Made by a program: the position numbers and the translations under genes
The notes under the pieces: model-generated
Seen by the model: the letters and a program-made list of their open reading frames with translations, nothing else
Databases searched by the model: none
Told to the model about the DNA's origin: nothing
Shown: piece by piece, positions 1 to 64,000 of the stretch
Position numbering within the stretch: position 1 is the stretch's first letter
Layout: the number at the start of each line of letters is the position of its first letter
From: Gemmatimonadaceae bacterium
GTDB taxonomy: Bacteria > Gemmatimonadota > Gemmatimonadetes > Gemmatimonadales > Gemmatimonadaceae
Assembly (NCBI GenBank): GCA_036273715.1
Contig: DASUHB010000053.1
Location: 1-64,000 of the forward strand
Direction of reading: 5' to 3'
DNA: 64,000 nt

Positions 1-75
1 GGGCCGCGACTCCGTGAGCCGCACGGCTTCCCGCCGAAACTCCTCGCTATACGCCTTCGGTCCTCGCTTCTTCAT
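1..75 (-). CDS. Transposase OrfA N-terminus, IS3 family (partial)
   Basis: The minus strand from the ATG at 75 encodes 25 residues beginning MKKRGPKAYSEEF and continuing RREAVRL, the classic basic start of the IS3/IS2/IS150-type OrfA helix-turn-helix protein that binds the element ends. The gene is cut by the window edge, so the helix-turn-helix and the leucine zipper are not visible. A purine-rich aggaggtg sits 7-14 bases upstream of the ATG as a ribosome binding site. Whether the element is intact cannot be judged here. Confidence 0.65.
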   Translation of the reverse strand, partial: MKKRGPKAYSEEFRREAVRLTESRP

Positions 76-141
76 GCCACACCTCCTGCCTCGAATCTCT
101 ATCGAGGCGTTGGAGGTGTCCACTAAATCGGGGGAGCTTCA
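1..141 (-). mobile_element. End of an IS3-family insertion sequence (truncated by window edge)
   Basis: Read on the minus strand, a 25-codon reading frame typical of an IS3-family OrfA starts at 75 and runs off the window. Upstream of it is a GC-rich leader with a small inverted repeat (cctcgat...atcgagg). On the plus strand the stretch from about 112 to 141 reads gtggac-like sequence followed by ggggg and ends ...agcttca, which as a minus-strand end begins TGAAGC with the TG start usual for this family. The outer boundary at 141 is my inference; the other end, OrfB and the target duplication are outside the window. Confidence 0.6.
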
Positions 142-212
142 TTCTCCATAGCTCTTGGCATACTTGGCTTGGCCATCTACTTGCCCAAGATCCTATAACA
201 GGTGCCCGACCG

Positions 213-1334
213 TCACTCCGGTGGCGCCGCCGTGGTAAGCGACAGCGGGCGCGACATGTGCACGCCGCCATGCGCGCCAGCCATCCGCCGCTCGAGCCAC
301 AGCCCGTAGCGCGATAACGCGGCACTGCCACAGAAATAAATCCCGCCCACGAACACGAATGCCTCGGTATAGAATCCGAGCCAGCTCGGATCCTGCGCCG
401 CCGATCGCGCGGTGTTCAGCAGATCGAACAGCCCGATGATCACGATGAGGCTCGTGTCCTGAAAGAATCCGACCGCGATCGAGATGAACGACGGCAGCAC
501 CGTACGCAGGGCCTCGGGCAGGATGATGCGCTGCATCGTTTGCCACCAGCCGAGTCCTAACGCAAGGCCGGCGTCGAGCCGACGAGCCGGGACGAGCTGC
601 AACCCCGACCGCACCGCCTCGGCCAGGTACGCGGACGCAAACACGATCACGGCCGCCTGGGCCAGCGTCAGCTTGTCCACGCTCAAGCCGGTGGGCAGCG
701 CGAGCGGAAACACCAACACGGCCACGTAGAGCACGGCGATGAGCGGCACGCCGCGCACCACTTCGACGATGGCCGTCGCGGCCGCGCGCGGCAGCGGCCG
801 CCGCGACCGGCGGCCTAACGCAAGCAGGATGCCGATCGGAAAGCCGCCGGCCAGCCCGATGGCCGTGAGCATGATGGTCACCGGCAAGCCGCCCCACTGC
901 TGGGTCGGCACGACGCTCATGCCTAACCCGCCGCGCATGACGACGAACGCCAGCGCGAGTCCCGCGGCCCACGCCGCGAGAAGCCAGCGCGTCCAATACT
1001 TCGGGATGGCGGTGCAGACCACGAGCGCGACGAGCACCGCGGCCGCCAGCCCGGGACGCCACCGGAGGGCAGCAGGATACAGTCCGAAGAGAATGAAGCC
1101 GGCCTTGTGTCCGATGAACGCCCAACACGCTCCGCCGGCGGCGCGACGACAATCCGCAGGCGCGCCGGTCCACGTCGCCTGCACGATCGCCCACCGAACG
1201 AGCGGGACGACGATGGCCGCCGCCACCGCCGCAACGATCACCGTGACACCGGCGGCAGCCGGCGTCGCAACGCATCGGCGAACCGCAGTCGACACTGCAG
1301 ACGCGCGCGCGGTGCGGTGCATGCGTGCCGTCAC
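213..1334 (-). CDS. aapM: Amino-acid ABC transporter permease, AapM/BztC type
   Basis: Inner-membrane permease of a polar or general L-amino-acid importer. The N-terminal third carries a long extra hydrophobic region, as in AapM/BztC. The second half has the typical His/Glu/Gln/Arg permease core with the EAA-loop signature around GLALGLGWWQTMQRIILPEA, which docks the ATPase. The GTG at 1334 overlaps the stop of the upstream permease as GTGA, pointing to translational coupling; an ATG at 1322 is the alternative start. It is the last gene of the minus-strand operon. The length (about 370 residues) fits AapM. The matching ATPase is not adjacent and probably is the gene at 13233-13985. Confidence 0.85.
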   Translation of the reverse strand: MTARMHRTARASAVSTAVRRCVATPAAAGVTVIVAAVAAAIVVPLVRWAIVQATWTGAPADCRRAAGGACWAFIGHKAGFILFGLYPAALRWRPGLAAAVLVALVVCTAIPKYWTRWLLAAWAAGLALAFVVMRGGLGMSVVPTQQWGGLPVTIMLTAIGLAGGFPIGILLALGRRSRRPLPRAAATAIVEVVRGVPLIAVLYVAVLVFPLALPTGLSVDKLTLAQAAVIVFASAYLAEAVRSGLQLVPARRLDAGLALGLGWWQTMQRIILPEALRTVLPSFISIAVGFFQDTSLIVIIGLFDLLNTARSAAQDPSWLGFYTEAFVFVGGIYFCGSAALSRYGLWLERRMAGAHGGVHMSRPLSLTTAAPPE

Positions 1335-2428
1335 GAGAGTGCGGATCCGGTGCGCAGCAGGTGCGCGTTGTATCGCCCTAACGCCGCCGCCACGAGCAAG
1401 CTGAGCGACAGATACACCGCGATCATGATCAACATCGTCTCGATGCTGTGCCCCGTCTGGTTCCCGGCCGTGTTCAGGATGCTCACGACGTCCGGGAATC
1501 CGATGGCGACGGCCAGGCTCGAATTCTTGATGAGACTCACGCAGTTGGTCGCGAGGAGCGGGACCATCGCCCGCAGCGCCACGGGCATCACCACCAGCCG
1601 CAGCGTCTGCCAACGCGACATGCCTAACGCACCGGCCGCGTCGCGCTGGCCGCGCGGCACCGCGAGCACCGCGCCGCGCACCACCTCCGAGATGTGCGCG
1701 GACTGGTGGAGCACGAGCGCCGCCAAGAGCGCGGCCAGCTCGGGCGACAGCGTCACACCGCCGGCGAAATTGAACCCTCGCAGCTGCGCGACCGCGACGG
1801 CCGGCGGATGGACGGCCGCCGAGACGAGCGTCGCCACCCCAAGCACCGCGGGCGCGATCCACCCGCCTAACCGCCGCCGCAGCGCAAGCGCGATCACCGT
1901 GGCCGCGGCCAGCACGATCGTCCATCCGCCGATGGTCATCGCCGGCAAGACCAACCCGCGATCGGAGAGAAACACGCCGTGCAGCGGAGTCAGCGCGTGC
2001 TGCGGCGGGGGCAGCTCGTGCAAGCTCGCGGCGAGAAACAGCAGCAACAGGAGCAGCGGCGTGTTGCGCACGATCTCGACCGCCGCGCGGATCAATCCGC
2101 GCAACGCAGGATTGGGCGACAACCGCAGAATGCCGGCGATGAATCCGACGATGATGGCGAGCACGCATCCCAGCGCCGACACCAGCGCGGTGTTGAGCAG
2201 TCCGACGAGGATCGCTCGTCCGATACTATCAGCCGGCGAGAACGACAACCACCAGGTATCGCCGATCTCGAAATTGGCGGGATGCCCGAGGAACCCGAAG
2301 CCGAGCGTTAGACCACGTTGGGCGAGACTAACGCTGGTGTTGCGGGCCAGCCACCACACGACCACCGCCGTGAGGCCGAGGGCGGCCCCCTGGGCTATGG
2401 CGGCTCGGCGATCCGCGGCCGGCCGCAT
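1331..2428 (-). CDS. aapQ: Amino-acid ABC transporter permease, AapQ/BztB type
   Basis: Partner permease of the AapM-like protein. It has an N-terminal membrane helix (AQGAALGLTAVVVWWLA), a large region between helices, and a C-terminal permease core with the EAA motif around GALGMSRWQTLRLVVMPVALR. The ATG at 2428 overlaps the last base of the binding-protein stop (TAATG), and its own stop overlaps the next start, so the three transporter genes are tightly coupled. The length of 365 residues is normal for AapQ/BztB. By family knowledge the heterodimer forms the channel of a broad-range polar amino-acid importer; the actual substrate is not evident. Confidence 0.85.
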   Translation of the reverse strand: MRPAADRRAAIAQGAALGLTAVVVWWLARNTSVSLAQRGLTLGFGFLGHPANFEIGDTWWLSFSPADSIGRAILVGLLNTALVSALGCVLAIIVGFIAGILRLSPNPALRGLIRAAVEIVRNTPLLLLLLFLAASLHELPPPQHALTPLHGVFLSDRGLVLPAMTIGGWTIVLAAATVIALALRRRLGGWIAPAVLGVATLVSAAVHPPAVAVAQLRGFNFAGGVTLSPELAALLAALVLHQSAHISEVVRGAVLAVPRGQRDAAGALGMSRWQTLRLVVMPVALRAMVPLLATNCVSLIKNSSLAVAIGFPDVVSILNTAGNQTGHSIETMLIMIAVYLSLSLLVAAALGRYNAHLLRTGSALS

Positions 2429-3489
2429 TACCGGAACGGCGGCGAGTAGAGCAGCCCTCCGTCCGTCCACAGCTTGTTGAGCCCGCGATCGATGCCCAAC
2501 GGCGTCGCGGGTCCGAGGTTGCGGTCGAAGATGTCCTTGTAGTTGCCGACCTTCTCGATCACGTGCAGCGTCCACTGCGGATCGAGCCCCAGCCCATCGG
2601 TTGCGCCCGGCTCCAAGCCCAGAAAGCGGCGGATGGAAGGATCCGTGGTCTGCGCAAATTGCGCCGCGTTCTTCTGATCGATGCCGAACTCCTCGGCCTG
2701 CACCGTCGCGTGGAACACCCAGTTCACGATTTCCAACCACGCATCGTCGCCGGTGCGCATGACGGCGGCGATGGGCTCCTTCGAGATCCGGTCGGGCAGC
2801 ACCACATAGTCAGCCGGATGCTGCAACATGGTGCGTGTGGTGGCGAGCCCGGCGCCGTCCTGGCTGATGGCGTCGCACCGCCCGCCGGCAAGCGCGCCCA
2901 CCGCGGCGCGCAAATCTTCCATTACCACCGGATGAAACGTGATCTTGTTGCGCCGAGCGAAGTCGGTGAGGTTGAGCTCCGTGGTCGTGCCCTGCTGCAC
3001 ACAGATGGTGGCGCCGTCGAGCATGCTCGCCTTGGTCACCTTGGACGACTTGGCGACCAGAAAGCCCTGGCCATCGTAGAAATAGATGGGCCCGAAGTGA
3101 AAATGTTGTCGTAAGGCGCGGCTGCTCGTGATGGTGGTGCCGTTCACGAGCACATCCACCTCGCCCGACTGCAGCCCCGAAAAGCGCTGTTCCTGCGTGT
3201 ACGGAATGAACTGCACCTTGTCCGGATCGTCGAACAGCGCCACGCCTAACGCCCGACAGAAATCGACGTCGAAGCCGCGCCAGCGGCCGGCATCGTCCGG
3301 GGTGGCGAAGCCGGCGCCTTCGGTGATGCCGCATTTCACCGCGCCCCGCGCGCGGATGGCGCTGAGCGTGGGCGTAGCGCCGCCCCCGCCGGGCTCGTTA
3401 GGCGATGCGCCGGGCGCGCTCTCTGTACACGCCGCCAGCGCCGCGGCAACGCCCACCGCCGCCGCGAGTCGCTCGGCCCGCCGCCACAT
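2428..3489 (-). CDS. aapJ: Amino-acid ABC transporter substrate-binding protein, AapJ/BztA type
   Basis: Periplasmic solute-binding protein of SBP family 3, 353 residues. The N-terminus has a lipoprotein signal peptide with lipobox-like AALAAC, followed by a Ser/Gly/Pro linker. The mature part shows family hallmarks: RGAVKCGI, GFDVDFCRALGVALF, the ligand-pocket segment GTTTELNLTDFARRN, and a C-terminal GLGLDPQW / EKVGNY region as in AapJ. Its start at 3489 lies 20 bases after the cystathionine lyase stop. It is larger than ordinary glutamine-binding proteins, matching the Aap/Bzt branch. Specificity (polar, branched or modified amino acids) cannot be read from the sequence. Confidence 0.87.
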   Translation of the reverse strand: MWRRAERLAAAVGVAAALAACTESAPGASPNEPGGGGATPTLSAIRARGAVKCGITEGAGFATPDDAGRWRGFDVDFCRALGVALFDDPDKVQFIPYTQEQRFSGLQSGEVDVLVNGTTITSSRALRQHFHFGPIYFYDGQGFLVAKSSKVTKASMLDGATICVQQGTTTELNLTDFARRNKITFHPVVMEDLRAAVGALAGGRCDAISQDGAGLATTRTMLQHPADYVVLPDRISKEPIAAVMRTGDDAWLEIVNWVFHATVQAEEFGIDQKNAAQFAQTTDPSIRRFLGLEPGATDGLGLDPQWTLHVIEKVGNYKDIFDRNLGPATPLGIDRGLNKLWTDGGLLYSPPFR

Positions 3490-3509
3490 GCCTAACCGAG
3501 CGGCGCGCC

Positions 3510-4709
3510 TCACGACGCTCCGGCCGCCGACCGAAGCCGCTCGAACCCGCGCTCGAGATCGGCAATGAGATCGGTGGGATCCTCGAGCCCGATGTGCAAC
3601 CGAATGTACGGCCCGCCTCCAGCCGATTGCCACTGTGTCGCCGTGCGATACGGTCCCGGACGCATCGGGATCGCGAGACTCTCGAATCCACCGAAACTCA
3701 CGCCCTTCCCGAACAACTCGAGCGCGTCCAGCATCGCTTCCATCGCCGCCTTCGGCACAGGCGCCAGCGACACGCCGAACAGGCCGCTGGCGCCGGTGAA
3801 GTCGCGCGCCCACAGCGCATGCCCCGGGTCGGACGCGAGCGCCGGGTAATGCACGCGCGCTACCTCCGGCCGCGTGCACAGCCACTCCGCCACCGCCCGC
3901 GCGTTCCGATAGTGCCGGTCCATCCGCACGCCTAACGTGCGCAGCCCGCGCAGCGCGAGATACGCGTCGTCGCCGCCCACGCAATAGCCCAGCTCCGCCA
4001 CCGCCGATCGCACGCGCTCGTACAACTTCTCGGTTGTCGTGATGGTACCGAGCATTACATCGCTGTGGCCGCCGATGTACTTGGTGGCCGCCTGGATCGA
4101 CACATCGACGCCGCGCGCCAGCGCAGGGAAGAAGTACGGACTGGCCCACGTGTTGTCCATCACCACGACGATGCCGGCGTCGTGCGCCGCCGCCGCTATC
4201 GCGGGCACGTCCTGCACCTCGAACGTCATCGATCCCGGCGATTCGACGAACACCACCCGCGTCTCGGCCTCGAACAACGTGCGAATGTCCGCGCCGATCA
4301 ACGGATCATAGTACGTGGTCCGCACGCCGCGCTTGGGCAGCGTCGCATCGCAGAACTTGCGCGTCGATGCGTACGCCGTGTCCACCATGAGCACGTGGTC
4401 GCCGTGCTGCGTGAGCGCGTCGAGAGCGGTCGTCACCGCCGCCAACCCCGATGGCAAAAGCATTGCGCGATAGCCGCCTTCGACTGCAGCAATCGCCTCC
4501 TCGAGGGCGAATGTCGTCGGGGTGCCGAGCTGTCCATAACGCACGACATCGAAGCGCGTCGCCGGATTTCGCGAACGTTCGTACGTCGCCACGGTAGGGA
4601 AGAGAATCGTCGAAGCGCGATACACCGGCGGATTCACCGCGCCGTGCCGCTCCGATGGATCCCCGCCCGAATGCGTGAGCAGCGTGTCGATCGACTGACG
4701 CGTCGTCAT
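3510..4709 (-). CDS. metC: Cystathionine beta-lyase (PLP, Cys/Met metabolism)
   Basis: PLP-dependent enzyme of the Cys/Met metabolism family, 399 residues, most like the alphaproteobacterial MetC branch that cleaves cystathionine or other S-alkyl-cysteines to pyruvate, ammonia and a thiol. Visible hallmarks are the YGQLGTPTTFALEEAIA segment (residues 58-72), MDNTWASPYFF with the cofactor-binding Asp185, and SIQAATKYIGGHSD with the Schiff-base Lys210. It is placed between a TPR gene and the amino-acid importer, so it may act on an imported sulfur amino acid; that link is inference from the operon. The ATG at 4709 gives the normal family length. Confidence 0.88.
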   Translation of the reverse strand: MTTRQSIDTLLTHSGGDPSERHGAVNPPVYRASTILFPTVATYERSRNPATRFDVVRYGQLGTPTTFALEEAIAAVEGGYRAMLLPSGLAAVTTALDALTQHGDHVLMVDTAYASTRKFCDATLPKRGVRTTYYDPLIGADIRTLFEAETRVVFVESPGSMTFEVQDVPAIAAAAHDAGIVVVMDNTWASPYFFPALARGVDVSIQAATKYIGGHSDVMLGTITTTEKLYERVRSAVAELGYCVGGDDAYLALRGLRTLGVRMDRHYRNARAVAEWLCTRPEVARVHYPALASDPGHALWARDFTGASGLFGVSLAPVPKAAMEAMLDALELFGKGVSFGGFESLAIPMRPGPYRTATQWQSAGGGPYIRLHIGLEDPTDLIADLERGFERLRSAAGAS

Positions 4710-4720
4710 GCCTCAAGGTA

Positions 4721-4770
4721 CGGACGCGACGCGTCCGCGGAAGAGCCATGCGCGCACGTCATCGTGCGCG
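4721..4770. other. Two tandem hairpins in the operon spacer
   Basis: In the 77-base gap between the TPR gene and metC there are two perfect stems: cggacgc-gac-gcgtccg (4721-4737) and cgcgcacg-tcat-cgtgcgcg (4751-4770). Neither is followed by a T-run. They may stabilise the mRNA, pause polymerase, or act as weak attenuators inside the operon. Confidence 0.45.
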
Positions 4771-4786
4771 ATAGCCGGTGGTCCGC

Positions 4787-6187
4787 TCAGCTCGCACGCA
4801 GCGCGTCGGCACGATGTGCCGCGGCCGACGCGCCCGAGGCGCCCAACGCATCGAGCACCTGCGCGTACAGTCGCCAGCCCCAGATGTTGCGCGGCCGCTT
4901 CGTCGTGCGCTCGGCGAGCAGCTCATCAGCCACCGGGAGGCGGCGCGCCCGCCACGCCGCATCGATCAGCAGCTGCTCGAACAAATCCCGTTGGGCATGG
5001 CTGCCGCCGATGCGCTTGATCCGATCGCGCACCGGCGCGAGCAGATCGACCACGACGCCGTAGTCGCCGCGACGGTGCGCCACCACCGCGCGTGCAAGCG
5101 GCAAGCCGACGTCCGCCATTACCGTGGCTTCGGTGTGTTCACCAAGACGCGCGAACCGCTCGCACGACTCGATGAACTCGCCCACGCCCTGCGTATCACC
5201 CACTGCCGCGAGCGCCATGAGATAGTGCAGGTCGACGAACACGAGTGCATGGTCGTGCTGATGACCCCGGGCGCAGTCGGCGAGCTCGCGCCACCGCGAC
5301 CCGACGTCCACCCCCGCCTGCTCGAGACGCCACAGCAGCGACACCGCATTCGTCACATCGAGATACTCGTCCGTGGACACTCGGCGAATTTCGGCGTCGT
5401 AGAGGTCGAGGACCCTGTCGTGGCGGTCGAGATCGAGATGGTAGAGCGCCTCGTGCCAGCGCAGGTGCAGCGTGAAGTTGTTGCAGTGGCTCCAGTGCGG
5501 CGCGACGTCGCGAATCCACGTGAGGCCATCGCCTAACCGACCCTGCATTTCGGCCACGTGGGCGACGGCGTGCGCCGCCCAGATGTCGCTCGGGTTGATT
5601 TCGACGGCGCGACGCCCGGTGGATTCCGCGCGCGCGTAGTCGCCCGATTCCTCGAGCGCGTACGCGTGGCAGCCTAACACATAGCCGTAGCCCGGCATCT
5701 GCGGACCCCACGCCGGCAGCGCGCGCTCGATGGTGACCCGCATCCGCGCACTCTCGCCCAGGTACGACAGCACGAACTGCGACACGCGCAAAGCGATGAT
5801 GTCGAGAGGCGCGTGGTCCAACGCTGCGTCCCAGTGGTGCACGGCGCCGCGGAGGTCGCCGTTGCACCAGGCGTCCAGAGCCGCCACGTGCGACCGCTCG
5901 CGCGGCGCGAGCGCCGACGTGCGACCGGCCGCCCGGCAGGCGTTGTCGAGCGCGGTCGCGGCGAGCGCGAATCCCGCGCGCTTGCTCGACAGAAGATTGA
6001 AATAGCCGTCCATGCAATGCGCGAGCACGCAAGACGGGTCATCGGCCAGCACGGCATCGAGCCGCCCGCGCGCGTCGCTTCGCGCGCCGAGGTAGGCGTC
6101 GATGGCTGCGTCGAGCCCGCGCACGCTCTCCGGCGTCGCCGCGAGGACGGGTTGGCCGCGTGCATCGGCAAAATTCGCTCTCAGCAT
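4787..6187 (-). CDS. TPR-repeat protein of the TTC38 type
   Basis: A 466-residue alpha-helical protein without a signal peptide. Helical-pair repeats can be followed through the chain, for example YVLGCHAYALEESGDYARAE, RRAVEINPSDIWAAHAVAHVAEM and LHLRWHEALYHLDLDRHDRVLDLYD. The last segments match what I know of TTC38-like (tetratricopeptide repeat 38) proteins, which bacteria often carry near amino-acid or small-molecule catabolic genes and whose biochemical role is not defined. It sits between the desuccinylase-like gene and metC in the same operon. Its role here is unknown; a scaffold for the metabolic enzymes is only a guess. Confidence 0.75.
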   Translation of the reverse strand: MLRANFADARGQPVLAATPESVRGLDAAIDAYLGARSDARGRLDAVLADDPSCVLAHCMDGYFNLLSSKRAGFALAATALDNACRAAGRTSALAPRERSHVAALDAWCNGDLRGAVHHWDAALDHAPLDIIALRVSQFVLSYLGESARMRVTIERALPAWGPQMPGYGYVLGCHAYALEESGDYARAESTGRRAVEINPSDIWAAHAVAHVAEMQGRLGDGLTWIRDVAPHWSHCNNFTLHLRWHEALYHLDLDRHDRVLDLYDAEIRRVSTDEYLDVTNAVSLLWRLEQAGVDVGSRWRELADCARGHQHDHALVFVDLHYLMALAAVGDTQGVGEFIESCERFARLGEHTEATVMADVGLPLARAVVAHRRGDYGVVVDLLAPVRDRIKRIGGSHAQRDLFEQLLIDAAWRARRLPVADELLAERTTKRPRNIWGWRLYAQVLDALGASGASAAAHRADALRAS

Positions 6188-6242
6188 GGCGCGCCGCCGC
6201 GGTGAATGGTGCTGGTCCGCGTGACCATCGCGGGGCAGCGCG

Positions 6243-7232
6243 TCAGGCCGGCTCGGTGATCCAGTAGCGCACCACCGGATCGCCGGTGTTCACCACTTTG
6301 TGTGCCCACACCAGACCGGCCAGGCCGGCGCCCGGCGCGCGCACGCGCTCCACGACTTCGCCGAACACGTTGCAAATCTGCGCGACCTCCTGTCCTGCCG
6401 CGATGTCGTCGCCGACGCGCACGCCTAACCGAAGTAGCCCCGACTTCGACGCGCGCACCACCACACGGTCGCGGGCTGCGATCCGCGGGCCATTCGTCGG
6501 CCGCCCTCCGTCCAACATGCCGAGATGACGCATCACGTTGTCCGCACCCTCCATGTGGGTGCGGACATCCGTCTCATCGAGCGTGCCGTTGCCACCGCAC
6601 TCGGCGAGGATCGAGACGACGCCGTTGCGGCACGCCGAATGATTGAGCGAGCCCGCGAACGGGGGAATCGTGCCGCCGTCCGTGGCTAGTGAAATTAAGC
6701 GAGGCGTGAAGGCGCGCGCCAAGGCTTCGCCTTTTTCGTCGAGATCACGACGACCGGTGAGCGCATAGCCGGCGAACGGAAACAGCATCTCGCCCAGGTC
6801 CCCGGCATGGAAGTCGATGTGATACTGGGCCGCGCCGATCACCTCGCGCAGCAGCACATCGGCGAGGATCTCGGAAATGGATCCGTCGCGGCGGCCGGGA
6901 GCGATCCGGTTCAGGTTGAGTCCGTCGAGCGGTGAGACGAAGCCGGTGCGATGCTCGAACATGCGCATGTTGGACACGGGCACGCCGATCACGGCGCCGT
7001 GGAGCGTGTCGGGTTGGATCCCCTGCAACAGCCGCATCACGGCATCGATCGGCGCGTACTCGGCCGCGTGGACGCCGGCGGTGAAACAGAGTACCGGACC
7101 GTCTTCGCGACCGTTGATGAGGACGAGCGGCAACTGGATGGGGCCGCCCGGCGTCTCCCCGATGGCGAGCCAGCCGCGCGCTTTCTCTCCCGGCGCGGCG
7201 GTGATGTCGCGGATGCGAAGGGGAGCGCGCAT
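6243..7232 (-). CDS. Succinylglutamate desuccinylase/aspartoacylase family Zn hydrolase
   Basis: A 329-residue Zn-dependent amidohydrolase of the AstE/AspA family (M14-like fold). Ligands can be placed: GVHAAEY with His55 and Glu58, and HIDFHAGD with His142; the likely catalytic base is Glu211 in ILAECGGNG. The substrate-binding Asn/Arg pair sits in GLNLNR (106-109). The C-terminal 80 residues form the beta-barrel-like extension (RVVVRASKSGLLRL...). Family members remove acyl groups from N-acyl amino acids. It lies 4 bases downstream of the aminotransferase, so an N-acyl amino acid may be deacylated and then transaminated; the precise acyl donor is unknown. Confidence 0.82.
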   Translation of the reverse strand: MRAPLRIRDITAAPGEKARGWLAIGETPGGPIQLPLVLINGREDGPVLCFTAGVHAAEYAPIDAVMRLLQGIQPDTLHGAVIGVPVSNMRMFEHRTGFVSPLDGLNLNRIAPGRRDGSISEILADVLLREVIGAAQYHIDFHAGDLGEMLFPFAGYALTGRRDLDEKGEALARAFTPRLISLATDGGTIPPFAGSLNHSACRNGVVSILAECGGNGTLDETDVRTHMEGADNVMRHLGMLDGGRPTNGPRIAARDRVVVRASKSGLLRLGVRVGDDIAAGQEVAQICNVFGEVVERVRAPGAGLAGLVWAHKVVNTGDPVVRYWITEPA

Positions 7233-7236
7233 CGCC

Positions 7237-8445
7237 TCAGTTTGCGGCCGCGCCGGCGGCGGCGCCCGTGCCTAACGAATGGTATGCCGAGGCCAGGCGG
7301 CGTACGCCCTCGTCGATCTCGTCGAGCCCGGCGTGGCTGAACGCCACGCGGATGAATCGCCCGCGTTGATCGCCGCCGCCGTTGGCGAAGAATTTGCTGC
7401 CGGCGATCACGATCACGCCGGCGTCGGCGGCACGGCGCGCGAGCGCATCGCCGTCCACGCCGGCCGGCAGCGAGAGCCACAGATAGTAGCCGCCGTTAGG
7501 CGCCTGGAACGCGACCTCGGGCAGCTCGCGCTCGAACGCGCGCACCATCCGGTTGCGGTGCGCCCGATACGTCTCCTGGACGCGCGTCGTGTGCGCGTCC
7601 AGACGGCCGGCGCGGCAGAACTCGAGGATCACGCGCTGCGTAAGCGGGCAGGAGCCGGCGTCGGTCTTGAGCTGCGCCATGCGCGCCAACAGATCGGACG
7701 CGCCGGCGGCCCACCCCACGCGCAGCCCGGGCGCGAGCAGCTTGGAGAACGTGCCTAACTGAATCACCGCGCTGCCGTCGGCATCCAGCGACTTGAGCGA
7801 CGGCACGGAGTCTCCCTCGAAGCGCACTTTCCGGTAGGGGCTGTCTTCGACCAGCAGCACGCCGTAGCGGCGCGCCAGATCCACCAGGGCGCGCCGCCGT
7901 TCGAGCGGCATCGTCACCCCGGTGGGGTTGTGAAAGTCGGGCACGTTGTAGATGAACTTGGGCGCACGCCCGGCCGCGGCCGCGCGATCGAGCACGGTTG
8001 CGAGCGCATCGACGTCCATGCCGTTCGCATCTTGAGGCACTTCGACGAACGTCGCGCCGAAGCTGCGGATGATCGGGATTGCGCTGAAGTACGTGGGCAG
8101 CGTCACGACGACGGCATCGCCCTCATCGATCGTCAGTCGACACACCAGCTCGAGCGCGTGCTTGGCGCCGTTGGTCACCAGCACGTTCGACGCGTTCAGC
8201 GAAGCGCCGTCGGCGCGCATGTGATCTGCGATCCACTCGCGCAGCTCCGGCAATCCGGGTCGCGGCGCATACTGCAGCGTTTCAGCGCGGTATTCCGAGA
8301 GGGCGTCCCCGGCTTCGCTGGAGAGATCCGGCAGCACACCGGGGAAGGCGTGTCCGGAGTCGAATGCGATCGCGTCGGCCGGCGCGGACGTCGGCATGAC
8401 GGACGACAACTGCGTGGCGCGCCGCGCGAACGAGGCCGGTGGCAT
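7237..8445 (-). CDS. PLP-dependent aminotransferase, fold type I (2-aminoadipate/LysN-like)
   Basis: A 402-residue class I/II aminotransferase. It shows the N-terminal LQYAPRPGLPELREWI segment, TNGAKHALEL, the NPTG motif (173-176), the cofactor-binding VEDSPY, and LGTFSKLLAPGLRVGW with the Schiff-base Lys235, a pattern typical of the MocR/LysN/KAT-like group that transaminates aromatic, branched or aminoadipate substrates. No DNA-binding domain is fused. It is the first gene of the seven-gene minus-strand operon; just upstream lie a recognisable promoter and two copies of a palindrome also found near the GntR regulator. The ATG at 8445 is followed by a normal-length protein. Confidence 0.87.
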   Translation of the reverse strand: MPPASFARRATQLSSVMPTSAPADAIAFDSGHAFPGVLPDLSSEAGDALSEYRAETLQYAPRPGLPELREWIADHMRADGASLNASNVLVTNGAKHALELVCRLTIDEGDAVVVTLPTYFSAIPIIRSFGATFVEVPQDANGMDVDALATVLDRAAAAGRAPKFIYNVPDFHNPTGVTMPLERRRALVDLARRYGVLLVEDSPYRKVRFEGDSVPSLKSLDADGSAVIQLGTFSKLLAPGLRVGWAAGASDLLARMAQLKTDAGSCPLTQRVILEFCRAGRLDAHTTRVQETYRAHRNRMVRAFERELPEVAFQAPNGGYYLWLSLPAGVDGDALARRAADAGVIVIAGSKFFANGGGDQRGRFIRVAFSHAGLDEIDEGVRRLASAYHSLGTGAAAGAAAN

Positions 8446-8477
8446 CCCCGAAGCTCCGTGGTCAGAGTAAGGCTATT

Positions 8478-8529
8478 TGTACGGACAAAATATCGCCCTA
8501 ATATGTATGGACATAAAGGGCAGGGTCAA
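8478..8529 (-). promoter_or_regulatory. Promoter with two GntR-type operators upstream of the aminotransferase operon
   Basis: On the minus strand TTGACC (8524-8529) and CATATT (8500-8505) form a -35/-10 pair with an 18-base spacer. Two palindromes, TGTATGGACA (8504-8513, between the boxes) and TGTACGGACA (8478-8487, just past the expected start), share the frame TGT-N4-ACA. They are placed as repressor sites would be. A perfect version, TGTCCGGACA, occurs at 13998-14007 by the GntR gene's operon, so this regulator is the likely binder. This is inference from position and symmetry. Confidence 0.6.
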
Positions 8530-8681
8530 GAGTCAGGGAAGCGTCGCCTGAGCAGGCGACTGGGGGAAGAGGGAAGGGGAACGAGGGGAAGTTGAGGCCG
8601 CGCAGAGCCGGCTAACCAGCGCTCCTTACTATAGTATAGCGAGCCCGGCAGTGGCCCGGACGGCTGGGCGGATTTCTCGGG

Positions 8682-8714
8682 GGCGGTGGTGCGGGATTCC
8701 CCAACACACGATCT
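8682..8714. repeat. Imperfect direct repeat, copy 1
   Basis: This copy contains ggattccccaacacacgatct preceded by ggcggtggtgc. It closely matches 8981-9010 (ggatcccccaacacacggtct preceded by ggcggtgct) in the same orientation. The two copies flank the 41-bp inverted repeat. Confidence 0.6.
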
Positions 8715-8784
8715 AGGATAACACTGCCAGCGTTCTCCCCTCCTGAGCGAGTCGCTGCAATGCCGTTCCCCTCATGGCTTGCAT

Positions 8785-8911
8785 CTACGCTCATGAAGAC
8801 GCGGACACAGCAGGACACAACGGACACGACACGAGCAACACCAAGCCCTTTGATTTTTTGTCAGTGCTTTGTCCGTTGTGTCCTGTTGTGTCCGCGTCTT
8901 CATGAGCGTAG
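8785..8911. repeat. 41-bp near-perfect inverted repeat with 45-base loop
   Basis: The arm at 8785-8825 (starting ctacgctcatgaagacg) and the arm at 8871-8911 (ending cgtcttcatgagcgtag) are reverse complements with one mismatch. The loop contains a short T-run. Within each arm a ggacaca/ggacac unit is repeated. The structure is too long for an ordinary terminator and could be a fold-back element of MITE type or a bidirectional terminator. Confidence 0.8.
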
Positions 8912-8980
8912 CACTCTGCCTTTCCGACCTGCCTCACGAGCCATCTTCGGTCGTTCGTTCGTTTTTTCCCCGGGAAGTGC

Positions 8981-9010
8981 GGCGGTGCTGGATCCCCCAA
9001 CACACGGTCT
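8981..9010. repeat. Imperfect direct repeat, copy 2
   Basis: Second copy of the unit described at 8682-8714. It lies shortly after the stop of the debranching-type glycosidase, which reads on the minus strand towards this block. Confidence 0.6.
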
Positions 9011-9034
9011 CCAAGCGAACCTCCTAGCACCCGG

Positions 9035-11257
9035 TTAGAACAAATCGATTCTGACCCGCAACGGGTCGCCTTCGACATCGAGCAGGTTGGCCAGCGTCCG
9101 CTTGCCCCGCCGCGTGAACTGCAGCGACACGCGCGATCCGCCGATCTGCATGCCCTCGATTACGAGGCGGCGCAGAAACGGCGGCAGCAGCGGCTCCCGA
9201 ATGTGCAGCTCGTGCCCGGGCGCGTCCGGCAGGACCCCCGTCGACGCTTGCAGCAGCATGAAGAACGCGCCCGACGCCCACGCTTGCGGCGAGCAGCTCA
9301 CCGGATACAACACCGGACGACGGCCCTCCGTGCGCGGCATGCCGCAGTACAACTCGGGCAGGCGCTCGTATCGGACGCCGAGCGCGGCATCGTACAGCGC
9401 GTTGAAGATCGGCAGCATCGCCGGCTTCTGCCCCGTGAGCGACAAGCCTAACGCAACGATGCCGTTGTCGTGCGGCCACACCGATCCATCGTGATAGCTC
9501 ATCGGGTTGTACACCGGGTGCTCGGCGCTCAGCGTACGGAGCCCCCACCCGGAGAACATGTCGGGCGCGAGCAGCCGCTCGCCGGTCTTGGTGGCGCGCA
9601 ACGCGTCGGGCACGCGGCACCACAGCAGATGCCCGGCGTTCGACGTCACCGTCGGCAGCGGACGCTTGTCGCCGTCCAGCGCCAGCGCGAACGTGCCCAG
9701 CTCTTCGAGCCAGAATGCCTCGATGATCCGCTCCCGCAGCCGCGCCGCCTGGGCGCGCAGCGTTTTCGCGCGCGCGTGATCGCCGAGCGCGTGGTACAAC
9801 GCCGCCATGCGGCGCTTGGCATCGCATGCGTAGCCCTGCACCTCGACCAGCGCGACCGGCGGGTTGGGCAGCGTGCCGTCGGGGAAGGGAACGCCGTCCC
9901 ACGAGTCCTTCCACCCCTGATTCACCAACCCGTTAGGCGAGGTCTTGGCGTACTCGATGAACCCGTCGCCGTCGATGTCGCCGTAGCGATCCATCCACTC
10001 CAGCGCGCGCTCGGCGTTCGGCAGCAGCTCGCGCACCAGCGCGACGTCGCCGGTCCAGCGCCACGTCTCGTGCAGGAGCATGAGCCACAGCGGTGTCGCG
10101 TCCACCGTGCCGTAGTACGGCACGTGCGGAATCTCGCCCGCGCGCGCCAGCTCCCCGCGCCGCAGCTCGTGCATGATCCGCCCCGGCTGCTCTTCCGTCT
10201 CCGGATTCTCGCGCTGGCCCTGCATCCGCGCCAGATAGCGCAGCGTGTCGCACGCGATCCGCGGATTCATGCCTAACGTCTGCATCGACGTGATGATCGA
10301 GTCCCGGCCGAACGGCGTCGAGTACCACGGAATCCCGGCCGAGATGATGGCCTGGCCGTCGACGCGCGTGTACAGCGCACGCAGGTCGATCGTCGCCTGT
10401 TCCAGCGCCGTGTTGAAATCCGGCACGTTGCTCACGAACCGCGTACACGAGTCGCGCCACGCGTCGTACTGCCGCTCGATCGCGTCGTGCCGATGCCGGA
10501 AGCTCCGATGGCCGTTCCGCCGCCGATGATGGTCGCCGTCGTCGCGGGGCGGCGACGCGTCCGGAATCACGTGCCACTCCAGGTGGTGCGGCCGGTTAGG
10601 CTCGAGCCGGAACCGCCACCGCGCGCCATCCGGCCCGATGTCATCCGGTTCGACGTCGAAGCACACCACACTGCGAATCACACGGCCGTCGCGGCCGCGA
10701 TACGAAAACGCGATCGATCGCTCGTCGACGTCCGGTTCGTAAAACGTGCCGCGCTCTTTGCGCTTCCAGCCGCGCACCTCGAAGATGTCCGCGAAGTCGT
10801 TGGCCACCGACAACGCGGCCCAGAACTCGATGGGCGCCGTGAGAAAATTCGTGAACGTCACGCGCTCCGTCAGCTGCTCATCGAGCAGCAGCTGCCGCCG
10901 CACGTGCACGGCATTGGCGACGTTCCAGGCGTCGCCGCCAAACACCTTGTCGTCGATCGCCAGGTCGATTTGCGCACTGAACGTCCGAATCACCTGCGCC
11001 GACAGTTGGATGGGCGTGCCGCCGGCCACGTTCAAGACGTAGTGGCTCAGCATGCGCGTGTCGTGGTGGAAGAGACCGAGGCCGCAGTGACCCGGCGGGT
11101 CGACGTTGCCCTGTGCATCGAGCAGCAGAAAGAGCAGCTCGTGCTTGAGCACCATGCTTTCATGCAATGTCGTCCCGTGCCGGCAATCGATGGACGAATA
11201 TCCTACTGCGTCCTGCATTGAGATCGGTGCCGGCTCCGTCTTTCTTTCAACCTTCAT
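9035..11257 (-). CDS. Glycogen debranching-type enzyme (amylo-alpha-1,6-glucosidase family)
   Basis: A 740-residue cytoplasmic glycoside hydrolase. The N-terminal part (to about residue 230) looks like the GDE N-terminal domain (GNVDPPGHCGLGLFHHDTRMLSHY, EFWAALSVANDFADIFEVRG), followed by the (alpha/alpha)6 barrel with AGIPWYSTPFGRDSIIT, NQGWKDSWDG and SYHDGSVWPHDNGIVA. Bacterial members with this architecture are annotated as amylo-alpha-1,6-glucosidases acting on branched alpha-glucans or storage oligosaccharides. Its first 11 bases overlap the end of an upstream glycosyltransferase, so both are probably co-translated for glycan or osmolyte metabolism. It could instead have another oligosaccharide substrate. 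Confidence 0.87.
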   Translation of the reverse strand: MKVERKTEPAPISMQDAVGYSSIDCRHGTTLHESMVLKHELLFLLLDAQGNVDPPGHCGLGLFHHDTRMLSHYVLNVAGGTPIQLSAQVIRTFSAQIDLAIDDKVFGGDAWNVANAVHVRRQLLLDEQLTERVTFTNFLTAPIEFWAALSVANDFADIFEVRGWKRKERGTFYEPDVDERSIAFSYRGRDGRVIRSVVCFDVEPDDIGPDGARWRFRLEPNRPHHLEWHVIPDASPPRDDGDHHRRRNGHRSFRHRHDAIERQYDAWRDSCTRFVSNVPDFNTALEQATIDLRALYTRVDGQAIISAGIPWYSTPFGRDSIITSMQTLGMNPRIACDTLRYLARMQGQRENPETEEQPGRIMHELRRGELARAGEIPHVPYYGTVDATPLWLMLLHETWRWTGDVALVRELLPNAERALEWMDRYGDIDGDGFIEYAKTSPNGLVNQGWKDSWDGVPFPDGTLPNPPVALVEVQGYACDAKRRMAALYHALGDHARAKTLRAQAARLRERIIEAFWLEELGTFALALDGDKRPLPTVTSNAGHLLWCRVPDALRATKTGERLLAPDMFSGWGLRTLSAEHPVYNPMSYHDGSVWPHDNGIVALGLSLTGQKPAMLPIFNALYDAALGVRYERLPELYCGMPRTEGRRPVLYPVSCSPQAWASGAFFMLLQASTGVLPDAPGHELHIREPLLPPFLRRLVIEGMQIGGSRVSLQFTRRGKRTLANLLDVEGDPLRVRIDLF

Positions 11258-12344
11258 GATGGTTTGGTAAGAGACGTGTGGCGCTGGAGCGGGCTCCTCG
11301 CTTCATGCGAGCACCCGACCGTCCCTTCGCGGCTGCGCGCGCGTACAGGCGCTCGTAGTCGCGCACCATGCGGTCGCGTCCAAAGCGTTCGATCGCTCGC
11401 GCTCGACATCGCTCGCGATCGAACTCGTCGAGGATGCTCCCGCGCTGCACGATCTCCCGCATTTCGGTCGCATCTCGCACCACGAATCCCGTCACACCCT
11501 CCTCGACGAGCTCCGGCACGCTGCCGTGCGGATACGCGATCACCGGGCATCCGCTCAACATGGCTTCGATCAACGCCAAACCGAAGGGCTCGTTCCACGT
11601 GATCGGCGCCAGAAGCGCGCGGGCGTCCCGGAGCAACGGCACCTTCTCGTCAATCCCGATGCTGCCGAGCATTGTCACGTGAGAGGCCGCGAGACGGTGC
11701 GACATTTCACGACTCCCGAACTCGGCGTCCTGCGGATGGACCTCGCCTGCGACGCGGACCGGCACGCCGGCGGCTCCTGCGACGTCGATCGCGACGTGCG
11801 GCCCCTTCACCTGAGTAAAGCGTCCCACGAAGCACACGTAGTCGCTCGGCGACGGCGTCCATTCGTACTTCTTCGGGTCGAGCCCGTGGTAAATCACCTC
11901 GATGTGCGGGAGCGGAATCTCGCGACTCGCCTGGTCGTGCGAGATGGCGACATACCAGGCGTCGGGGAAAAAGCGATAGAAGCTCGAGAGCTCCTCTTCG
12001 CGCACATGATGCAGGGTGTACACGAGGGGCGGCGACTGCGTGGCGCGCCAGCACGCGAGCGCGCTGGCCGAGTTCGCATGCACCACATCGAAGTCGTGCG
12101 AGGTGACTTCGTGCAGCGCCCACGAGACGTGATTGATGTCCGCCAGTGCCTGCGGGGGCCACTGTGCGTGCTGGTACAGCGCGCGTCGCTCGACGCACAC
12201 GCTGGAATCGCCGGTGGCGAACAGCGTGACCTGATGACCACGCTCCGCAAGACCTTCAGCCAATTCGGCTACTACGAGCTCGGTGCCGCCATAACGAGGG
12301 GGTGGTACGGCTATGAACGGCGTGGACAGCAATGCGATACGCAT
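11247..12344 (-). CDS. Glycosyltransferase, GT4 family
   Basis: A 365-residue GT-B enzyme. The N-terminal domain shows the glycine-rich acceptor-side loop PPPRYGGTELVVAELAEGLAERGHQVTLFATGDS. The C-terminal half carries VCFVGRFTQVKGPHVAIDVA and the nucleotide-sugar-binding ITWNEPFGLALIEAMLSGCPVIA with the E-x7-E motif of family 4. No signal peptide is present. It transfers a sugar from a nucleotide sugar with retention; donor and acceptor are unknown. It overlaps the debranching-type gene by 11 bases and lies downstream of the GntR regulator by 108 bases, so it starts its own transcription unit or is read through from it. Confidence 0.85.
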   Translation of the reverse strand: MRIALLSTPFIAVPPPRYGGTELVVAELAEGLAERGHQVTLFATGDSSVCVERRALYQHAQWPPQALADINHVSWALHEVTSHDFDVVHANSASALACWRATQSPPLVYTLHHVREEELSSFYRFFPDAWYVAISHDQASREIPLPHIEVIYHGLDPKKYEWTPSPSDYVCFVGRFTQVKGPHVAIDVAGAAGVPVRVAGEVHPQDAEFGSREMSHRLAASHVTMLGSIGIDEKVPLLRDARALLAPITWNEPFGLALIEAMLSGCPVIAYPHGSVPELVEEGVTGFVVRDATEMREIVQRGSILDEFDRERCRARAIERFGRDRMVRDYERLYARAAAKGRSGARMKRGARSSATRLLPNHHEG

Positions 12345-12452
12345 GCGACGCGACTACCTCTCCACGACATAGGTTCGGCACGGTTACGCAGCGCAGAACG
12401 TGTGCCGAGGGGACCTTGGCGGCCCCGTGCGTCGTGAAGGAGATCGATGCGG

Positions 12453-13217
12453 CTACTCGCGCACCAGACTCGTCACGTAGGTGAATCGGTCGCCCGGGTG
12501 AATGGCGCTGGAGAGCTCGATGAGCGTGCCGTTTTCGCGGTAATAGCGCCGCACGGCGCGCAGCGCTGGACTTCCGGCATCGGCGCGGAGCAAACTCGCC
12601 TGCCGCTTGCCCAGCCGGATCGCCTGGATGCTCTGTTCGATGCGCGCGATCCGGATGCCGTACGTCCGCTCCAACATGGCGGAGATCGGGCCGGCGACGG
12701 TCTCGAGATGCTTGTCGATGTCGGGCAGGCCGGCATCGACGTAGGCCGTCGTCATGCAGATCGGACGCGAATCGTTAGGCACCGTGCGCAGGCTGTTCAG
12801 TCTCAGCCAGGCGTGTCCCTCGCGGCACTCGAGCACGCCGGCCAGTTGGGCATCGCAGATCACGCGCTTTTCGGAGAGAATCTGGATGCGCGTTTCGTCG
12901 GCGTACTGCAGCAGGTCGCTGATCGAATTCGTGGGCTGCCGGTAGATGGCCGGCGGCAGCTGGGCGATCACCTTGGTGCCGGTGCGGCGATGCCGCGAGA
13001 TGAGCCCCGCGTCGCGCAGCTTGCGCAGCGCCTCCCGCACCGTCGAGCGGCTGATGCCGTAGTGCGCACACAGCTCCATCTCGGTGGGCAGCAACCCGCC
13101 CACCGGATATGCGCCGGCGCCGATCATGGCGATCAGCTCGTCGGCGATCTGTTGATACCGGGGCGCGTCGGCCGAGCCGTCGGCGGCAGCGCGTCCCTGG
13201 GGCGCACGGGTGGTCAT
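12453..13217 (-). CDS. GntR-family regulator with UTRA ligand domain (HutC type)
   Basis: A 254-residue transcription factor. Residues 20-85 form the winged helix-turn-helix (PRYQQIADELIAMI, LPTEMELCAHYGISRSTVREALRKLRDAGLI). Residues about 95-250 form a UTRA domain with the typical RLNSLRTVPNDSRPICMTTAYV and final YRENGTLIELSSAIHPGDRFTY, which binds a small effector. HutC-type regulators usually repress amino-acid or sugar-acid catabolic genes until the effector appears. Its gene is 15 bases downstream of the amino-acid ABC ATPase. The palindrome TGT-N4-ACA at 13998 and upstream of the aminotransferase operon is the likely operator. Confidence 0.88.
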   Translation of the reverse strand: MTTRAPQGRAAADGSADAPRYQQIADELIAMIGAGAYPVGGLLPTEMELCAHYGISRSTVREALRKLRDAGLISRHRRTGTKVIAQLPPAIYRQPTNSISDLLQYADETRIQILSEKRVICDAQLAGVLECREGHAWLRLNSLRTVPNDSRPICMTTAYVDAGLPDIDKHLETVAGPISAMLERTYGIRIARIEQSIQAIRLGKRQASLLRADAGSPALRAVRRYYRENGTLIELSSAIHPGDRFTYVTSLVRE

Positions 13218-13232
13218 CGTTCGTCGTCTACG

Positions 13233-13985
13233 TTAGGCGCCGACCATGTCGTGTTGCAAGATCTTGGACAGAAAGTCCCGGGCGCGGTCGGTGTGCGGCT
13301 GGTTGAAGAAGGAGGCCGTGTCGCGGTCCTCCAGAATCCTGCCGCGGTCCATGAACAGCACGCGGTCGGCAACGCGGCGCGCGAACGCCATCTCATGGGT
13401 CACGATCATCATCGTCATGCCCTGCTCGGCGAGACTGCCCATCACATCCAGCACCTCGGAGATCATTTCGGGATCGAGCGCCGACGTCGGTTCATCGAAC
13501 AACATGGCGACCGGGTCCATGGCGAGCGCGCGCGCAATCGCCACGCGCTGTTGCTGGCCGCCGGACAGGGCTGCCGGGAACTTGTGCGCGTGGTCCGCCA
13601 GTCCGACGCGCTCGAGGAGCGCCATGGATCGCTCGGTCGCGGCAGCGGGCGTGCGTTTGCGCACGTAGATCTGGGCGAGGTTGATGTTATCGAGTGCTGT
13701 GCGGTGGGGGAACAACTCGAAGCTCTGAAATACCATGCCGATTCGGGCGCGCAGCGCGGAGAGATCGGCGCCGGGCGCCCGAATCGAGCTCCCGTCGACA
13801 AGGATGTCGCCATCGTCGATCGTCTCAAGACTGTTGATGCACCTGATGAGGGTGCTCTTGCCGGAACCCGATGGGCCGCAGAGCACTACCACTGAGCCTG
13901 CGGCGATGCTCGCCGAGCAGCCGTCGAGAACCCGGAAGTCGCCGTACGATTTCGACACGTTCCGAATCTCGATCATCGCGCTCAT
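13233..13985 (-). CDS. aapP: Amino-acid ABC transporter ATP-binding protein (AapP/GlnQ type)
   Basis: A 250-residue polar amino-acid importer ATPase with Walker [10 protein letters not shown] (37-45), Q-loop [10 protein letters not shown], signature LSGGQQQR, Walker [16 protein letters not shown] and switch His in [19 protein letters not shown]. The CASPERT-like GIM...PHRTALDNI segments are those of the AapP/GlnQ group. No permease or binding protein is next to it; the AapJQM genes at 213-3489 lack an ATPase, so this one likely serves them from 10 kb away. The ATG at 13985 is 12 bases from the palindrome TGTCCGGACA, consistent with shared GntR control. An ATG at residue 4 is also possible. 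Confidence 0.88.
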
Positions 13986-13997
13986 CTCGCGCTCATA

Positions 13998-14007
13998 TGT
14001 CCGGACA
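13998..14007. promoter_or_regulatory. Perfect palindrome TGTCCGGACA, probable GntR operator
   Basis: A 10-bp perfect palindrome in the 101-base divergent gap between the ABC ATPase (minus) and the amidohydrolase (plus). It matches the two TGTAYGGACA sites before the aminotransferase operon. One site here could regulate both divergent genes. The assignment to the neighbouring GntR protein is inference. Confidence 0.6.
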
Positions 14008-14086
14008 AGTAGAATGATAAACTTCGGCGCCTTCCGGGTGCGGTGTCAAGCCGATCCGGTCGCCTTACACGAGCGAGCGAATCGAC

Positions 14087-15385
14087 ATGGGATCGAGCAT
14101 GCGTTGGGCAATGGGGGCGTGGGTCCTGGCGGCGGTTACCCTGTCCGCCCAGGCGCCGGCGGCGGCGCACGATACGGCGGCGGAGCTGCTCGTTCCGGCG
14201 CGGGTATTCGACGCGCCGGCCGGCACGACGCATGATGGTTGGGCGGTGCTGGTCCGCGGAGACCGCATTGCCTCCGTTGGCCCCAGATCCTCCATCAAAG
14301 TGCCGGCCGGCACGCGCGTGATCGACCTGCCCAACGCAACGCTGCTGCCGGGACTCATCGAGGGTCACTCGCATCTCTTCCTGCATCCATACGTGGAGAC
14401 GTCGTGGTCGGACCAGGTGCTCAAAGAGCCGCTCGCCTTGCGTGTGGCCCGCGCGACGGTTGCGGCCCGCCGCACGCTGCAGGCAGGCTTCACCACCGAG
14501 CGTGATCTGGGGACCGAGGGCGCCGGCTATGCGGACGCGGGTCTCGAGCAAGCGATCAACAAGGGAATCATTCCTGGCCCGCGTCTCCTGGTCGTCACGC
14601 GCGCCATCGTTGCAACAGGATCATACGGGCCGAGTGGATTTGATCCGAGGTGGGATGTCCCGCAGGGGGCGGAGGAGGCCGACGGGGTCGAAGGGATCAC
14701 GCATGCGGTTCGTAACCAGATCAAGCACGGCGCGGACTGGATCAAGCTCTATGCGGACCACGAGTGGGGTCCGAACGGCGAGACGGAGCCGACGTTTACG
14801 ATCGAGGAGCTCAAGACCGCGGTGGAGGTGGCGCGCAGCTCGGGCCGATACGTGGCGGCGCATGCGCGGGGCAACGAAGGGGTGCGACGCGCGGTGTTGG
14901 CCGGCGTGACGACCATCGAGCACGGCGATTCAGTGACTCCCGAAGTTTTCAAGATGATGGTGGACCGAGGCATTCCGCTGTGCCCCACGCTGTCCGGCAA
15001 CGAGGCCGGTTTCCTTCGCAACGGGTGGCGCAAGGGCATCGATCCGATGCCGCCCGCCGTCGCGCTCAAGCACCGCACGTTCAAGGATGCGTTGGAGGCC
15101 GGGGTCATGATCTGCAACGGTAGCGATGTTGGCGCCTACCCGCACGGTGACAACGCGCGAGAGATCGAGTTACTGGTGGAGTACGGGATGACGCCGGTGC
15201 AGGCGCTGCAGTCGGCGACTGTGCTTGACGCGCGCGTGTTTCACCTGGCCGATCGCGGCAGTATCGCCCCGGGGCTGCTGGCCGATCTCGTGGCGGTCGA
15301 GGGTGATCCGACGCACGACATCCACGCGCTGCACCACGTGCGGTTCGTGATGAAAGGCGGGCAGGTCGTTCCGTTAGGCGAGTGA
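14087..15385 (+). CDS. Secreted metal-dependent amidohydrolase (Xaa-Arg dipeptidase-like)
   Basis: A 432-residue amidohydrolase-superfamily enzyme with an N-terminal signal peptide (MRWAMGAWVLAAVTLSAQAPAAA). Metal ligands of the subtype I site are visible: GLIEGHSHLFLHP in place of the usual HxH, a Lys in GADWIKLYA, AAHARG, TIEHGD, and the final Asp in ICNGSDVGAYPHG. The C-terminal GSIAPGLLADLVAVEGDP closes the composite beta-sandwich. Relatives include prolidases, imidazolonepropionase-like enzymes and Sgx9260-type dipeptidases. Being divergent from an amino-acid importer ATPase with a shared operator, a role in periplasmic release of amino acids from small peptides is plausible. A second ATG at 14099 starts the signal peptide directly. 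Confidence 0.82.
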   Translation: MGSSMRWAMGAWVLAAVTLSAQAPAAAHDTAAELLVPARVFDAPAGTTHDGWAVLVRGDRIASVGPRSSIKVPAGTRVIDLPNATLLPGLIEGHSHLFLHPYVETSWSDQVLKEPLALRVARATVAARRTLQAGFTTERDLGTEGAGYADAGLEQAINKGIIPGPRLLVVTRAIVATGSYGPSGFDPRWDVPQGAEEADGVEGITHAVRNQIKHGADWIKLYADHEWGPNGETEPTFTIEELKTAVEVARSSGRYVAAHARGNEGVRRAVLAGVTTIEHGDSVTPEVFKMMVDRGIPLCPTLSGNEAGFLRNGWRKGIDPMPPAVALKHRTFKDALEAGVMICNGSDVGAYPHGDNAREIELLVEYGMTPVQALQSATVLDARVFHLADRGSIAPGLLADLVAVEGDPTHDIHALHHVRFVMKGGQVVPLGE

Positions 15386-15388
15386 TGC

Positions 15389-16909
15389 GTGGCTGAGCCG
15401 GCCGCGTCCGCCGTGCAGCGAGCGCGGGCCTGGTACGTCACCGGGTGCGCCGAGACCGATCGGGGCGAGTACGCGACGGCTGCGGCCAGTTTCGAGCGCG
15501 CGCTCGCCATCGCGCCCGACTGGTGCGAGGCCCAACACAATCTTGGCCGGGCGCTGTTCGAGATCGGGCGCGTCGATGATGCCGTGGGATGCTTCGAGCG
15601 CGCCGCGCTCGGTCCCCAGCCCGGGCTGCCTCGCGCCATGTGCGCCGTGGCGATCCCGGGCAGCAGCGCCGATCACGCGGCGGTGCTCGGTGCCCGGCAG
15701 AGGTGGGCGCGCGAGTTCCTTCCGCCAATGCAACCCGGGCCGTCGCCCCGCCGCATCGCGCCCGGCGACCGGCTGCGGGTGGGGTACGTGTCGTCGTTTT
15801 TCCATCGGCCGAATTGGATGAAGCCCGTATGGGCGCTGCTCAACCATCATGACCGGGACGTCGTTGAGGTGCACCTCCTTGCCGACAGCCCGGGATGGAC
15901 GGGCGGCGGCGGCTATCGGCCGCACCCCGCGGATCGCGTCCACGCCATCGCCGGGCTGCCTAGCGAAGAGGCGGCCGCGGCGATCGAGCGCTTGGGCATC
16001 GATGTGCTGGTGGACCTGAATGCGTTCAGCAAACCGGCGCGGTTGCCGCTCTATCAGTGGCGGCCGGCGCCCGTGGTCGTGTCGTGGTTCAACATGTACG
16101 CGACGAGCGGCATACCGTGCTTCGACTACATCGTCGGCGACGACACGGTAATTGCCCCCGGCGAGGAGCGCCATTACTGCGAGCGCGTGGTGCGCGTGGA
16201 TGGAACGTATCTGGCGTTCGAGCCGTCGGGCGACGCGCCCGATGTCGTGGACGCGCCGTGCGCGGGCTCCGGCAAGATCACGTTTGGATGCCTCGCGTCG
16301 CAATACAAGCTGACGCCGCAAGTGTTCGACGCCTGGGGACGCATCCTCGGCCGCGCGCCGTCGAGCCGGCTCCTTCTCCGCAACGCGGCGCTCGGCGCCG
16401 CGAGCGTTAGGCGCTACGTGCACGACGAGCTCGCCGCGCGCGGCGTGGCGCCCAGCCGCTTCCAGCTGCTCGGCCGCGCCGATCACGTGGAGTTCCTGCG
16501 GACCTACGATGCGATCGATGTCGCGCTCGATCCCTTTCCGTACAGCGGCGGCACGACGACGATGGAGGCGATCTGGCAGGGCGTGCCCGTGCTCACCTTC
16601 CTTGGTGACCGTTGGGCATCGCGCACGAGCGCGTCGATCCTGCACGCGGCGGGACTGTCCGAGTTCGTGGCCCGAGACGTGGACGACTACGTCGATCTCG
16701 CCAGCCGTCTCGCGACATCGCCCGACGGCGCGACGAGGCTGGCCGCACTGCGGCGGAACATGCGCGCGCAGGTGCGAGACTCCGATGCCTGCAACGGACC
16801 GAAGCTCGCACGAAGCATGGAGCGCTTGTACCGCGGCATGCACGGCGCGCGCGCCGAGGCCGCGCACCGCGAGCGCCGCGTCTTCCGCGAGTCAGGCCCC
16901 GCGGCGTAA
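15389..16909 (+). CDS. OGT/SPINDLY-like glycosyltransferase with short TPR region (GT41)
   Basis: A 506-residue protein. Residues 10-75 hold about two TPR-like repeats (CAETDRGEYATAAASFERALAIAPDWCEAQHNLGRALFEIGRVDDAVGCFERA). Residues about 120-490 are the GT-B domain of the O-GlcNAc-transferase/SPINDLY family: LRVGYVSSFFHRPNWM, the DVLVDLNAFSKPARL segment, KITFGCLASQYKLTPQVFDAWGRIL, and DPFPYSGGTTTMEAIWQGVPVLT. It probably glycosylates proteins or an envelope acceptor. The GTG at 15389 follows the amidohydrolase stop by 3 bases, so the two are co-transcribed. The TPR tract is much shorter than in eukaryotic OGT. Confidence 0.85.
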   Translation: MAEPAASAVQRARAWYVTGCAETDRGEYATAAASFERALAIAPDWCEAQHNLGRALFEIGRVDDAVGCFERAALGPQPGLPRAMCAVAIPGSSADHAAVLGARQRWAREFLPPMQPGPSPRRIAPGDRLRVGYVSSFFHRPNWMKPVWALLNHHDRDVVEVHLLADSPGWTGGGGYRPHPADRVHAIAGLPSEEAAAAIERLGIDVLVDLNAFSKPARLPLYQWRPAPVVVSWFNMYATSGIPCFDYIVGDDTVIAPGEERHYCERVVRVDGTYLAFEPSGDAPDVVDAPCAGSGKITFGCLASQYKLTPQVFDAWGRILGRAPSSRLLLRNAALGAASVRRYVHDELAARGVAPSRFQLLGRADHVEFLRTYDAIDVALDPFPYSGGTTTMEAIWQGVPVLTFLGDRWASRTSASILHAAGLSEFVARDVDDYVDLASRLATSPDGATRLAALRRNMRAQVRDSDACNGPKLARSMERLYRGMHGARAEAAHRERRVFRESGPAA

Positions 16910-16957
16910 TTTTTCGGCATCCCGATCATTCTTCCCCCGAGACGGACGCATGCGACC

Positions 16958-17800
16958 GTGAAGTCGATTCTTTCCTTCCGAAACGTTCCGGTGCTGGCGT
17001 GCGCGGCCGGGCTCTGCGCGCTCGTGGCCGGCGCTGCCCGGGGCCAGGCCCTTGCGCCGCACGCCAAGGCAGTCACGCTCCTGATCTTCGAGAATCGCGA
17101 CTACACGGCCATCGTGGGCGCCAAGGAGGCGCCCTATCTCAATGCCGCGCTGGTGCCGCAGGCGGCCGTGATGACGAACAGCCACGCGACCGCGCATCCG
17201 AGCCAGCCGAACTACGTCGAGCTGTTTTCGGGCAGCGTGCAGAGCGTGACCGGCGACGAATGTCCGGATTCCTCGCACGCGCCCAACATCGCGACGCAGC
17301 TGCTCGCGGCGCACTTTACGTTTCGCGGCTACGCGGAGTCGATGCCTAACGCTGGCTTCACCGGATGCGAGGGCAGCAAGGGGTTGTACCGGCGCAAGCA
17401 CAACCCGTGGGCCGATTTCTCCAACGTGCCGGGGGCGCTGAGCCAGCCGTTGCCGTGGTCGGCCGCGTCGCTTGCCATCGTGGTTCCCAACATGTGCAAC
17501 GACATGCACGATTGCAGCACGACCGTGGGCGACACCTGGATGAAGCAGAACCTGCCGGCGATCATGAAGTGGGATGCCGCGCACGACGGCCTGCTGATCA
17601 TCACGTGGGACGAGGCCGCGCCGGACGCCGACGGCACGAACCACATCGCGACGCTGCTCATCGGGCCGATGATCAAACCCGGCCGCTATGACCAGCACAT
17701 CGACCACGATGACGTGCTGCGGACCATCGAACAGATCTACGGCCTGCCGTGTATCGCGAACGCGTGCGGTAAGACGGGCATCACCGGCGTTTGGCGCTGA
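16958..17800 (+). CDS. Secreted phosphoesterase family protein (acid phosphatase/phospholipase C-like)
   Basis: A 280-residue exported protein with signal peptide ending GAARGQA. The core resembles the phosphoesterase family (PF04185-type): IFENRDYTAIVG with Glu/Asn at the metal site, SHATAHPSQPNYVELFSG with the catalytic Thr/His region, ITWDEAAPDADG, and a final HIDHDDVLRTIEQIYGL. Four cysteine pairs suggest disulfides in the periplasm. Such enzymes hydrolyse phosphomono- or diesters. The start is a GTG at 16958; there is no adjacent functional partner apart from the preceding glycosyltransferase. The specific substrate is unknown. Confidence 0.8.
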   Translation: MKSILSFRNVPVLACAAGLCALVAGAARGQALAPHAKAVTLLIFENRDYTAIVGAKEAPYLNAALVPQAAVMTNSHATAHPSQPNYVELFSGSVQSVTGDECPDSSHAPNIATQLLAAHFTFRGYAESMPNAGFTGCEGSKGLYRRKHNPWADFSNVPGALSQPLPWSAASLAIVVPNMCNDMHDCSTTVGDTWMKQNLPAIMKWDAAHDGLLIITWDEAAPDADGTNHIATLLIGPMIKPGRYDQHIDHDDVLRTIEQIYGLPCIANACGKTGITGVWR

Positions 17801-17831
17801 CGGCCTCGCTGGATGCCGGCGGCGGCCTAAC

Positions 17832-18926
17832 TCAGTTCGGCGCCAGCCCCATGGCCTGGCCCGGCGCCGGCGTCGTCGGCCCCATCCCGTCGCCGTCCAG
17901 AATCGGCACGTGCTCGGCGCCGACGAGCGTGAGGCCCTGCTGGCCGCTCTTGAGCGCGTGCGCGAAGAGCACGCCCATGAGCAACGGGATCGCGACGAAG
18001 ATCAACGGGAATGAGGACAGCTCGTGTACTACATACCCTTCGCTGGGCTGCGTCGGGTTGATGTATGCCGTCACGCTGTCGCCGACCCGATAGCGGTGCA
18101 TGATGCCGTCGGCCCATGTGTAGTCGCTCGACATATTGATGATCGTGGCCCCGGTCGCGATGATCACGCCGTCGCGCGACGCGTAGGCGTACGACACGAC
18201 CGGGCGATACACCGTTCCATGGTCCCCGCTCGAGCTCACGACGCTCGTGGTCACGATGCGGGCGCGCACCGGCTGCCAGGTGAGATAGCGCTTGACTTGC
18301 GACACGTACATCGCCGCGCCGACCACCATGAAAATGCCGAGGAAGGGGAAGAGGATCAGCCGCGTGTTGCGGGCGCCGGCCGCAGCCCGCTGAATCGCCG
18401 CGGCATCGCTGGCGCCGGCTGCGTCGGGGAGCGAATGCCAACCCGTAAACGCGCGCACCGCTGCGATGCAGTTGGCCTGTCGCTTGAGATCGCCCGTCGA
18501 CACCGGCGTCCACGGCACACGCGATCCGCTCTTCATGATGAAGACGGGGCGGTACACCGGGGTGCGCTGGTTGCCGCGGCCGCTGCTCATCATCGTCTTC
18601 TCGAGCGCGGCATCCGAGATGTCGGACCAGGCGTACGAATCGGTGCCCGGGTTCACCAGGCGGCGGTGCTGAATGGTGACGGTGCGGGCGCGCTTGTCGA
18701 ACGTGCAGAGGAGATCGCCCGCGAGGACAGCCATCGCGAGGCCCGCCGCCCCGAACGATCCGCCCACCACCACGGCGACCCACGCGTTGTGTTCGTGCAC
18801 GTGGCCGTGGGTGATGTACCAGAGGATGCCGAAGCCTAACGCAGCGAACAGCGCGCCCATGGCCCTCAGGCCCCAGGGTCCCTGGTGCAGCACCAGCCGG
18901 TTGTCGTCGTGGACGGTGATCTGCAT
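17832..18926 (-). CDS. DUF3592 membrane protein
   Basis: A 364-residue protein of unknown function. Two N-terminal membrane helices lie at about 22-65 (ALFAALGFGILWYI, AVVVGGSFGAAGLAMAVLAG), followed by a PH-like beta-rich stretch (LLCTFDKRARTVTIQHRRLVNPGTDSYAWSDI). A helix near 200 (LFPFLGIFMVVGAAMYV) precedes the DUF3592 domain with its VRARIVTTSVVSSSGDHGTVYRPVVSYAY core and the RVGDSVTAYINPTQPSEGYV signature, and a last helix sits near 310. Such proteins are common envelope-associated proteins with no assigned activity. It is convergent with the phosphoesterase gene 31 bases away. Confidence 0.75.
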   Translation of the reverse strand: MQITVHDDNRLVLHQGPWGLRAMGALFAALGFGILWYITHGHVHEHNAWVAVVVGGSFGAAGLAMAVLAGDLLCTFDKRARTVTIQHRRLVNPGTDSYAWSDISDAALEKTMMSSGRGNQRTPVYRPVFIMKSGSRVPWTPVSTGDLKRQANCIAAVRAFTGWHSLPDAAGASDAAAIQRAAAGARNTRLILFPFLGIFMVVGAAMYVSQVKRYLTWQPVRARIVTTSVVSSSGDHGTVYRPVVSYAYASRDGVIIATGATIINMSSDYTWADGIMHRYRVGDSVTAYINPTQPSEGYVVHELSSFPLIFVAIPLLMGVLFAHALKSGQQGLTLVGAEHVPILDGDGMGPTTPAPGQAMGLAPN

Positions 18927-19009
18927 GGCGCGCTCCTGACGTTTGGGTTTCGACGCCCGAACACCAGCGACGCAACGCTACGCCACGGCCGCCGCGCCGT
19001 CCATAGGCG

Positions 19010-21673
19010 TCAGGTGTCGCGCAACGCGATCATCGGATCCACACGGGTCGCGCGCCGTGCCGGCGCCAGGCAGGCCATCGCGGCAATGCCGCAGAACAGC
19101 GCAGCGACACCGACGAACGTGATCGGGTCCGTCGCGTTGACCTCGAACAGAAAGCGCGACAGCAGCCGCGTGAGCCCGAGCGCCGCGGCGGCGCCGATCA
19201 CGAGGCCGATGCCCACCAGGCGCAGGCCCTGTCCCAGCACCATGCCCCGAACGCCGCCCGGCTGCGCGCCTAACGCGATGCGAATCCCGATCTCCCGCGT
19301 GCGGCGGCTCACCGTGAACGCGATGACGCCCGCGAGCCCCGCCGCCGTGATCATCAGCGCGACCAACGCGAAGGCGCCGACGAGCAGCATCGTGATGCGC
19401 GGCGTGGCGACTGCATCGCCGCGCATTTTTGCCAGCGTCTGCACCTCGGTGACGGGCTGCGCCGGATCCATGTCGTGGACGATGGCGTGCAGGTCGCGCG
19501 ACACGAGTGATGGGTCGCCGCGCGTACGGACCAGCACGCGCATGTCGCTCGTGGTGCTGAGGTTGAACGGCGCGTACAGCGCCGGCATCTCGGGTTGTGC
19601 CGGCCCGTATTGCGACACGTCGCCCGCTACGCCGACGACGGTCACCCAGTGCTTGCCGTCGTCGAACGTCAGGCGCGCGCCGATCGGGTTGGCGGCGCCC
19701 CAATAGCGTCGCGCGGCAGTCTGATTGATGACCACCGGCTCGTTCGCGGTGTCGCGATCCATGGCCGTGAACGTGCGGCCGCTCACGAGCGCGATGCCGA
19801 GCACGCGAAAATAGTCGGTCGAGCCGATGCGCACGTCCATCGTCGGCGCGGTCTGGCTGGCGCCGAGGGCGCGACCGTCGATGCGGAATGGTGCCTTGTT
19901 CGGCTGCCCTTCGTTCATCGGCGACGCGTTCGCCACCGCCGCAGCGGTGACGCCGGGCCGGGCGGCGACCCGCTCGAGGAGTGCTTCCTCGAAGTTCCGG
20001 ATGAGCGGACCAGTCTTGTATTTCGTCCAATCGAGATCGATGCGCGCCGTGAGCACGTTCGCCGGATCGAATCCCGGATCCACGCGCTCGAGATTAACGA
20101 AACTGCGCAGCATGAGGCCGGCGCCCACGAGCAGCATGAACGCGATCGACACCTGCGCGGAGATGAGCGCGCCGCGCACGCGCATGCGCGCGCCGCCTAA
20201 CGTCGAGCCGTTGCCGTCCTCCTTGAGGCCGGACGCCAGATCGCGGTGCGCCGTCATCACCGGGATGAGCCCGAGGCAGATGCCGGTGAGCGCCGACACG
20301 GCGAACGCGAACGCCAGCACACGGCCGTCCATGCCGATCTCGGCGGCCCGGGGCGTGAAGAGCGCGGTGAACGACTTGAGCACGCCCAACAAGCTGTACG
20401 CCACGGCCAGGCCTAACGCGCCCCCGGCGACGGCCAGCATCGTGCTCTCGGTCACGAGCTGCCGCGCGATCCGGCGGCGGCCCGCGCCGAGCACGGCGCG
20501 CAGCGCCATTTCGCGCTCGCGCCGGAGCTCGCGGGCCAGCGTCAGGTTGGCGACGTTGGCGCAGGCAATGAGCAGCACGAACGCGGCCGTCGCCAGCAGG
20601 ACGAGCAGCGTCGGGCGCGCGCCGCGCGTGATCTCATCGCGATACATCGCGGCCGAGATGCCCAGCCGGTCGTTGGCGCGATAGGCGTCCGGATATTCCT
20701 GGTGCAGACGGGCGTCGACGCCCGACACATCGGCCGTCGCCCGCGCGAGGGTGACGCCGGGTTTGAGCCGGCCTAACAAGGTGACCATGCGCGCCGTGCG
20801 CGACTCGAGCACGTGCGGCGACACGCGGAACGGGCACGACGACACCGGCATATAGATGTCGTTGTGATCGGGATCCTGGGGCAGGAACGGGAGCACGCCG
20901 ATCACGGTGTGGACGCGGTCGTTCATGGTGAACGTCCGGCCGACGATGGTGGGATCGCCGCCGAGAGCGTGCTGCCAGAATTCATAGCTGAGGACGATGA
21001 CGGGCGCCGCGCCGGCCCGGTCCTCGCCCGGCCGGAAGGTGCGGCCGAGCAGCGCCTTGACGCCCAACACGTCGAAGAAGCCGGCGGAGACCACGCCCGT
21101 CTGCACGCGCCGCGGCTCATCGCGCCCCAGCAGCGTGAAGGCCATGGTGTGATACTCGGCCATGGCATCGAAGCTCCGCGTCTGTGACTCGTAGTCGGCC
21201 ACTTCCATGGGCGAAAAGCCGACGTCCGGGACCTCGCCGGCGTTCGCCGGCTGCGACACGTGCACCAGGCGATCGCCGTACGCGTACGGCAGCGGCCGGA
21301 GCAGCACGCCGTCGATCACGCTGAAGATCGCAGTGGTGGCGCCGATTCCTAACGCAAGCGTGAGCAGCGACGCGACGGTGAAGGCGGGCGCGCGGCGCAG
21401 CGTGCGCGCGGTGAAGCGGATATCCTGCCAGAGCGTGTGCATGAATTCCGTCCTCGCGCGTTGGCGCGTCCGGTGTCCCAGTTCCGCGAGGCAATCGGCG
21501 CGCACCGCCGACACGTCGCCGAACACGGCGATCGCTTCGCGGCGCGCGTCGGCCGGGCTCTTGCCCAACGCGATCAGCTCGCGCGTGCGCATCTCGATGT
21601 GAAACGCCAGCTCGTGGTCCACGTCGCGGGTGATCCCGCGGCGGCCGGCGGAGAGGTGAAAGGCGCGCTTCAT
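19010..21673 (-). CDS. ADOP-type ABC permease (MacB/FtsX core duplicated)
   Basis: An 887-residue transporter permease. Residues about 1-70 are the PadR-linked N-terminal region (ITRDVDHELAFHIEMRTRELIALGKSPADARREAIAVFGD). After a first helix (FTVASLLTLALGIGATTAIFSVIDGVLLRPLPY) come a MacB-type periplasmic domain, a three-helix FtsX core near 380-500, a second periplasmic domain and a second FtsX core at the C-terminus (ISRRTREIGIRIALGAQPGGVRGMVLGQGL). This duplicated layout is the ADOP arrangement known from Acidobacteriota and relatives. No ATPase gene is next to it. It is 15 bases downstream of padR and surely co-transcribed. Confidence 0.87.
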   Translation of the reverse strand: MKRAFHLSAGRRGITRDVDHELAFHIEMRTRELIALGKSPADARREAIAVFGDVSAVRADCLAELGHRTRQRARTEFMHTLWQDIRFTARTLRRAPAFTVASLLTLALGIGATTAIFSVIDGVLLRPLPYAYGDRLVHVSQPANAGEVPDVGFSPMEVADYESQTRSFDAMAEYHTMAFTLLGRDEPRRVQTGVVSAGFFDVLGVKALLGRTFRPGEDRAGAAPVIVLSYEFWQHALGGDPTIVGRTFTMNDRVHTVIGVLPFLPQDPDHNDIYMPVSSCPFRVSPHVLESRTARMVTLLGRLKPGVTLARATADVSGVDARLHQEYPDAYRANDRLGISAAMYRDEITRGARPTLLVLLATAAFVLLIACANVANLTLARELRREREMALRAVLGAGRRRIARQLVTESTMLAVAGGALGLAVAYSLLGVLKSFTALFTPRAAEIGMDGRVLAFAFAVSALTGICLGLIPVMTAHRDLASGLKEDGNGSTLGGARMRVRGALISAQVSIAFMLLVGAGLMLRSFVNLERVDPGFDPANVLTARIDLDWTKYKTGPLIRNFEEALLERVAARPGVTAAAVANASPMNEGQPNKAPFRIDGRALGASQTAPTMDVRIGSTDYFRVLGIALVSGRTFTAMDRDTANEPVVINQTAARRYWGAANPIGARLTFDDGKHWVTVVGVAGDVSQYGPAQPEMPALYAPFNLSTTSDMRVLVRTRGDPSLVSRDLHAIVHDMDPAQPVTEVQTLAKMRGDAVATPRITMLLVGAFALVALMITAAGLAGVIAFTVSRRTREIGIRIALGAQPGGVRGMVLGQGLRLVGIGLVIGAAAALGLTRLLSRFLFEVNATDPITFVGVAALFCGIAAMACLAPARRATRVDPMIALRDT

Positions 21674-21688
21674 AAGTCCACCGATCGT

Positions 21689-22021
21689 TCAGGCCGGCGA
21701 CGCGTTGAGCGCCGCCGAGACCGCCAGAGTGTACCGGGTCCAACGCATCACCTCGGCTTGCAGATGCTTCCGACCCGCGGCCGTGAGCTTGTAGTACTTG
21801 GCTTCGCGACCCGTTTCAGAAATGCCCCACTCTTCCTCGAGCAGTCCCTTTCGCTCGAGACGGTGGAGCGCTGGGTATAGCGCCCCTTCCTGGACCTGCA
21901 GCGCGTCGCGCGTCGTGTCGCGAATCCACTTGCCCACGCCGTATCCGTGCATCGGTGCCCACGTGAGCGCCTTGAGGATCAGCACATCCAAGGTGCCCGT
22001 GTAGAGATCGCTTCCCGCCAT
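21689..22021 (-). CDS. PadR-family transcriptional regulator
   Basis: A 110-residue small winged-helix repressor. Hallmarks are LYTGTLDVLILKALTWAPMHGYGVGKWI, EGALYPALHRLERKGLLEEEWG and REAKYYKLTAAGRKHL. It belongs to the short PadR group that is regularly encoded directly upstream of ADOP permeases, and it presumably represses this pair. A palindrome ctacgtag lies about 35 bases upstream of its start and may be its operator. Confidence 0.9.
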   Translation of the reverse strand: MAGSDLYTGTLDVLILKALTWAPMHGYGVGKWIRDTTRDALQVQEGALYPALHRLERKGLLEEEWGISETGREAKYYKLTAAGRKHLQAEVMRWTRYTLAVSAALNASPA

Positions 22022-22052
22022 GCTCGTATCCCCCGGGTATGCCCAGTTGATC

Positions 22053-22066
22053 GTACTACGTAGGTC
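22053..22066. promoter_or_regulatory. Candidate PadR operator (ctacgtag palindrome)
   Basis: The 8-bp perfect palindrome ctacgtag (22056-22063), with partly symmetric flanks, lies 35 bases upstream of the padR start codon. Autoregulation through such a site is common in this family. It is proposed from position and symmetry only. Confidence 0.4.
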
Positions 22067-22314
22067 CCATCTTCCGGGTTACAGGATGGTGGCTGATACC
22101 TAAGTGAGCAAGGGGTATAACGCGACTCGCACAATTCGCGGGGCGACCGGCCGGCCGCGGTGCTGAGTCACGCCGGGGGTGTTGGCGTAGCGGCGCAATA
22201 ACGCCTGAGTAACGCGAGAGGCGAAAAATCATGCGCGAACGTGCAGGCGCCGTCGCACCTCGATGGAGTTTCGCCTTTGCGCAGCTATCCAATCGTGAGG
22301 ACATAGCCGTGCGT

Positions 22315-23103
22315 ATGACCGGCACACTCGCCACCGTCGCTGGGCTGTTCGCGATGTCCGGCACCGCCGCGGGAAATGCAGCGCGCGCGCAGGCCAGAGA
22401 CAGCGCGTACGAATCGAAGATGCACGCACCCGGCGTGCGCATGATTCCCGTCGACGGAGGGAAGTAAGTCCGTAAGGCCCTGGGGCTCGAGCAATTTTAC
22501 TTGCTCGGTCACTCGCGGGGCGCGCTGCTGGCGATCGCGTACGCGGCAAAGTATCAGCAGCACCTGAAGGGACTGACCCTGTCTAACGCGTCCATTTTCG
22601 CACTCGGGCGACATCAGCAGTACCAGCACCTCCTGATCGCCGACATTGCCGATTCCCTGCCGGACGTTAGGCAGTACGCAGACTCGATACGGTTCGGCTT
22701 GATGAACCCGCAGAACAGCGGCCAGGCTTTCGAAGCGGTCATGACCAGGGTCATGCCGGTCTACCTCCGGCGTCATTATCTCCGGCTCGACACCATGCCC
22801 GATCCCGTCAGGCGCTCGAAGGACCACGCGGCTGGCGCGGCAATGCGGTGGCTCAATCGAGACATGAATTCGACGAACTACGAGAGCGCAATGGCAGCGC
22901 TCACCGTACCGACGCTCTTCATCGGTTCGACCCACGACTACATGCCGCCGTACGACTACCGACGCATGATGGATCTGATGACGAAGGACCAGGACGTCAG
23001 CATCGCGATCTGTCCTAACGGTGCGCACTTCGACATGTGGGACGATGCGACGAATTACTTCGCGGCGGTCACGCAGTTCGTCGGCCGGCTCGAAGGCAAA
23101 TGA
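22315..23103 (+). pseudogene. Decayed alpha/beta-hydrolase (proline iminopeptidase-like)
   Basis: An intact-looking start with signal peptide (from the ATG at 22315) runs to MIPVDGGK, then meets a TAA at 22465-22467. Directly after, in the same frame, the sequence continues VRKALGLEQFYLLGHSRG and on to a normal hydrolase C-terminus at 23103. In proline-iminopeptidase-like proteins the DGGK and GLEQFYLLGHS segments are separated by about 70-90 residues that include the oxyanion-hole HGGPG. An internal deletion plus an in-frame stop therefore removed part of the core. The nucleophile elbow GHSRG and the later Asp/His regions remain. The 3' part alone could be translated from an internal start but would lack the N-terminal core strands. 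Confidence 0.75.
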
Positions 23104-23229
23104 CAGAGGCAGTGAACGATGACCAGTCACCTGGATCCTTCTCTCGAGTGCCGCCTGGGCCTACGTCGCCACCTGGCTGGTAACGTGACGCGCGTCAGGA
23201 AATGCGCGGACCTGATTTAGGAGGAAGCC

Positions 23230-25446
23230 ATGGCTAACGGGAGCTCGAAAGTGTCGCTCGTGGCCGCGTGTGCCATTGCCATGTTCGCGGCACGGGTTGC
23301 GTACGCGCAGTCGGCGCCGCCTGACGCACCGATCCGCCCCGACACCGTCGACTACTTCGGCACCAAAGTCGTCGACAACTACCGCTACTTCGAGAACCTG
23401 CACGATCCCGAAGTCCAGCAATGGATGAAGGCGCAGGCCGACGACACCCGCGCAACCTTGGACGCGCTACCCGGCTATCCGGCGCTGCTCGCGCGTATAA
23501 CGGAACTCGATGCGTCGGAGCCGGTCCACGTGAGCCAGCTACAGATCGTCGCGGGTCGCTATTACTCGCTGCGGAGGCCGGCCGGGTCGCAGTCTTCCAA
23601 GCTGTACGTACGCGATGGCGTGCATGGCGAGGATCACCTGCTCATCGATCCGGCGACGCTCGGCGCCGACCAGCACGCTCATCTGACCATCGATGGCTAT
23701 GCGCCTTCGCCAGATGGCCGCTATGTCGCCTATGGGATCGCCGCCGGCGGGTCGGAACAACGGACGCTGCACATCCTCGACGTTCGGTTAGGTAGGGACC
23801 TGCCGGAAACAGGGGATCGCATCCAGGGCGAACCCGTCTGGCGTGCCGACGGCCGCTCGTTCTTCTATTCGCGCCAGCAGAAGTTGACGGCGGACATGTC
23901 CTCGACGCAGGAGAACGACAACCCGCGTGATTACCTCCATGTGCTCGGCCGCGCGTTCGACGACGATCCGCCGATTGTCGGCCGTGGCGTGAGCGATGAG
24001 GCGTTCTCCCTCGCACCGACTGAATTCGCCGACGTCATGACGGCGCCGCGCTCGCGGTACGCCATCGCGTTCGTCTTTGCTGGCACCGATAGCCGCATGC
24101 GCGTGTACGCGGCGCCCGTGGACTCGGTGCGCGACAGACACACCGCGTGGCGTCCGATCGCCCCCAGCTATGATGATCAATACATCGGCGGCGACGCCGC
24201 GGAAGTCGCGAGCATCGCGTTGACCGCGGACACGTTGTACTGGTTGTCGCGCAAGGACGCGCCACGCGGCCGAATTCTGAAGGTCGATCTGACCAGAAGA
24301 GACTCGAAGCCGGAAGTCGTGGTGCCCGAGGGCGAGCTGCCGATCTCCGAGGTGTACGCTGCCCGCGACGCGATCTATTGGCGGGTCAGTGACGCCGGCA
24401 TCAACAGTGTTCGTCGTCTGCGCTTGGAGCGCGGCGCACGTCCAGAGTCCCTGCGCCTGCCGTATGCTGCAAACGTCTCCGACATTTCGACGGACGCGGA
24501 GAGTGATGCCACCGTACTCTCGGCAACGAGCTCGGTGCGTCCGCCGGCGTACCTCGGCGTGGACGCGAAGACGGGTGCCGTTACCGACACCGACTTGCAA
24601 CCAGCCGGACCCGCCGACCGCCCCGACGATCTCGTCGACGAAGAAGTGAAAGTGAAAAGTTGGGACGGCACCCAAGTCCCGCTGTCGATCATTCACATGA
24701 AAGGCATGAAGCGTGACGGCAGTCACCCGACCGCCATGCTTGGCTACGGCGCCTACGGTGTCGATGCCTCGTCGCCGTACTCACGAAGCATGCGCGCCTG
24801 GTACGAGCGCAACGGCGTCACTGCCACCTGCCACGTGCGCGGCGGCGGTGAGTACGGGGAAGCGTGGCACCAGGCTGCATTTCAGGCGACCAAACCGAAC
24901 AGCTGGAAGGACTTCATTGCCTGCGCCGAGTTTTTGATCGCGCATCAATACACGAGCGCTTCGCATCTGAGTGTCGTTGGTGGAAGTGCCGGCGGCATCC
25001 TGGCTGGGCGCGCAATCGAGGAACGCCCTGATCTGTTCGCGGCGGCCGTTGCCAGGTCTCCGGCCGCTGACATGCTGCGCCTCGAGACGACCGCCATCGG
25101 CCCGCACAACATTCTCGAGTTCGGTAGCGTCAAGACTGAAGCCGGCTTTCGATCACTCTACGCGATGAGTCCCTACGTCAACGTGAAGGATGGCGTGAAG
25201 TACCCCGCCGTCTTGATCACGACCGGCATCAACGATCCTCGCGTGCCCGCGTGGATGCCGGCCAAGTTCGCTGCGCGCCTCGAGGCCGCCACCGCGAGCG
25301 GGAAGCCGGTGCTCTTACGAGTCGACTACGACGCGGGCCACGGCTTCATCGACGCAACCCAGCGGCAACGCGAGTTGTGGCTCGCCGACGACCTCGCGTT
25401 TTGGCTCTGGCGCTCTGGCGATCCAGCGTTTCAACCAAAACGGTAG
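23230..25446 (+). CDS. Prolyl oligopeptidase family serine peptidase (S9A), secreted
   Basis: A 738-residue secreted or periplasmic peptidase with a signal peptide ending AYAQS. The N-terminal beta-propeller is followed by the hydrolase domain with catalytic Ser586 in GGSAGG, Asp669 in GINDPRV and His704 in DAGHG. The preceding GGGEYGEAWH motif is diagnostic for prolyl oligopeptidases, which cut short peptides after proline. A strong aggagg lies 8 bases before the ATG. It stands between two decayed genes, and a related, more G+C-rich paralogue lies at 36119-38308. The substrate preference within the family is not determined. Confidence 0.9.
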   Translation: MANGSSKVSLVAACAIAMFAARVAYAQSAPPDAPIRPDTVDYFGTKVVDNYRYFENLHDPEVQQWMKAQADDTRATLDALPGYPALLARITELDASEPVHVSQLQIVAGRYYSLRRPAGSQSSKLYVRDGVHGEDHLLIDPATLGADQHAHLTIDGYAPSPDGRYVAYGIAAGGSEQRTLHILDVRLGRDLPETGDRIQGEPVWRADGRSFFYSRQQKLTADMSSTQENDNPRDYLHVLGRAFDDDPPIVGRGVSDEAFSLAPTEFADVMTAPRSRYAIAFVFAGTDSRMRVYAAPVDSVRDRHTAWRPIAPSYDDQYIGGDAAEVASIALTADTLYWLSRKDAPRGRILKVDLTRRDSKPEVVVPEGELPISEVYAARDAIYWRVSDAGINSVRRLRLERGARPESLRLPYAANVSDISTDAESDATVLSATSSVRPPAYLGVDAKTGAVTDTDLQPAGPADRPDDLVDEEVKVKSWDGTQVPLSIIHMKGMKRDGSHPTAMLGYGAYGVDASSPYSRSMRAWYERNGVTATCHVRGGGEYGEAWHQAAFQATKPNSWKDFIACAEFLIAHQYTSASHLSVVGGSAGGILAGRAIEERPDLFAAAVARSPAADMLRLETTAIGPHNILEFGSVKTEAGFRSLYAMSPYVNVKDGVKYPAVLITTGINDPRVPAWMPAKFAARLEAATASGKPVLLRVDYDAGHGFIDATQRQRELWLADDLAFWLWRSGDPAFQPKR

Positions 25447-25456
25447 AGGGGAAAGC

Positions 25457-25761
25457 ATGACTGATGCGAGTGGCATCGCACCGTCCCCGACCGCGGCGGC
25501 TGATTCGAGCGCGCCCCGCGCCGTCGACGCGCGAGCGAGAGACCGATGGTTCTTCGCCATTGCGGCCGCGCGCCGTCAGGCTCCGGCATCCGCATTGATG
25601 CGTGCATTATCATCTGTGCAATCGTCGATGCGCTCAGTCATCGCCGATTGCATCCGGCGCTTGTGTGGGGCGGCCTCACGATCATCCTCGTCCAGCCGCT
25701 GAGCCTGCTGTTGGGCGCCACGTCCGCCTGGATGCACGTCGCCCGGATGCTGGTCTCGTGA
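25457..25761 (+). pseudogene. Remnant of a small multi-spanning membrane protein
   Basis: The ATG at 25457, 11 bases after the peptidase stop and preceded by gaggggaaag, encodes a hydrophilic start ending RDRWFFAIAA, a typical start of a first membrane helix. The frame then becomes nonsensical. In the next frame, from about 25596 to 25761, a coherent C-terminus appears: a helix-like run, then RRLHPALVWGGLTIILVQPLSLLLG and TSAWMHVARML. This resembles the end of DUF2306-like or related four-to-six-helix proteins. I interpret it as one gene that lost its middle and frame. The identity is inference from two short segments. Confidence 0.5.
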
Positions 25762-25876
25762 CGCCGCTCGCCACGCCGGCGGCGCATGCCTAACGCGCTG
25801 CGGGCGCGCTGAGAACGGTATCGTCGTCAGGTAGGAAGGCGGCCCTGCAGACATCGAGGGGCCGATCCAAGCGGGC

Positions 25877-26641
25877 TCATTTGTACATGGCTTTGGGGTC
25901 GGCCTCTGCCAACTCGACCAGAAAGTCGGCGATCTCCCGGCACACGGCGTCGAAATACACACGGCCTTTCTCGGCCGTCGCCTTGCCCGGGTTCCCCACG
26001 CCGGTATCGTCTGTCACTTCCGTCCAACGACGCGGCGCCCATGCCCACCCCTCGCGCAGCCCGCGTACCCGAAAGCGACGGGCGGTACCCGGACCGGCTT
26101 CGCCCAGCGGACGCACCAGGTGGGGCGCGATCGCCATCATCACGCTTGTCTCGAGCTCGCCTGCGTGATCGCCCGGCTCTTCAAAGTGCGCCTTGGGATC
26201 GCCGCACACGTACCAGTTGAGCGAGCACAAGAATAACGGCGTCGCGGGTTGCAACTCCCGGATCATCTGCCGGAAATCGTTGCCGCCATGGCCATTCAGC
26301 ACGACGAGCTTTCGCACGCCGTGCGGCGCGATGCTTCTCGCCACGTCGCCCAGCACCAGCGCCTGCGTGCTGGGATTCATGTTCACGCAATACGCGACGT
26401 CCAGCTGGCCTGTGTTCACCCCAAATGGAATGGCCGGCAGCACCAGCACGCGCGCGCCGGCTTCCCACGCCAGACGCGCCGACTCGTTTGCCACCGCCTC
26501 GGACTCGAACACGTCGGTCGCATACGGCAAGTGCCGGTTGTGCGCTTCGGTCGCGCCCCACGGCAGCACCGCGACTTCGTAGGCGGTGTCGCGCACCGTC
26601 GTCCAGGTGGACTCGGCGAGGAGGTAAGGACGTTCGGACAC
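25877..26641 (-). CDS. Creatininase family amidohydrolase
   Basis: A 254-residue Zn-dependent enzyme of the creatininase/MftE family. It shows LPWGATEAHNRHLPYATDV with Glu32, His34 and Asp43, LPAIPFGVNTGQ, VVLNGHGGND (about 114-122) and GELETSVMMA with a further metal ligand. Members hydrolyse cyclic amides or formamides such as creatinine and formamidopyrimidines. I start it at the GTG (26641), which matches the usual family N-terminus; an ATG at 26716 with a good ggag site would add 25 residues of unusual sequence. It is divergent from the gas-vesicle operon and probably unrelated to it. Confidence 0.82.
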   Translation of the reverse strand: MSERPYLLAESTWTTVRDTAYEVAVLPWGATEAHNRHLPYATDVFESEAVANESARLAWEAGARVLVLPAIPFGVNTGQLDVAYCVNMNPSTQALVLGDVARSIAPHGVRKLVVLNGHGGNDFRQMIRELQPATPLFLCSLNWYVCGDPKAHFEEPGDHAGELETSVMMAIAPHLVRPLGEAGPGTARRFRVRGLREGWAWAPRRWTEVTDDTGVGNPGKATAEKGRVYFDAVCREIADFLVELAEADPKAMYK

Positions 26642-26794
26642 GGCAGCGATGTCATGTGAGCAGGGACAGCGAAGATGTCCTGCGGCGCGCACGGCCGCCA
26701 CGGAGCACCCGCTCATCTTGACTCCGCGCGGTAACTTGCGCACGCTTTGGACGTTGCTCGCGGCTCATGTGCGGGCCGTTGGCTGGAGGTTGCG

Positions 26795-27619
26795 ATGACG
26801 CAGCGACAGGAGCTGGCGATGGATGAGGTGACGCTCGCCCCGCGTACAACAGCGGGCCCGCCGGACGGTGGCAAGTACGTCTATTGCATCGTGCGCACCG
26901 ACGCGCCGTGCGAGTTCGGCGCAATTGGAATGGGCGGGGAAGGGAGGCGTGTGTACACGGTGCACCACAAAGATCTCGCCGCCGTGGTCAGCGACACGCC
27001 GATCGTGATCTATGATCCGACGCGCGAGAACGTGCTGGCCCACGAGTTCGTCAACGAAACCGTGATGCGCGAGCACACGGTGATTCCGATGTCGTTCGGC
27101 ACCGTGTTCCGCTCCGAGGACGACGTGACGGAGCTGCTGCGCTCGACGTACCAGGCCTTCAGCGACGTGCTGGACAAGATGCGCGACAAGATCGAATTCG
27201 GCCTCAAGGTATTGTGGGACCGGGAACAGGTCGTCGCGACGCTCGAGCGGACCAACGAGGAGATCGGCCGCCTGAAAGAAGAAATCGAGAACAATGCGCA
27301 GAGCTCCACGTATTTCGCCCGTGTTCAGTTAGGCAGGCTCGTCGAGTCGGCGCTCGAGGAAGCCGGCAACGCGTTCGTGGTCGACGTGCACGAGTCGCTG
27401 CGCCCGGTGGCCGTCGCCAGCCGGAGCAGCAAACCGATCGGCGATCGCATGATCATGAACGCCGCCTTCCTCGTGGAACGCTCGGCGAGCGAACTGTTCG
27501 ACGAAAAGGTGCGCGAGCTGAGCCACCGCCACGAAGGCCTGCTGACGTTCAAGTACACCGGCCCGTGGCCGCCGTACAACTTCGTCAACATCAAGCTCAA
27601 GCTCGAGCGCGCGGACTAA
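26795..27619 (+). CDS. gvpF: Gas vesicle protein GvpF/GvpL family, first copy
   Basis: A 274-residue accessory protein for gas-vesicle assembly. The first domain begins KYVYCIV and has HKDLAAVVSDTPIVIYDPTRENVLAHE and the key HTVIPMSFGTVF. A central helical stretch (about 115-170) follows, then a second alpha/beta domain ending FKYTGPWPPYNFVNIKL, the family's conserved C-terminus. By family knowledge GvpF/L proteins bind GvpA and help nucleate shells. The start at 26795 follows ggagg by 6 bases; an upstream in-frame start at 26747 is less likely. It is the first gene of the operon, with gvpG 7 bases downstream. Confidence 0.92.
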   Translation: MTQRQELAMDEVTLAPRTTAGPPDGGKYVYCIVRTDAPCEFGAIGMGGEGRRVYTVHHKDLAAVVSDTPIVIYDPTRENVLAHEFVNETVMREHTVIPMSFGTVFRSEDDVTELLRSTYQAFSDVLDKMRDKIEFGLKVLWDREQVVATLERTNEEIGRLKEEIENNAQSSTYFARVQLGRLVESALEEAGNAFVVDVHESLRPVAVASRSSKPIGDRMIMNAAFLVERSASELFDEKVRELSHRHEGLLTFKYTGPWPPYNFVNIKLKLERAD

Positions 27620-27626
27620 CGGACGC

Positions 27627-27929
27627 ATGGGGCTGCTCGCGAAGCTGCTGACATTTCCCGTCTCCGGACCCGTGGCCGGCATCCGGTGGTCGCTGGAGAT
27701 GGTGGAGCGCACGGCGCGCGAGGAGCTCACCGACGACACGGCGATCAAACAGGAGCTCATGGAGCTGCAGCTCGCCCTCGAGAGCGGGGATATCGACGAG
27801 GCCGCGTACCTCGTCCGCGAAGCGGAACTCATGTTGAAGCTGCGCGACGTCCGCTACTGGCGCGAGCAGTTCGGTATGGGCATCGCCGGCGGTCCGGTGC
27901 GCGTGCAGCGCGACGAGGACGACCGCTGA
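27627..27929 (+). CDS. gvpG: Gas vesicle protein GvpG
   Basis: A 100-residue, mostly helical protein. It has the family start GLLAKLLTFPVSGPVAGIRW, then a charged helix pair with EELTDDTAIKQELMELQLALESGDIDEAAYL and a final coiled stretch to EDDR. GvpG is a minor accessory protein required for gas-vesicle formation, usually next to gvpF/L as here. Its TGA overlaps the proposed CTG start of the next gene as CTGA. Confidence 0.93.
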   Translation: MGLLAKLLTFPVSGPVAGIRWSLEMVERTAREELTDDTAIKQELMELQLALESGDIDEAAYLVREAELMLKLRDVRYWREQFGMGIAGGPVRVQRDEDDR

Positions 27930-28732
27930 CCGCGTCGATCCTGTACGCCTACGGTGTGGTGCGCCCCGCCGCGCCGATCGCGCGCGCTCCCCGCGGCCTG
28001 GATGACACGGTGGTGGCGCTCGAGCAGAATCCCGGCCGCCAGGTGGCCGCGCTCGTGTCGCGCGTCGACCCGGCGATCTACACCTCCGATGTGGCCGAAT
28101 CGCGCGCCGGCGACGTCGGTTGGGTGGGACCGCGCGCCGTGGCCCACGACGCCGTCCTCAGTTGGGCGAGCGAAGCCGGCGGCGTCGTGCCGTTCCCGAT
28201 GTTCACCCTGTTCGCGTCGCCGGACTCGCTGCGCGCCATGCTGCGCGAGCGCGATGCATCGTTAGGCGGGCTCCTCGACCGCGTCGCCCCCTGTCAGGAA
28301 TGGACCGTCCGCGTGTTCCGTCTCGACGACCGCGCCGCCGCCGCGCTCGCGGAAACGAGCCCGGCGATCGCCGACCTCGAGCACCGCGCCAAAGCCGCGG
28401 CGCCGGGTCAACGCTACCTCCTCGAGCGGAAAGCCGACGAGATGCGCGGCGCCGAGCTCCGACGCGTGAGCGGAGACTCCGCCCGCGAGGCGTTCGATGC
28501 GCTCGCCGCACTCGGCGAACGCGCCGTGCGCGATGCCCTGCCGGCCGCGCCGTCCGGCGCCCGTCCGTTGGGCGTCGCCGTGCTCGACGCCTCCTTCCTC
28601 GTAAGGCGCGACCGCGCTGATGCGTTTCGCGCCCGCGCCAACGACCTGGCGGCCCGCCTCGAGCCGCGCGGCTTTCGCGTCGAGCTCAGCGGACCCTGGC
28701 CGCCCTATCATTTCGTGCGCGACGACGCGTGA
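27926..28732 (+). CDS. gvpF: Gas vesicle protein GvpF/GvpL family, second copy (probable CTG start)
   Basis: A 268-residue GvpF/L paralogue. The N-terminal strand ILYAYGVV is family-typical and lies only five codons after the gvpG stop, yet no ATG, GTG or TTG precedes it in frame nearby. The CTG at 27926, overlapping the gvpG TGA and placed 7 bases after gagg, is the best start. Later motifs are VVPFPMFTLFAS (cognate of the IPMSFGTVF segment), a helical region with YLLERKADEMRGAELRRV, and the C-terminus VELSGPWPPYHFV. It probably works with the other two GvpF/L copies in shell assembly. Three paralogues in one operon suggest specialised roles. Confidence 0.88.
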   Translation: MTASILYAYGVVRPAAPIARAPRGLDDTVVALEQNPGRQVAALVSRVDPAIYTSDVAESRAGDVGWVGPRAVAHDAVLSWASEAGGVVPFPMFTLFASPDSLRAMLRERDASLGGLLDRVAPCQEWTVRVFRLDDRAAAALAETSPAIADLEHRAKAAAPGQRYLLERKADEMRGAELRRVSGDSAREAFDALAALGERAVRDALPAAPSGARPLGVAVLDASFLVRRDRADAFRARANDLAARLEPRGFRVELSGPWPPYHFVRDDA

Positions 28733-28980
28733 GCGACGACGCGCTCGAGCTCTCGGGCGACGACCGCCTCGTGTTGGGCGATCTGTTGAACCACGTGCTC
28801 GACAAAGGCATCGTGATCAGCGGCGACATCACCATCTCGGTCGCCGACATCGACCTCATTCGCGTCGGGTTAGGCATCTACATTACCGCCATCCAGTCCG
28901 AGCTCGATCACGCGGCCGCGCAGGAGCGCGCGACGCCCGATGCCCACGTACCTGTATTGCATCATCCCCGCGGGCTGTGA
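28729..28980 (+). CDS. gvpJ: Gas vesicle GvpA-like minor protein (GvpJ/GvpM/GvpS type)
   Basis: An 83-residue member of the GvpA superfamily with [41 protein letters not shown]. The D-K-G-I-V-I core is shared with GvpA, but GD-ITI replaces the AWVRVSLVG of the main shell protein, marking the GvpJ/M/S group of minor or nucleation proteins. The GTG at 28729 overlaps the previous stop as GTGA. Its last 41 bases overlap the next gvpF/L gene, which starts at 28940 in another frame. Confidence 0.85.
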   Translation: MSDDALELSGDDRLVLGDLLNHVLDKGIVISGDITISVADIDLIRVGLGIYITAIQSELDHAAAQERATPDAHVPVLHHPRGL

Positions 28981-29635
28981 CCCGCCCGACGGATCCCGGC
29001 GCGGCGTCGATGACGCGCCCGTCCGCGAGCTTTCCGCAAAGGGCCTGGCCGCGTGGGTCAGCGACACGCCCGAGATGATCGTCGCGCCGAGCGTCGCGCG
29101 CGCACGGGCACACGACAACGTCGTGCGCGACGCGATGTCGCGCGCCACGCCCGTCCCCGCGCGCTTCGGCCAGGTGCTCGCCACCGACGCCGCCGCGGCG
29201 GATCTCCTCGCCCAACGGCGCGACTCGCTTCTCGAGTCGCTGGCGCGCGTGACCGGCTGCGTCGAGATGACGGTGCGCATCCTCTTCGGCAGCCAGCGCG
29301 CGGACGCCGGACCTGCGCCGCGCGAATCGGGACGGGCCTACCTGCACTGGGTTCGCGAGCGACAGCAGGCTCGGCAGTCCGTGGCCGATCAGGCCGAATT
29401 CTTGCGGGCGGCGCTGGCGCGGGCAGTCGGGGACGCTGGCGTCGTTCGCGAAATCCGTTGGGCTCCTGTCGCACCGGGCGCGCAGTCGGTGGAGTCGGCG
29501 CACCTGGTGCCTCGCATGCTCCTGGTTCGTCATCGCGACGTCGTCCGTGCGGCGGTCGAGCGGGACCATCGGATGAAAGTGATGCTTTCTGGACCATGGG
29601 CGCCGTATACCTTTTGCGCGGCCTCCCGTGAGTAG
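28940..29635 (+). CDS. gvpL: Gas vesicle protein GvpF/GvpL family, third copy
   Basis: A 231-residue, shorter GvpF/L paralogue starting MPTYLYCIIPAG. It contains AWVSDTPEMI, TPVPARFGQVL (cognate of the IPMSFGTVF segment) and a C-terminus VMLSGPWAPYTF. The linker helices are shorter than in the other two copies. The start overlaps the preceding GvpA-like gene by 41 bases and its end overlaps gvpK by 8 bases, so expression of these genes is probably linked. The role is as a GvpA-binding assembly factor by family knowledge. Confidence 0.88.
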   Translation: MPTYLYCIIPAGCDPPDGSRRGVDDAPVRELSAKGLAAWVSDTPEMIVAPSVARARAHDNVVRDAMSRATPVPARFGQVLATDAAAADLLAQRRDSLLESLARVTGCVEMTVRILFGSQRADAGPAPRESGRAYLHWVRERQQARQSVADQAEFLRAALARAVGDAGVVREIRWAPVAPGAQSVESAHLVPRMLLVRHRDVVRAAVERDHRMKVMLSGPWAPYTFCAASRE

Positions 29636-29999
29636 TGGACACGCCGGCGACGACGTGCCGGCGCCCGGTATCGAAGCCAGCGCGGGAAGCATCGACGCAT
29701 TCGAAGCGGAGCTCCGCGCGGTGGCGCGAGCGCTTCCCGATCGCATCGACGCGGATCCCGAGCACGTCGAGGCCGGATTGGCCCGGCTCGTCTTGACAGT
29801 GGTTGAACTGTTGCGGAATGTGTTGGAGCACCAAGCTATACGCCGTATGGATGGCGGCTCGCTGTCGGAGGAGCAGATCGAGCGCCTGGGCCTGTCGCTC
29901 ATGCGTCTCAACGAGCGTATGGCCGAGCTCAAGGCTGCGTTTCACGTGACGGACGACGATCTGAACATCGACCTCGGACCGTTAGGCCGGCTGCGATGA
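29628..29999 (+). CDS. gvpK: Gas vesicle protein GvpK
   Basis: A 123-residue protein. The N-terminal 30 residues are acidic and variable. The conserved core has ADPEHVEAGLARLVLTVVELLRNVLEHQA, then RRMDGGSLSEEQIERLGL and LNERMAELKAAF, ending DDLNIDLGPLG, all typical of GvpK. The start is a GTG within the end of the preceding gvpF/L gene. GvpK is an accessory protein needed for vesicle formation. A 62-base gap separates it from the following gvpJ-like gene. Confidence 0.93.
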   Translation: MSSGHAGDDVPAPGIEASAGSIDAFEAELRAVARALPDRIDADPEHVEAGLARLVLTVVELLRNVLEHQAIRRMDGGSLSEEQIERLGLSLMRLNERMAELKAAFHVTDDDLNIDLGPLGRLR

Positions 30000-30061
30000 G
30001 GTCGCGCACCGCGCGCGCTGCGGGCGCTGCCTAACGGAAATCGACACTGGAGCACAGCGGA

Positions 30062-30424
30062 GTGCCCGAGCACATTGCACAGACAAAGAGTCACGGCCTG
30101 GTCGAGGTGCTGGACCGCGTCCTCGACAAGGGTCTCGTGATCGCCGGCGACATCAAGATCAATCTCGCCAACGTCGAGCTGCTCACCATCCAGGTGCGCC
30201 TCCTCGTCTGCTCGATCGACAAGGCCGAGCAAATCGGACTGAACTGGTGGCGGTACGATCCACGCCTCACGGGAGTCGTCGCGTCGCCGTTCGCGACCGC
30301 CGGCGACTCCGTCGAGAGCCGGCTCGCGCGCATCGAGCGCCGACTCGATGCGCTGGTCGCCCCGTCCCAGTCCGGTCACCCGCACCCGCCGCGCACGGGC
30401 GCCGAACCTTCATCTGCGGAGTGA
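30062..30424 (+). CDS. gvpJ: Gas vesicle protein GvpJ-like, with C-terminal extension
   Basis: A 120-residue GvpA-superfamily protein. The core is [51 protein letters not shown], with the GD-IKI signature of GvpJ-type minor shell proteins. A tail of about 40 residues ([14 protein letters not shown] and a Pro-rich end) follows. The DNA stretch gtgctggaccgcgtcctcgacaa is identical to one in gvpA 350 bases downstream, evidence of relatedness or of strong shared codon use. GTG start at 30062; gvpA follows 7 bases after its stop. Confidence 0.88.
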
Positions 30425-30431
30425 GCGAACC

Positions 30432-30752
30432 ATGGCTGTCGAGCGTTCGCCGGGCGGCAGTTCCCTCATCGACGTGCTGGACCGCGTCCTCGACAAAGGC
30501 ATCGTCATCGACGCCTGGGTCCGCGTGTCGCTCGTCGGAATCGACCTCGTCACCGTCGAGGCGCGCGTCGTCGTCGCCTCGATCGATACCTACCTCAAGT
30601 ACTCGGAAGCGGTGGGCCTCACCGCCTCCGGCTCGCGCCCGCGCGAGCTGGCCGGGGCGCTGATCGAAACCGAGCTCGAGCGCGTCCAACGCGAAAACCA
30701 CGAGCTCCGCTTGCGCCTCGAACAGCTGAACGCGCCGGACCGCGTCGTGTAA
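30432..30752 (+). CDS. gvpA: Gas vesicle structural protein GvpA, long form
   Basis: A 106-residue shell protein. Residues 1-68 match canonical Gvp[56 protein letters not shown]. Canonical GvpA has about 70 residues. Here a further 36 residues follow, including [22 protein letters not shown], which looks like a short coiled coil. GvpA polymerises into the rib that forms the gas-filled shell, so an extra helical tail could face the cytoplasm and carry partners or strengthen ribs. It is the only GvpA-type gene in the cluster and lies 4 bases before the histidine kinase. A monomer with this tail may belong to the GvpB-like group. Confidence 0.92.
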
Positions 30753-30756
30753 GGAC

Positions 30757-33018
30757 ATGATCCTGCCTGGCTCGTCGGCGGGTCCCTATACGGACCCGCC
30801 GGACTATCTGCCGACGCTGGTAGAAGCGCCAGACTTTCCCGCCGCTGCACTCTTTGCGCTGACGGAGTTGGGACGCCTGGCCGGAAGCCAACGCGGTGCT
30901 CTGTTCGTCATCGACACCGCCGCGGAAGCCCTCACTGCCGCCAGCCTCCTCGGTGCCTCGCCCAACGATGAGCTGGCGAGCATTCCGTTAGGCGACCTCT
31001 CGCACCCCTGGGTCGCCGCCGCGGTGGCCATGCGGCCCGCGCGCTCGCGCCGCGACGACGCCGCAACCACCCGCCTGCCGATCGCCGACTGGATCGCGCT
31101 CCCGCTGCCGCAAACCTACGTGCGCAGCGCACCGATTCCGCTCCAGCCCCGCAACACCGCCGAGCTCCTCCGCTCGAGCGGCGCCGAAATCATCCCGGCC
31201 ACCACGCGGGCCGGCCAATCGCCCGGCGGTGTCGTGGTCCTCGATGCGGCAAACCTGCCGGAAGCGGCCGTCGGTCAACTCGTTCGGCTGGCCGCGCTGA
31301 GCGGCCCGGTCTTGAGCCGCCTGGCGACGATCGGCGCGGCTCGGCGCGAGAACGATCATCTGCGTCAGATCTCGAGTCGGCTGACGCTCATGCTCAACGC
31401 CTTGCCCGACCCCGTGGTCATCACCGACGCGGCCAACAACATCCTGGTGCAGAACGAGCGCGCCGAGCATTTGCTGTCGACCCGGGAGTCGGACTCGCCC
31501 GGCCGACGCCGCGCGCTCGAGTTGAACAACCTGCTGTTCACGTCCGGCCTGGCGCGCGCCCTCATGACGGGCGACCTCCGCACCGCGCCGCGCGAGCTCA
31601 CGCTGGTCGATCCGCTCGAGGGCGTCGAGCTCCTGTTCGAGCTCCTGTCCCATCCGTTAGGCGCCTCGGTCGAGAGCGAAGGCGTCGTGCTCTCCGTGCT
31701 GCGCGACGTGACCGATCTCCGCCGCGCCGCCGACGAGCTCGAGCACCAGGTGAAGCGCGGACGCCAGGCCGAGATGCAGGCCACCAAGGAGCGGGACCGG
31801 CTCAACCTGATCCTCACCAACGTCGCCGACCCGATTCTCGTCACCGACGACCGCGCGAAGATCCTGCTCATGAACGAGAAAGCCGAGCAGTTGTTCGACG
31901 TCGGCGGAACGACCGATACGTACGATTATCGGGTCAAGCAGGCCGCGTTAGGCAACGACACCAAGTTCTCCGCCTTCGTGGGTGAATTCGCGCTCTCGCC
32001 CGAACGCGACCGGCACGAACGCATGACCCTCGTCCGTCCCGAAGACGGCACGCTGCTCCCCGTCGAAGTCGTGTCCGGCAAGATCAGCAACGACCGCGGA
32101 GAAGCCGTCGCTATCGTGTCCGTGCTGCACGATCTCACGAAGCAAGTGGAGAACGAGCGCCTGTATCGAGAAGTCAAAGCGTTTTCGGACGAGCTCGAGG
32201 CCCGCGTGCGCGCGGCCACCAAAGACCTCGAGGCGCAGAACGAGCGGCTCAAATGGCAATCGCAAGAGCTCGAAAAGGCCAACAAGCTCAAGTCGGATTT
32301 CCTCGCCAGCATGTCGCACGAGCTTCGGACGCCGATCAACGCGATCATGGGCCACGCGTCGCTCACCATCGACCAGATCCACGGACCGCTCAACGACAGA
32401 CAGCGCGATGCCCTCCGCCGCATCCGCGCCGCCGCTCAAGACCTCCTCACACTCATCAACGACCTGCTCGACCTCGCCCGCATCGAGGCCGGCAAAATGC
32501 CGGTCACCTACGAGCATGTGGACCCGCGCATCATCATCGCCGAAGTCCACCAGCAAGTCGAACCGCTGCTGCAGAAGCGCGGCCTTGCGTTCACGTCGAG
32601 CGTGTCCGAAGAGTGCCGCGAGATCGAGACGGATCGCCAGAAGTTCAAACAGATCCTGCTGAACCTCATCTCGAACGCCATCAAGTTCACGCCTCGCGGC
32701 GGGATCACCGTCACCGTGTGCATCGAGAACGGCGACGACCTTCGCGTCGACGTGACCGACACCGGCATCGGGATCAAGGGCTCCGATCTGGACATGATCT
32801 GGGAAGACTTCCGCCAGGTGGACCAGTCGATGACTCGCGAGGTGGGAGGCACGGGCCTCGGGCTGAGCATCGTGCGCAAACTTCTCGACCGGTTAGGGGG
32901 CCGCGCGTCAGTGGTCAGCACGTACGGTGCGGGAACCACCTTCACGCTCGTCTTCCCTCTTTCCCGCGAACGCCGGCGCGACGAGGCCGCCGAGCCGGCC
33001 CTTCCGGCCGCCGGCTGA
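30757..33018 (+). CDS. Sensor histidine kinase with GAF-like and two PAS domains, coupled to gvpA
   Basis: A 753-residue soluble histidine kinase with no clear membrane segment. Residues about 20-190 look like a GAF-type sensory domain (ALTELGRLAGSQRGALFVID). Two PAS domains follow at about 205-330 and 345-460 (MLNALPDPVVITDAANNILVQNERAE; ILTNVADPILVTDDRAKILLMNEKAE). A coiled segment precedes HisKA with His521 in MSHELRTP, and the ATPase domain shows NLISNAIKFT, DTGIGI and GGTGLGLSIV. The ATG is 4 bases after the gvpA stop, with aagga directly upstream, so it is translated from the gas-vesicle mRNA. No response regulator is adjacent. It may sense a cytoplasmic cue for buoyancy. Confidence 0.88.
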   Translation: MILPGSSAGPYTDPPDYLPTLVEAPDFPAAALFALTELGRLAGSQRGALFVIDTAAEALTAASLLGASPNDELASIPLGDLSHPWVAAAVAMRPARSRRDDAATTRLPIADWIALPLPQTYVRSAPIPLQPRNTAELLRSSGAEIIPATTRAGQSPGGVVVLDAANLPEAAVGQLVRLAALSGPVLSRLATIGAARRENDHLRQISSRLTLMLNALPDPVVITDAANNILVQNERAEHLLSTRESDSPGRRRALELNNLLFTSGLARALMTGDLRTAPRELTLVDPLEGVELLFELLSHPLGASVESEGVVLSVLRDVTDLRRAADELEHQVKRGRQAEMQATKERDRLNLILTNVADPILVTDDRAKILLMNEKAEQLFDVGGTTDTYDYRVKQAALGNDTKFSAFVGEFALSPERDRHERMTLVRPEDGTLLPVEVVSGKISNDRGEAVAIVSVLHDLTKQVENERLYREVKAFSDELEARVRAATKDLEAQNERLKWQSQELEKANKLKSDFLASMSHELRTPINAIMGHASLTIDQIHGPLNDRQRDALRRIRAAAQDLLTLINDLLDLARIEAGKMPVTYEHVDPRIIIAEVHQQVEPLLQKRGLAFTSSVSEECREIETDRQKFKQILLNLISNAIKFTPRGGITVTVCIENGDDLRVDVTDTGIGIKGSDLDMIWEDFRQVDQSMTREVGGTGLGLSIVRKLLDRLGGRASVVSTYGAGTTFTLVFPLSRERRRDEAAEPALPAAG

Positions 33019-33165
33019 TCACTCGTTCGACCCGTCGGATTATTTGACACTCCGGCGGCCCGCGAACGTCCCGGCTGAGCCCGGCGCAAAGCATCCCGGC
33101 CGAGTGAAAAATCGCGCGCGGGCCGCTGCCATGAAACGTGTCGTCCGGACCCGCGTCTTCTGCTC

Positions 33166-35943
33166 ATGGAATCGCACCGTCCGTCGGGGAGTGTGCCGGC
33201 ACGGCGGGCATCAGCGTGGTGGCAAGACTGGGGGACCGCCCTCCCCGTACTCGCCGTTGCGTATTGCCTGCTGTATGTCATTTGGCGCGCATCCGGACCC
33301 CGGGACGACCTGACCACGCACGTCATCGCACGGCTGGCCTTCCTCCCGCTCAACGCCGGCACCGCATTGCTCGCGTGGCGCGCCGCCAAGCGCCATGCGC
33401 ACGATCCGCGCACGCATCGCGCACTGCTTCTCGTCACGATCGCGTTTGTCTTCGTGCTGGCGGGCAACCTCGTCTCGTTTTACGTCGGAATGATCATGGA
33501 CGGCGATCCAGGTGTGAGCTGGATCAACGTCTTTTATTTCCCCGTCTACCCGCTGCTTCTCACCAGTTTGTTGTCGTTCCCGCTCACCCGCCGGAGCGAA
33601 CACGAAAATAGAAAGTTCCTGCTGGACGCGGCCGCCGTGCTGTTGGGCGGCGGCACGGCAATCTGGTTTTTCGTTCTGCGTCCGACGACGCAGGCCAACC
33701 ATCTCGGAGCGCTGGCAAGCGCGATCGCTCTCGCCTATCCGTTAGGCGACATTCTGCTGTTCACCGGCCTCACCACGTTCCTCATGCGCCGGCCGGCCGA
33801 GAGCCGCGGTGGCGCGCGGACCTGGTTCGTCATCGGCATCTTCGCATACGCGATCTCGGATCTGGCCAACGACCTCGAGTTCAACAACGTCGGTTGGTTC
33901 GGTATCACGTCGTCCGATGTCGTTTACATCGGCTCCTACTGCGTGCTCATGTGGTCGCTGTCCCGCTTCTCGTGGCCGGCGTCGGCGACCCAGGCAGAAG
34001 AAAAGCTACCTGACGTGCAACCGTTCAGCCCGTTGCCGTATGTGGCGGGCGCGTTCCTCTTCGGCCTCATCATGGTCGTGGCCGTGCGCTCGTGGCCGAC
34101 GCCGCTCAGCGTTCTGTCCATCGGCGCCATGCTCACGACGGCGTTCCTCGTCGTGCGCCAACTGGCCGCGGTGGGCGAGAACGCGCGGCTGGTCAGCGAG
34201 CGCGCCGCACGGGAGAACGAAGCACGGTTCCGGGCGCTGGTGCAGCACTCGACGGACGTCATCGCCATCGTCGATGTCGACGGTGTGATCCGATTCGTGA
34301 GCCCCGCGGTGACGACGATCTTCGGCTACGCTCCCGAGGATCTGCTCGGCCACAAAATGACCGAGTTTCTGCACCACGAAAGCGCGCGCGACGCGATCAG
34401 TTTGCTCGTTTCGGCGGCGGCGAATCCTGGTGTGACGCAGCCGGCCGAATGGAAGGTGCGGCATCGCGATGGTCGGTTGCTGAGCGTCGAGACCGTGGGC
34501 ACCAACCTGTTGTCCGAACCCACGGTGGGCGGCATCGTGCTCAACACGCGTGATATCAGCGAGCGGAAAGCACTGGAGAAGCAGCTCACGCATCAAGCCT
34601 TCCACGATCCGCTCACCGGTCTCGCCAACCGCGTGCTGTTCCTGGATCGCGTGAGCCATGCGCTGTCGCTGGTGCGGCGGCACGATCAGATGCTCGCGGT
34701 GTTGTTCGTCGATCTCGATGGATTCAAGACCATCAACGACAGCCTGGGCCACGCGGCCGGCGACCGGTTGCTCGCCGTGGTCGCGTCGCGGCTCCAGACC
34801 TGCGTGCGGACGTCGGACACGGTGGCTCGGTTAGGCGGAGACGAGTTCGCGCTGCTGATCGAGGACGCGACCGACGACCAGGCGGCGGCCGAAGTGGCGG
34901 ACCGCATCGCGGCGAGCGTCCGTCACCCGATCCTGATCGAAGGCAAGGAAGTGTTCATGACCGCCAGCATCGGGATCGCGACGGCCAAGGACGAGGGCAG
35001 CGCGGCCGATCTGCTGCGGAACGCCGACATGGCGATGTATGTCGCGAAGAGCCGCGGCAAGGCGCGGTGGGAGCGGTTCGAGCCGGGGATGCACCTCAAG
35101 GCGCTCGAACGGCTGGATCTCGAGGCCGAGCTGCGGCACGCGCTCGACACGGCCGATCAGTTCGTGCTGCTGTACCAGCCGATCGTGCAGTTGCAGACGG
35201 GCGAGGTGAAGGGGATCGAGGCGCTGGTGCGGTGGAACCATCCGCAGCGCGGGATGCTGACGCCGGTGCAATTCATTCCGTTGGCCGAAGAGACGGGCCT
35301 CATCGTTCAGTTAGGCCGATGGGTGCTGCGCGAGGCCTGCCGTCAGGCGCAGGTGTGGCAGGCGACGCGGACGGGCGGTCCGCCGCTCACGCTCACGGTG
35401 AACGTGTCCGGCTATCAGCTGCAGTACGACGGGGTGGTGGCCGATGTGCGTGCGGCGCTGGCCGACAGCGGGCTGGATCCGCGCAATTTGGTGCTCGAGA
35501 TCACGGAGAGCGTGCTCATGCAGCAGAACGAGACGATTCTCGAGCGGTTGCGCGCGCTCAAGGCGGTGGGGGTGCGTCTCGCGATCGATGATTTCGGCAC
35601 GGGCTACTCGTCCCTCGGCTACCTGCAGCGGTTCCCGATCGACATCCTGAAGATCGACAAGGCGTTCATCGACGACATCGGCGCCAGCGGCGTCGAGCCG
35701 GCGCTGGTGCGCGCCATCATTGCGTTAGGCGACACGCTGCAGCTGCAGACGATCGCCGAGGGCATCGAGCTGCGGCAGCAGTGGCATGGGTTGCGCGAGC
35801 TCGGCTGCGAGATGGGGCAGGGCTTTCTGTTCGCGCGCCCCGTGAGCGTCGGCCAGATCGACGCGTTGCTGGTTGGCCACGGGACGCGTGCGCCGGCGGG
35901 CCTGCTCCCCGCCGAAACGCCGGCTCCGCAGACCGCGCGCTAG
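33166..35943 (+). CDS. Membrane PAS-GGDEF-EAL protein (cyclic-di-GMP turnover)
   Basis: A 925-residue protein. Residues about 20-345 hold around nine membrane helices resembling a MASE-type sensor. A PAS domain lies at about 360-475. The GGDEF domain carries an intact RLGGDEFALL (GGDEF at 557-561), so cyclase activity is possible. The EAL domain carries EALVRWNHP (685-693), DDFGTGYSSL, KIDKAFI and AEGIELRQQ, all consistent with an active phosphodiesterase. Which activity dominates cannot be told. It follows the kinase by 147 bases in the same direction and is the last gene of this cluster. Confidence 0.92.
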   Translation: MESHRPSGSVPARRASAWWQDWGTALPVLAVAYCLLYVIWRASGPRDDLTTHVIARLAFLPLNAGTALLAWRAAKRHAHDPRTHRALLLVTIAFVFVLAGNLVSFYVGMIMDGDPGVSWINVFYFPVYPLLLTSLLSFPLTRRSEHENRKFLLDAAAVLLGGGTAIWFFVLRPTTQANHLGALASAIALAYPLGDILLFTGLTTFLMRRPAESRGGARTWFVIGIFAYAISDLANDLEFNNVGWFGITSSDVVYIGSYCVLMWSLSRFSWPASATQAEEKLPDVQPFSPLPYVAGAFLFGLIMVVAVRSWPTPLSVLSIGAMLTTAFLVVRQLAAVGENARLVSERAARENEARFRALVQHSTDVIAIVDVDGVIRFVSPAVTTIFGYAPEDLLGHKMTEFLHHESARDAISLLVSAAANPGVTQPAEWKVRHRDGRLLSVETVGTNLLSEPTVGGIVLNTRDISERKALEKQLTHQAFHDPLTGLANRVLFLDRVSHALSLVRRHDQMLAVLFVDLDGFKTINDSLGHAAGDRLLAVVASRLQTCVRTSDTVARLGGDEFALLIEDATDDQAAAEVADRIAASVRHPILIEGKEVFMTASIGIATAKDEGSAADLLRNADMAMYVAKSRGKARWERFEPGMHLKALERLDLEAELRHALDTADQFVLLYQPIVQLQTGEVKGIEALVRWNHPQRGMLTPVQFIPLAEETGLIVQLGRWVLREACRQAQVWQATRTGGPPLTLTVNVSGYQLQYDGVVADVRAALADSGLDPRNLVLEITESVLMQQNETILERLRALKAVGVRLAIDDFGTGYSSLGYLQRFPIDILKIDKAFIDDIGASGVEPALVRAIIALGDTLQLQTIAEGIELRQQWHGLRELGCEMGQGFLFARPVSVGQIDALLVGHGTRAPAGLLPAETPAPQTAR

Positions 35944-36118
35944 CGGGTCTCTCGGCCGCGGCAGCGGTCCGGTTGAGAGCGCCGCCGCGGGGCGAGTGGC
36001 GAGGAAGCATCACGCGCGGGCCGCCGGTTTGCACCGGGTGTGGCGCGCCCGTACTTTCCGGACGTCCGAGTCGATCGGCGCGCGTGTGCGCGCCCCCGTC
36101 ACTCTACGGAGAGTCTGG

Positions 36119-38308
36119 ATGCCCCGCTACCGGTTTGCGGCCCCGCGCCTGCGCGCCCGCCGCGCTGCCCGTTCCGCCACTTCGTTAGGCCTGGCGGTCG
36201 CCGTCTTCGGCGCCGCCGTGCCTGCCGCCGCGCAGATGTCCAACGAGCGGCTGCAGTACCCCGCCGCGCATCGCGACAGCACGGTCGACGACTATTTCGG
36301 CACGCGGGTGCCGGCGCCGTACCGGTGGATGGAGGACGAGAACAGCCCCGAGGTGCGCAGCTGGGTGGAGGACGAGAACGCCGTGACGGCCGCGTACATG
36401 GACAAGGTGCCGCTGCGCGATGCGTTCAAGAAGCGCCTAACGGAGCTCTGGAACTACGAGAAGGTCGGCGTCCCGTACCGGCAGGCCGGCCGCCTGTTCT
36501 ACGGCAAGAACTCCGGTCTCCAGAACCAGAGCGTGCTGTACGAGCAGGACAGCCTGGGGAGCGCGCCGCGGGCGATCCTCGACCCCAACGCGCTCTCGCC
36601 CGACGGGTCGACGGCGCTGGCCGGCTCGTCGGTCTCGCCTAACGGAGAGTATCTCGCGTACGGGCTGTCGCAGGGCGGCTCGGACTTCGAAGAGCTCCAC
36701 GTGCGCTCCCTGCGCGACGGGCGCGACACCCCGGACACCGTGCGGTGGGTCAAGTTCTCCGGCATCTCGTGGACCGCCGACAACCGCGGCTTCTTCTATT
36801 CTCGATTCCCGGCGCCCGCCGCCGGCCAGGCGCTGTCCACGGCCGCCGTCAACCAGAAAGTGTACTACCACGTGCTCGGTACACCCGACAGCACGGACAA
36901 GCTGATTTACGCGCGGCCGGACCTGCCCGATTGGTACATCATGTCGTCCACCACCGAAGACGGACGCTTCGCGTTCATCACGCTCGTCCACGGCACGGAC
37001 ACGAAGAACCAGGTCTTCTACATGGACCTGAAGGATGGCGCGCATCCGGATCTGTCGGCGCCGCTCCTGCCGCTCGTCTCGCAGGGCGATGCCGAATACG
37101 CCCCGTTAGGCAACGACGGCGACACGGTGTTCGTGCAGACCACCAACCAGGCGCCCAACCGCCGCGTCATCGCCATGGTGCTGCCGGATACGTCGCGCGC
37201 ACACTGGCGCACCGTCGTCCCCGAGCAGAAGAGCGTCCTCGAGAGCGCAACGCTGGCCGGCGGACACGTCGTGGCCCAATACCTCGAGGACGTGAAGAGC
37301 ACGCTCGCGATCTACGGCACCGACGGCTCCAAGCAGGGCGCCGTTGCGCTGCCGGGCATCGGCACCGTCGGCGGTCTGTCGGGGCGCATGGATACGCCCG
37401 AGCTCTTCTACAGTTTTTCGTCGTTTCTCTTCCCGGCGACCGTCTATCGCTACGACTTCGCGACCAAACGCAGCGTGCCCTTTCAAGCGCCGCATGTCGC
37501 GTTCGACGCGAGCGCATACGAGACGCGCCAGGTGTTCTATCGGTCCAAGGACGGCACACGCGTGCCGATGTTCATCACCGCTCGAAAAGGTCTCAAGCTC
37601 GATGGCTCGCACCCCACCGTGCTCTACGCGTACGGCGGATTCGACATCAGCGTCACGCCATCCTTCAGTCCGACCACGGCCGCGTGGTTGGAGCACGGCG
37701 GCATCTACGCAGTAGCCAACCTCCGCGGCGGCGGCGAATACGGCGAGGCGTGGCATCACGCAGGCATGCTCGACAAAAAGCAGAACGTATTCGACGACTT
37801 CATCGCGGCGGCCGAGTATCTCATCCACGAGCACTACACGTCCACGGCGCACCTCGCCATCCACGGCTACTCCAATGGCGGCCTGCTCGTCGGCGCGGTG
37901 TTGGACCAACGCCCGGACCTGTTCGCCGCCGCGTATCCGGGCGCTGGCGTGATGGACATGCTGCGCTATCAGAAGTTCAGCGCCGGCGTGGGTTGGGTGC
38001 CCGAATACGGCTCATCGGATGACTCGACGCAGTTCAAGTATCTGATCAAGTATTCGCCGGTGCAGAATCTCAAGAAGGGCACGTGCTATCCGGCGACGAT
38101 CGTCACCACGGCCGACCACGACGACCGCGTGGTGCCGAGCCACTCGTACAAGTTCATCGCCACGATGCAGGCGGATCAGTCGTGCGCGCGGCCCGTGCTC
38201 ATCCGTGTCGAAACGAAGACGAGTCACGGCTACATGCCCACCGACAAGCGGATCGCACAATTGGCGGACGTGTGGGCGTTCACAGGCTGGAATACGGGCA
38301 TGCGGTGA
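36119..38308 (+). CDS. Prolyl oligopeptidase family serine peptidase (S9A), second copy
   Basis: A 729-residue secreted peptidase with a twin-arginine-like, basic signal region (RRAARSATSLG) and AAAQ cleavage site. The propeller domain precedes the hydrolase domain with GGGEYGEAWHH, Ser585 in HGYSNGG, Asp669 in DHDDRVV and His703 in SHGYMP. It is probably a periplasmic proline-specific endopeptidase. It is clearly diverged from the paralogue at 23230-25446. I chose the ATG at 36119 because it starts the signal peptide; a longer in-frame extension to 35873 overlaps the previous gene and looks non-coding. It converges with the MFS gene 18 bases away. Confidence 0.91.
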   Translation: MPRYRFAAPRLRARRAARSATSLGLAVAVFGAAVPAAAQMSNERLQYPAAHRDSTVDDYFGTRVPAPYRWMEDENSPEVRSWVEDENAVTAAYMDKVPLRDAFKKRLTELWNYEKVGVPYRQAGRLFYGKNSGLQNQSVLYEQDSLGSAPRAILDPNALSPDGSTALAGSSVSPNGEYLAYGLSQGGSDFEELHVRSLRDGRDTPDTVRWVKFSGISWTADNRGFFYSRFPAPAAGQALSTAAVNQKVYYHVLGTPDSTDKLIYARPDLPDWYIMSSTTEDGRFAFITLVHGTDTKNQVFYMDLKDGAHPDLSAPLLPLVSQGDAEYAPLGNDGDTVFVQTTNQAPNRRVIAMVLPDTSRAHWRTVVPEQKSVLESATLAGGHVVAQYLEDVKSTLAIYGTDGSKQGAVALPGIGTVGGLSGRMDTPELFYSFSSFLFPATVYRYDFATKRSVPFQAPHVAFDASAYETRQVFYRSKDGTRVPMFITARKGLKLDGSHPTVLYAYGGFDISVTPSFSPTTAAWLEHGGIYAVANLRGGGEYGEAWHHAGMLDKKQNVFDDFIAAAEYLIHEHYTSTAHLAIHGYSNGGLLVGAVLDQRPDLFAAAYPGAGVMDMLRYQKFSAGVGWVPEYGSSDDSTQFKYLIKYSPVQNLKKGTCYPATIVTTADHDDRVVPSHSYKFIATMQADQSCARPVLIRVETKTSHGYMPTDKRIAQLADVWAFTGWNTGMR

Positions 38309-38326
38309 CGACCGAAGCCTGCGACG

Positions 38327-39601
38327 TCATCCACTGAGCGACGGTGCGCCGGACGCGCCGCACTCCGCGACAGGCGAGGGGCGGTCGTCCGGCTCACTCA
38401 TCCCGAACTCGATGCCCCGCTTTTCGCGGCCCGCCGCCGTCGCCACCGCGCCGAGGACGCACACGAGCAGCGCCGTTAGCGCCATCGACTGCGCATAGGT
38501 GGTGTGTGCTGCTAACGCGGCTTCGATGTACGCGGCACTGCTGGCCACCAGCACGCCGCACTGATACGCAAATCCGGGCAGGAATCCGCGAACCGAATCG
38601 GGCGCCAACTCGGTGATGTGCGCCGGAATCACACCCCATGCGCCCTGCACCATGAACTGCATCACGAACGCGCCTGCCCACAACAGGGCGAGTGACGGAG
38701 CGAACGCCCACAGCGGTATCGACACGACCGCCAGCACGAGCGCGATCACGATCGCACGACGCCGGCCGATGCGATCCGACCACATGCCGAACGCGAGGCC
38801 GCCCGCAATGGCGCCGATCATCGAGAACCCGGTGATGAGCGCGCGCGTTTGAGGCGACAGGTGCCAGTCGCGCTGCAAGAACGTGGGATACATGTCCTGC
38901 GTGCCGTGCGACACGAAGTTCATCATCGACATGAGCACGACGAGGTACGCGAACAACTTCCAGTTGCCGACGATCGCGCGGCCAAGACCCGACCAGCTCT
39001 CGTGGCGCGTGCGCTGCCACACTTCGGATTCCTTGACGCGCACGCGAATGAACAGCGCGAGCAGGGCAGGCAGTCCGCCGATGAAGAACATCGGACGCCA
39101 TCCCCAGCGCGGGAAGACGAAAAAGAAGCAGACCGCCGCGAGCAGATATCCCACGGCGTAACCCTCCTGCAGCAACCCGGACAGCACGCCGCGCAAGCGC
39201 GTCGGCGCTTTCTCCATCGCCAGCGATGCGCCGACGCCCCATTCGCCGCCCATCCCGATGCCGAAGAGCGCGCGCAGCACGAGAAACGTCGTGAAGTTAG
39301 GCGCGAGCCCGGTGAGCACTTCGATCACCGAGAAGAACACGAGATCGATCATCAGCGGAATGCGCCGGCCGTAGCGATCCGCCATCAGCCCGAAAATGAA
39401 AGCGCCCACGGGGCGGAAGGCCAACGTGAGCGTGAGCGACAGCGCGAGCGCCTTGTCGGTGCGTCCGAATTCGCCGGCGATCGACGTGAGCGCGAATACG
39501 ACGAGGAAGAAATCGAATGCGTCGAGCGTCCAGCCGAGGAACGTCGCGAGCACCGCTTCGCGGTGGTCGCCGGCGATGCGGGGAGCGGTGGTCGACGTCA
39601 C
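38327..39601 (-). CDS. MFS transporter, sialate/lactate-type symporter family
   Basis: A 424-residue membrane protein with 12 predicted helices. It carries the MFS motif GLMADRYGRRIPLM (between helices 2 and 3), RALFGIGMGGEWGVGASLAMEKAPTRLRGVLSGLLQEGYA, typical of the SHS/MHS metabolite:proton symporters (NanT, lactate or aromatic acid carriers), and GMWSDRIGRRRAIVIA in the second half. The GTG at 39601 overlaps the previous gene's stop as GTGA, so the two are co-translated. The substrate is probably a carboxylate, but this is inference from the family. Confidence 0.87.
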   Translation of the reverse strand: MTSTTAPRIAGDHREAVLATFLGWTLDAFDFFLVVFALTSIAGEFGRTDKALALSLTLTLAFRPVGAFIFGLMADRYGRRIPLMIDLVFFSVIEVLTGLAPNFTTFLVLRALFGIGMGGEWGVGASLAMEKAPTRLRGVLSGLLQEGYAVGYLLAAVCFFFVFPRWGWRPMFFIGGLPALLALFIRVRVKESEVWQRTRHESWSGLGRAIVGNWKLFAYLVVLMSMMNFVSHGTQDMYPTFLQRDWHLSPQTRALITGFSMIGAIAGGLAFGMWSDRIGRRRAIVIALVLAVVSIPLWAFAPSLALLWAGAFVMQFMVQGAWGVIPAHITELAPDSVRGFLPGFAYQCGVLVASSAAYIEAALAAHTTYAQSMALTALLVCVLGAVATAAGREKRGIEFGMSEPDDRPSPVAECGASGAPSLSG

Positions 39602-40614
39602 GTTCCGGTCGGCTCGACGCGATGTCGCATGCCGCCGAGCACCTCGTCGACGCGCGTCGGCAGCAACAACGAATCCGCGATCTCCGCGATTTCCTCGGCT
39701 TCCCGCCATTCGCGTTCGAGCTCGGCCAACTCGCCCTCGAGCGCGCGCCGCTCGCGCTCTTCGTGCGCCGCCATCTCGAGCGCCAGCCGCACGGGGACGG
39801 GCAAGGGAAGCACCAGCGCGTGGTCCTGCTGCCGCACGGTGAGCGCGAACACTCCTAACGGAGTCACGGCCTCCTCGAGTACCCGGACGGCCTCCGCGAT
39901 CTGGACGCGCGATCCTCCGAACCGGTTGACCACCGGCAGGAGCATCGCCGCCGCGCGTTGGGCAGCCTCACCTTCCAGCTCGACCGGCGGGGTATTGTTG
40001 TGCGACGCCGCATGTCGGACGCACAGCGCCCAGTCGGTTGCATTCGTCCCGCCGCGCACCGCCAGCCGATCGAGATCCGCGCGCCGCACCGGCGCCACGA
40101 TGCCGTTACCGATGGGAATGCGCGCCACGATCGCCGACGGCGATCCGTACAGCAGCGCGCGTCCCCACTGCGTGACCGCGAATGCGATACCGCCGACACC
40201 CACACCAACCGCCGCGCCGCCGGCGAGCGTCGCTCCGACAGCGGTCACGCCCACGCCGGCTTGCGCCACGCGAAATCGACGACGCCGCCCGAACTGGTCG
40301 CCGTAGCGCCACGCCGCAAGCTCCGGACGAAGCGGCTGTCCGATTCTCACGAGCGTCATGCCATCCGCGATGCGCGCCAGGCCGATGTTGTCCGTCGACA
40401 TGCGAAGCCGCGTGGCGCGGAATCTCCGCTCGCAATCGTCGATGGCTTCCCATCGCTCGTCGAGCGGCGAGAGATTCCACCGCTCACAGTGCGTGCAGAC
40501 CACCCAGAGCCGTCCCCGCGCGGGATCGAACGCCAACCGTCGACCCACCGGGAACGCCTCGATCACCGGATTTGTCCCCAGCGACGCGTGGCAGAAGATG
40601 CACGTGGAGAACAT
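39598..40614 (-). CDS. Uncharacterised protein with CxxC zinc-ribbon-like start
   Basis: A 338-residue protein of unknown function. Cys pairs in STCIFC and VVCTHCERW suggest a zinc ribbon. One or two hydrophobic stretches occur near residues 125-160 (GVTAVGATLAGGAAVGVGVGGIAFAV). The C-terminal part is a charged helix (HEERERRALEGELAELEREWREAEEIAEI), and the chain ends near a conserved-looking VDEVLGGMRHRV. Start at the ATG (40614); a longer in-frame start at 40680 is possible but its extra residues look non-coding. It overlaps the MFS transporter by 4 bases. I do not recognise a named family. Confidence 0.7.
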   Translation of the reverse strand: MFSTCIFCHASLGTNPVIEAFPVGRRLAFDPARGRLWVVCTHCERWNLSPLDERWEAIDDCERRFRATRLRMSTDNIGLARIADGMTLVRIGQPLRPELAAWRYGDQFGRRRRFRVAQAGVGVTAVGATLAGGAAVGVGVGGIAFAVTQWGRALLYGSPSAIVARIPIGNGIVAPVRRADLDRLAVRGGTNATDWALCVRHAASHNNTPPVELEGEAAQRAAAMLLPVVNRFGGSRVQIAEAVRVLEEAVTPLGVFALTVRQQDHALVLPLPVPVRLALEMAAHEERERRALEGELAELEREWREAEEIAEIADSLLLPTRVDEVLGGMRHRVEPTGT

Positions 40615-40848
40615 CACCCCAATATGTCGCGCCGGGGCGCTGCCCGCGAGCGCGCGACGCGTACTGTCGGGCGATGACAACTTCCGTACGGCGCTCGAAT
40701 GGAATGCTGACTGTCGCGCAGTGTGCGCGATCAGCGATGAGACATGCGCGGCGAAGATCTGCGTTAGGCAGGAAGAACCACGCGCCTCGATGCCGAGGGC
40801 CGGCGGGCCGGAGTCGCGCCGCCGGCCTCGATCGATCGGGCGACGATG

Positions 40849-41100
40849 CTACCGGTCGTACTTGAGGCAGATTTTGAGCTGCTGGAGCGCAGCGTCGGTC
40901 GCCTCGAGGGCTTTCACACGGTGACCGCCAAAGTCGTGCGCCGCGTGCTGCAGGTCGAAGCGCGCTTTCACCAGGGCGTCCACCGCCGCATTGATTGCCG
41001 GATGACGCTCGGCTGCCGAAACATTGCCGGCGTAGAATGACAACGAGGCGATGCCGGCCATTGCCAGCGTTCCGATCGCCAGTCTCCACTTCGTGCTCAT
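40849..41100 (-). CDS. Small secreted protein of unknown function
   Basis: An 83-residue protein with a signal peptide (LAIGTLAMAGIASLSFYAGNVSA). The mature part is helical (HPAINAAVDALVKARFDLQHAAHDFGGHRVKALEATDAALQQLKICL) with one cysteine near the end. Similar short helical-repeat exports are often annotated as hypothetical. The start at 41100 has gagagga just upstream and an alternative in-frame start at 41118. It is downstream of the surface-repeat gene. No function can be proposed. Confidence 0.7.
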   Translation of the reverse strand: MSTKWRLAIGTLAMAGIASLSFYAGNVSAAERHPAINAAVDALVKARFDLQHAAHDFGGHRVKALEATDAALQQLKICLKYDR

Positions 41101-41154
41101 GAGGTCCTCTCGGTCCATGGGGTTATCCGATGGACGAACAAGACCACTCCACGT

Positions 41155-41174
41155 TCGCGAAGAAACCTTCGCGA
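41155..41174 (-). terminator. Hairpin just after the surface-repeat gene
   Basis: A perfect 8-bp stem tcgcgaag-aaac-cttcgcga lies 7 bases past the stop of the minus-strand gene at 41182. No T-run follows, so it may be a Rho-dependent or processing hairpin rather than a true intrinsic terminator. Confidence 0.4.
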
Positions 41175-41181
41175 CGGCGGA

Positions 41182-42372
41182 TCAGTGATGCGCGTTCACG
41201 AGAGGCAGCAGCTTCGCGAGACCGGAGTTGTTGCCGGCGTAATTGAGCAGCCCGATTTGAACGCCGTGCAGCTCGCGCGCGAAATTGAAGATGCCGAGCG
41301 CGAGCCCGTGCTGCGTGCCCTTCACCTGGTTGAACGCGCTCAGTGAAAACCCGGTGAACGATCCTTCGCGAGAAATTCGCATCCACGCTGGAGCGATCAC
41401 CCCGCCTTTCACGTAGTTGCCGCCCGCAACGAGACTGGCCACGAACCCGTGCACCTTGGGCGCGCCGACGGCCAGACCGGCCAGGGTGATTCCCTCGATA
41501 GACCCCCCGGCGCCGACAGCGATTCCTGCCGCCGTGAAACCCTTGACGCGATTGCCGGCCCCGACGCCCAGGCCGGCGAAAGTGATGCCCACGATGTTGT
41601 CCCCGGCGCCGACGCCGACACCGGCGAGCGTCAAGCCGCGCACGCTCTGCCCCGCGCCAACGCCAACGCCGGCGATGCTGATCCCGTCCAGGCTTTCTCC
41701 CGCACCGACGCCGAGGCCGGCCACGCTCAACCCGCGCACACGATTCCCGGCGCCGCTGCCAAGTCCGGCCACGCTGACGCCCGTCACATCGTGCCCCGCG
41801 CCCACTCCGAGTCCACCGATGATCACGCCTTTCACGTCCTGGCCGGCGCCGACACCCAGTCCGCCCGCGGCTAGACCCTCCACGTCGGATCCGGACCCGG
41901 CGCCGAGTCCGCCGACCAGGATCCCGTGAACCGACTTGCCGGCTCCGGCGCCGAGCAGACCGACGGCAACGCCGGAGAGATCGTCGTCGGCGCCAAGTCC
42001 GATGCCGAGACCAACGCCGTCGATGCGCCGCGCTCCGGCGAGCGGCAGGCCGAGCGCAAGCCCCTGGACGAGCCCGTCGCTGTGCTGGTACGGCGTCCAG
42101 ATCGTCGCGTTCAACCCGTGAACGACGTAGTGGCCGCTATCGCGAAAGTTGAGGCGGATGCCATCGACGTAGCGCGCGTTGCCGATGGCGAGTCCGACGT
42201 CATGAATGGTGAGATGCAGCGCTCCGTCACGGCTGGTGTCGGTTGCGGCGTGCGAGGTATCGGGGGAGGTCGGTGTCTGCGCGGTTCCGCGCGCCACGCA
42301 TGTGACGAACGCGAGTGCGAACGCGGCCGCGCACGCCGCGCGGCGACCTGCGCTCAGAACGAAAAGTCGCAT
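41182..42372 (-). CDS. Exported protein with 16-residue glycine-rich repeats (LA_2272-like surface repeat)
   Basis: A 396-residue protein with a signal peptide ending ARGTAQT. From residue 104 to 308 there are about 13 tandem units of 15-16 residues, consensus G-[ILV]-x-[ILV]-[AG]-G-[LV]-G-V-G-A-G-x-x-[IV]-x, coded by 48-base units. The C-terminus, GLALGIFNFARELHGVQIGLLNYAGNNSG..LLPLVNAH, matches what I know of the LA_2272 surface-repeat proteins described from Leptospira and other phyla. The strict hydrophobic-glycine rhythm suggests a narrow beta-solenoid. The role is unknown; surface exposure is a family-based guess. The small secreted protein gene lies downstream. Confidence 0.82.
   Translation of the reverse strand: MRLFVLSAGRRAACAAAFALAFVTCVARGTAQTPTSPDTSHAATDTSRDGALHLTIHDVGLAIGNARYVDGIRLNFRDSGHYVVHGLNATIWTPYQHSDGLVQGLALGLPLAGARRIDGVGLGIGLGADDDLSGVAVGLLGAGAGKSVHGILVGGLGAGSGSDVEGLAAGGLGVGAGQDVKGVIIGGLGVGAGHDVTGVSVAGLGSGAGNRVRGLSVAGLGVGAGESLDGISIAGVGVGAGQSVRGLTLAGVGVGAGDNIVGITFAGLGVGAGNRVKGFTAAGIAVGAGGSIEGITLAGLAVGAPKVHGFVASLVAGGNYVKGGVIAPAWMRISREGSFTGFSLSAFNQVKGTQHGLALGIFNFARELHGVQIGLLNYAGNNSGLAKLLPLVNAHH
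41449..42063 (-). repeat. Coding tandem repeat, 48-bp units
   Basis: About 13 tandem units of 45-48 bp encode the glycine-rich 16-residue repeats described for the surrounding gene. The units diverged at synonymous and variable positions, so recent expansion is not obvious. This is not a CRISPR: there are no spacers and the reading frame is continuous. Confidence 0.8.
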
Positions 42373-42456
42373 GGGAGGGCAATGGGTCGAGTCGCCCTGA
42401 CGTACGGTCGGTCCAGTGCGGAGTTTCAGCCTGCCTTACCGCGTGCCCAGCGTCCG

Positions 42457-42867
42457 TTAGAGCAGGAGCGCCGTGCGGAGCACGAGATCGAAATCGCGGT
42501 ACGTGATCGGCAGCGGAAAATACAGCGAGCCCGTGCGAAGCGCGCGATCGCGCGCTTCCGCGTTGCGGTGCAGCGCCGCGCACAACAACAATCGCGCACC
42601 GACGGCGCCCAACCATTCGGGCAATCGCTGCGACATCGCGCACGGGTGATCGAAGTCGACGATCGCAACGCGCGGACGCGTGCGCGCGACAGCCTGGTCG
42701 ACCGGTTCGTCGTCGAGCGGGTGGGCGGGAGCAAGTCCCGAGCGCAGCACGAATTCATCGAGGAGTGCGGCGGTGTCGGCGTGACCGGCCAGAATCAGCG
42801 CGCGCACCGCCGGCAACGGCGGCGGCACGAGCGAGAGCGGTCGGTTCTCCGATTGTGTGAGCTGCAC
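42457..42867 (-). CDS. Receiver-like small protein, degenerate
   Basis: A 136-residue alpha/beta protein with an alternation of strands and helices like a response-regulator receiver: ALILAGHADTAALLDEFV, RPRVAIVDFDHP (strand 3 ending in Asp as the phospho-acceptor candidate), GARLLLCAAL, then GSLYFPLPITYRDF, where a Lys would be expected but Pro precedes. The acidic pocket near the start is not clear, so phosphorylation is doubtful. It may be a pseudo-receiver. The start ATG at 42867 gives a compact protein. I could not name a partner. Confidence 0.6.
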   Translation of the reverse strand: MQLTQSENRPLSLVPPPLPAVRALILAGHADTAALLDEFVLRSGLAPAHPLDDEPVDQAVARTRPRVAIVDFDHPCAMSQRLPEWLGAVGARLLLCAALHRNAEARDRALRTGSLYFPLPITYRDFDLVLRTALLL

Positions 42868-43121
42868 GTTGCGGCCTCGACGAATTGCAATTGACCCATG
42901 TGCTCGCGATCGACTCGAGCGAGCTCATTCATGGAAGATTTACGGAAGAGCGCGTAACAGCGCGCGCGAGGTTGTCGCGCGCGCGCGTCGCGACGTGCAA
43001 CGCGCTGTTGCACGAGGTGTCGTGAGGTTGACGCAAGTGACGTGCGGTGATGCGCAGCGATGCCCGGCGGGATGACGTCCGAGCGCACCGCGGTTTGTCG
43101 GCGCGCATCGGACGCGGCGAG

Positions 43122-44099
43122 TTACGCAGCGAGAAGCTTCGCGCTCGCGCGGTAACTGCTGATGATGTTGGGCAGGTAGCGGGACATCGGTGTGTACTCC
43201 AGACCGAGTGCCGCACACGCATGCGAGCCGTCGACGCGAAATCCCGACGTGGTGAATCGTGCTTCGTCGAGTGAGAGGCGCGGACGTCCGCCGAACAACG
43301 ACGCGGCGGCGGTCGAGAATGTTGCCGTCGTCGTGGTGATCCAGTTGGGCATGACTCCGGGCGCCGACTTGCCGGACACCTTCGCCACGCGCGACATGAA
43401 TTCGTGCGTCGACATCGTCTCGGCGTTCAAGATGTAACGCGATCCGCTGTGTCCTTTATCGGCGGCGAGTGCGATTCCGGTTGCCGCATCGCGCGCCCAG
43501 ATCCATCCCATCGGTGCGTCGCCGGTGCGGCGGCGCTTGCCGGTGACGAAATCGTAGACCATGCGGCCGAGCCATCCGGAATCGCCGGCGGCGACGATGA
43601 GACCCGGATTGACGACGATCACTTCGACACCCTTGGCGCGGTAGCGCAGCACTGCTTGTTCGGCGGTGAGCTTGGAGCGCTCGTATGCCGTATGGGTGTA
43701 GCCGCGGTGCACGGTGCGCTCGGTACCCCAGAAGCCGGGTTGCTCACCGATGGTGAGCGACGATGACACGTACACGACGCGCGGCACGCGCGCTTCGAGC
43801 GCGGCAGCGAGCGTGTTCTCGGCTCCGTACACGTTCACCGCGTGAAAGGTCGAGGCTTGCGGCGCCCAGAAGTCGAAGAATTGCGCGACGTGGACGACCA
43901 GGTCGCAGCCCTGCATCGCATCCGCGAGGAGCCGGGCGCGCATGAGATCGCTCATGACCGGCTCGGCGCCCAACTTTCGTAACACTCCGATGCCGCTCCG
44001 TCGGCGAACCTGTCCGACCACTGCATCGCCGCGTTCGCGGAACACCTCGGTGAGCGCGCGTCCGAGCGGCCCGGCCGCTCCAGTCAGAAATACTCGCAT
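43122..44099 (-). CDS. NAD(P)-dependent epimerase/dehydratase (extended SDR)
   Basis: A 325-residue extended short-chain dehydrogenase. It has the nucleotide-binding GAAGPLG near residue 8, DLVVHVAQFFD, YVSSSLTIG, and the catalytic Tyr-x3-Lys in YERSKLTAEQ (about 140). The C-terminal half resembles dihydroflavonol-4-reductase or HpnA-like proteins (VIVVNPGLIVAAGDSGWLG; RYILNAETMSTHEF). The substrate is unknown; candidates are a sugar nucleotide, a sterol/hopanoid precursor or an aldehyde. The gene stands alone between a pseudo-receiver and a divergent carboxypeptidase. Confidence 0.83.
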   Translation of the reverse strand: MRVFLTGAAGPLGRALTEVFRERGDAVVGQVRRRSGIGVLRKLGAEPVMSDLMRARLLADAMQGCDLVVHVAQFFDFWAPQASTFHAVNVYGAENTLAAALEARVPRVVYVSSSLTIGEQPGFWGTERTVHRGYTHTAYERSKLTAEQAVLRYRAKGVEVIVVNPGLIVAAGDSGWLGRMVYDFVTGKRRRTGDAPMGWIWARDAATGIALAADKGHSGSRYILNAETMSTHEFMSRVAKVSGKSAPGVMPNWITTTTATFSTAAASLFGGRPRLSLDEARFTTSGFRVDGSHACAALGLEYTPMSRYLPNIISSYRASAKLLAA

Positions 44100-44180
44100 G
44101 GCCTGCGTCTCCTCTCGTGTCCGATCGATTGGCCCTCGTCAATTGACGATTCGGATACGGCCGGGGAACGCCGGAAGGGG

Positions 44181-47099
44181 TTGATGGAGCGCGTGTTTGG
44201 TGATACTCACAACTACCCAAAACGTACCTCCAGCCACCTACCTCTCGTGCTTCCCTTCTCGATCCTCCTCGCCGTCGCGCTGCAACAGCCTGCGGCGTAC
44301 CAGCAGCCGGCGCCCCCTGTTCAGCAGACGCATTCGGTGCAGGCGCCGGCGCCCACTCGACACCGGGTTGCGTTGGACACGGGCTATGCCCGGTTAGTCC
44401 GCGAAGCGACGACCGACCCGCGGTTTCTGCCGCAGGCAGTCGCCACGCTGCCGGCGAGCGAGAGCGTCCCGAGTCCGCTCAAGTTTTTCGGGAGCATCGC
44501 GGGAGCGCCCGGCGTGATGCACCACACGAAGGACATCTACGCGTATTTCCGCGCGCTCGCGCGGGCGACACCCCGGGTGCGCGTCGACAGCATCGCGACC
44601 ACCGAAGAAGGGCGACAGATCATTCTCGTGGTGATCGCGGACGAGCAGACCATGCACTCGATCGACCACTATAAAGCGCTGATGCGGCGCCTGGCCGATC
44701 CGCGGACGCTGCCCGCCGATTCCGCGGCGGCGGTGATCGGCGACGCAAAGCCCATCTACTATCTGAACGGCGGCCTGCATTCTCCGGAAATGGGTTCGCC
44801 GGAAATGCTAACGGAGCTCGCGTACCGGTTGGCGGTGGGCGATGACTCGACCGATGCCATGATTCGCAGCCGCGTGATCACGATCATCAATCCGGTGAGC
44901 GAGCCGGATGGCCGCGACAAGCAGGTGGATTGGTACCTGCACTATACGAAGGGCCGTCCGAAGTTCGACGACGGCTTTCCGCGTTCGTCGCCGTTCTGGG
45001 GCCGCTATGTGCTGCACGACAACAACCGCGACGGCCTGCAGATCTCGCAAGCGCTGACGAAGGCGATCTTCGACATCTACTACGATTGGCATCCGTTAGT
45101 CATGCACGACCTGCACGAGTCGGTGCCGCTGCTGTACGTGTCGACGGGCACCGGGCCCTACAACGTGAACAACGATCCGATCATCATCGGGCAGTGGCAG
45201 GTGCTCGCCAACAACGACATCACGACGTTGAGCGCGGCCGGGCTGCCGGGCGTGTGGACGTGGGCGTTCTTCGACGGATGGTGGCCGGGCTACGGCATGT
45301 GGGTCGCCAACAATCACAATGCGGTCGGCCGGTTCTTCGAGACGTTCGGCAACGCGGGCGGCGACACGTATCTGCGCGATCTGTCGGGCGAGCGATACGC
45401 CGGAGCACCGGTGACGTCGCGCGAGTGGTATCGGTCGTGGCCGCCGACGAAGGAGGTGTACTGGAGCTCGCGCGACAACGTCAATTATCAGGAGACCGGC
45501 GTTCTCGCGTCGCTCACATACGCAGCGACCAACGCCTCGAAGATGTTGCACGACTTCTATCAGGTGGGCGTGAACAGCCTCGCGCGCGGCCGCACGGAGA
45601 CGCCGCACGCGTACGTGATTCCCGGGTTCGCGCGTCAGCGCGATCCGCGCCGCGTCGCCTACCTGATCAACCAGCTCGAGCGCCAGCACATCGAGATCGA
45701 TCGACGCACCGCGGGCGATTCGGCGGGCGACTTCGTGATCAGGCTCGACCAGCCGTATCGCGACCTCGCCGTCAACCTGCTCAGCACGCAGAGCTACCCG
45801 AGCACGGCGCAGTATCCGCCCTACGACGACATCGCGTGGACGTTAGGCGCGCTTTACGGCGTGCAGGTGCACGCGGTGAACGATACGTCGGTGTTTCACT
45901 GGACCGATCTCGAGCGCCTCGCGGACACGGTGGCGTACCGCGGCGCGGTGCGGGGCGCCGGCCCCGTCTACCTGCTCGCCTACCGTGCGCAGAGCGAAGT
46001 GCTGCCGGCGCTCTTCCACCTGCGTGAACGCGACCGCGCGGCAACCGCGGCGGTGGCGGAGCACGCGTTCGTCGTTGGGCAGGACAGCTTCCCGGCGGGA
46101 TCGGTGATCATCGAGCGCGCGCCGGCCGGCGCGGCGAAAGAGATCGCCGACCGATGGGGCTTGCCGCTGGTGAGCGCGGACCGTGTGCCGGATGTCCAAC
46201 GGCACGCCGTCGACCTGCCCCGCATCGCCGTCTACCATTCGTGGTACGATACCCAGGACGCCGGCTGGTCGCGCTATACGTTCGATCAGTTAGGCATCCC
46301 GTACACGTCGATCGACAAGGACGATCTGCGGCGCGGCGCGCTGCGCAAACGGTTCGACGTCATCCTGGTGCCCAACATGAACGGGTCGCTCGACCGGATG
46401 ATCAACGGCGTCGATCGCGACGTCGGACCGCTGCCGTTCGAGAAGACGTCCGCGACGCCTAACTTGGGCACGCCGTTCTCGAGCCCCGACATCACCGGCG
46501 GCCCCGGCTTTGCCGGCCTCGAGGCCCTGCGCGCGTTCGTCGACGATGGCGGCGAGCTGATCACGCTCGAGACGTCGACGCGCCTCGCGGCGGAGTCGGG
46601 CATCGCCGCCGAGCTCTCGCCGCATCCGACGCGGACGTTGTTCCATCCGGGATCCGTCGTGCGCGTGCGCATGCGACACGCATCGCCGATCCTCTATGGG
46701 TTCCCCGACACCACCACCGTGTTTCGCGGCAATGCGCCGCTGTTCGAAGTGCCGCCGCGCGACAGCGCGATGCTGATTCTGCAGTACGGCACCAAGCTGC
46801 CGGAAGCGGCGGATACCGGCGCGATCATGGGCGAGCCCAACAAGGCCGCGCCGCCGCGCGACTCGACGGCGAAATCGAAGAAGCACGGATCGGAAGAGCC
46901 GTACGTCGTGTCCGGCATGGTGCGCGGGGAGGATGAGATCATCGGGCAAGGCGCGATCTTCGACGTGCCGGTCCGCAAAGGACACGTCGTTGCGTTCACG
47001 TTCGATCCGCTGCATCGCTATCTCAACCATCACGAATTTCCGATGGTCTGGAACGCCATCATCAATTGGAATGTGGTGCCGCCTCGTTCGACGCAGTGA
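44181..47099 (+). CDS. Secreted M14-family zinc carboxypeptidase
   Basis: A 972-residue exported peptidase. A signal segment lies near residues 20-40 (PLVLPFSILLAVALQQPAAYQ). The M14 domain shows GGLHSPEMGS with the Zn ligands His200 and Glu203, a further region NPVSEPDGRD, and YYDWHPLVMHDLHES, which probably supplies the third ligand. The rest (about 400-970) is a large C-terminal extension with beta-rich segments and a final glutamine-amidotransferase-like or trehalose-utilisation-like stretch, as seen in big secreted M14 proteins of soil bacteria. It probably degrades oligopeptides outside the cytoplasm. An ATG at 44184 is an equivalent start. Confidence 0.85.
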   Translation: MMERVFGDTHNYPKRTSSHLPLVLPFSILLAVALQQPAAYQQPAPPVQQTHSVQAPAPTRHRVALDTGYARLVREATTDPRFLPQAVATLPASESVPSPLKFFGSIAGAPGVMHHTKDIYAYFRALARATPRVRVDSIATTEEGRQIILVVIADEQTMHSIDHYKALMRRLADPRTLPADSAAAVIGDAKPIYYLNGGLHSPEMGSPEMLTELAYRLAVGDDSTDAMIRSRVITIINPVSEPDGRDKQVDWYLHYTKGRPKFDDGFPRSSPFWGRYVLHDNNRDGLQISQALTKAIFDIYYDWHPLVMHDLHESVPLLYVSTGTGPYNVNNDPIIIGQWQVLANNDITTLSAAGLPGVWTWAFFDGWWPGYGMWVANNHNAVGRFFETFGNAGGDTYLRDLSGERYAGAPVTSREWYRSWPPTKEVYWSSRDNVNYQETGVLASLTYAATNASKMLHDFYQVGVNSLARGRTETPHAYVIPGFARQRDPRRVAYLINQLERQHIEIDRRTAGDSAGDFVIRLDQPYRDLAVNLLSTQSYPSTAQYPPYDDIAWTLGALYGVQVHAVNDTSVFHWTDLERLADTVAYRGAVRGAGPVYLLAYRAQSEVLPALFHLRERDRAATAAVAEHAFVVGQDSFPAGSVIIERAPAGAAKEIADRWGLPLVSADRVPDVQRHAVDLPRIAVYHSWYDTQDAGWSRYTFDQLGIPYTSIDKDDLRRGALRKRFDVILVPNMNGSLDRMINGVDRDVGPLPFEKTSATPNLGTPFSSPDITGGPGFAGLEALRAFVDDGGELITLETSTRLAAESGIAAELSPHPTRTLFHPGSVVRVRMRHASPILYGFPDTTTVFRGNAPLFEVPPRDSAMLILQYGTKLPEAADTGAIMGEPNKAAPPRDSTAKSKKHGSEEPYVVSGMVRGEDEIIGQGAIFDVPVRKGHVVAFTFDPLHRYLNHHEFPMVWNAIINWNVVPPRSTQ

Positions 47100-47269
47100 G
47101 TGGACAATTTCGTCTCTACGCGTGGACAGCAGCGCGCGCGAAGCGTTTGGCCGTTTCGCGCGCAAGTGCCATTGTATCAATGCGGTAGCGCGAGCGCGCG
47201 AAAGTCTGGTATGACGCGTGCCTTCGGCGCGAGGTGTGCTCGCATGACATCTCGTACCGGAGGAACCCG

Positions 47270-47929
47270 ATGCGTACAGGAACCGGCGCTGTCGCGGCAG
47301 TCGTCGCGCTCGTCGCGGCCGCCGTGCCGCTGAGCGCGCAGCGTGGGCTGCGTGTGATCGACGAATCGTCTGATGAGGTGGTTCAGTTCACGCCGTACGT
47401 CGGCTATCTGACGTTCGGTGATTTCTTCAGCCGGCGTACGGGCTCGTCGTTGACGACCGACGACGCCGCGGTGGTGGGAGCACAGCTCGCGCTCAAGCTC
47501 GCACCGTACGTCTCGTTCTACGGCAACCTCGGCTACGCGAAGTCGAACGTCGAGGTGGATGTGCCGCTTGCCGCGACCGGCGCGCAGGGCAATTCGAACA
47601 TCTGGCTGTACGACGGCGGCTTGCAATTCAGCGTGCCGACCGGTCCATTCGGCCGCGGATCCGTGAAGCCGTTTTTCCAGATCGGCGCCGGCGCCATGCA
47701 CTACAATTTTGGCGACGGCGGCGACGGCGTTCCGTCGACAACCGCGACCAACTTTGCGTGGAATGCGGGTGTAGGAATCGATGCGAGGATCGCGCGCTCG
47801 ATCGGCGTGCGGTTCATGGCCAAGGACTACATTGGCCGGTTCAATCTGCAGGACATTTCGGGCGAGCCGATCGACGCGCCGGTGACACAGAACTGGGCGT
47901 TGTCGGCCGGATTGCGATTCGGATTCTGA
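47270..47929 (+). CDS. Outer-membrane beta-barrel protein
   Basis: A 219-residue protein with a signal peptide ending LSAQR. The mature chain alternates polar and aromatic residues in strand-like runs (VVQFTPYVGYLTFGDFF, YVSFYGNLGYAKSNVEV, KPFFQIGAGAMHYNF, NWALSAGLRFGF) and ends in Phe, as expected of eight-stranded barrels inserted by BAM. The ATG at 47270 has ggagg seven bases upstream. Function is unknown. A perfect hairpin follows the stop, shared with the convergent Yip1-like gene. Confidence 0.83.
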   Translation: MRTGTGAVAAVVALVAAAVPLSAQRGLRVIDESSDEVVQFTPYVGYLTFGDFFSRRTGSSLTTDDAAVVGAQLALKLAPYVSFYGNLGYAKSNVEVDVPLAATGAQGNSNIWLYDGGLQFSVPTGPFGRGSVKPFFQIGAGAMHYNFGDGGDGVPSTTATNFAWNAGVGIDARIARSIGVRFMAKDYIGRFNLQDISGEPIDAPVTQNWALSAGLRFGF

Positions 47930-47947
47930 TCGACGGCCGGATGCACG

Positions 47948-47981
47948 GTGGGGCGGGGCGCGCGTGCGCGCCCCGCCCCAC
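47948..47981. terminator. Perfect 15-bp hairpin between convergent genes
   Basis: The stem gtggggcggggcgcg / cgcgccccgccccac with a 4-base loop lies 19 bases after the barrel gene and 21 bases before the end of the convergent Yip1-like gene. Its G+C-only stem is very stable. No T-run follows on either strand, so termination may use another mode. Confidence 0.7.
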
Positions 47982-48002
47982 GTGCCTAACAGAGCGCCTG
48001 GG

Positions 48003-48596
48003 TCAGCGCATCATTGCCATGCCGCCGAGACCGAGCATCGCGAGCACCCAGCCAATCACCAGGAACACCACGATGCCGGCGATGATCGCGACGACCGTGT
48101 ATCCAGCTGCTTTGTCGGCCGGCGCCTTCATCAGAATGGGTAATCCGAGATAGAGCAGATAGATCGAATAGATCAAGCCGATCAGCGCGCCGATCCAGCC
48201 GATGACCGGTATGATCGCGAGAATTCCGAACACCCAGACCGCGGTGAGCGAATACGCGGAGACCTTCAGCGCCTGCATGCTGCCCTTCGTGCCGCCGAAC
48301 GTCGGCGCCAGGGCGTCGATGATCAACGCGAACACGTAGACGGCGACCAGGTCCGTGATGAAGGTCCCGCACGCAAAGCGGATCAGCCAACCTATCGGGT
48401 AGCCCACTCTGCCGATTAAGCCCACGCTTCCGCCAAAGAGTACGGCGCCGATGACAAACGCGATGATACGCGCGAGCGACAGCGGAATGACGTATCCGGT
48501 GTACAGCCCGCCCACGGTGGCTGGTTCAGCGTCGATCACCGACCATTCCTGCCTCGGCTGCGTGATCAGTTTTTTCGCCCTGTCGTTCAGGCCCAT
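48003..48596 (-). CDS. Yip1-family membrane protein
   Basis: A 197-residue integral membrane protein with five hydrophobic segments. The soluble start (RAKKLITQPRQEWSVIDAEPATVGGLYTGYVIPL) is typical of bacterial Yip1-domain proteins, followed by LARIIAFVIGAVLFGG, FITDLVAVYVFALIIDALAPTFGG, WVFGILAIIPVIGWIGALIGLIYSIYLLYLGLP and a last helix. The function of bacterial members is not known. It is an isolated gene, convergent with the beta-barrel gene. Confidence 0.8.
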   Translation of the reverse strand: MGLNDRAKKLITQPRQEWSVIDAEPATVGGLYTGYVIPLSLARIIAFVIGAVLFGGSVGLIGRVGYPIGWLIRFACGTFITDLVAVYVFALIIDALAPTFGGTKGSMQALKVSAYSLTAVWVFGILAIIPVIGWIGALIGLIYSIYLLYLGLPILMKAPADKAAGYTVVAIIAGIVVFLVIGWVLAMLGLGGMAMMR

Positions 48597-49003
48597 GTGA
48601 GTATCCCTCGTCGGACTGTGCTGGGATGGCTATCCGGCGCATGATCGCGCAGGAGGTGCGCGCGCCGGGCTGGACTGCCGCGGGAACGCGTGATGATTCT
48701 GCTTCCGGGAAGCACGCGCAAGAGGCGTTTCAACGGCGAAGTGCGGAACTTGCGGAACCGTATTCAGATCAACGTGTTGAGAATGACGGGCCGAGGCTGC
48801 CTGGAGCGGTGTCCCCAATCGACCACGGCCACTGTCCAGCTGGACGGACGAATAGGTGGTCGCGGCTGCTGAAAACGCGTTGCACGGCAACAACTTGCGT
48901 CGCGGCACGACAGTCGCCATAGTGAGGGTGGGGCGTGGTGTCTTGGGCGCCCGTGGTTCCGTCGGCCAAGGCCGGTCGGCGAACTCGAGTTTAGGGAGGG
49001 GAC
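48597..49003. other. Intergenic region, 407 bases, no gene recognised
   Basis: No reading frame here shows the composition or motifs of a real protein. It separates the minus-strand Yip1-like gene from the plus-strand DUF4384 gene and must contain both promoters. A strong gggagggg lies just before the ATG at 49004 as a ribosome binding site. I see no long repeat or strong hairpin. Confidence 0.5.
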
Positions 49004-50593
49004 ATGCTCTCCGGTTTACTGGTTCCTTTGATGCTTGCTGGCGCCGCGACGGGCGGACCTCCGGCGCCGGCCCGCGCCAACGCTGCCGACCCAACTCCGT
49101 CGGTGCGCGTGACGCTCGATCGCAGCGTGTACCAACGAGGCGATCAGGCACATGTGCAAGTCGACGTGCGCGACGATGGTTACTTGGTGGTCTTCCAGGT
49201 TTCGCCGAGCGGACAGGTTCAGGTGCTGTTCCCGATCGATCCGACCGACGACGACATGGTGCACGGCGGCAAGAGCTACGAGATCGTGGGCCGCGATGGC
49301 GGGAGCGCGTTCACCGTGTCGTCGAACGATTCGGGCAACGGGATGGTCTACGCCGCGTGGTCGGCGCAGGCGTTCCAGTTCGACGACTTCCAGCGCGACG
49401 GCCATTGGGACTACACGGTGATCGGCGACAGCGCGATGGCCACCGATCCGGAGACGGGCCTAACGAACCTCGTCGGCCGCATGGCGACGGCGCACTTCGA
49501 CTATGACCTGGCGTCGTACAGCACACAGCAGGTCGTGGCGTACGCGCGGCCTAACTACTACATGTACCAGGATTATGGGTACGATCCGTTCTATGATCCG
49601 TGGTACGATCCGTATTTCTACGGCTACGGGCCGTTCTACGGCGGCTTTATCACGATCGGCTTCGGGGATCCGTTCTTCTTCCGGCCGTTCTTCACGCCGT
49701 TCCCGCGCTCGGTGTTCTTCCCGCGGCCGTTCTTCAGCCGTCCGTTCTTCGCGTGCTTCGATTGCGGCGGTTTCGGTCGTCCGTTCACCCCGTTCCGGTT
49801 CAAGGGCGGTTTCCCGGGCGGCAGGACGGTGGTGGGCGTTCAGTACCGTCCGCGCACAGGGTTCGGCGCGACCGGCTTCGCGCGGTCGCCTGGCGCGCGT
49901 TTCGCCGGCATGTCCTTTGGCGGCGTGCATGCGCTGAACCGCGGCGCCTTGCGTCCCGGGGATGGAGTGGGTGGCCGGCGTGTGCCGACGTCGCTGCGCA
50001 TGCCTAACGGCGGCACGCGCATGGACGGACCGACGGTGTTCGGGCCGGGTCGTCGTCCGACCTTCACCGGTTCGCGATCGATTCCGAGCCGGCCGCGGTT
50101 CGAGCCGACGATGCGCCCGACGGAGCCGTTCCGTGGGACCGCGCAGCCGCGTGGCCGGGTCGCGGAGCCGTTCCATGGTACGTCGCAGCCGCGCGGGCGG
50201 GTCGTTGAGCCTCCGACGCGGGTGAACGCGCCGCGCGGCCGTCCGTTCGAAGCAACGCCGGAGCGTTCGGGTTTCCAGCGTGGTACGCGGGTGGAGCCGG
50301 CGGAGCGCGTTCCGGCGCCGCGGATGGAATCGCCACGCGCGGAGCCGCCGCGGATGCAAGCGCCCCGTATGCAGTCGCCGCGCTTCGAGGGTGCGCGCTC
50401 GATGCCGCGGATGGAAGCGCCACGAGCGGCCGAGCCGCGTATGTCGGCGCCGCGTGAATCGGCGCCCCGCATGTCGGCGCCGCGGATGTCTGCGCCGAGA
50501 ATGTCTGCGCCGCGGATGTCGGCACCTCGCGGTGGCGGCGGCGGCGGTTGGCACGGTGGTGGCGGCGGTGGTGGTGGACACCACCACCGGTAA
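49004..50593 (+). CDS. Exported DUF4384 protein with low-complexity aromatic and Pro-Arg-Met tail
   Basis: A 529-residue protein with a weak signal peptide (LLVPLMLAGAATGG). Residues about 30-150 form a DUF4384-like domain (VRVTLDRSVYQRGDQAHVQVDVRDDGYLVVF; QVLFPIDPTDDDM; GHWDYTVIGD). Residues 185-270 are extremely rich in Tyr, Phe, Pro and Asp, with repeated YDPFYDPWYDP-like and FFxRPFF-like pieces. Residues 345-510 are basic and disordered, with repeated PRGR, EPF and PRMSAPRM units, and the end is a poly-Gly/His run. The tail may bind nucleic acid, metal or the envelope; no function is known. An intrinsic terminator follows. Confidence 0.75.
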   Translation: MLSGLLVPLMLAGAATGGPPAPARANAADPTPSVRVTLDRSVYQRGDQAHVQVDVRDDGYLVVFQVSPSGQVQVLFPIDPTDDDMVHGGKSYEIVGRDGGSAFTVSSNDSGNGMVYAAWSAQAFQFDDFQRDGHWDYTVIGDSAMATDPETGLTNLVGRMATAHFDYDLASYSTQQVVAYARPNYYMYQDYGYDPFYDPWYDPYFYGYGPFYGGFITIGFGDPFFFRPFFTPFPRSVFFPRPFFSRPFFACFDCGGFGRPFTPFRFKGGFPGGRTVVGVQYRPRTGFGATGFARSPGARFAGMSFGGVHALNRGALRPGDGVGGRRVPTSLRMPNGGTRMDGPTVFGPGRRPTFTGSRSIPSRPRFEPTMRPTEPFRGTAQPRGRVAEPFHGTSQPRGRVVEPPTRVNAPRGRPFEATPERSGFQRGTRVEPAERVPAPRMESPRAEPPRMQAPRMQSPRFEGARSMPRMEAPRAAEPRMSAPRESAPRMSAPRMSAPRMSAPRMSAPRGGGGGGWHGGGGGGGGHHHR

Positions 50594-50612
50594 CCCCGGG
50601 GCCTGACGGAAG

Positions 50613-50642
50613 AGGGCGACGGCAACAGCCGTCGCCCTTTTT
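50613..50642 (+). terminator. Intrinsic terminator after the DUF4384 gene
   Basis: A perfect 10-bp stem gggcgacggc-aaca-gccgtcgccc is followed by TTTTT. Outer arms (gcctgacg / cgtcaggc) extend it. It lies 20 bases after the stop and ends 18 bases before the convergent gene's stop. Confidence 0.9.
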
Positions 50643-50659
50643 CGTCAGGCCTCGGGGGG

Positions 50660-51457
50660 TCAGTCGGCGCCGCCCGCGTCGCGGGCGGCGAGCATGGCGC
50701 CCGGCCGGTTTGTGATCACCCCCGCCACGCCCAGCTCCCACAACGACGTCGCAATCTCGGGATTGTCGATCACCCACACGTGCGTCGGACAGCCGATGCG
50801 GCGCGCGGCCGCGGCCAGCATCCGCATTGGGATCGGGATGCCGTTGAATCGCGTCGGAATCGTGAGCGCGCGATACCGTGACGGACGCGCGGCCCGTCCC
50901 ACGAAGGCGCGACTCAGGAGCGACAGCGTCTCGGCCCGCGAGGCGCTGCGAATCCACGGCGGCGCATCGAACGGCGCCAGCGCGCGCTCGTCGAACGACG
51001 CCACGACGCAGCGGGATATCGCGCCCGACTCGGTGATCACGCGCTTCACCGCGTGGGCTGCCGCGACCGCCTTGATCTCGACGATGACCGGCGTCTCCGC
51101 GAACATGCCTAACACTTCGGCCAGGAGCGGCACGCGCACGCCGAGTCCGTGAAACGGAAACGTCGCGCCGCGATCGGTGGTGAACCGAGCGCCGGCATCG
51201 GCGTCGCGAAACGCCGCGTACGGCATCAGTCTCACCACGCCGCGGCGGTCGGTGGTTCGGTCGAGCGTCGGGTCGTGGATGACGACCGGCTGATCGTCGG
51301 CGGTGACGTGCACGTCGAGCTCGAGCGCTTCGGCGCCGAACGCGGCCGCGCGCTCGAACCCGACCAACGTGTTCTCGGGGGCGAACGCCGACGCGCCGCG
51401 ATGCGCGATCACCGGGTGCGCCCCGGCGTCGAGGAGCACGGCAGCCGTCGCGGTCAC
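50660..51457 (-). CDS. Glycerophosphodiester phosphodiesterase
   Basis: A 265-residue TIM-barrel enzyme. Hallmarks are AHRGASAFAPENTLVGFERAAAFGAEALELDVHVTADDQPVVIHD, which carries the catalytic His/Arg and Glu/Asp metal ligands, VIVEIKA, and HVWVIDNPEIATSLWELGVAGVITNRP. It hydrolyses deacylated phospholipid headgroup diesters to glycerol-3-phosphate. No signal peptide is seen, so it is probably cytoplasmic. Its GTG (51457) overlaps the kinase stop as GTGA, making it the last gene of the efflux/regulatory operon. Confidence 0.87.
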   Translation of the reverse strand: MTATAAVLLDAGAHPVIAHRGASAFAPENTLVGFERAAAFGAEALELDVHVTADDQPVVIHDPTLDRTTDRRGVVRLMPYAAFRDADAGARFTTDRGATFPFHGLGVRVPLLAEVLGMFAETPVIVEIKAVAAAHAVKRVITESGAISRCVVASFDERALAPFDAPPWIRSASRAETLSLLSRAFVGRAARPSRYRALTIPTRFNGIPIPMRMLAAAARRIGCPTHVWVIDNPEIATSLWELGVAGVITNRPGAMLAARDAGGAD

Positions 51458-52821
51458 AACGGAAGCCTGAGACGCGCCTCGCATCCGTGCGCGTCGCGGC
51501 GGTTCTCGAGTGTCAGCGCGCCGCCGTGCGCTTCGGCGATCTGCCGGCTCAGCGCCAGCCCGATGCCCGATCCGTTAGGCTTGGTGGTGAAAAACGGCAC
51601 GAACAGGTTGGCCGTGTCCGACACGCCGAGCCCGTCGTCGCGCACCCAGACCTCCAGCGTCGCGCCGTTGCGCGTCCAGCCGACCGTCACCCCGCCGTGC
51701 GTCTCGAGCGATGCGTCAGCCGCATTGCGCACGAGATTGATGAGCAGCTGGTCCAACTGATCGCCGTCGGCCGAAATCGTGATCGGGGGACCGGTGGCGA
51801 TCTGCACGTGGAGGCGCGTCTCCAGATGCGCGACGCGCCGCACCCATTGTTCCACGTCCACCGGCCGTGGTTGCGGATTCGGCAGTCGCGCGAGCAAGGC
51901 GTACGCGGCCATGAACCGGCTGAGCGATTCGCTCCGGCCCGCGATCACGGCCAGGCCGTCGCCCAGATCGTCGCGCCAGTCGCCGGGCAGCGTTGGGCGC
52001 GACAACAGGTCGCGCAAACTCGCGGCGATCGACTTGATCGGCGCCAGCGAGTTGTTGATCTCGTGTCCCAGCACGCGAATGAGGCGCTGCCACGCTTGCC
52101 GCTCTTCTTCTCGCAGCGCGCGGCTCAGGTCCGACAGCACGACCAGCTGGTGCGGAAGCCCGTCCTGACGAAAACTGCCGCGCCGGAGCTGCCACTTGCC
52201 GCGACCGCCGGGGAAGTCGAGGTCCACCGTGCGCTCGGCCTCGCCGCGCAGGCATTCGGCCAGGCCTAACGCAGCCGACGTGCGCCCCAGCAATCGCTCG
52301 GCCGGCTGGTCGAGCAGGCGCACACCGCCGCCGTTCACCAGGCGCAGCGCGCGATGCTCGTCGAACGCGAAGATGGCGACGTCGATCTCCGCCATCACCG
52401 TGCGCAAGAGCGCCGTCGCCTCGAGTGCACCGAGGCGCTGCGAGCGCAGCGTCTCGCCGAGGGTGTTGACCTCGAGAAGCGCGAGACCAAGGGCGTCGTC
52501 CTCGCGCGCACCGCGCGCGCGAATCGAGAAGTCGCCCTCACGCAAGGCGGCGAGCATGTTTGAAATCGTCTGCAACGGACGCACCACTCGCTCCCGCAGC
52601 GCGAGCGCTACGCCGAGCCAGGCGCCGACGACGATGATGGTGAGCGTCCAGCGCAGCCGGTCCGAGTAGTCGCCGGTCCAGAGCAGCGCCAGGGCGACGA
52701 CCCCGCCAGGTGTTCCGGCGAGCAGCGCAAGGAGGAGAATCCGTCGCTCGAATGCCGACGGCTGCGCCGGACCCGAATGCGTCGTTAGGCTGGTGGCGTG
52801 TGGCGGGCGCTCAGAGGCCAT
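51454..52821 (-). CDS. NtrY-like membrane sensor histidine kinase
   Basis: A 455-residue kinase. Two membrane helices lie at 28-49 and 58-76. A HAMP-like region follows (RPLQTISNMLAALREGDFSI), then a PAS-like domain (about 135-230). The phospho-acceptor is His253 in VLGHEINNSLAPIKS, an NtrB/NtrY-type H-box. The ATPase domain has NLVRNAADAS, DDGLGV and GSGIGLALSRQIAEAHGG. It overlaps the preceding NtrC-type regulator by 11 bases and is surely its partner. It probably senses envelope stress or a transported substrate; the signal is unknown. Confidence 0.9.
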   Translation of the reverse strand: MASERPPHATSLTTHSGPAQPSAFERRILLLALLAGTPGGVVALALLWTGDYSDRLRWTLTIIVVGAWLGVALALRERVVRPLQTISNMLAALREGDFSIRARGAREDDALGLALLEVNTLGETLRSQRLGALEATALLRTVMAEIDVAIFAFDEHRALRLVNGGGVRLLDQPAERLLGRTSAALGLAECLRGEAERTVDLDFPGGRGKWQLRRGSFRQDGLPHQLVVLSDLSRALREEERQAWQRLIRVLGHEINNSLAPIKSIAASLRDLLSRPTLPGDWRDDLGDGLAVIAGRSESLSRFMAAYALLARLPNPQPRPVDVEQWVRRVAHLETRLHVQIATGPPITISADGDQLDQLLINLVRNAADASLETHGGVTVGWTRNGATLEVWVRDDGLGVSDTANLFVPFFTTKPNGSGIGLALSRQIAEAHGGALTLENRRDAHGCEARLRLPL

Positions 52822-54190
52822 GCGTTGAGAGCCGGCGATAGAGCGCGCTCCGGCTCAGTCCCAGCGCTTTGGCCGCCTGGCTCACGTTTCCGTCGTAGCG
52901 GGTGAGCGCCTTCTGGATGAGCACGCGCTCCGCTTCCTCGAGCGTCAACTCCTCGTACCGCGACGCCGCACCCTGCGCGCCCGGACGCAGCGCGAGGTCG
53001 GCGGCGCGAACGGTGTCACCCTGGGCCAGGAGCACGGCGCGCTCGATCGCATGGTCGAGCTCGCGGATGTTGCCGGGCCACGAATGATCCAGCAGCGCCT
53101 GCATCGCCGCCGCGTCGAAGCCGCCGAGCGTTTTCTGATAGCGCGAGGCGTGTCGCTTGAGGAAGTGGATGGCGAGGGCAGGGATGTCCTCGCGCCGCTC
53201 GCGGACCGGCGGCAGGTGGATTTCGATCGTGTTCAGGCGGAACAACAAGTCCTCGCGAAAGCGGCCGGCGCCGGTTTCGGCGTGGAGGTCGACGTTGGTC
53301 GCCGACACGATGCGCGCGTTGACGGCGTGCGGGCGCGACGAGCCGACGCGCTCCACCTCGCCGGTTTGCAGCACGCGGAGCAGCTTCGCCTGCAAGGCCA
53401 GCGAAATGTTGGCGATCTCATCGAGAAACAGCGTGCCCCGATCGGCGAGCTCGAAGCGGCCCACGCGGTCGGTTTTCGCGTCGGTGAAGGCGCCTTTCAC
53501 GTGGCCGAAGAGCTCGCTCTCGAACACGCCCTCGGACAGGCCGCCCATGTTGACGGCCACGAACGTGTGTCCCGATCGCGGCGACACCGCGTGCAGCCAC
53601 CGCGCGACCATCTCTTTGCCGGTGCCGTGCTCGCCGGTGACGAGCACGTTGGCATCGGACGGCCCGATGCGCTCCATGAGCTGCAGCACCGGACGCATGC
53701 GCGGCGACGCCGCGATGAGGTTGGGCACGCCGTCCTTGCGGAGCAGCGCGTTCTCGCCCTCGAGGCGCATGGTGCGGCGAATGGCTTTGCCTAACTCGAG
53801 CTGCGAGCGCAGCGTCGCCATGAGACGCGCGTTGTCCCACGGTTTTTCGATGTAGTCCCACGCGCCCTGGCGCATCGCCTCGACGGCGCCGTCGACGCTG
53901 CCCCAGGCCGTCATGACGATGATGGGCAGCGTGCGGTCGAGCTCGCGGAGGCGCGGCAGGAGGTCGAGGCCCTCGCGGCCCGACGTGGTGTCGCGGGTGT
54001 AATTGAGGTCCATGATCACGGCGTCGAAATCGCGTTCTTCGACGGCCGCGGCGACGCTGCCGACCGAGCGCGCGGTCTCGATTTGGAATCCCTCGCCCTT
54101 GAGCATCAGCCGCAACGCCTCGAGCACGTCCGGCTGGTCGTCGGCGATGAGAATGCGGAGCGGAATCTCGGGTGCGGTGAGTGAACTCAC
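52811..54190 (-). CDS. NtrC-family sigma-54-dependent response regulator
   Basis: A 459-residue activator. The receiver domain has Asp61 as acceptor (VIMDLNYTRD) and Lys117 in YIEKPW. The AAA+ domain has Walker A GEHGTGKE (186-193), GAFTDA at 233-238 where the usual loop reads GAFTGA, and TLFLDEIANISLALQAKLLRVLQ. The C-terminal Fis-type helix-turn-helix is in NVSQAAKALGLSRSALYRRL. It presumably activates the operon's own -24/-12 promoter upstream of the adaptor gene. It lies downstream of two ABC ATPases and a permease and overlaps its kinase. Confidence 0.92.
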   Translation of the reverse strand: MSSLTAPEIPLRILIADDQPDVLEALRLMLKGEGFQIETARSVGSVAAAVEERDFDAVIMDLNYTRDTTSGREGLDLLPRLRELDRTLPIIVMTAWGSVDGAVEAMRQGAWDYIEKPWDNARLMATLRSQLELGKAIRRTMRLEGENALLRKDGVPNLIAASPRMRPVLQLMERIGPSDANVLVTGEHGTGKEMVARWLHAVSPRSGHTFVAVNMGGLSEGVFESELFGHVKGAFTDAKTDRVGRFELADRGTLFLDEIANISLALQAKLLRVLQTGEVERVGSSRPHAVNARIVSATNVDLHAETGAGRFREDLLFRLNTIEIHLPPVRERREDIPALAIHFLKRHASRYQKTLGGFDAAAMQALLDHSWPGNIRELDHAIERAVLLAQGDTVRAADLALRPGAQGAASRYEELTLEEAERVLIQKALTRYDGNVSQAAKALGLSRSALYRRLSTHGL

Positions 54191-54215
54191 GGGTGCCTAA
54201 CGCAAGGGCGTGCGG

Positions 54216-54968
54216 TCAAACGATCCAGCCGTCCTTGAGATTGATGATGCGGTTGCCGTAGGCCGCGTTTGTCTCCGAGTGCGTCACCTGGATGATCGTG
54301 GTGCCCTGTTGGTTGAGCCGCGTGAACAGCTCCATGATCTCGGCGCCCTGGCTCGAGTGCAGGTTGCCGGTGGGCTCGTCCGCCAGAATAAGGCGAGGAC
54401 TCGCGATCACGGCTCGCGCCACGGCGACGAGCTGCTGTTGCCCGCCCGAGAGCTGGCGCGGATACAAGTCCTTCTTGCCGACGATCTGGAAGCGGTCGAG
54501 CGTGTCGGCGACCATCGCTTCGCGCTCGCTCTTCTTGATGTTCCGGTACGACAACGGAATGTCGAGGTTCTCGGCGACGGTGAGGTCGTCGATGAGGTGG
54601 TACTGTTGGAACACGAAGCCGATGTACTGCTTGTTGAGCGCGACGCGCTCCTTGATCGTGTAGGTGTGCACCGGGTGGCCCAAGAACCAGAATTCGCCGG
54701 TCCACGCGCTGTCGAGCATACCGACGACGCTCAGGATCGTGGACTTGCCCGCGCCCGACGGCCCCATGATGGACACGAACTCGCCGGGTTTGACGTCGAT
54801 GCTCACGCGCCTGAGCACGAACACCTGTCCGTTCCCGACGGGATAGGACTTGTCGATGTTGCGTGTGGAGATGAGCATCAGATCCGCGGCGGGCGCGTCC
54901 GGCTGCATCTCGGATGCAGCCGGGATTTCGTGTCGAGCGCCGCCGAACAGTGATTTGAGAGAGGCCAT
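54216..54968 (-). CDS. ABC transporter ATP-binding protein (MacB/LolD type)
   Basis: A 250-residue ATPase with Walker A GPSGAGKST, Q-loop VFQQYHLIDDLTV, signature LSGGQQQL in place of QQQR, Walker [12 protein letters not shown] and switch His in VTHSETNAAYG. The LolD/MacB-type SYPVGNGQVFVLRRV start is present. It energises the adjacent FtsX-type permease together with a second ATPase. The ATG at 54968 gives a normal N-terminus; a TTG at 54989 could add 7 residues. It is 44 bases after the permease stop and 25 bases before the regulator gene. Two different ATPases flank one permease here. Confidence 0.88.
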   Translation of the reverse strand: MASLKSLFGGARHEIPAASEMQPDAPAADLMLISTRNIDKSYPVGNGQVFVLRRVSIDVKPGEFVSIMGPSGAGKSTILSVVGMLDSAWTGEFWFLGHPVHTYTIKERVALNKQYIGFVFQQYHLIDDLTVAENLDIPLSYRNIKKSEREAMVADTLDRFQIVGKKDLYPRQLSGGQQQLVAVARAVIASPRLILADEPTGNLHSSQGAEIMELFTRLNQQGTTIIQVTHSETNAAYGNRIINLKDGWIV

Positions 54969-55013
54969 GGGGGTCTCGAGAGTCCGCAAAGGTGATGCTT
55001 TAATGGTAACCTG

Positions 55014-57488
55014 TCATTCGGCTCGCAACGCCACCATGGGGTCGACGTGAGAGGCGCGATACGCCGGGAGCCAGGCCGCAACGATCGCCGTGCCAACGAG
55101 GACGAGGACGACGGCCACGATGCTGGATGGATCGGCGGCGCCCACCTGATAGAGCAGATGCGTGATGAGACGGGCGGACGCGAGCGCGCCGACGAGCCCG
55201 ATGGCGAGCCCGCCTAACGTGAGGACGAGTGCGCGGCGGAGCACCATGGCGAGCACGCTGCGCCGCTGGGCGCCCAGGGCCATGCGGAGGCCGAGCTCGC
55301 GCGTGCGCTGGCCCACCAGATAGGACATGAGGCCGTAGAGCCCGATCGCGGCAAGGACGAGAGCGAGCAATCCGAACACGCTGAACATGGACGCGCCGAG
55401 GAGCCGGGGTTGCAGCTGCGGGCGCTGGATCTCGGTGAACGACTTGACCTCGATGTACGGCAGGCCCGGCGCGAGCGCCGACAGTGCGCGTCGCACGTTG
55501 GTGACGGCTGCCGCCGGATCGCCTGTCGTGCGGACGAGAATGTTCATCGATCCGTTGCGCGCCGTGACGGGCGTCCAGAACGACTGGCGCTGCGTCTCGA
55601 CGATGCTGGAGTACTTGGCGTTGGCGGCGACGCCGACGACGCTGTAGCACACCCACTTGCCGGCCTCATCCTGCATGTCGACGCAGTGGCCTAACGCGGT
55701 CTTGCCGGGCCACATCCGCTTGGCGAACGCCTGATTCACGATCACGACGTGGGCGTTCGACTCCATGTCGGCGACGGTGAAATCGCGACCGGCGATGAGC
55801 GGCGTTCCGATCGTCGCGAAGTAGTGCGGGCCTCCGTTCCAACTCAGGGCGGCGTCGGGTCCGGTCATCGCATTCATGAGATCGGTCGCGTCGGACATCG
55901 AATGCGTCGGTGTGGCGGCATCAGGCACCCGAAAATCATTGACCATGAGCACGCCGGTCACGGGCACCGTGGTGGTCATCGATGCGCTTCGGATGCCGGG
56001 TAACGTCTCGAGTCGTTGGCGCGCGAGCTCATCGAACCGCGCGCTGGCGCTGTCCTTGTACCCGACCACGGAGAGGTCGACCGACACGGCGAGCAGATGC
56101 TGCGCGTCCATGCCGAGGTCGACGGATTCGATGTTTCGGAGGCTGTGCACGAACATGCCGGCGCCGGTGAGGAGGACCACGGCCAGCGCGATCTGCACGA
56201 TCATGAGGCTGGTACGGAGGCGGGAGCGCCGGTCGATGCCTTCGCGCGCGCCTTCCTTGAGCGCGCCGGCCACGTCGGCGCGGGTGGCCGCCCACGCAGG
56301 CACGAGGCCGAACACCAGGCCGCAGCCGATGGCCGCGGCGGAGGTGAACACCAGCACGCGTCCCTGGGCGAAGAAGCTGAGCGGTGGGAGTCCGACGGCG
56401 GGCACGAGGTCCGAGCCCCAGAAGGCGAGCACCAGCCCGGCGCCTGCGCCTAACAGGGCGAGGGCGATGCTCTCGACGAGCAGTTGGCGGGTCAAGCGCG
56501 CGCCGGTGGCGCCGAGGGACAGCCGCACCGCGATTTCCTTGCGCCTAACGGTAGCGCGGGCCAGGAGGAGGTTCGCGGTGTTGGCGCAGGCGATGGCGAG
56601 CACGAGCCCGGCCGCGAGCGCCAGCCAGCGCGCAATGCGTGCGCTGTCGGAGGTGCTCGGGCCGCGGGCCGCGAGAATCGGTCCGAGGGTCAGGCGAAGA
56701 TACGACGGCGCGGATTGCTTGCCGGCGCCGGAGAGGCCGGCGTGTCGGTAGATCGATTCCATCTCCGAACGGGCCGCTTCGCGGGTCACGCCTGGCTTGA
56801 GCCGCGCGACGATCGACAGCCAGAACGCATTGTTCGACGTCAGGTACATGCTCGGATAGCCGACCAGCGACGAGTGCGAGACCGTGATCCATACGTCCGC
56901 GTTGTCGGCATCCACGCCATGGAAGTCGGTGGGCGCGACGCCGATGATCGTGTACTGGTGCCCGTCGAGCACGATCTGTTTGCCGATCACCTGTGGATCG
57001 CCGCCGTACGCCCGCTGCCAGTACGCATGGCTGATGACGGCGGTCGGGGGGCTGCCGGGACCGGCGTCATCTTCGGCCGCGAAGAGGCGGCCGAGCGCAG
57101 GCTGGACGCGGAGGACCGAGAAGAAGTTCCCGGACACGAGGTAGCCGTCCACGTGCCGCGCCGCGCTGCCGAGGCCGGCGCTCAGGCCTAACGAGGAAAA
57201 CGCGGCGACGCCGGACAGCGATTTCGCGCCGTCGCGCCATGCCTGATAGGTGAGATACGAGACGGCCGGGGAGTTGATGAGCATCGTGTACTTGGCGCGC
57301 TCGTCGATGTACGGCCGGACGATGCCGGAGGGTTCGCCGACGCCGGCCGGCGGCCGAAAAAACAGCGAGTCGACGATGCCGAAGACGGTGCTGGTGGCGC
57401 CGATGCCTAACGCCAGGCAGAGGATGGCGGCGGCGGTGAAGCCCGGCGTCCGGCGGAGGGAGCGAAGCGCGAACACGAGATCGGACAT
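55014..57488 (-). CDS. ABC permease, duplicated MacB/FtsX type (ADOP-like)
   Basis: An 824-residue permease. Helix 1 (FTAAAILCLALGIGATSTVFGIVDSLFFRPP) precedes a MacB-type periplasmic domain with VIGKQIVLDGHQYTIIGVAP. A first FtsX core follows (LALAAGLVLAIACANTANLLLARATVRRKEIAVRLSLGATGARLTRQLLVES), then a second periplasmic domain and a second core (GLYGLMSYLVGQRTRELGLRMALGAQRRSVLAMVL). It lacks the PadR-linked N-terminal region of the copy at 19010-21673 and is accompanied by ATPases and an adaptor, so it is probably an efflux or lipoprotein-extraction permease. It is separated from the next upstream gene by a 236-base structured spacer. Confidence 0.89.
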   Translation of the reverse strand: MSDLVFALRSLRRTPGFTAAAILCLALGIGATSTVFGIVDSLFFRPPAGVGEPSGIVRPYIDERAKYTMLINSPAVSYLTYQAWRDGAKSLSGVAAFSSLGLSAGLGSAARHVDGYLVSGNFFSVLRVQPALGRLFAAEDDAGPGSPPTAVISHAYWQRAYGGDPQVIGKQIVLDGHQYTIIGVAPTDFHGVDADNADVWITVSHSSLVGYPSMYLTSNNAFWLSIVARLKPGVTREAARSEMESIYRHAGLSGAGKQSAPSYLRLTLGPILAARGPSTSDSARIARWLALAAGLVLAIACANTANLLLARATVRRKEIAVRLSLGATGARLTRQLLVESIALALLGAGAGLVLAFWGSDLVPAVGLPPLSFFAQGRVLVFTSAAAIGCGLVFGLVPAWAATRADVAGALKEGAREGIDRRSRLRTSLMIVQIALAVVLLTGAGMFVHSLRNIESVDLGMDAQHLLAVSVDLSVVGYKDSASARFDELARQRLETLPGIRSASMTTTVPVTGVLMVNDFRVPDAATPTHSMSDATDLMNAMTGPDAALSWNGGPHYFATIGTPLIAGRDFTVADMESNAHVVIVNQAFAKRMWPGKTALGHCVDMQDEAGKWVCYSVVGVAANAKYSSIVETQRQSFWTPVTARNGSMNILVRTTGDPAAAVTNVRRALSALAPGLPYIEVKSFTEIQRPQLQPRLLGASMFSVFGLLALVLAAIGLYGLMSYLVGQRTRELGLRMALGAQRRSVLAMVLRRALVLTLGGLAIGLVGALASARLITHLLYQVGAADPSSIVAVVLVLVGTAIVAAWLPAYRASHVDPMVALRAE

Positions 57489-57502
57489 GGCGGCTCCGGG
57501 GC

Positions 57503-57714
57503 AGCGGCGGCTCGCGCCGCCTGGGGGAAGCGGGGACAGGTCCCCTGAGGAAAGCCGGCGGCCTAACGGCCACCGGAGGGCGGAGGCGTGCGGGTTCCCC
57601 CGTCGGGCCGCGATCCCCGGACCGCTCCCGACATCCCGCCGGCCGTTGTTAGGCGGCCGTCTCTCCCGGGGGCGGTGACGCCCCCGCGTCCCTCAGGCGG
57701 CGCGAGCCGCCGCT
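57503..57714. repeat. Structured spacer element with 21-bp perfect inverted ends
   Basis: The arm at 57503-57523 (agcggcggctcgcgccgcctg) is exactly reverse-complemented at 57694-57714. Pairing continues imperfectly inward for about 12 bases. Each arm itself is palindromic around ctcgcg/cgcgag. Inside are further stems (ggggac-ag-gtcccc; gggggcg-gtga-cgccccc) and two copies of the GTTAGGC motif in opposite orientation at 57562 and 57648. It lies inside the operon between the ATPase and permease genes and is therefore transcribed; it may fold as an RNA or be a mobile repeat. Confidence 0.7.
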
Positions 57715-57724
57715 TTCCGTTGTC

Positions 57725-58525
<801 letters not shown>

Positions 58526-58589
58526 GGGGAGGCCGGGGTCGAGGTTGGATGCGTACGCTGAGTGCTCGGCTGAAACTGGTCGTACTCGA

Positions 58590-59834
58590 TCAATGCAAAC
58601 TGACGCGGTCGTGCGAATCCCACTGCGACATGTCGGAGATGATCACCTTGTCGCCAACATTGAGACCTTGCACCACTTCGATGGTCGTAACCGATGCCCG
58701 GCCCAACTTCACGTTCACGCGCGTCGCTTCCTTGCCATCGGGCGTCAACTTGAAGAGACCGACCGTGCTCTCCGGCTGTCCGTAAGCGGGCCGCCCGACG
58801 TAGAGCACGTTCTTGAGCCGCTCCACTTCGATTGTCCCGTCGACGCTCAGGTCCGGACGAGCACCTGGCGGCAGTGGCCCGTCGAGCGCCACGTCTACAC
58901 CAACGGTTCCGGACTGCGCCGAAGGATCAATACGCGTTACGTGTCCTTGAACGATTCCGTTTCGCAGGTCGACGGCGCACGGCTGACCGTCCTGCACGTC
59001 GGCCGCCTGGTTTTCCGGAATGCGAAGCTCGGCTTTGAGCTTGCCGGGCTGCGCAACCTTCGCGAGCAGCGTTCCCGGCTGCAGCCACTGACCCGGTTGC
59101 AGATCCATGTCCTGCAGCACGCCATCAGAGCCCGCCCGAACCTCCATCGATTCCACTCGCTTTTTCTGGAATGCCGAAATCGCCTTGAGCCGGTCGATCT
59201 GCTGCTGCTGCAGCTTCAACTGGTCATCGATTGTCTTGGACATCACATCGAGCCGTTGGGTTTCCACCTGGTAGGCAGTTTCCGAAGCGGCCGCTTTGTC
59301 CTTGGCGTTCGCGGCATCCTGCGTGGAGATGAGGCCCTTGGCGAGCAAGGCACCCGACACTTCGGCGGCGCGCTTGTCGGTTTGATATTGATTGCGCGCG
59401 TTCGCCACCACGCCTTCTTCGTTGAGACGCTGTGTTTCCAGCGTCGTCTTGAGGCTGGCCATGGCGGCCTCGGCAGCGCTTAGCTGCTGGTCGGCATTGA
59501 GTTGCTCGAGCGTCACGTCCGGATTGGACATGGTAAGGATCAGGGTGTTGGCCGTGACCTTGGCGGGCGGACGCACGTAGATCTGATCGATGCGGCCTCC
59601 GGTAAGAGCAGAGATCCACACGATCTGATCGGGTACCAACGTGCCGGGTCCACGAACTTGGCGCACCATCTCACCGCGGCGTACCGTGTCGATCATCAGA
59701 GTCGCCCGGTCTACGGGGGGTGCGGCCGGACTGAGGCGACTGAGCGCTGCAGTAATGATCACGACGGCAAGGACGCCAGCGCCGATGAGAATGTTGCGCT
59801 TCTTCTTGCTAGGTGGTTCGCGCGGAATGTCCAC
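58590..59834 (-). CDS. HlyD/RND-type periplasmic adaptor of an ABC efflux system
   Basis: A 414-residue membrane-fusion protein. A signal anchor lies at about 13-33 (NILIGAGVLAVVIITAAL). A barrel-sandwich hybrid domain with a long coiled hairpin (about 105-240, with QLNADQQLSAAEAAMASLKTTLETQRL and KLQQQQIDRLKAISAFQKKRVESMEV) is followed by GVLQDMDLQPGQWLQPGTLLAKVAQPGKLKAELRIPENQAADV. It should link the inner-membrane ABC permease to an outer-membrane channel; no TolC-like gene is in the window. It is the first gene of the minus-strand operon. Confidence 0.88.
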   Translation of the reverse strand: MDIPREPPSKKKRNILIGAGVLAVVIITAALSRLSPAAPPVDRATLMIDTVRRGEMVRQVRGPGTLVPDQIVWISALTGGRIDQIYVRPPAKVTANTLILTMSNPDVTLEQLNADQQLSAAEAAMASLKTTLETQRLNEEGVVANARNQYQTDKRAAEVSGALLAKGLISTQDAANAKDKAAASETAYQVETQRLDVMSKTIDDQLKLQQQQIDRLKAISAFQKKRVESMEVRAGSDGVLQDMDLQPGQWLQPGTLLAKVAQPGKLKAELRIPENQAADVQDGQPCAVDLRNGIVQGHVTRIDPSAQSGTVGVDVALDGPLPPGARPDLSVDGTIEVERLKNVLYVGRPAYGQPESTVGLFKLTPDGKEATRVNVKLGRASVTTIEVVQGLNVGDKVIISDMSQWDSHDRVSLH

Positions 59835-59897
59835 AGATCAATGACTGAGATGGGTCGTAGGCGCCGCTGATGTGCGGCTTCTCGCTCACTCCCCTAC

Positions 59898-59957
59898 GGG
59901 AAGGAGCGTGCCCGAGTGACAGATTGGACAATCGCTTGTAGGGCAATGGTTTGTCCA
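59898..59957 (-). promoter_or_regulatory. Possible -24/-12 promoter and upstream activator site of the efflux operon
   Basis: On the minus strand GGGCACG-N4-TTCCC (59898-59913) resembles the sigma-54 consensus TGGCACG-N4-TTGC with mismatches. Just upstream is an inverted repeat TGGACAA (59925-59931) and TTGTCCA (59951-59957) with a 19-base centre, placed as an enhancer might be. The operon encodes an NtrC-type activator, which makes a sigma-54 promoter plausible. The match is weak. Confidence 0.3.
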
Positions 59958-60005
59958 GCTGCCGCGAGATTCTTTTCGCGGCGGGGTGCCCGCCAATGGG
60001 AATGC

Positions 60006-61184
60006 ATGTCCCAATTCCGGACATGCATTCGAGCGGTCGTTCTGACGCATCTCTGCGGTCGCCTTTCGCTGGCTGTGACCGTGGTCTTTGTCGCGTCCCC
60101 GGCGGCTCCAGTGTTCTCGCAAGCGACGCGTTCTGGAGAATCGCGAGCCGACACGACCGGGGTGCGTGTGTGTACGGGCGGCGACGTATCCCTCGGCACC
60201 AATCTCGACACCACGTGGGTGGATCGCGCCGCTAAATGGATGCGACGTCGGCCGGAGGCGTTGCCCGCGCCGTCGCAGTTATTGGCGCCGCTGCTGCCCA
60301 TGCTCGACAGCGCCGACATGGTAATGGTGAACCTCGAAGGGGCCATCGGCGACAGCGCGATCGATCCGGATACGAGCGCGCGAACGAAGTGCGCCGGCTC
60401 GACTTCGGGATGCTACGCCCTCCGAATGCCTGCATCCGCCGCGTCAGCTCTTCGTCATTTGCGCGACGGCGGGGAGGTCGTCGCCAACGTCGCCAACAAT
60501 CATTCGCGCGACGCCGGAGTGACGGGGCTCGCGCGCACGCTCGAAGCGCTCGACCGCGCCGGCGTTCACGTGACGGGCGCGGACACTCTCGCGACACCGG
60601 TCGTCTCGTCGCGGGGTGACACCGTAGCATTCCTTGGTTTCGGGAGTTCGGGCGAGCCCGACGTGCGCGACCTGCGCGCGGTGCGACGACACGTGTCGCG
60701 CGCGGCCGCGCGCTATCCGCGCCTGGTGGTCACGATGCACGTCGGCGCCGAAGGGGCGAGCGCCCAGCGGACGCGAGACACGATGGAGACGTTCCTCGAC
60801 GAGCGTCGCGGGAACCCGGTGGCGTTCGCGCACGCGGCGGTGGATGCCGGAGCGACCCTCGTCGTTGGGCACGGACCGCACGTGGTGCGCGCGCTCGAGT
60901 GGCGACACGGCGCCCTCATTGCCTATTCGTTAGGCAATCTCGTGACGTACGGACCGTTCGCGTTGCGGAGTCCGCTCGATCGCGGCGCCGTGCTCTGCGC
61001 AACGATGGACGGTCGCGGGGCGGTGAGCGCGGTGCGATTCATCTCGACGCGACAACGCGCTCCGGGACTCGTGCGCGCCGACCCGCGAGCGCGCGCCGCG
61101 GTGCTCGCCGACTCGCTGTCGAAACTGGATTTTCCGAGGACGGGCGCGCACGTGGTCGTCGAAGCGAGCGTGCGTCAGCCCTGA
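60006..61184 (+). CDS. CapA-family protein (poly-gamma-glutamate synthesis/metallophosphatase-like)
   Basis: A 392-residue exported protein with a signal peptide (LSLAVTVVFVASPAAPVFSQ). The core of the PGA_cap family is visible: CTGGDVSLGTN, DMVMVNLEGAIGD, VVANVANNHSRDAGVTGLARTLEALDRAGVHVTGA, VTMHVGAE, LVVGHGPHVVRALEWRHGALIAYSLGNLV. These carry the Asp/Glu/His/Asn residues of a calcineurin-like metal site. In Bacillus CapA takes part in poly-gamma-glutamate export, but many family members have other unknown roles and no capB/C genes are here. I prefer the ATG at 60006; an in-frame start at 59916 is upstream. Confidence 0.82.
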   Translation: MSQFRTCIRAVVLTHLCGRLSLAVTVVFVASPAAPVFSQATRSGESRADTTGVRVCTGGDVSLGTNLDTTWVDRAAKWMRRRPEALPAPSQLLAPLLPMLDSADMVMVNLEGAIGDSAIDPDTSARTKCAGSTSGCYALRMPASAASALRHLRDGGEVVANVANNHSRDAGVTGLARTLEALDRAGVHVTGADTLATPVVSSRGDTVAFLGFGSSGEPDVRDLRAVRRHVSRAAARYPRLVVTMHVGAEGASAQRTRDTMETFLDERRGNPVAFAHAAVDAGATLVVGHGPHVVRALEWRHGALIAYSLGNLVTYGPFALRSPLDRGAVLCATMDGRGAVSAVRFISTRQRAPGLVRADPRARAAVLADSLSKLDFPRTGAHVVVEASVRQP

Positions 61185-61190
61185 GCTGCG

Positions 61191-61766
61191 TCAGTGAAGC
61201 GGCAACTCGCTCGCCGTGAGCGAGTCGGCGTCGGCGAGCGCGAGTCGACGCACACCCTGCCATGGCTTGATGCCGCGCGCCGGCGGCCGAAGCAGCAAGG
61301 TTTCGATCACGCGGCCGGCCTTGGTGCTCGCGTGGATGAAACGTCCGTTGCCCACGTAAATCCCGATGTGCGAGATGCGCGACCCGCGTCCGAACGTCAG
61401 CAGGTCGCCGGGTAGCAGCTGCGCGGTGTCTTTGGCAACGTGTGCGCCTGCGTGTGCCTGCATGCGAGCCGTGCGCGGAACGTCGATGTGAAGCACGCTC
61501 GCGATGTATTTGACCAATCCGCTGCAGTCGAAGCCGCGCCGAGGCGACGCGCCGCCGAAGACGTATCGCTTGCCCAACTGTTCGCGCGCCAGCTCGACGA
61601 TCGAGTCGCCGAGCGCCGAGTAGTGGAACGTGCTGAAGGATTGGGTCTCTTCAACGGGCGGCGTCGTTCGCACCCCGTCCTGCGCCTGGACGGTCGCGGC
61701 GCTCACGAGCAGCGCACCGGCGACCATTGCGACGACAGCACGAAGAAAGCGTAGGCGACGCGGCAT
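61191..61766 (-). CDS. NlpC/P60-family peptidoglycan peptidase, secreted
   Basis: A 191-residue exported cysteine peptidase. Signal peptide: LRAVVAMVAGALLVSAATVQAQ. The NlpC/P60 domain has catalytic Cys81 in GFDCSGLVKY, His133 in SHIGIYVGNG and a polar residue near His145 in FIHAST. Such enzymes cut D-Glu-diaminopimelate bonds in cell-wall peptides. The ATG at 61766 starts the signal peptide; the frame extends upstream to 61961 but that part looks non-coding. It is convergent with the CapA-like gene, 6 bases away, and divergent from the S46 peptidase gene. Confidence 0.87.
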   Translation of the reverse strand: MPRRLRFLRAVVAMVAGALLVSAATVQAQDGVRTTPPVEETQSFSTFHYSALGDSIVELAREQLGKRYVFGGASPRRGFDCSGLVKYIASVLHIDVPRTARMQAHAGAHVAKDTAQLLPGDLLTFGRGSRISHIGIYVGNGRFIHASTKAGRVIETLLLRPPARGIKPWQGVRRLALADADSLTASELPLH

Positions 61767-62007
61767 CTCGACCGATGGGAGGTGTAAGAGATCGTGCGTG
61801 TGCTCGAAGAGACGAATGCAGTTCTGTCCGAGCAACCGCGGCGAAGGCATGGTAAGCTGCACCAGCGCGTGGGTCAATCGGAGTGCGAGGTCCATGCCAA
61901 GCCGGAGCCGCGATGCACCGGCACGCGAGAAAGGCCTTTCGCTCTGTCGCTCGACGATCAAATTTGGCTTGCACGACTTTGGCCCATTTCGACTCGACGA
62001 GGCTTAC

Positions 62008-64000
62008 GTGACTATCGATCGCCTGCTCTGTCCGCTCCGTCGCGCCTTTGTGGCACTCGCCGTTCTTTCCGTTGGGCTTCCGTCGACATCATTTTCGCAG
62101 GTAACGCCGCGCAAGCCGCCGTTGCGCGTACCGAAGGAACCGGCGCGGCTGCCGGTTCCGCTCGGCCCGGCGAAGTACGTGAAAGAGGCGGGCACGATGT
62201 GGACGTTCGATGCTCCGCCGCTCGAGTACTGGAAGCAGACGTACGGATTCACGCCGGACTCGGCGTGGCTAACGCACGTGCGGTTGGCGTCGGTGCGGCT
62301 GCCGGGATGTTCGGCCTCGTTCGTTTCGGCGCGCGGGTTGGTTCTGACCAACCACCATTGTGCGCGTGCGTGCGTCGCCTCGGCATCGCCGGCGGACACG
62401 AACTACAACACGACCGGCTTCGTGGCCGCGACGATCGCGGACGAACGAAAGTGCTCGACGCTGTACGTGGACCAGCTGCGGTCGATCGAGGATGTGACGA
62501 AGCGCATTCGCGGCGCCGTGACCGCGAAAAGCGCGGACGCGCAGGTGCAGCAGCGGGACTCGGCAATCGCTCAAGTGCAGGACGAATGCGCGGCGTCGAC
62601 GCATCTGCGCTGCGAGGTCGTGACACTTTATCAGGGCGGGATGTACTCGCTGTACCGCTATCAACGCTACACCGATGTCAGGCTCGTGATGGTGCCCGAA
62701 GAAGAGGCGGCGTTTTTCGGCGGCGATCCGGACAACTTCACGTATCCTCGCTACGACCTCGACATGGCGCTCCTGCGCGTCTACCAGAACGACTCGCCGA
62801 TGGTCGTGACGGATTATCTCAAATGGAGCAAGTCCGGCGCGCGCGAGGGCGACCTCGTTTTCGTGACGGGCAATCCCGGCTCGACGGGCCGGCTGCTGAC
62901 GTTGGCGCAGATGCAGTACCTGCGCGACGTGCAGTATCCGTTCACGCTCGCCGCCTACGATCGCGTCATCGCGATGCTCGGCACGTTGAGCGCACAGAGC
63001 GCCGAGAACCAGCGCAAGTACGAGAACCTGATCTTCAACATCGAGAACTCGAAGAAGGCGGTCACCGGATACCGCGCGGGCTTGCTCGACTCGACGATCA
63101 TGGCGCGGAAGGCGGCGTTCGAGCGGGATCTTCGTGCGCGCGTCGATGCAGATCCGGCGCTCCGCCCGAAGTACGGCAGCGCCTGGACGGAGATGGCGAA
63201 CGCCGAGCGGCAGCTCACGGCAATGGCCGCGCAGACGAATTACTACAGCTTCAGCTTCAACCCGCCATTCGGCTCGCAGCTGCTGAACTGGGCCGGAGCT
63301 CTGGTGCGCATACCGGCGGAGAGCGCGCTGGCGGACGCGAAGCGCCTGCCGCAATACCGCGGCAACGGTCTGGCGCGGATCCGGCAGGCGGTGCTCGTCG
63401 ACCAGCCGGTCGATTCGACGTCGGAGCGGATGCAACTCGTTTCGTTTCTCAAGTCGGTGCAGCAGGCGCTCCCGCCTAACGATCCCTACCGGACGATCGT
63501 GTTGGGGCTGCGCGCGCCGGAGGATGTGGCGGCGTCGCTGTTGTCGGGCACCAAGCTGGCGTCGCCGGCGGCGCGGCAGGCGCTGCTCGACGGCGGCAAC
63601 GCAGCGGTGGACACGTCCACCGATCCGATGATCGTGCTGGCCCGCAAGATCGCTCCGTTAGTCGATCAGGTTCAAGCGACGGAAGCGCGTCTCAACGACG
63701 TCATCTCGGCCAACGCCGATCGTGTCGGCCAGGCGCTGTTCGCGGTGTACAACACCAAGCTGCCGCCCGATGCGACGTTCACGCTGCGCATCACCGATGG
63801 TGTCGTGAAAGGTTATCCGTACAACGGGAGCATCGCGCCGTACAAGACCACGTTCTACGGCATGTTCGGTCATGCAACGGCGTTCGACGACAAGCCGCCG
63901 TTTCATCTGCCGGACCGCTGGATGCAGCAGCGGGCGAAAATGGATCTGAGCACGCCGCTCGACTTCGTGTCGACCAACGACATCATCGGCGGCAATTCGG
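62008..64000 (+). CDS. S46-family dipeptidyl-peptidase (DPP7/DPP11 type), 3' end outside window
   Basis: From the GTG at 62008 the frame stays open to the window edge (664 codons). A signal peptide ends at SFSQ. The chymotrypsin-like S46 signatures are clear: ARGLVLTNHHC with the catalytic His near residue 117, GDPDNFTYPRYDLDMALLRVY with the catalytic Asp, and STNDIIGGNS at the very end, where the last complete codon (63997-63999) is the catalytic Ser664. Family members remove dipeptides from the N-terminus of peptides in the periplasm and serve growth on peptides. About 60-80 residues are missing. Confidence 0.9.
   Translation, partial: MTIDRLLCPLRRAFVALAVLSVGLPSTSFSQVTPRKPPLRVPKEPARLPVPLGPAKYVKEAGTMWTFDAPPLEYWKQTYGFTPDSAWLTHVRLASVRLPGCSASFVSARGLVLTNHHCARACVASASPADTNYNTTGFVAATIADERKCSTLYVDQLRSIEDVTKRIRGAVTAKSADAQVQQRDSAIAQVQDECAASTHLRCEVVTLYQGGMYSLYRYQRYTDVRLVMVPEEEAAFFGGDPDNFTYPRYDLDMALLRVYQNDSPMVVTDYLKWSKSGAREGDLVFVTGNPGSTGRLLTLAQMQYLRDVQYPFTLAAYDRVIAMLGTLSAQSAENQRKYENLIFNIENSKKAVTGYRAGLLDSTIMARKAAFERDLRARVDADPALRPKYGSAWTEMANAERQLTAMAAQTNYYSFSFNPPFGSQLLNWAGALVRIPAESALADAKRLPQYRGNGLARIRQAVLVDQPVDSTSERMQLVSFLKSVQQALPPNDPYRTIVLGLRAPEDVAASLLSGTKLASPAARQALLDGGNAAVDTSTDPMIVLARKIAPLVDQVQATEARLNDVISANADRVGQALFAVYNTKLPPDATFTLRITDGVVKGYPYNGSIAPYKTTFYGMFGHATAFDDKPPFHLPDRWMQQRAKMDLSTPLDFVSTNDIIGGNS

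Follow-up and report, generated by a model that had tools for sequence, protein, structure and literature searches.

A compound palindrome in an efflux operon of a Gemmatimonadaceae bacterium, probably a resident member of an intergenic repeat family restricted to its genus

The described systems closest to the element reported here are the REP and BIME palindromes and the REPINs. REPs in the literature (PMC3733652) lie preferentially in co-directional and convergent gaps, occur as inverted dimers and show complementary changes in their stems. The repeats analysed below resemble REP/BIME, as described there, in being short intergenic palindromic units with inverted dimers, unevenly distributed between species, in occupying co-directional and convergent gaps and in the complementary changes of their stems, but they differ in the flank, which is GGGAAGC/TTCCC instead of a GTAG or CGTC tag, and in the modules, which are nested two or three deep per arm. 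With REPINs, as characterized in PMC3116915, they have in common the inverted doublet that acts as a single long hairpin, spacers with compensatory changes and extragenic dispersal; according to the same paper the REPIN ends are highly conserved 16-mers tied to a RAYT, whereas here the end stems vary from copy to copy and the rich genomes yielded no RAYT. A further likeness is to the repetitive hairpin elements of sponge mitochondria (PMC2800124), which by their title and abstract are repeated hairpins that invade intergenic regions, although of eukaryotic organelles.

Gemmatimonas receives 0 mentions in the main text of the REP paper (PMC3733652). Full-text searches of one open-access library returned no paper on such repeats in Gemmatimonadetes or Gemmatimonas, as far as titles and abstracts indicate, no match for Gemmatimonas combined with "repetitive extragenic palindromic", and nothing on the topic, by title, for Gemmatimon- combined with miniature inverted-repeat. 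Apparently, the repeats are a class with a distinct flank and a nested architecture, undescribed in a poorly studied phylum. We consider it probable (roughly 0.8) that the element found in the window (the whole stretch of 64,000 nucleotides that was analysed) represents one resident member of a family of non-coding compound palindromes that occupy intergenic gaps and are restricted to this genus.

The palindrome in the efflux operon

The gap 57489-57724 separates an ABC ATPase gene from a gene of a MacB/FtsX permease, both encoded on the minus strand, in an operon of this soil bacterium with the order HlyD-type adaptor, ABC ATPase, MacB/FtsX permease, second ATPase and sigma-54 response regulator, the latter followed by an apparent histidine kinase ORF (recognized by sequence only). 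The features of this region are as follows:

58590-59834, minus strand: HlyD-type adaptor (domain match, PF13437)
57725-58525, minus strand: ABC transporter ATPase (domain match, PF00005), gene upstream of the gap
57489-57724, minus strand: intergenic gap with the compound palindrome, from the ATPase stop to the permease start
57503-57714, minus strand: compound palindromic element, 212 bp, with exact 21-bp ends and nested hairpins (inverted-repeat analysis)
55014-57488, minus strand: MacB/FtsX-type permease (domain matches, PF12704 and PF02687), gene downstream of the gap

The permease is one of a very large group of paralogues, with 81 matches in the genome from which the window comes (hereafter the source genome) and 65-85 in its congeners G001, G004 and G005.

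The preliminary description had reported a 212-bp stretch with exact inverted ends of 21 bp and internal stems, which we confirmed at 57503-57714. With mismatches allowed, its arms reach 33 nt (94% complementary), and the whole is an imperfect palindrome, second among the 20 inverted-repeat pairs listed for the whole window. The third pair of that list (50594-50657; 30 nt, 90% complementary, 4-nt gap) lies beside a gene end. Two mirrored GTTAGGC words, also reported earlier, are indeed present, one at 57561-57567 and the other, which reads GCCTAAC on the minus strand, at 57648-57654. The ribosome-binding region of the permease (minus strand CCGGAGCCGCCATG) comes after the end of the palindromic element, and the element would be carried on the operon mRNA if, as the gene order suggests, the operon is one transcription unit.

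The minus-strand RNA of the gap is predicted to be far stabler than its shuffles (z about -7): with flanks it folds at -173.6 kcal/mol (z -6.2, with 0 of 200 dinucleotide-preserving shuffles as good) and the gap alone at -165.7 kcal/mol (z -7.4, 100 shuffles). Ranked by MFE per base, the gap comes first among the 46 intergenic stretches (80-700 nt long) that a simple codon-score gene caller delimits in 164 kb of the genome. The shuffle z-scores and this rank indicate that the fold is not explained by G+C alone.

A dispersed family of hairpin units

Three hairpin modules can be read in each arm of the window element. The modules are separated by conserved GGGAA/TTCCC spacers, slightly degenerate in this copy (GCTGCCC; GTCCC and GCTTTCC), and the two arms are placed head-to-head. 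The modules, together with one more unit in the window, are listed below; R1 denotes a covariance model for which 42 units were used, all of them from G001 and G005.

57688-57718, plus strand: outer unit of the ATPase-side arm (model R1, 32.0 bits, E 8.9e-6)
57696-57711, minus strand: hairpin GGCGGC-TCGC-GCCGCC of the ATPase-side outer unit
57668-57685, minus strand: second hairpin module of the ATPase-side arm (GGGGGCGTCACCGCCCCC)
57641-57658, minus strand: third hairpin module of the ATPase-side arm, with GCCTAAC at 57648-57654
57557-57574, minus strand: third hairpin module of the permease-side arm, with GTTAGGC at 57561-57567
57532-57545, minus strand: second hairpin module of the permease-side arm (GGGGACCTGTCCCC), between the spacers TTTCCTCA and GCTTCCCCCA
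57499-57529, minus strand: outer unit of the permease-side arm (model R1, 40.9 bits, E 5.2e-8)
57506-57521, minus strand: hairpin GGCGGC-GCGA-GCCGCC of the permease-side outer unit
8536-8568, minus strand: lone family unit elsewhere in the window (model R1, 29.2 bits, E 4.6e-5)

The family unit can be written as TTCCC-NNA-(6-bp stem)-4-nt loop-(stem)-GCTTCCC, in which the spacers are conserved and the stems vary. In all two-armed elements that were read, GGGAAGC units make up the left side and GCTTCCC units the right side, an order that the search for two-armed elements itself required; with its units head-to-head, each whole element is thus a palindrome of palindromes. Two alternative folds are available to it: either each module folds by itself, giving side hairpins in a row along a spacer stem, or the two arms pair with each other as one long rod. 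Among 26 distinct elements, the outer units of the two arms agree in their stem in 16 cases and in their loop in 9, hence heterodimers are common. Members of the GCGAGC-stem subfamily have two central mismatches in the local stem, yet their arms pair fully, so that neither fold alone explains all copies. Pairing between the arms as the sole conserved structure is unproven, as the left and right loops agree in 4 of the 13 elements whose arms both have GCGAGC stems, compared to 2.5 upon permutation (P 0.21).

A DNA search with the whole gap identified no second full copy in the source genome. The same locus of G004 carries a copy 94% identical to the whole gap, and the terminal ~34 bases match many places in G001 and G005. 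With the stem left free, the spacer pattern TTCCCNNAN16GCTTCCC matches 153 places in G005 and 34 in G001, with 0 exact matches in the other 4 genomes of the genus (including the source genome) and 0 matches of its reversed control in all 6. A looser spacer pattern is noisier (places/control: source genome 22/8, G001 172/16, G005 274/11, G003 78/30, G002 44/19, G004 23/10).

Pairing of the stems persists across the units. In the 39 distinct spacer-pattern matches that were examined, 91.0% of the stem cells are paired, compared to 66.9% with shuffled 3' halves (79.1% in the best of 500 shuffles). In an alignment of 42 rows, composed of 38 of these 39 units and 4 further pattern matches, both sides of the stem change at 4 of the 6 pairs (58 cells vs 24.9 shuffled), a count that leans slightly upward because one poorly paired row (3/6 stem pairs) was left out and four were added. 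The stem positions alternate between G-C, C-G, A-U and U-A; in other words, the stems vary by compensatory changes across units.

The covariance search returned units from both the relatives and the source genome. The window element falls into the GGGAAGC/GCTTCCC family by virtue of its two head-to-head units, matched by R1 on opposite strands (E 5e-8 and 9e-6). Across 60 genomes, R1 identified 196 units in G005 and 93 in G001, i.e. the high copy number typical of REP/BIME, and 4 in G004, only 3 in the source genome, 1 in G002 and 0 in G003; 2 of the 54 genomes from elsewhere in the family or order gave one weak match each. In the examined stretches of G005 there are 13 copies of 238-243 bp, in both orientations, with the same module order and the same asymmetric centre, whose presence at unrelated loci points to dispersal of one sequence; the G001 and G005 stretches were chosen for containing matches, and a later set was drawn from pattern matches, which favours complete two-arm elements. 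Of the two ideas put forward in the preliminary description, it is therefore the palindromic repeat family that gains support, with units at many unrelated gaps of two congeners, and the converse possibility, i.e. a structure with no conserved pairing and no other copies, does not hold, as pairing persists and copies are dispersed.

The placement of the family was analysed for 32 two-armed clusters with genes predicted by a simple codon-score caller. After omission of 2 clusters "inside" called genes and 2 at contig edges, 28 with two callable neighbours remained (10 convergent, 12 co-directional and 6 divergent), a set that supersedes an earlier, looser clustering (17 clusters, 5 of them "inside" called genes). 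Convergent gaps are over-used (10/28 clusters vs 31/225 gene pairs overall, P 0.003), and the distance to the neighbouring stop codon is <=62 bases in 31 of 32 cases. One element is located just upstream of a promoter-like sequence; this copy and the divergent cases indicate that membership in the family needs no transcription.

Orthologous gaps and the readings as a regulatory RNA or attC site

The operon is present in 4 of the 6 genomes of the genus, namely the source genome, G004, G005 and G001 (permease identity to the former 98%, 86% and 79%, respectively), while the best permease matches in G002 and G003 reach 41 and 38%. An element fills the ATPase-permease gap in all four operon-bearing genomes (gaps of 129-236 nt), and the orthologous elements begin directly after the stop codon of the ATPase and end shortly before the permease gene starts. 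Their outer hairpins are alike and the interior architecture is common, with a sequence mostly unlike between the source genome, G005 and G001; outside the pair formed by the source genome and G004, little of the interior sequence is shared. The outer loops change together between the source genome and G004 on one side and G005 on the other (TCGC/GCGA to TGGC/GCCA), are mismatched in G001 (TGGC/GTGA), and one pairing base in the outer left arm of G004 has been lost without compensation. All four gaps fold better than their shuffles (z from -7.4 to -10.7). A more distant orthologue (L097, permease 54% identical) has another coding sequence upstream and no such gap.

The preliminary description had also proposed an RNA switch or processing site that sets the ratio between ATPase and permease, and a dedicated cis-acting RNA of this kind (riboswitch, attenuator or processing site) would agree with the position within an operon, the strong fold and the presence of an element in the gap of each of the four orthologues, where the permease starts 16-17 nt after the last hairpin; the consistent filling (4/4) would fit a function too. 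However, the interiors differ among the orthologues, which argues against a sequence-specific switch, the last stem is followed by no T run, and a gene comes at once. Moreover, the window stretch gave no Rfam match with an E value up to 1, nor did 7 related loci at the gathering score, and the units are dispersed over many unrelated sites, on which grounds we reject the switch. As the same units reside in convergent and divergent gaps, such a role finds no support as the reason for the element, and we regard it as quite improbable.

The mirrored words are not special to the gap either, since the 7-mer is over-represented throughout the genome. GCCTAAC occurs 73 times in the window (2.4 expected) and GTTAGGC/GCCTAAC 212 times in 164 kb of the source genome, mostly inside genes; nearly all one-base variants of GTTAGGC occur 1-25 times in the 164 kb, and two reach 65 and 92. 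The density of the word is 1.5-1.6 per kb in the samples of G001 and G005 and about 1 per kb in G002, G004 and L157, with no copy in a 17-kb sample of G003 and 5 copies in loci, mainly acidobacterial, that total 290 kb. Among the sense copies in called genes (simple codon-score caller), 115 of 122 read NNG-TTA-GGC. The word resembles uptake-signal or HIP1-like words; a full-text search for Gemmatimon- together with "uptake sequence" gave no literature match. The arrangement GCCTAAC...GTTAGGC, which mimics the outer core sites of attC, raises the question of an integron attC site: the words span 94 bp (57561-57654), and the genome encodes an integron integrase (L005, G000:C62:115917-116858; TIGR02249, 375.7 bits, above the curated cut-off). 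On the other hand, there is no cassette array here, the orthologous gap of G005 has a single GCCTAAC confined to a hairpin loop, and the operon around the gap is conserved across 4 congeners. We have rejected this extremely improbable reading because the word is genome-wide.

Relation to mobile repeats, other palindromes and possible effect

A classical REP/BIME or REPIN mobilised in trans by RAYT (TnpA_REP) is possible, if doubtful. The traits that match those given in PMC3733652 and PMC3116915 include the small size of the palindromes and their intergenic position, the long hairpins formed by inverted doublets, high copy number in some species and a preference for 3'-ends and convergent gaps; the doublet found here is inverted and able to form one hairpin, as in REPINs. 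Against this, no GTAG or CGTC tag lies beside the stem at the foot of the hairpin, where TTCCC/GCTTCCC is found instead (the invariant columns TTCCC, A8 and GCTTCCC were fixed by the search pattern), stem sequences differ within one family, there are up to three modules per arm, and no Y1 transposase (PF01797) was found in G001 or G005, MAGs that are 75% and 74% complete. The absence of the tag and of a detectable RAYT in two rich genomes is why we do not file the family as REP. A Y1 transposase fragment of the source genome, with an internal TGA (L192, G000:C10:3827-4042) is the only PF01797 match among the six genomes of the genus.

Alternatively, the element could derive from a DDE-type insertion sequence as a MITE whose terminal inverted repeat is the outer unit. 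Such an origin would agree with the 13 copies in G005, which are about 239 bp long, have inverted ends and lie at unrelated sites, but the flanks of these copies show no target duplication on inspection by eye, and the palindromy runs on through several modules rather than stopping at the ends, which makes a MITE unlikely.

The source genome has amplified a different family of inverted repeats, GGACA/TGTCC, unrelated to the GGGAAGC family (e.g. 8785-8911, with 42-nt arms that are 98% complementary, z about -15). Its arm matches 78 places in the source genome, 22 in G004, 1 in G005 and 0 in G001, G002 and G003 (reversed control 0); an earlier DNA search had given 86 rows with both strands counted. 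Comparison of several loci, a non-random set that came up because elements were found in them, revealed different palindromes in corresponding gaps. At the L018/L202 locus, the source genome has a third, unrelated long inverted repeat where G005 carries a 239-bp element. A second locus has a GGACA element in the source genome vs a 239-bp element in G005, both just upstream of the same promoter-like sequence, and a third has an apparent GGACA fragment (by eye) in the source genome vs GGGAAGC elements in G005 and G001. At a fourth, units are present in G005 and no clear element is seen in the source genome, and two further gaps have GGGAAGC elements in both G001 and G005. The third inverted repeat (L018:87-291, G000:C15) is built of AAGGATAAC modules and has no second full copy in the source genome.

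These observations could be read, rather tentatively, as slots at fixed intergenic positions in which one palindrome replaces another over time, with a long foldback kept while family, module number and stems change; the examples would be the GGGAAGC family in G001 and G005 and the GGACA family in the source genome and G004. If this doubtful scenario were true, selection or targeting would act on the foldback at the site and not on its sequence. No clean empty site was seen: all 5 distinct GGACA loci of G004 that align to the examined stretches of the source genome also carry GGACA there, with no insertion polymorphism between the two (5/5 sites shared); these stretches were mostly chosen for carrying this family.

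The best-supported statement remains that of a passenger repeat with REP/REPIN-like behaviour. The element probably entered the operon gap before the four species split and was then inherited and remodelled in place. The repeat as such would spread, or be homogenised, as non-autonomous DNA through some factor, in the manner of REPIN/BIME. Within the operon, it would be transcribed as a passenger, with a possible mild hairpin-barrier effect on the mRNA: by analogy with the reported effects of REP hairpins, a stable rod could uncouple translation of the permease from that of the ATPase and might delay degradation of the ATPase message in the 3'-to-5' direction. Sister species that have the same gaps with different foldbacks constitute a natural experiment, which lets one ask whether extragenic palindromes are selfish DNA, protectors of mRNA ends or sites of chromosome structure.
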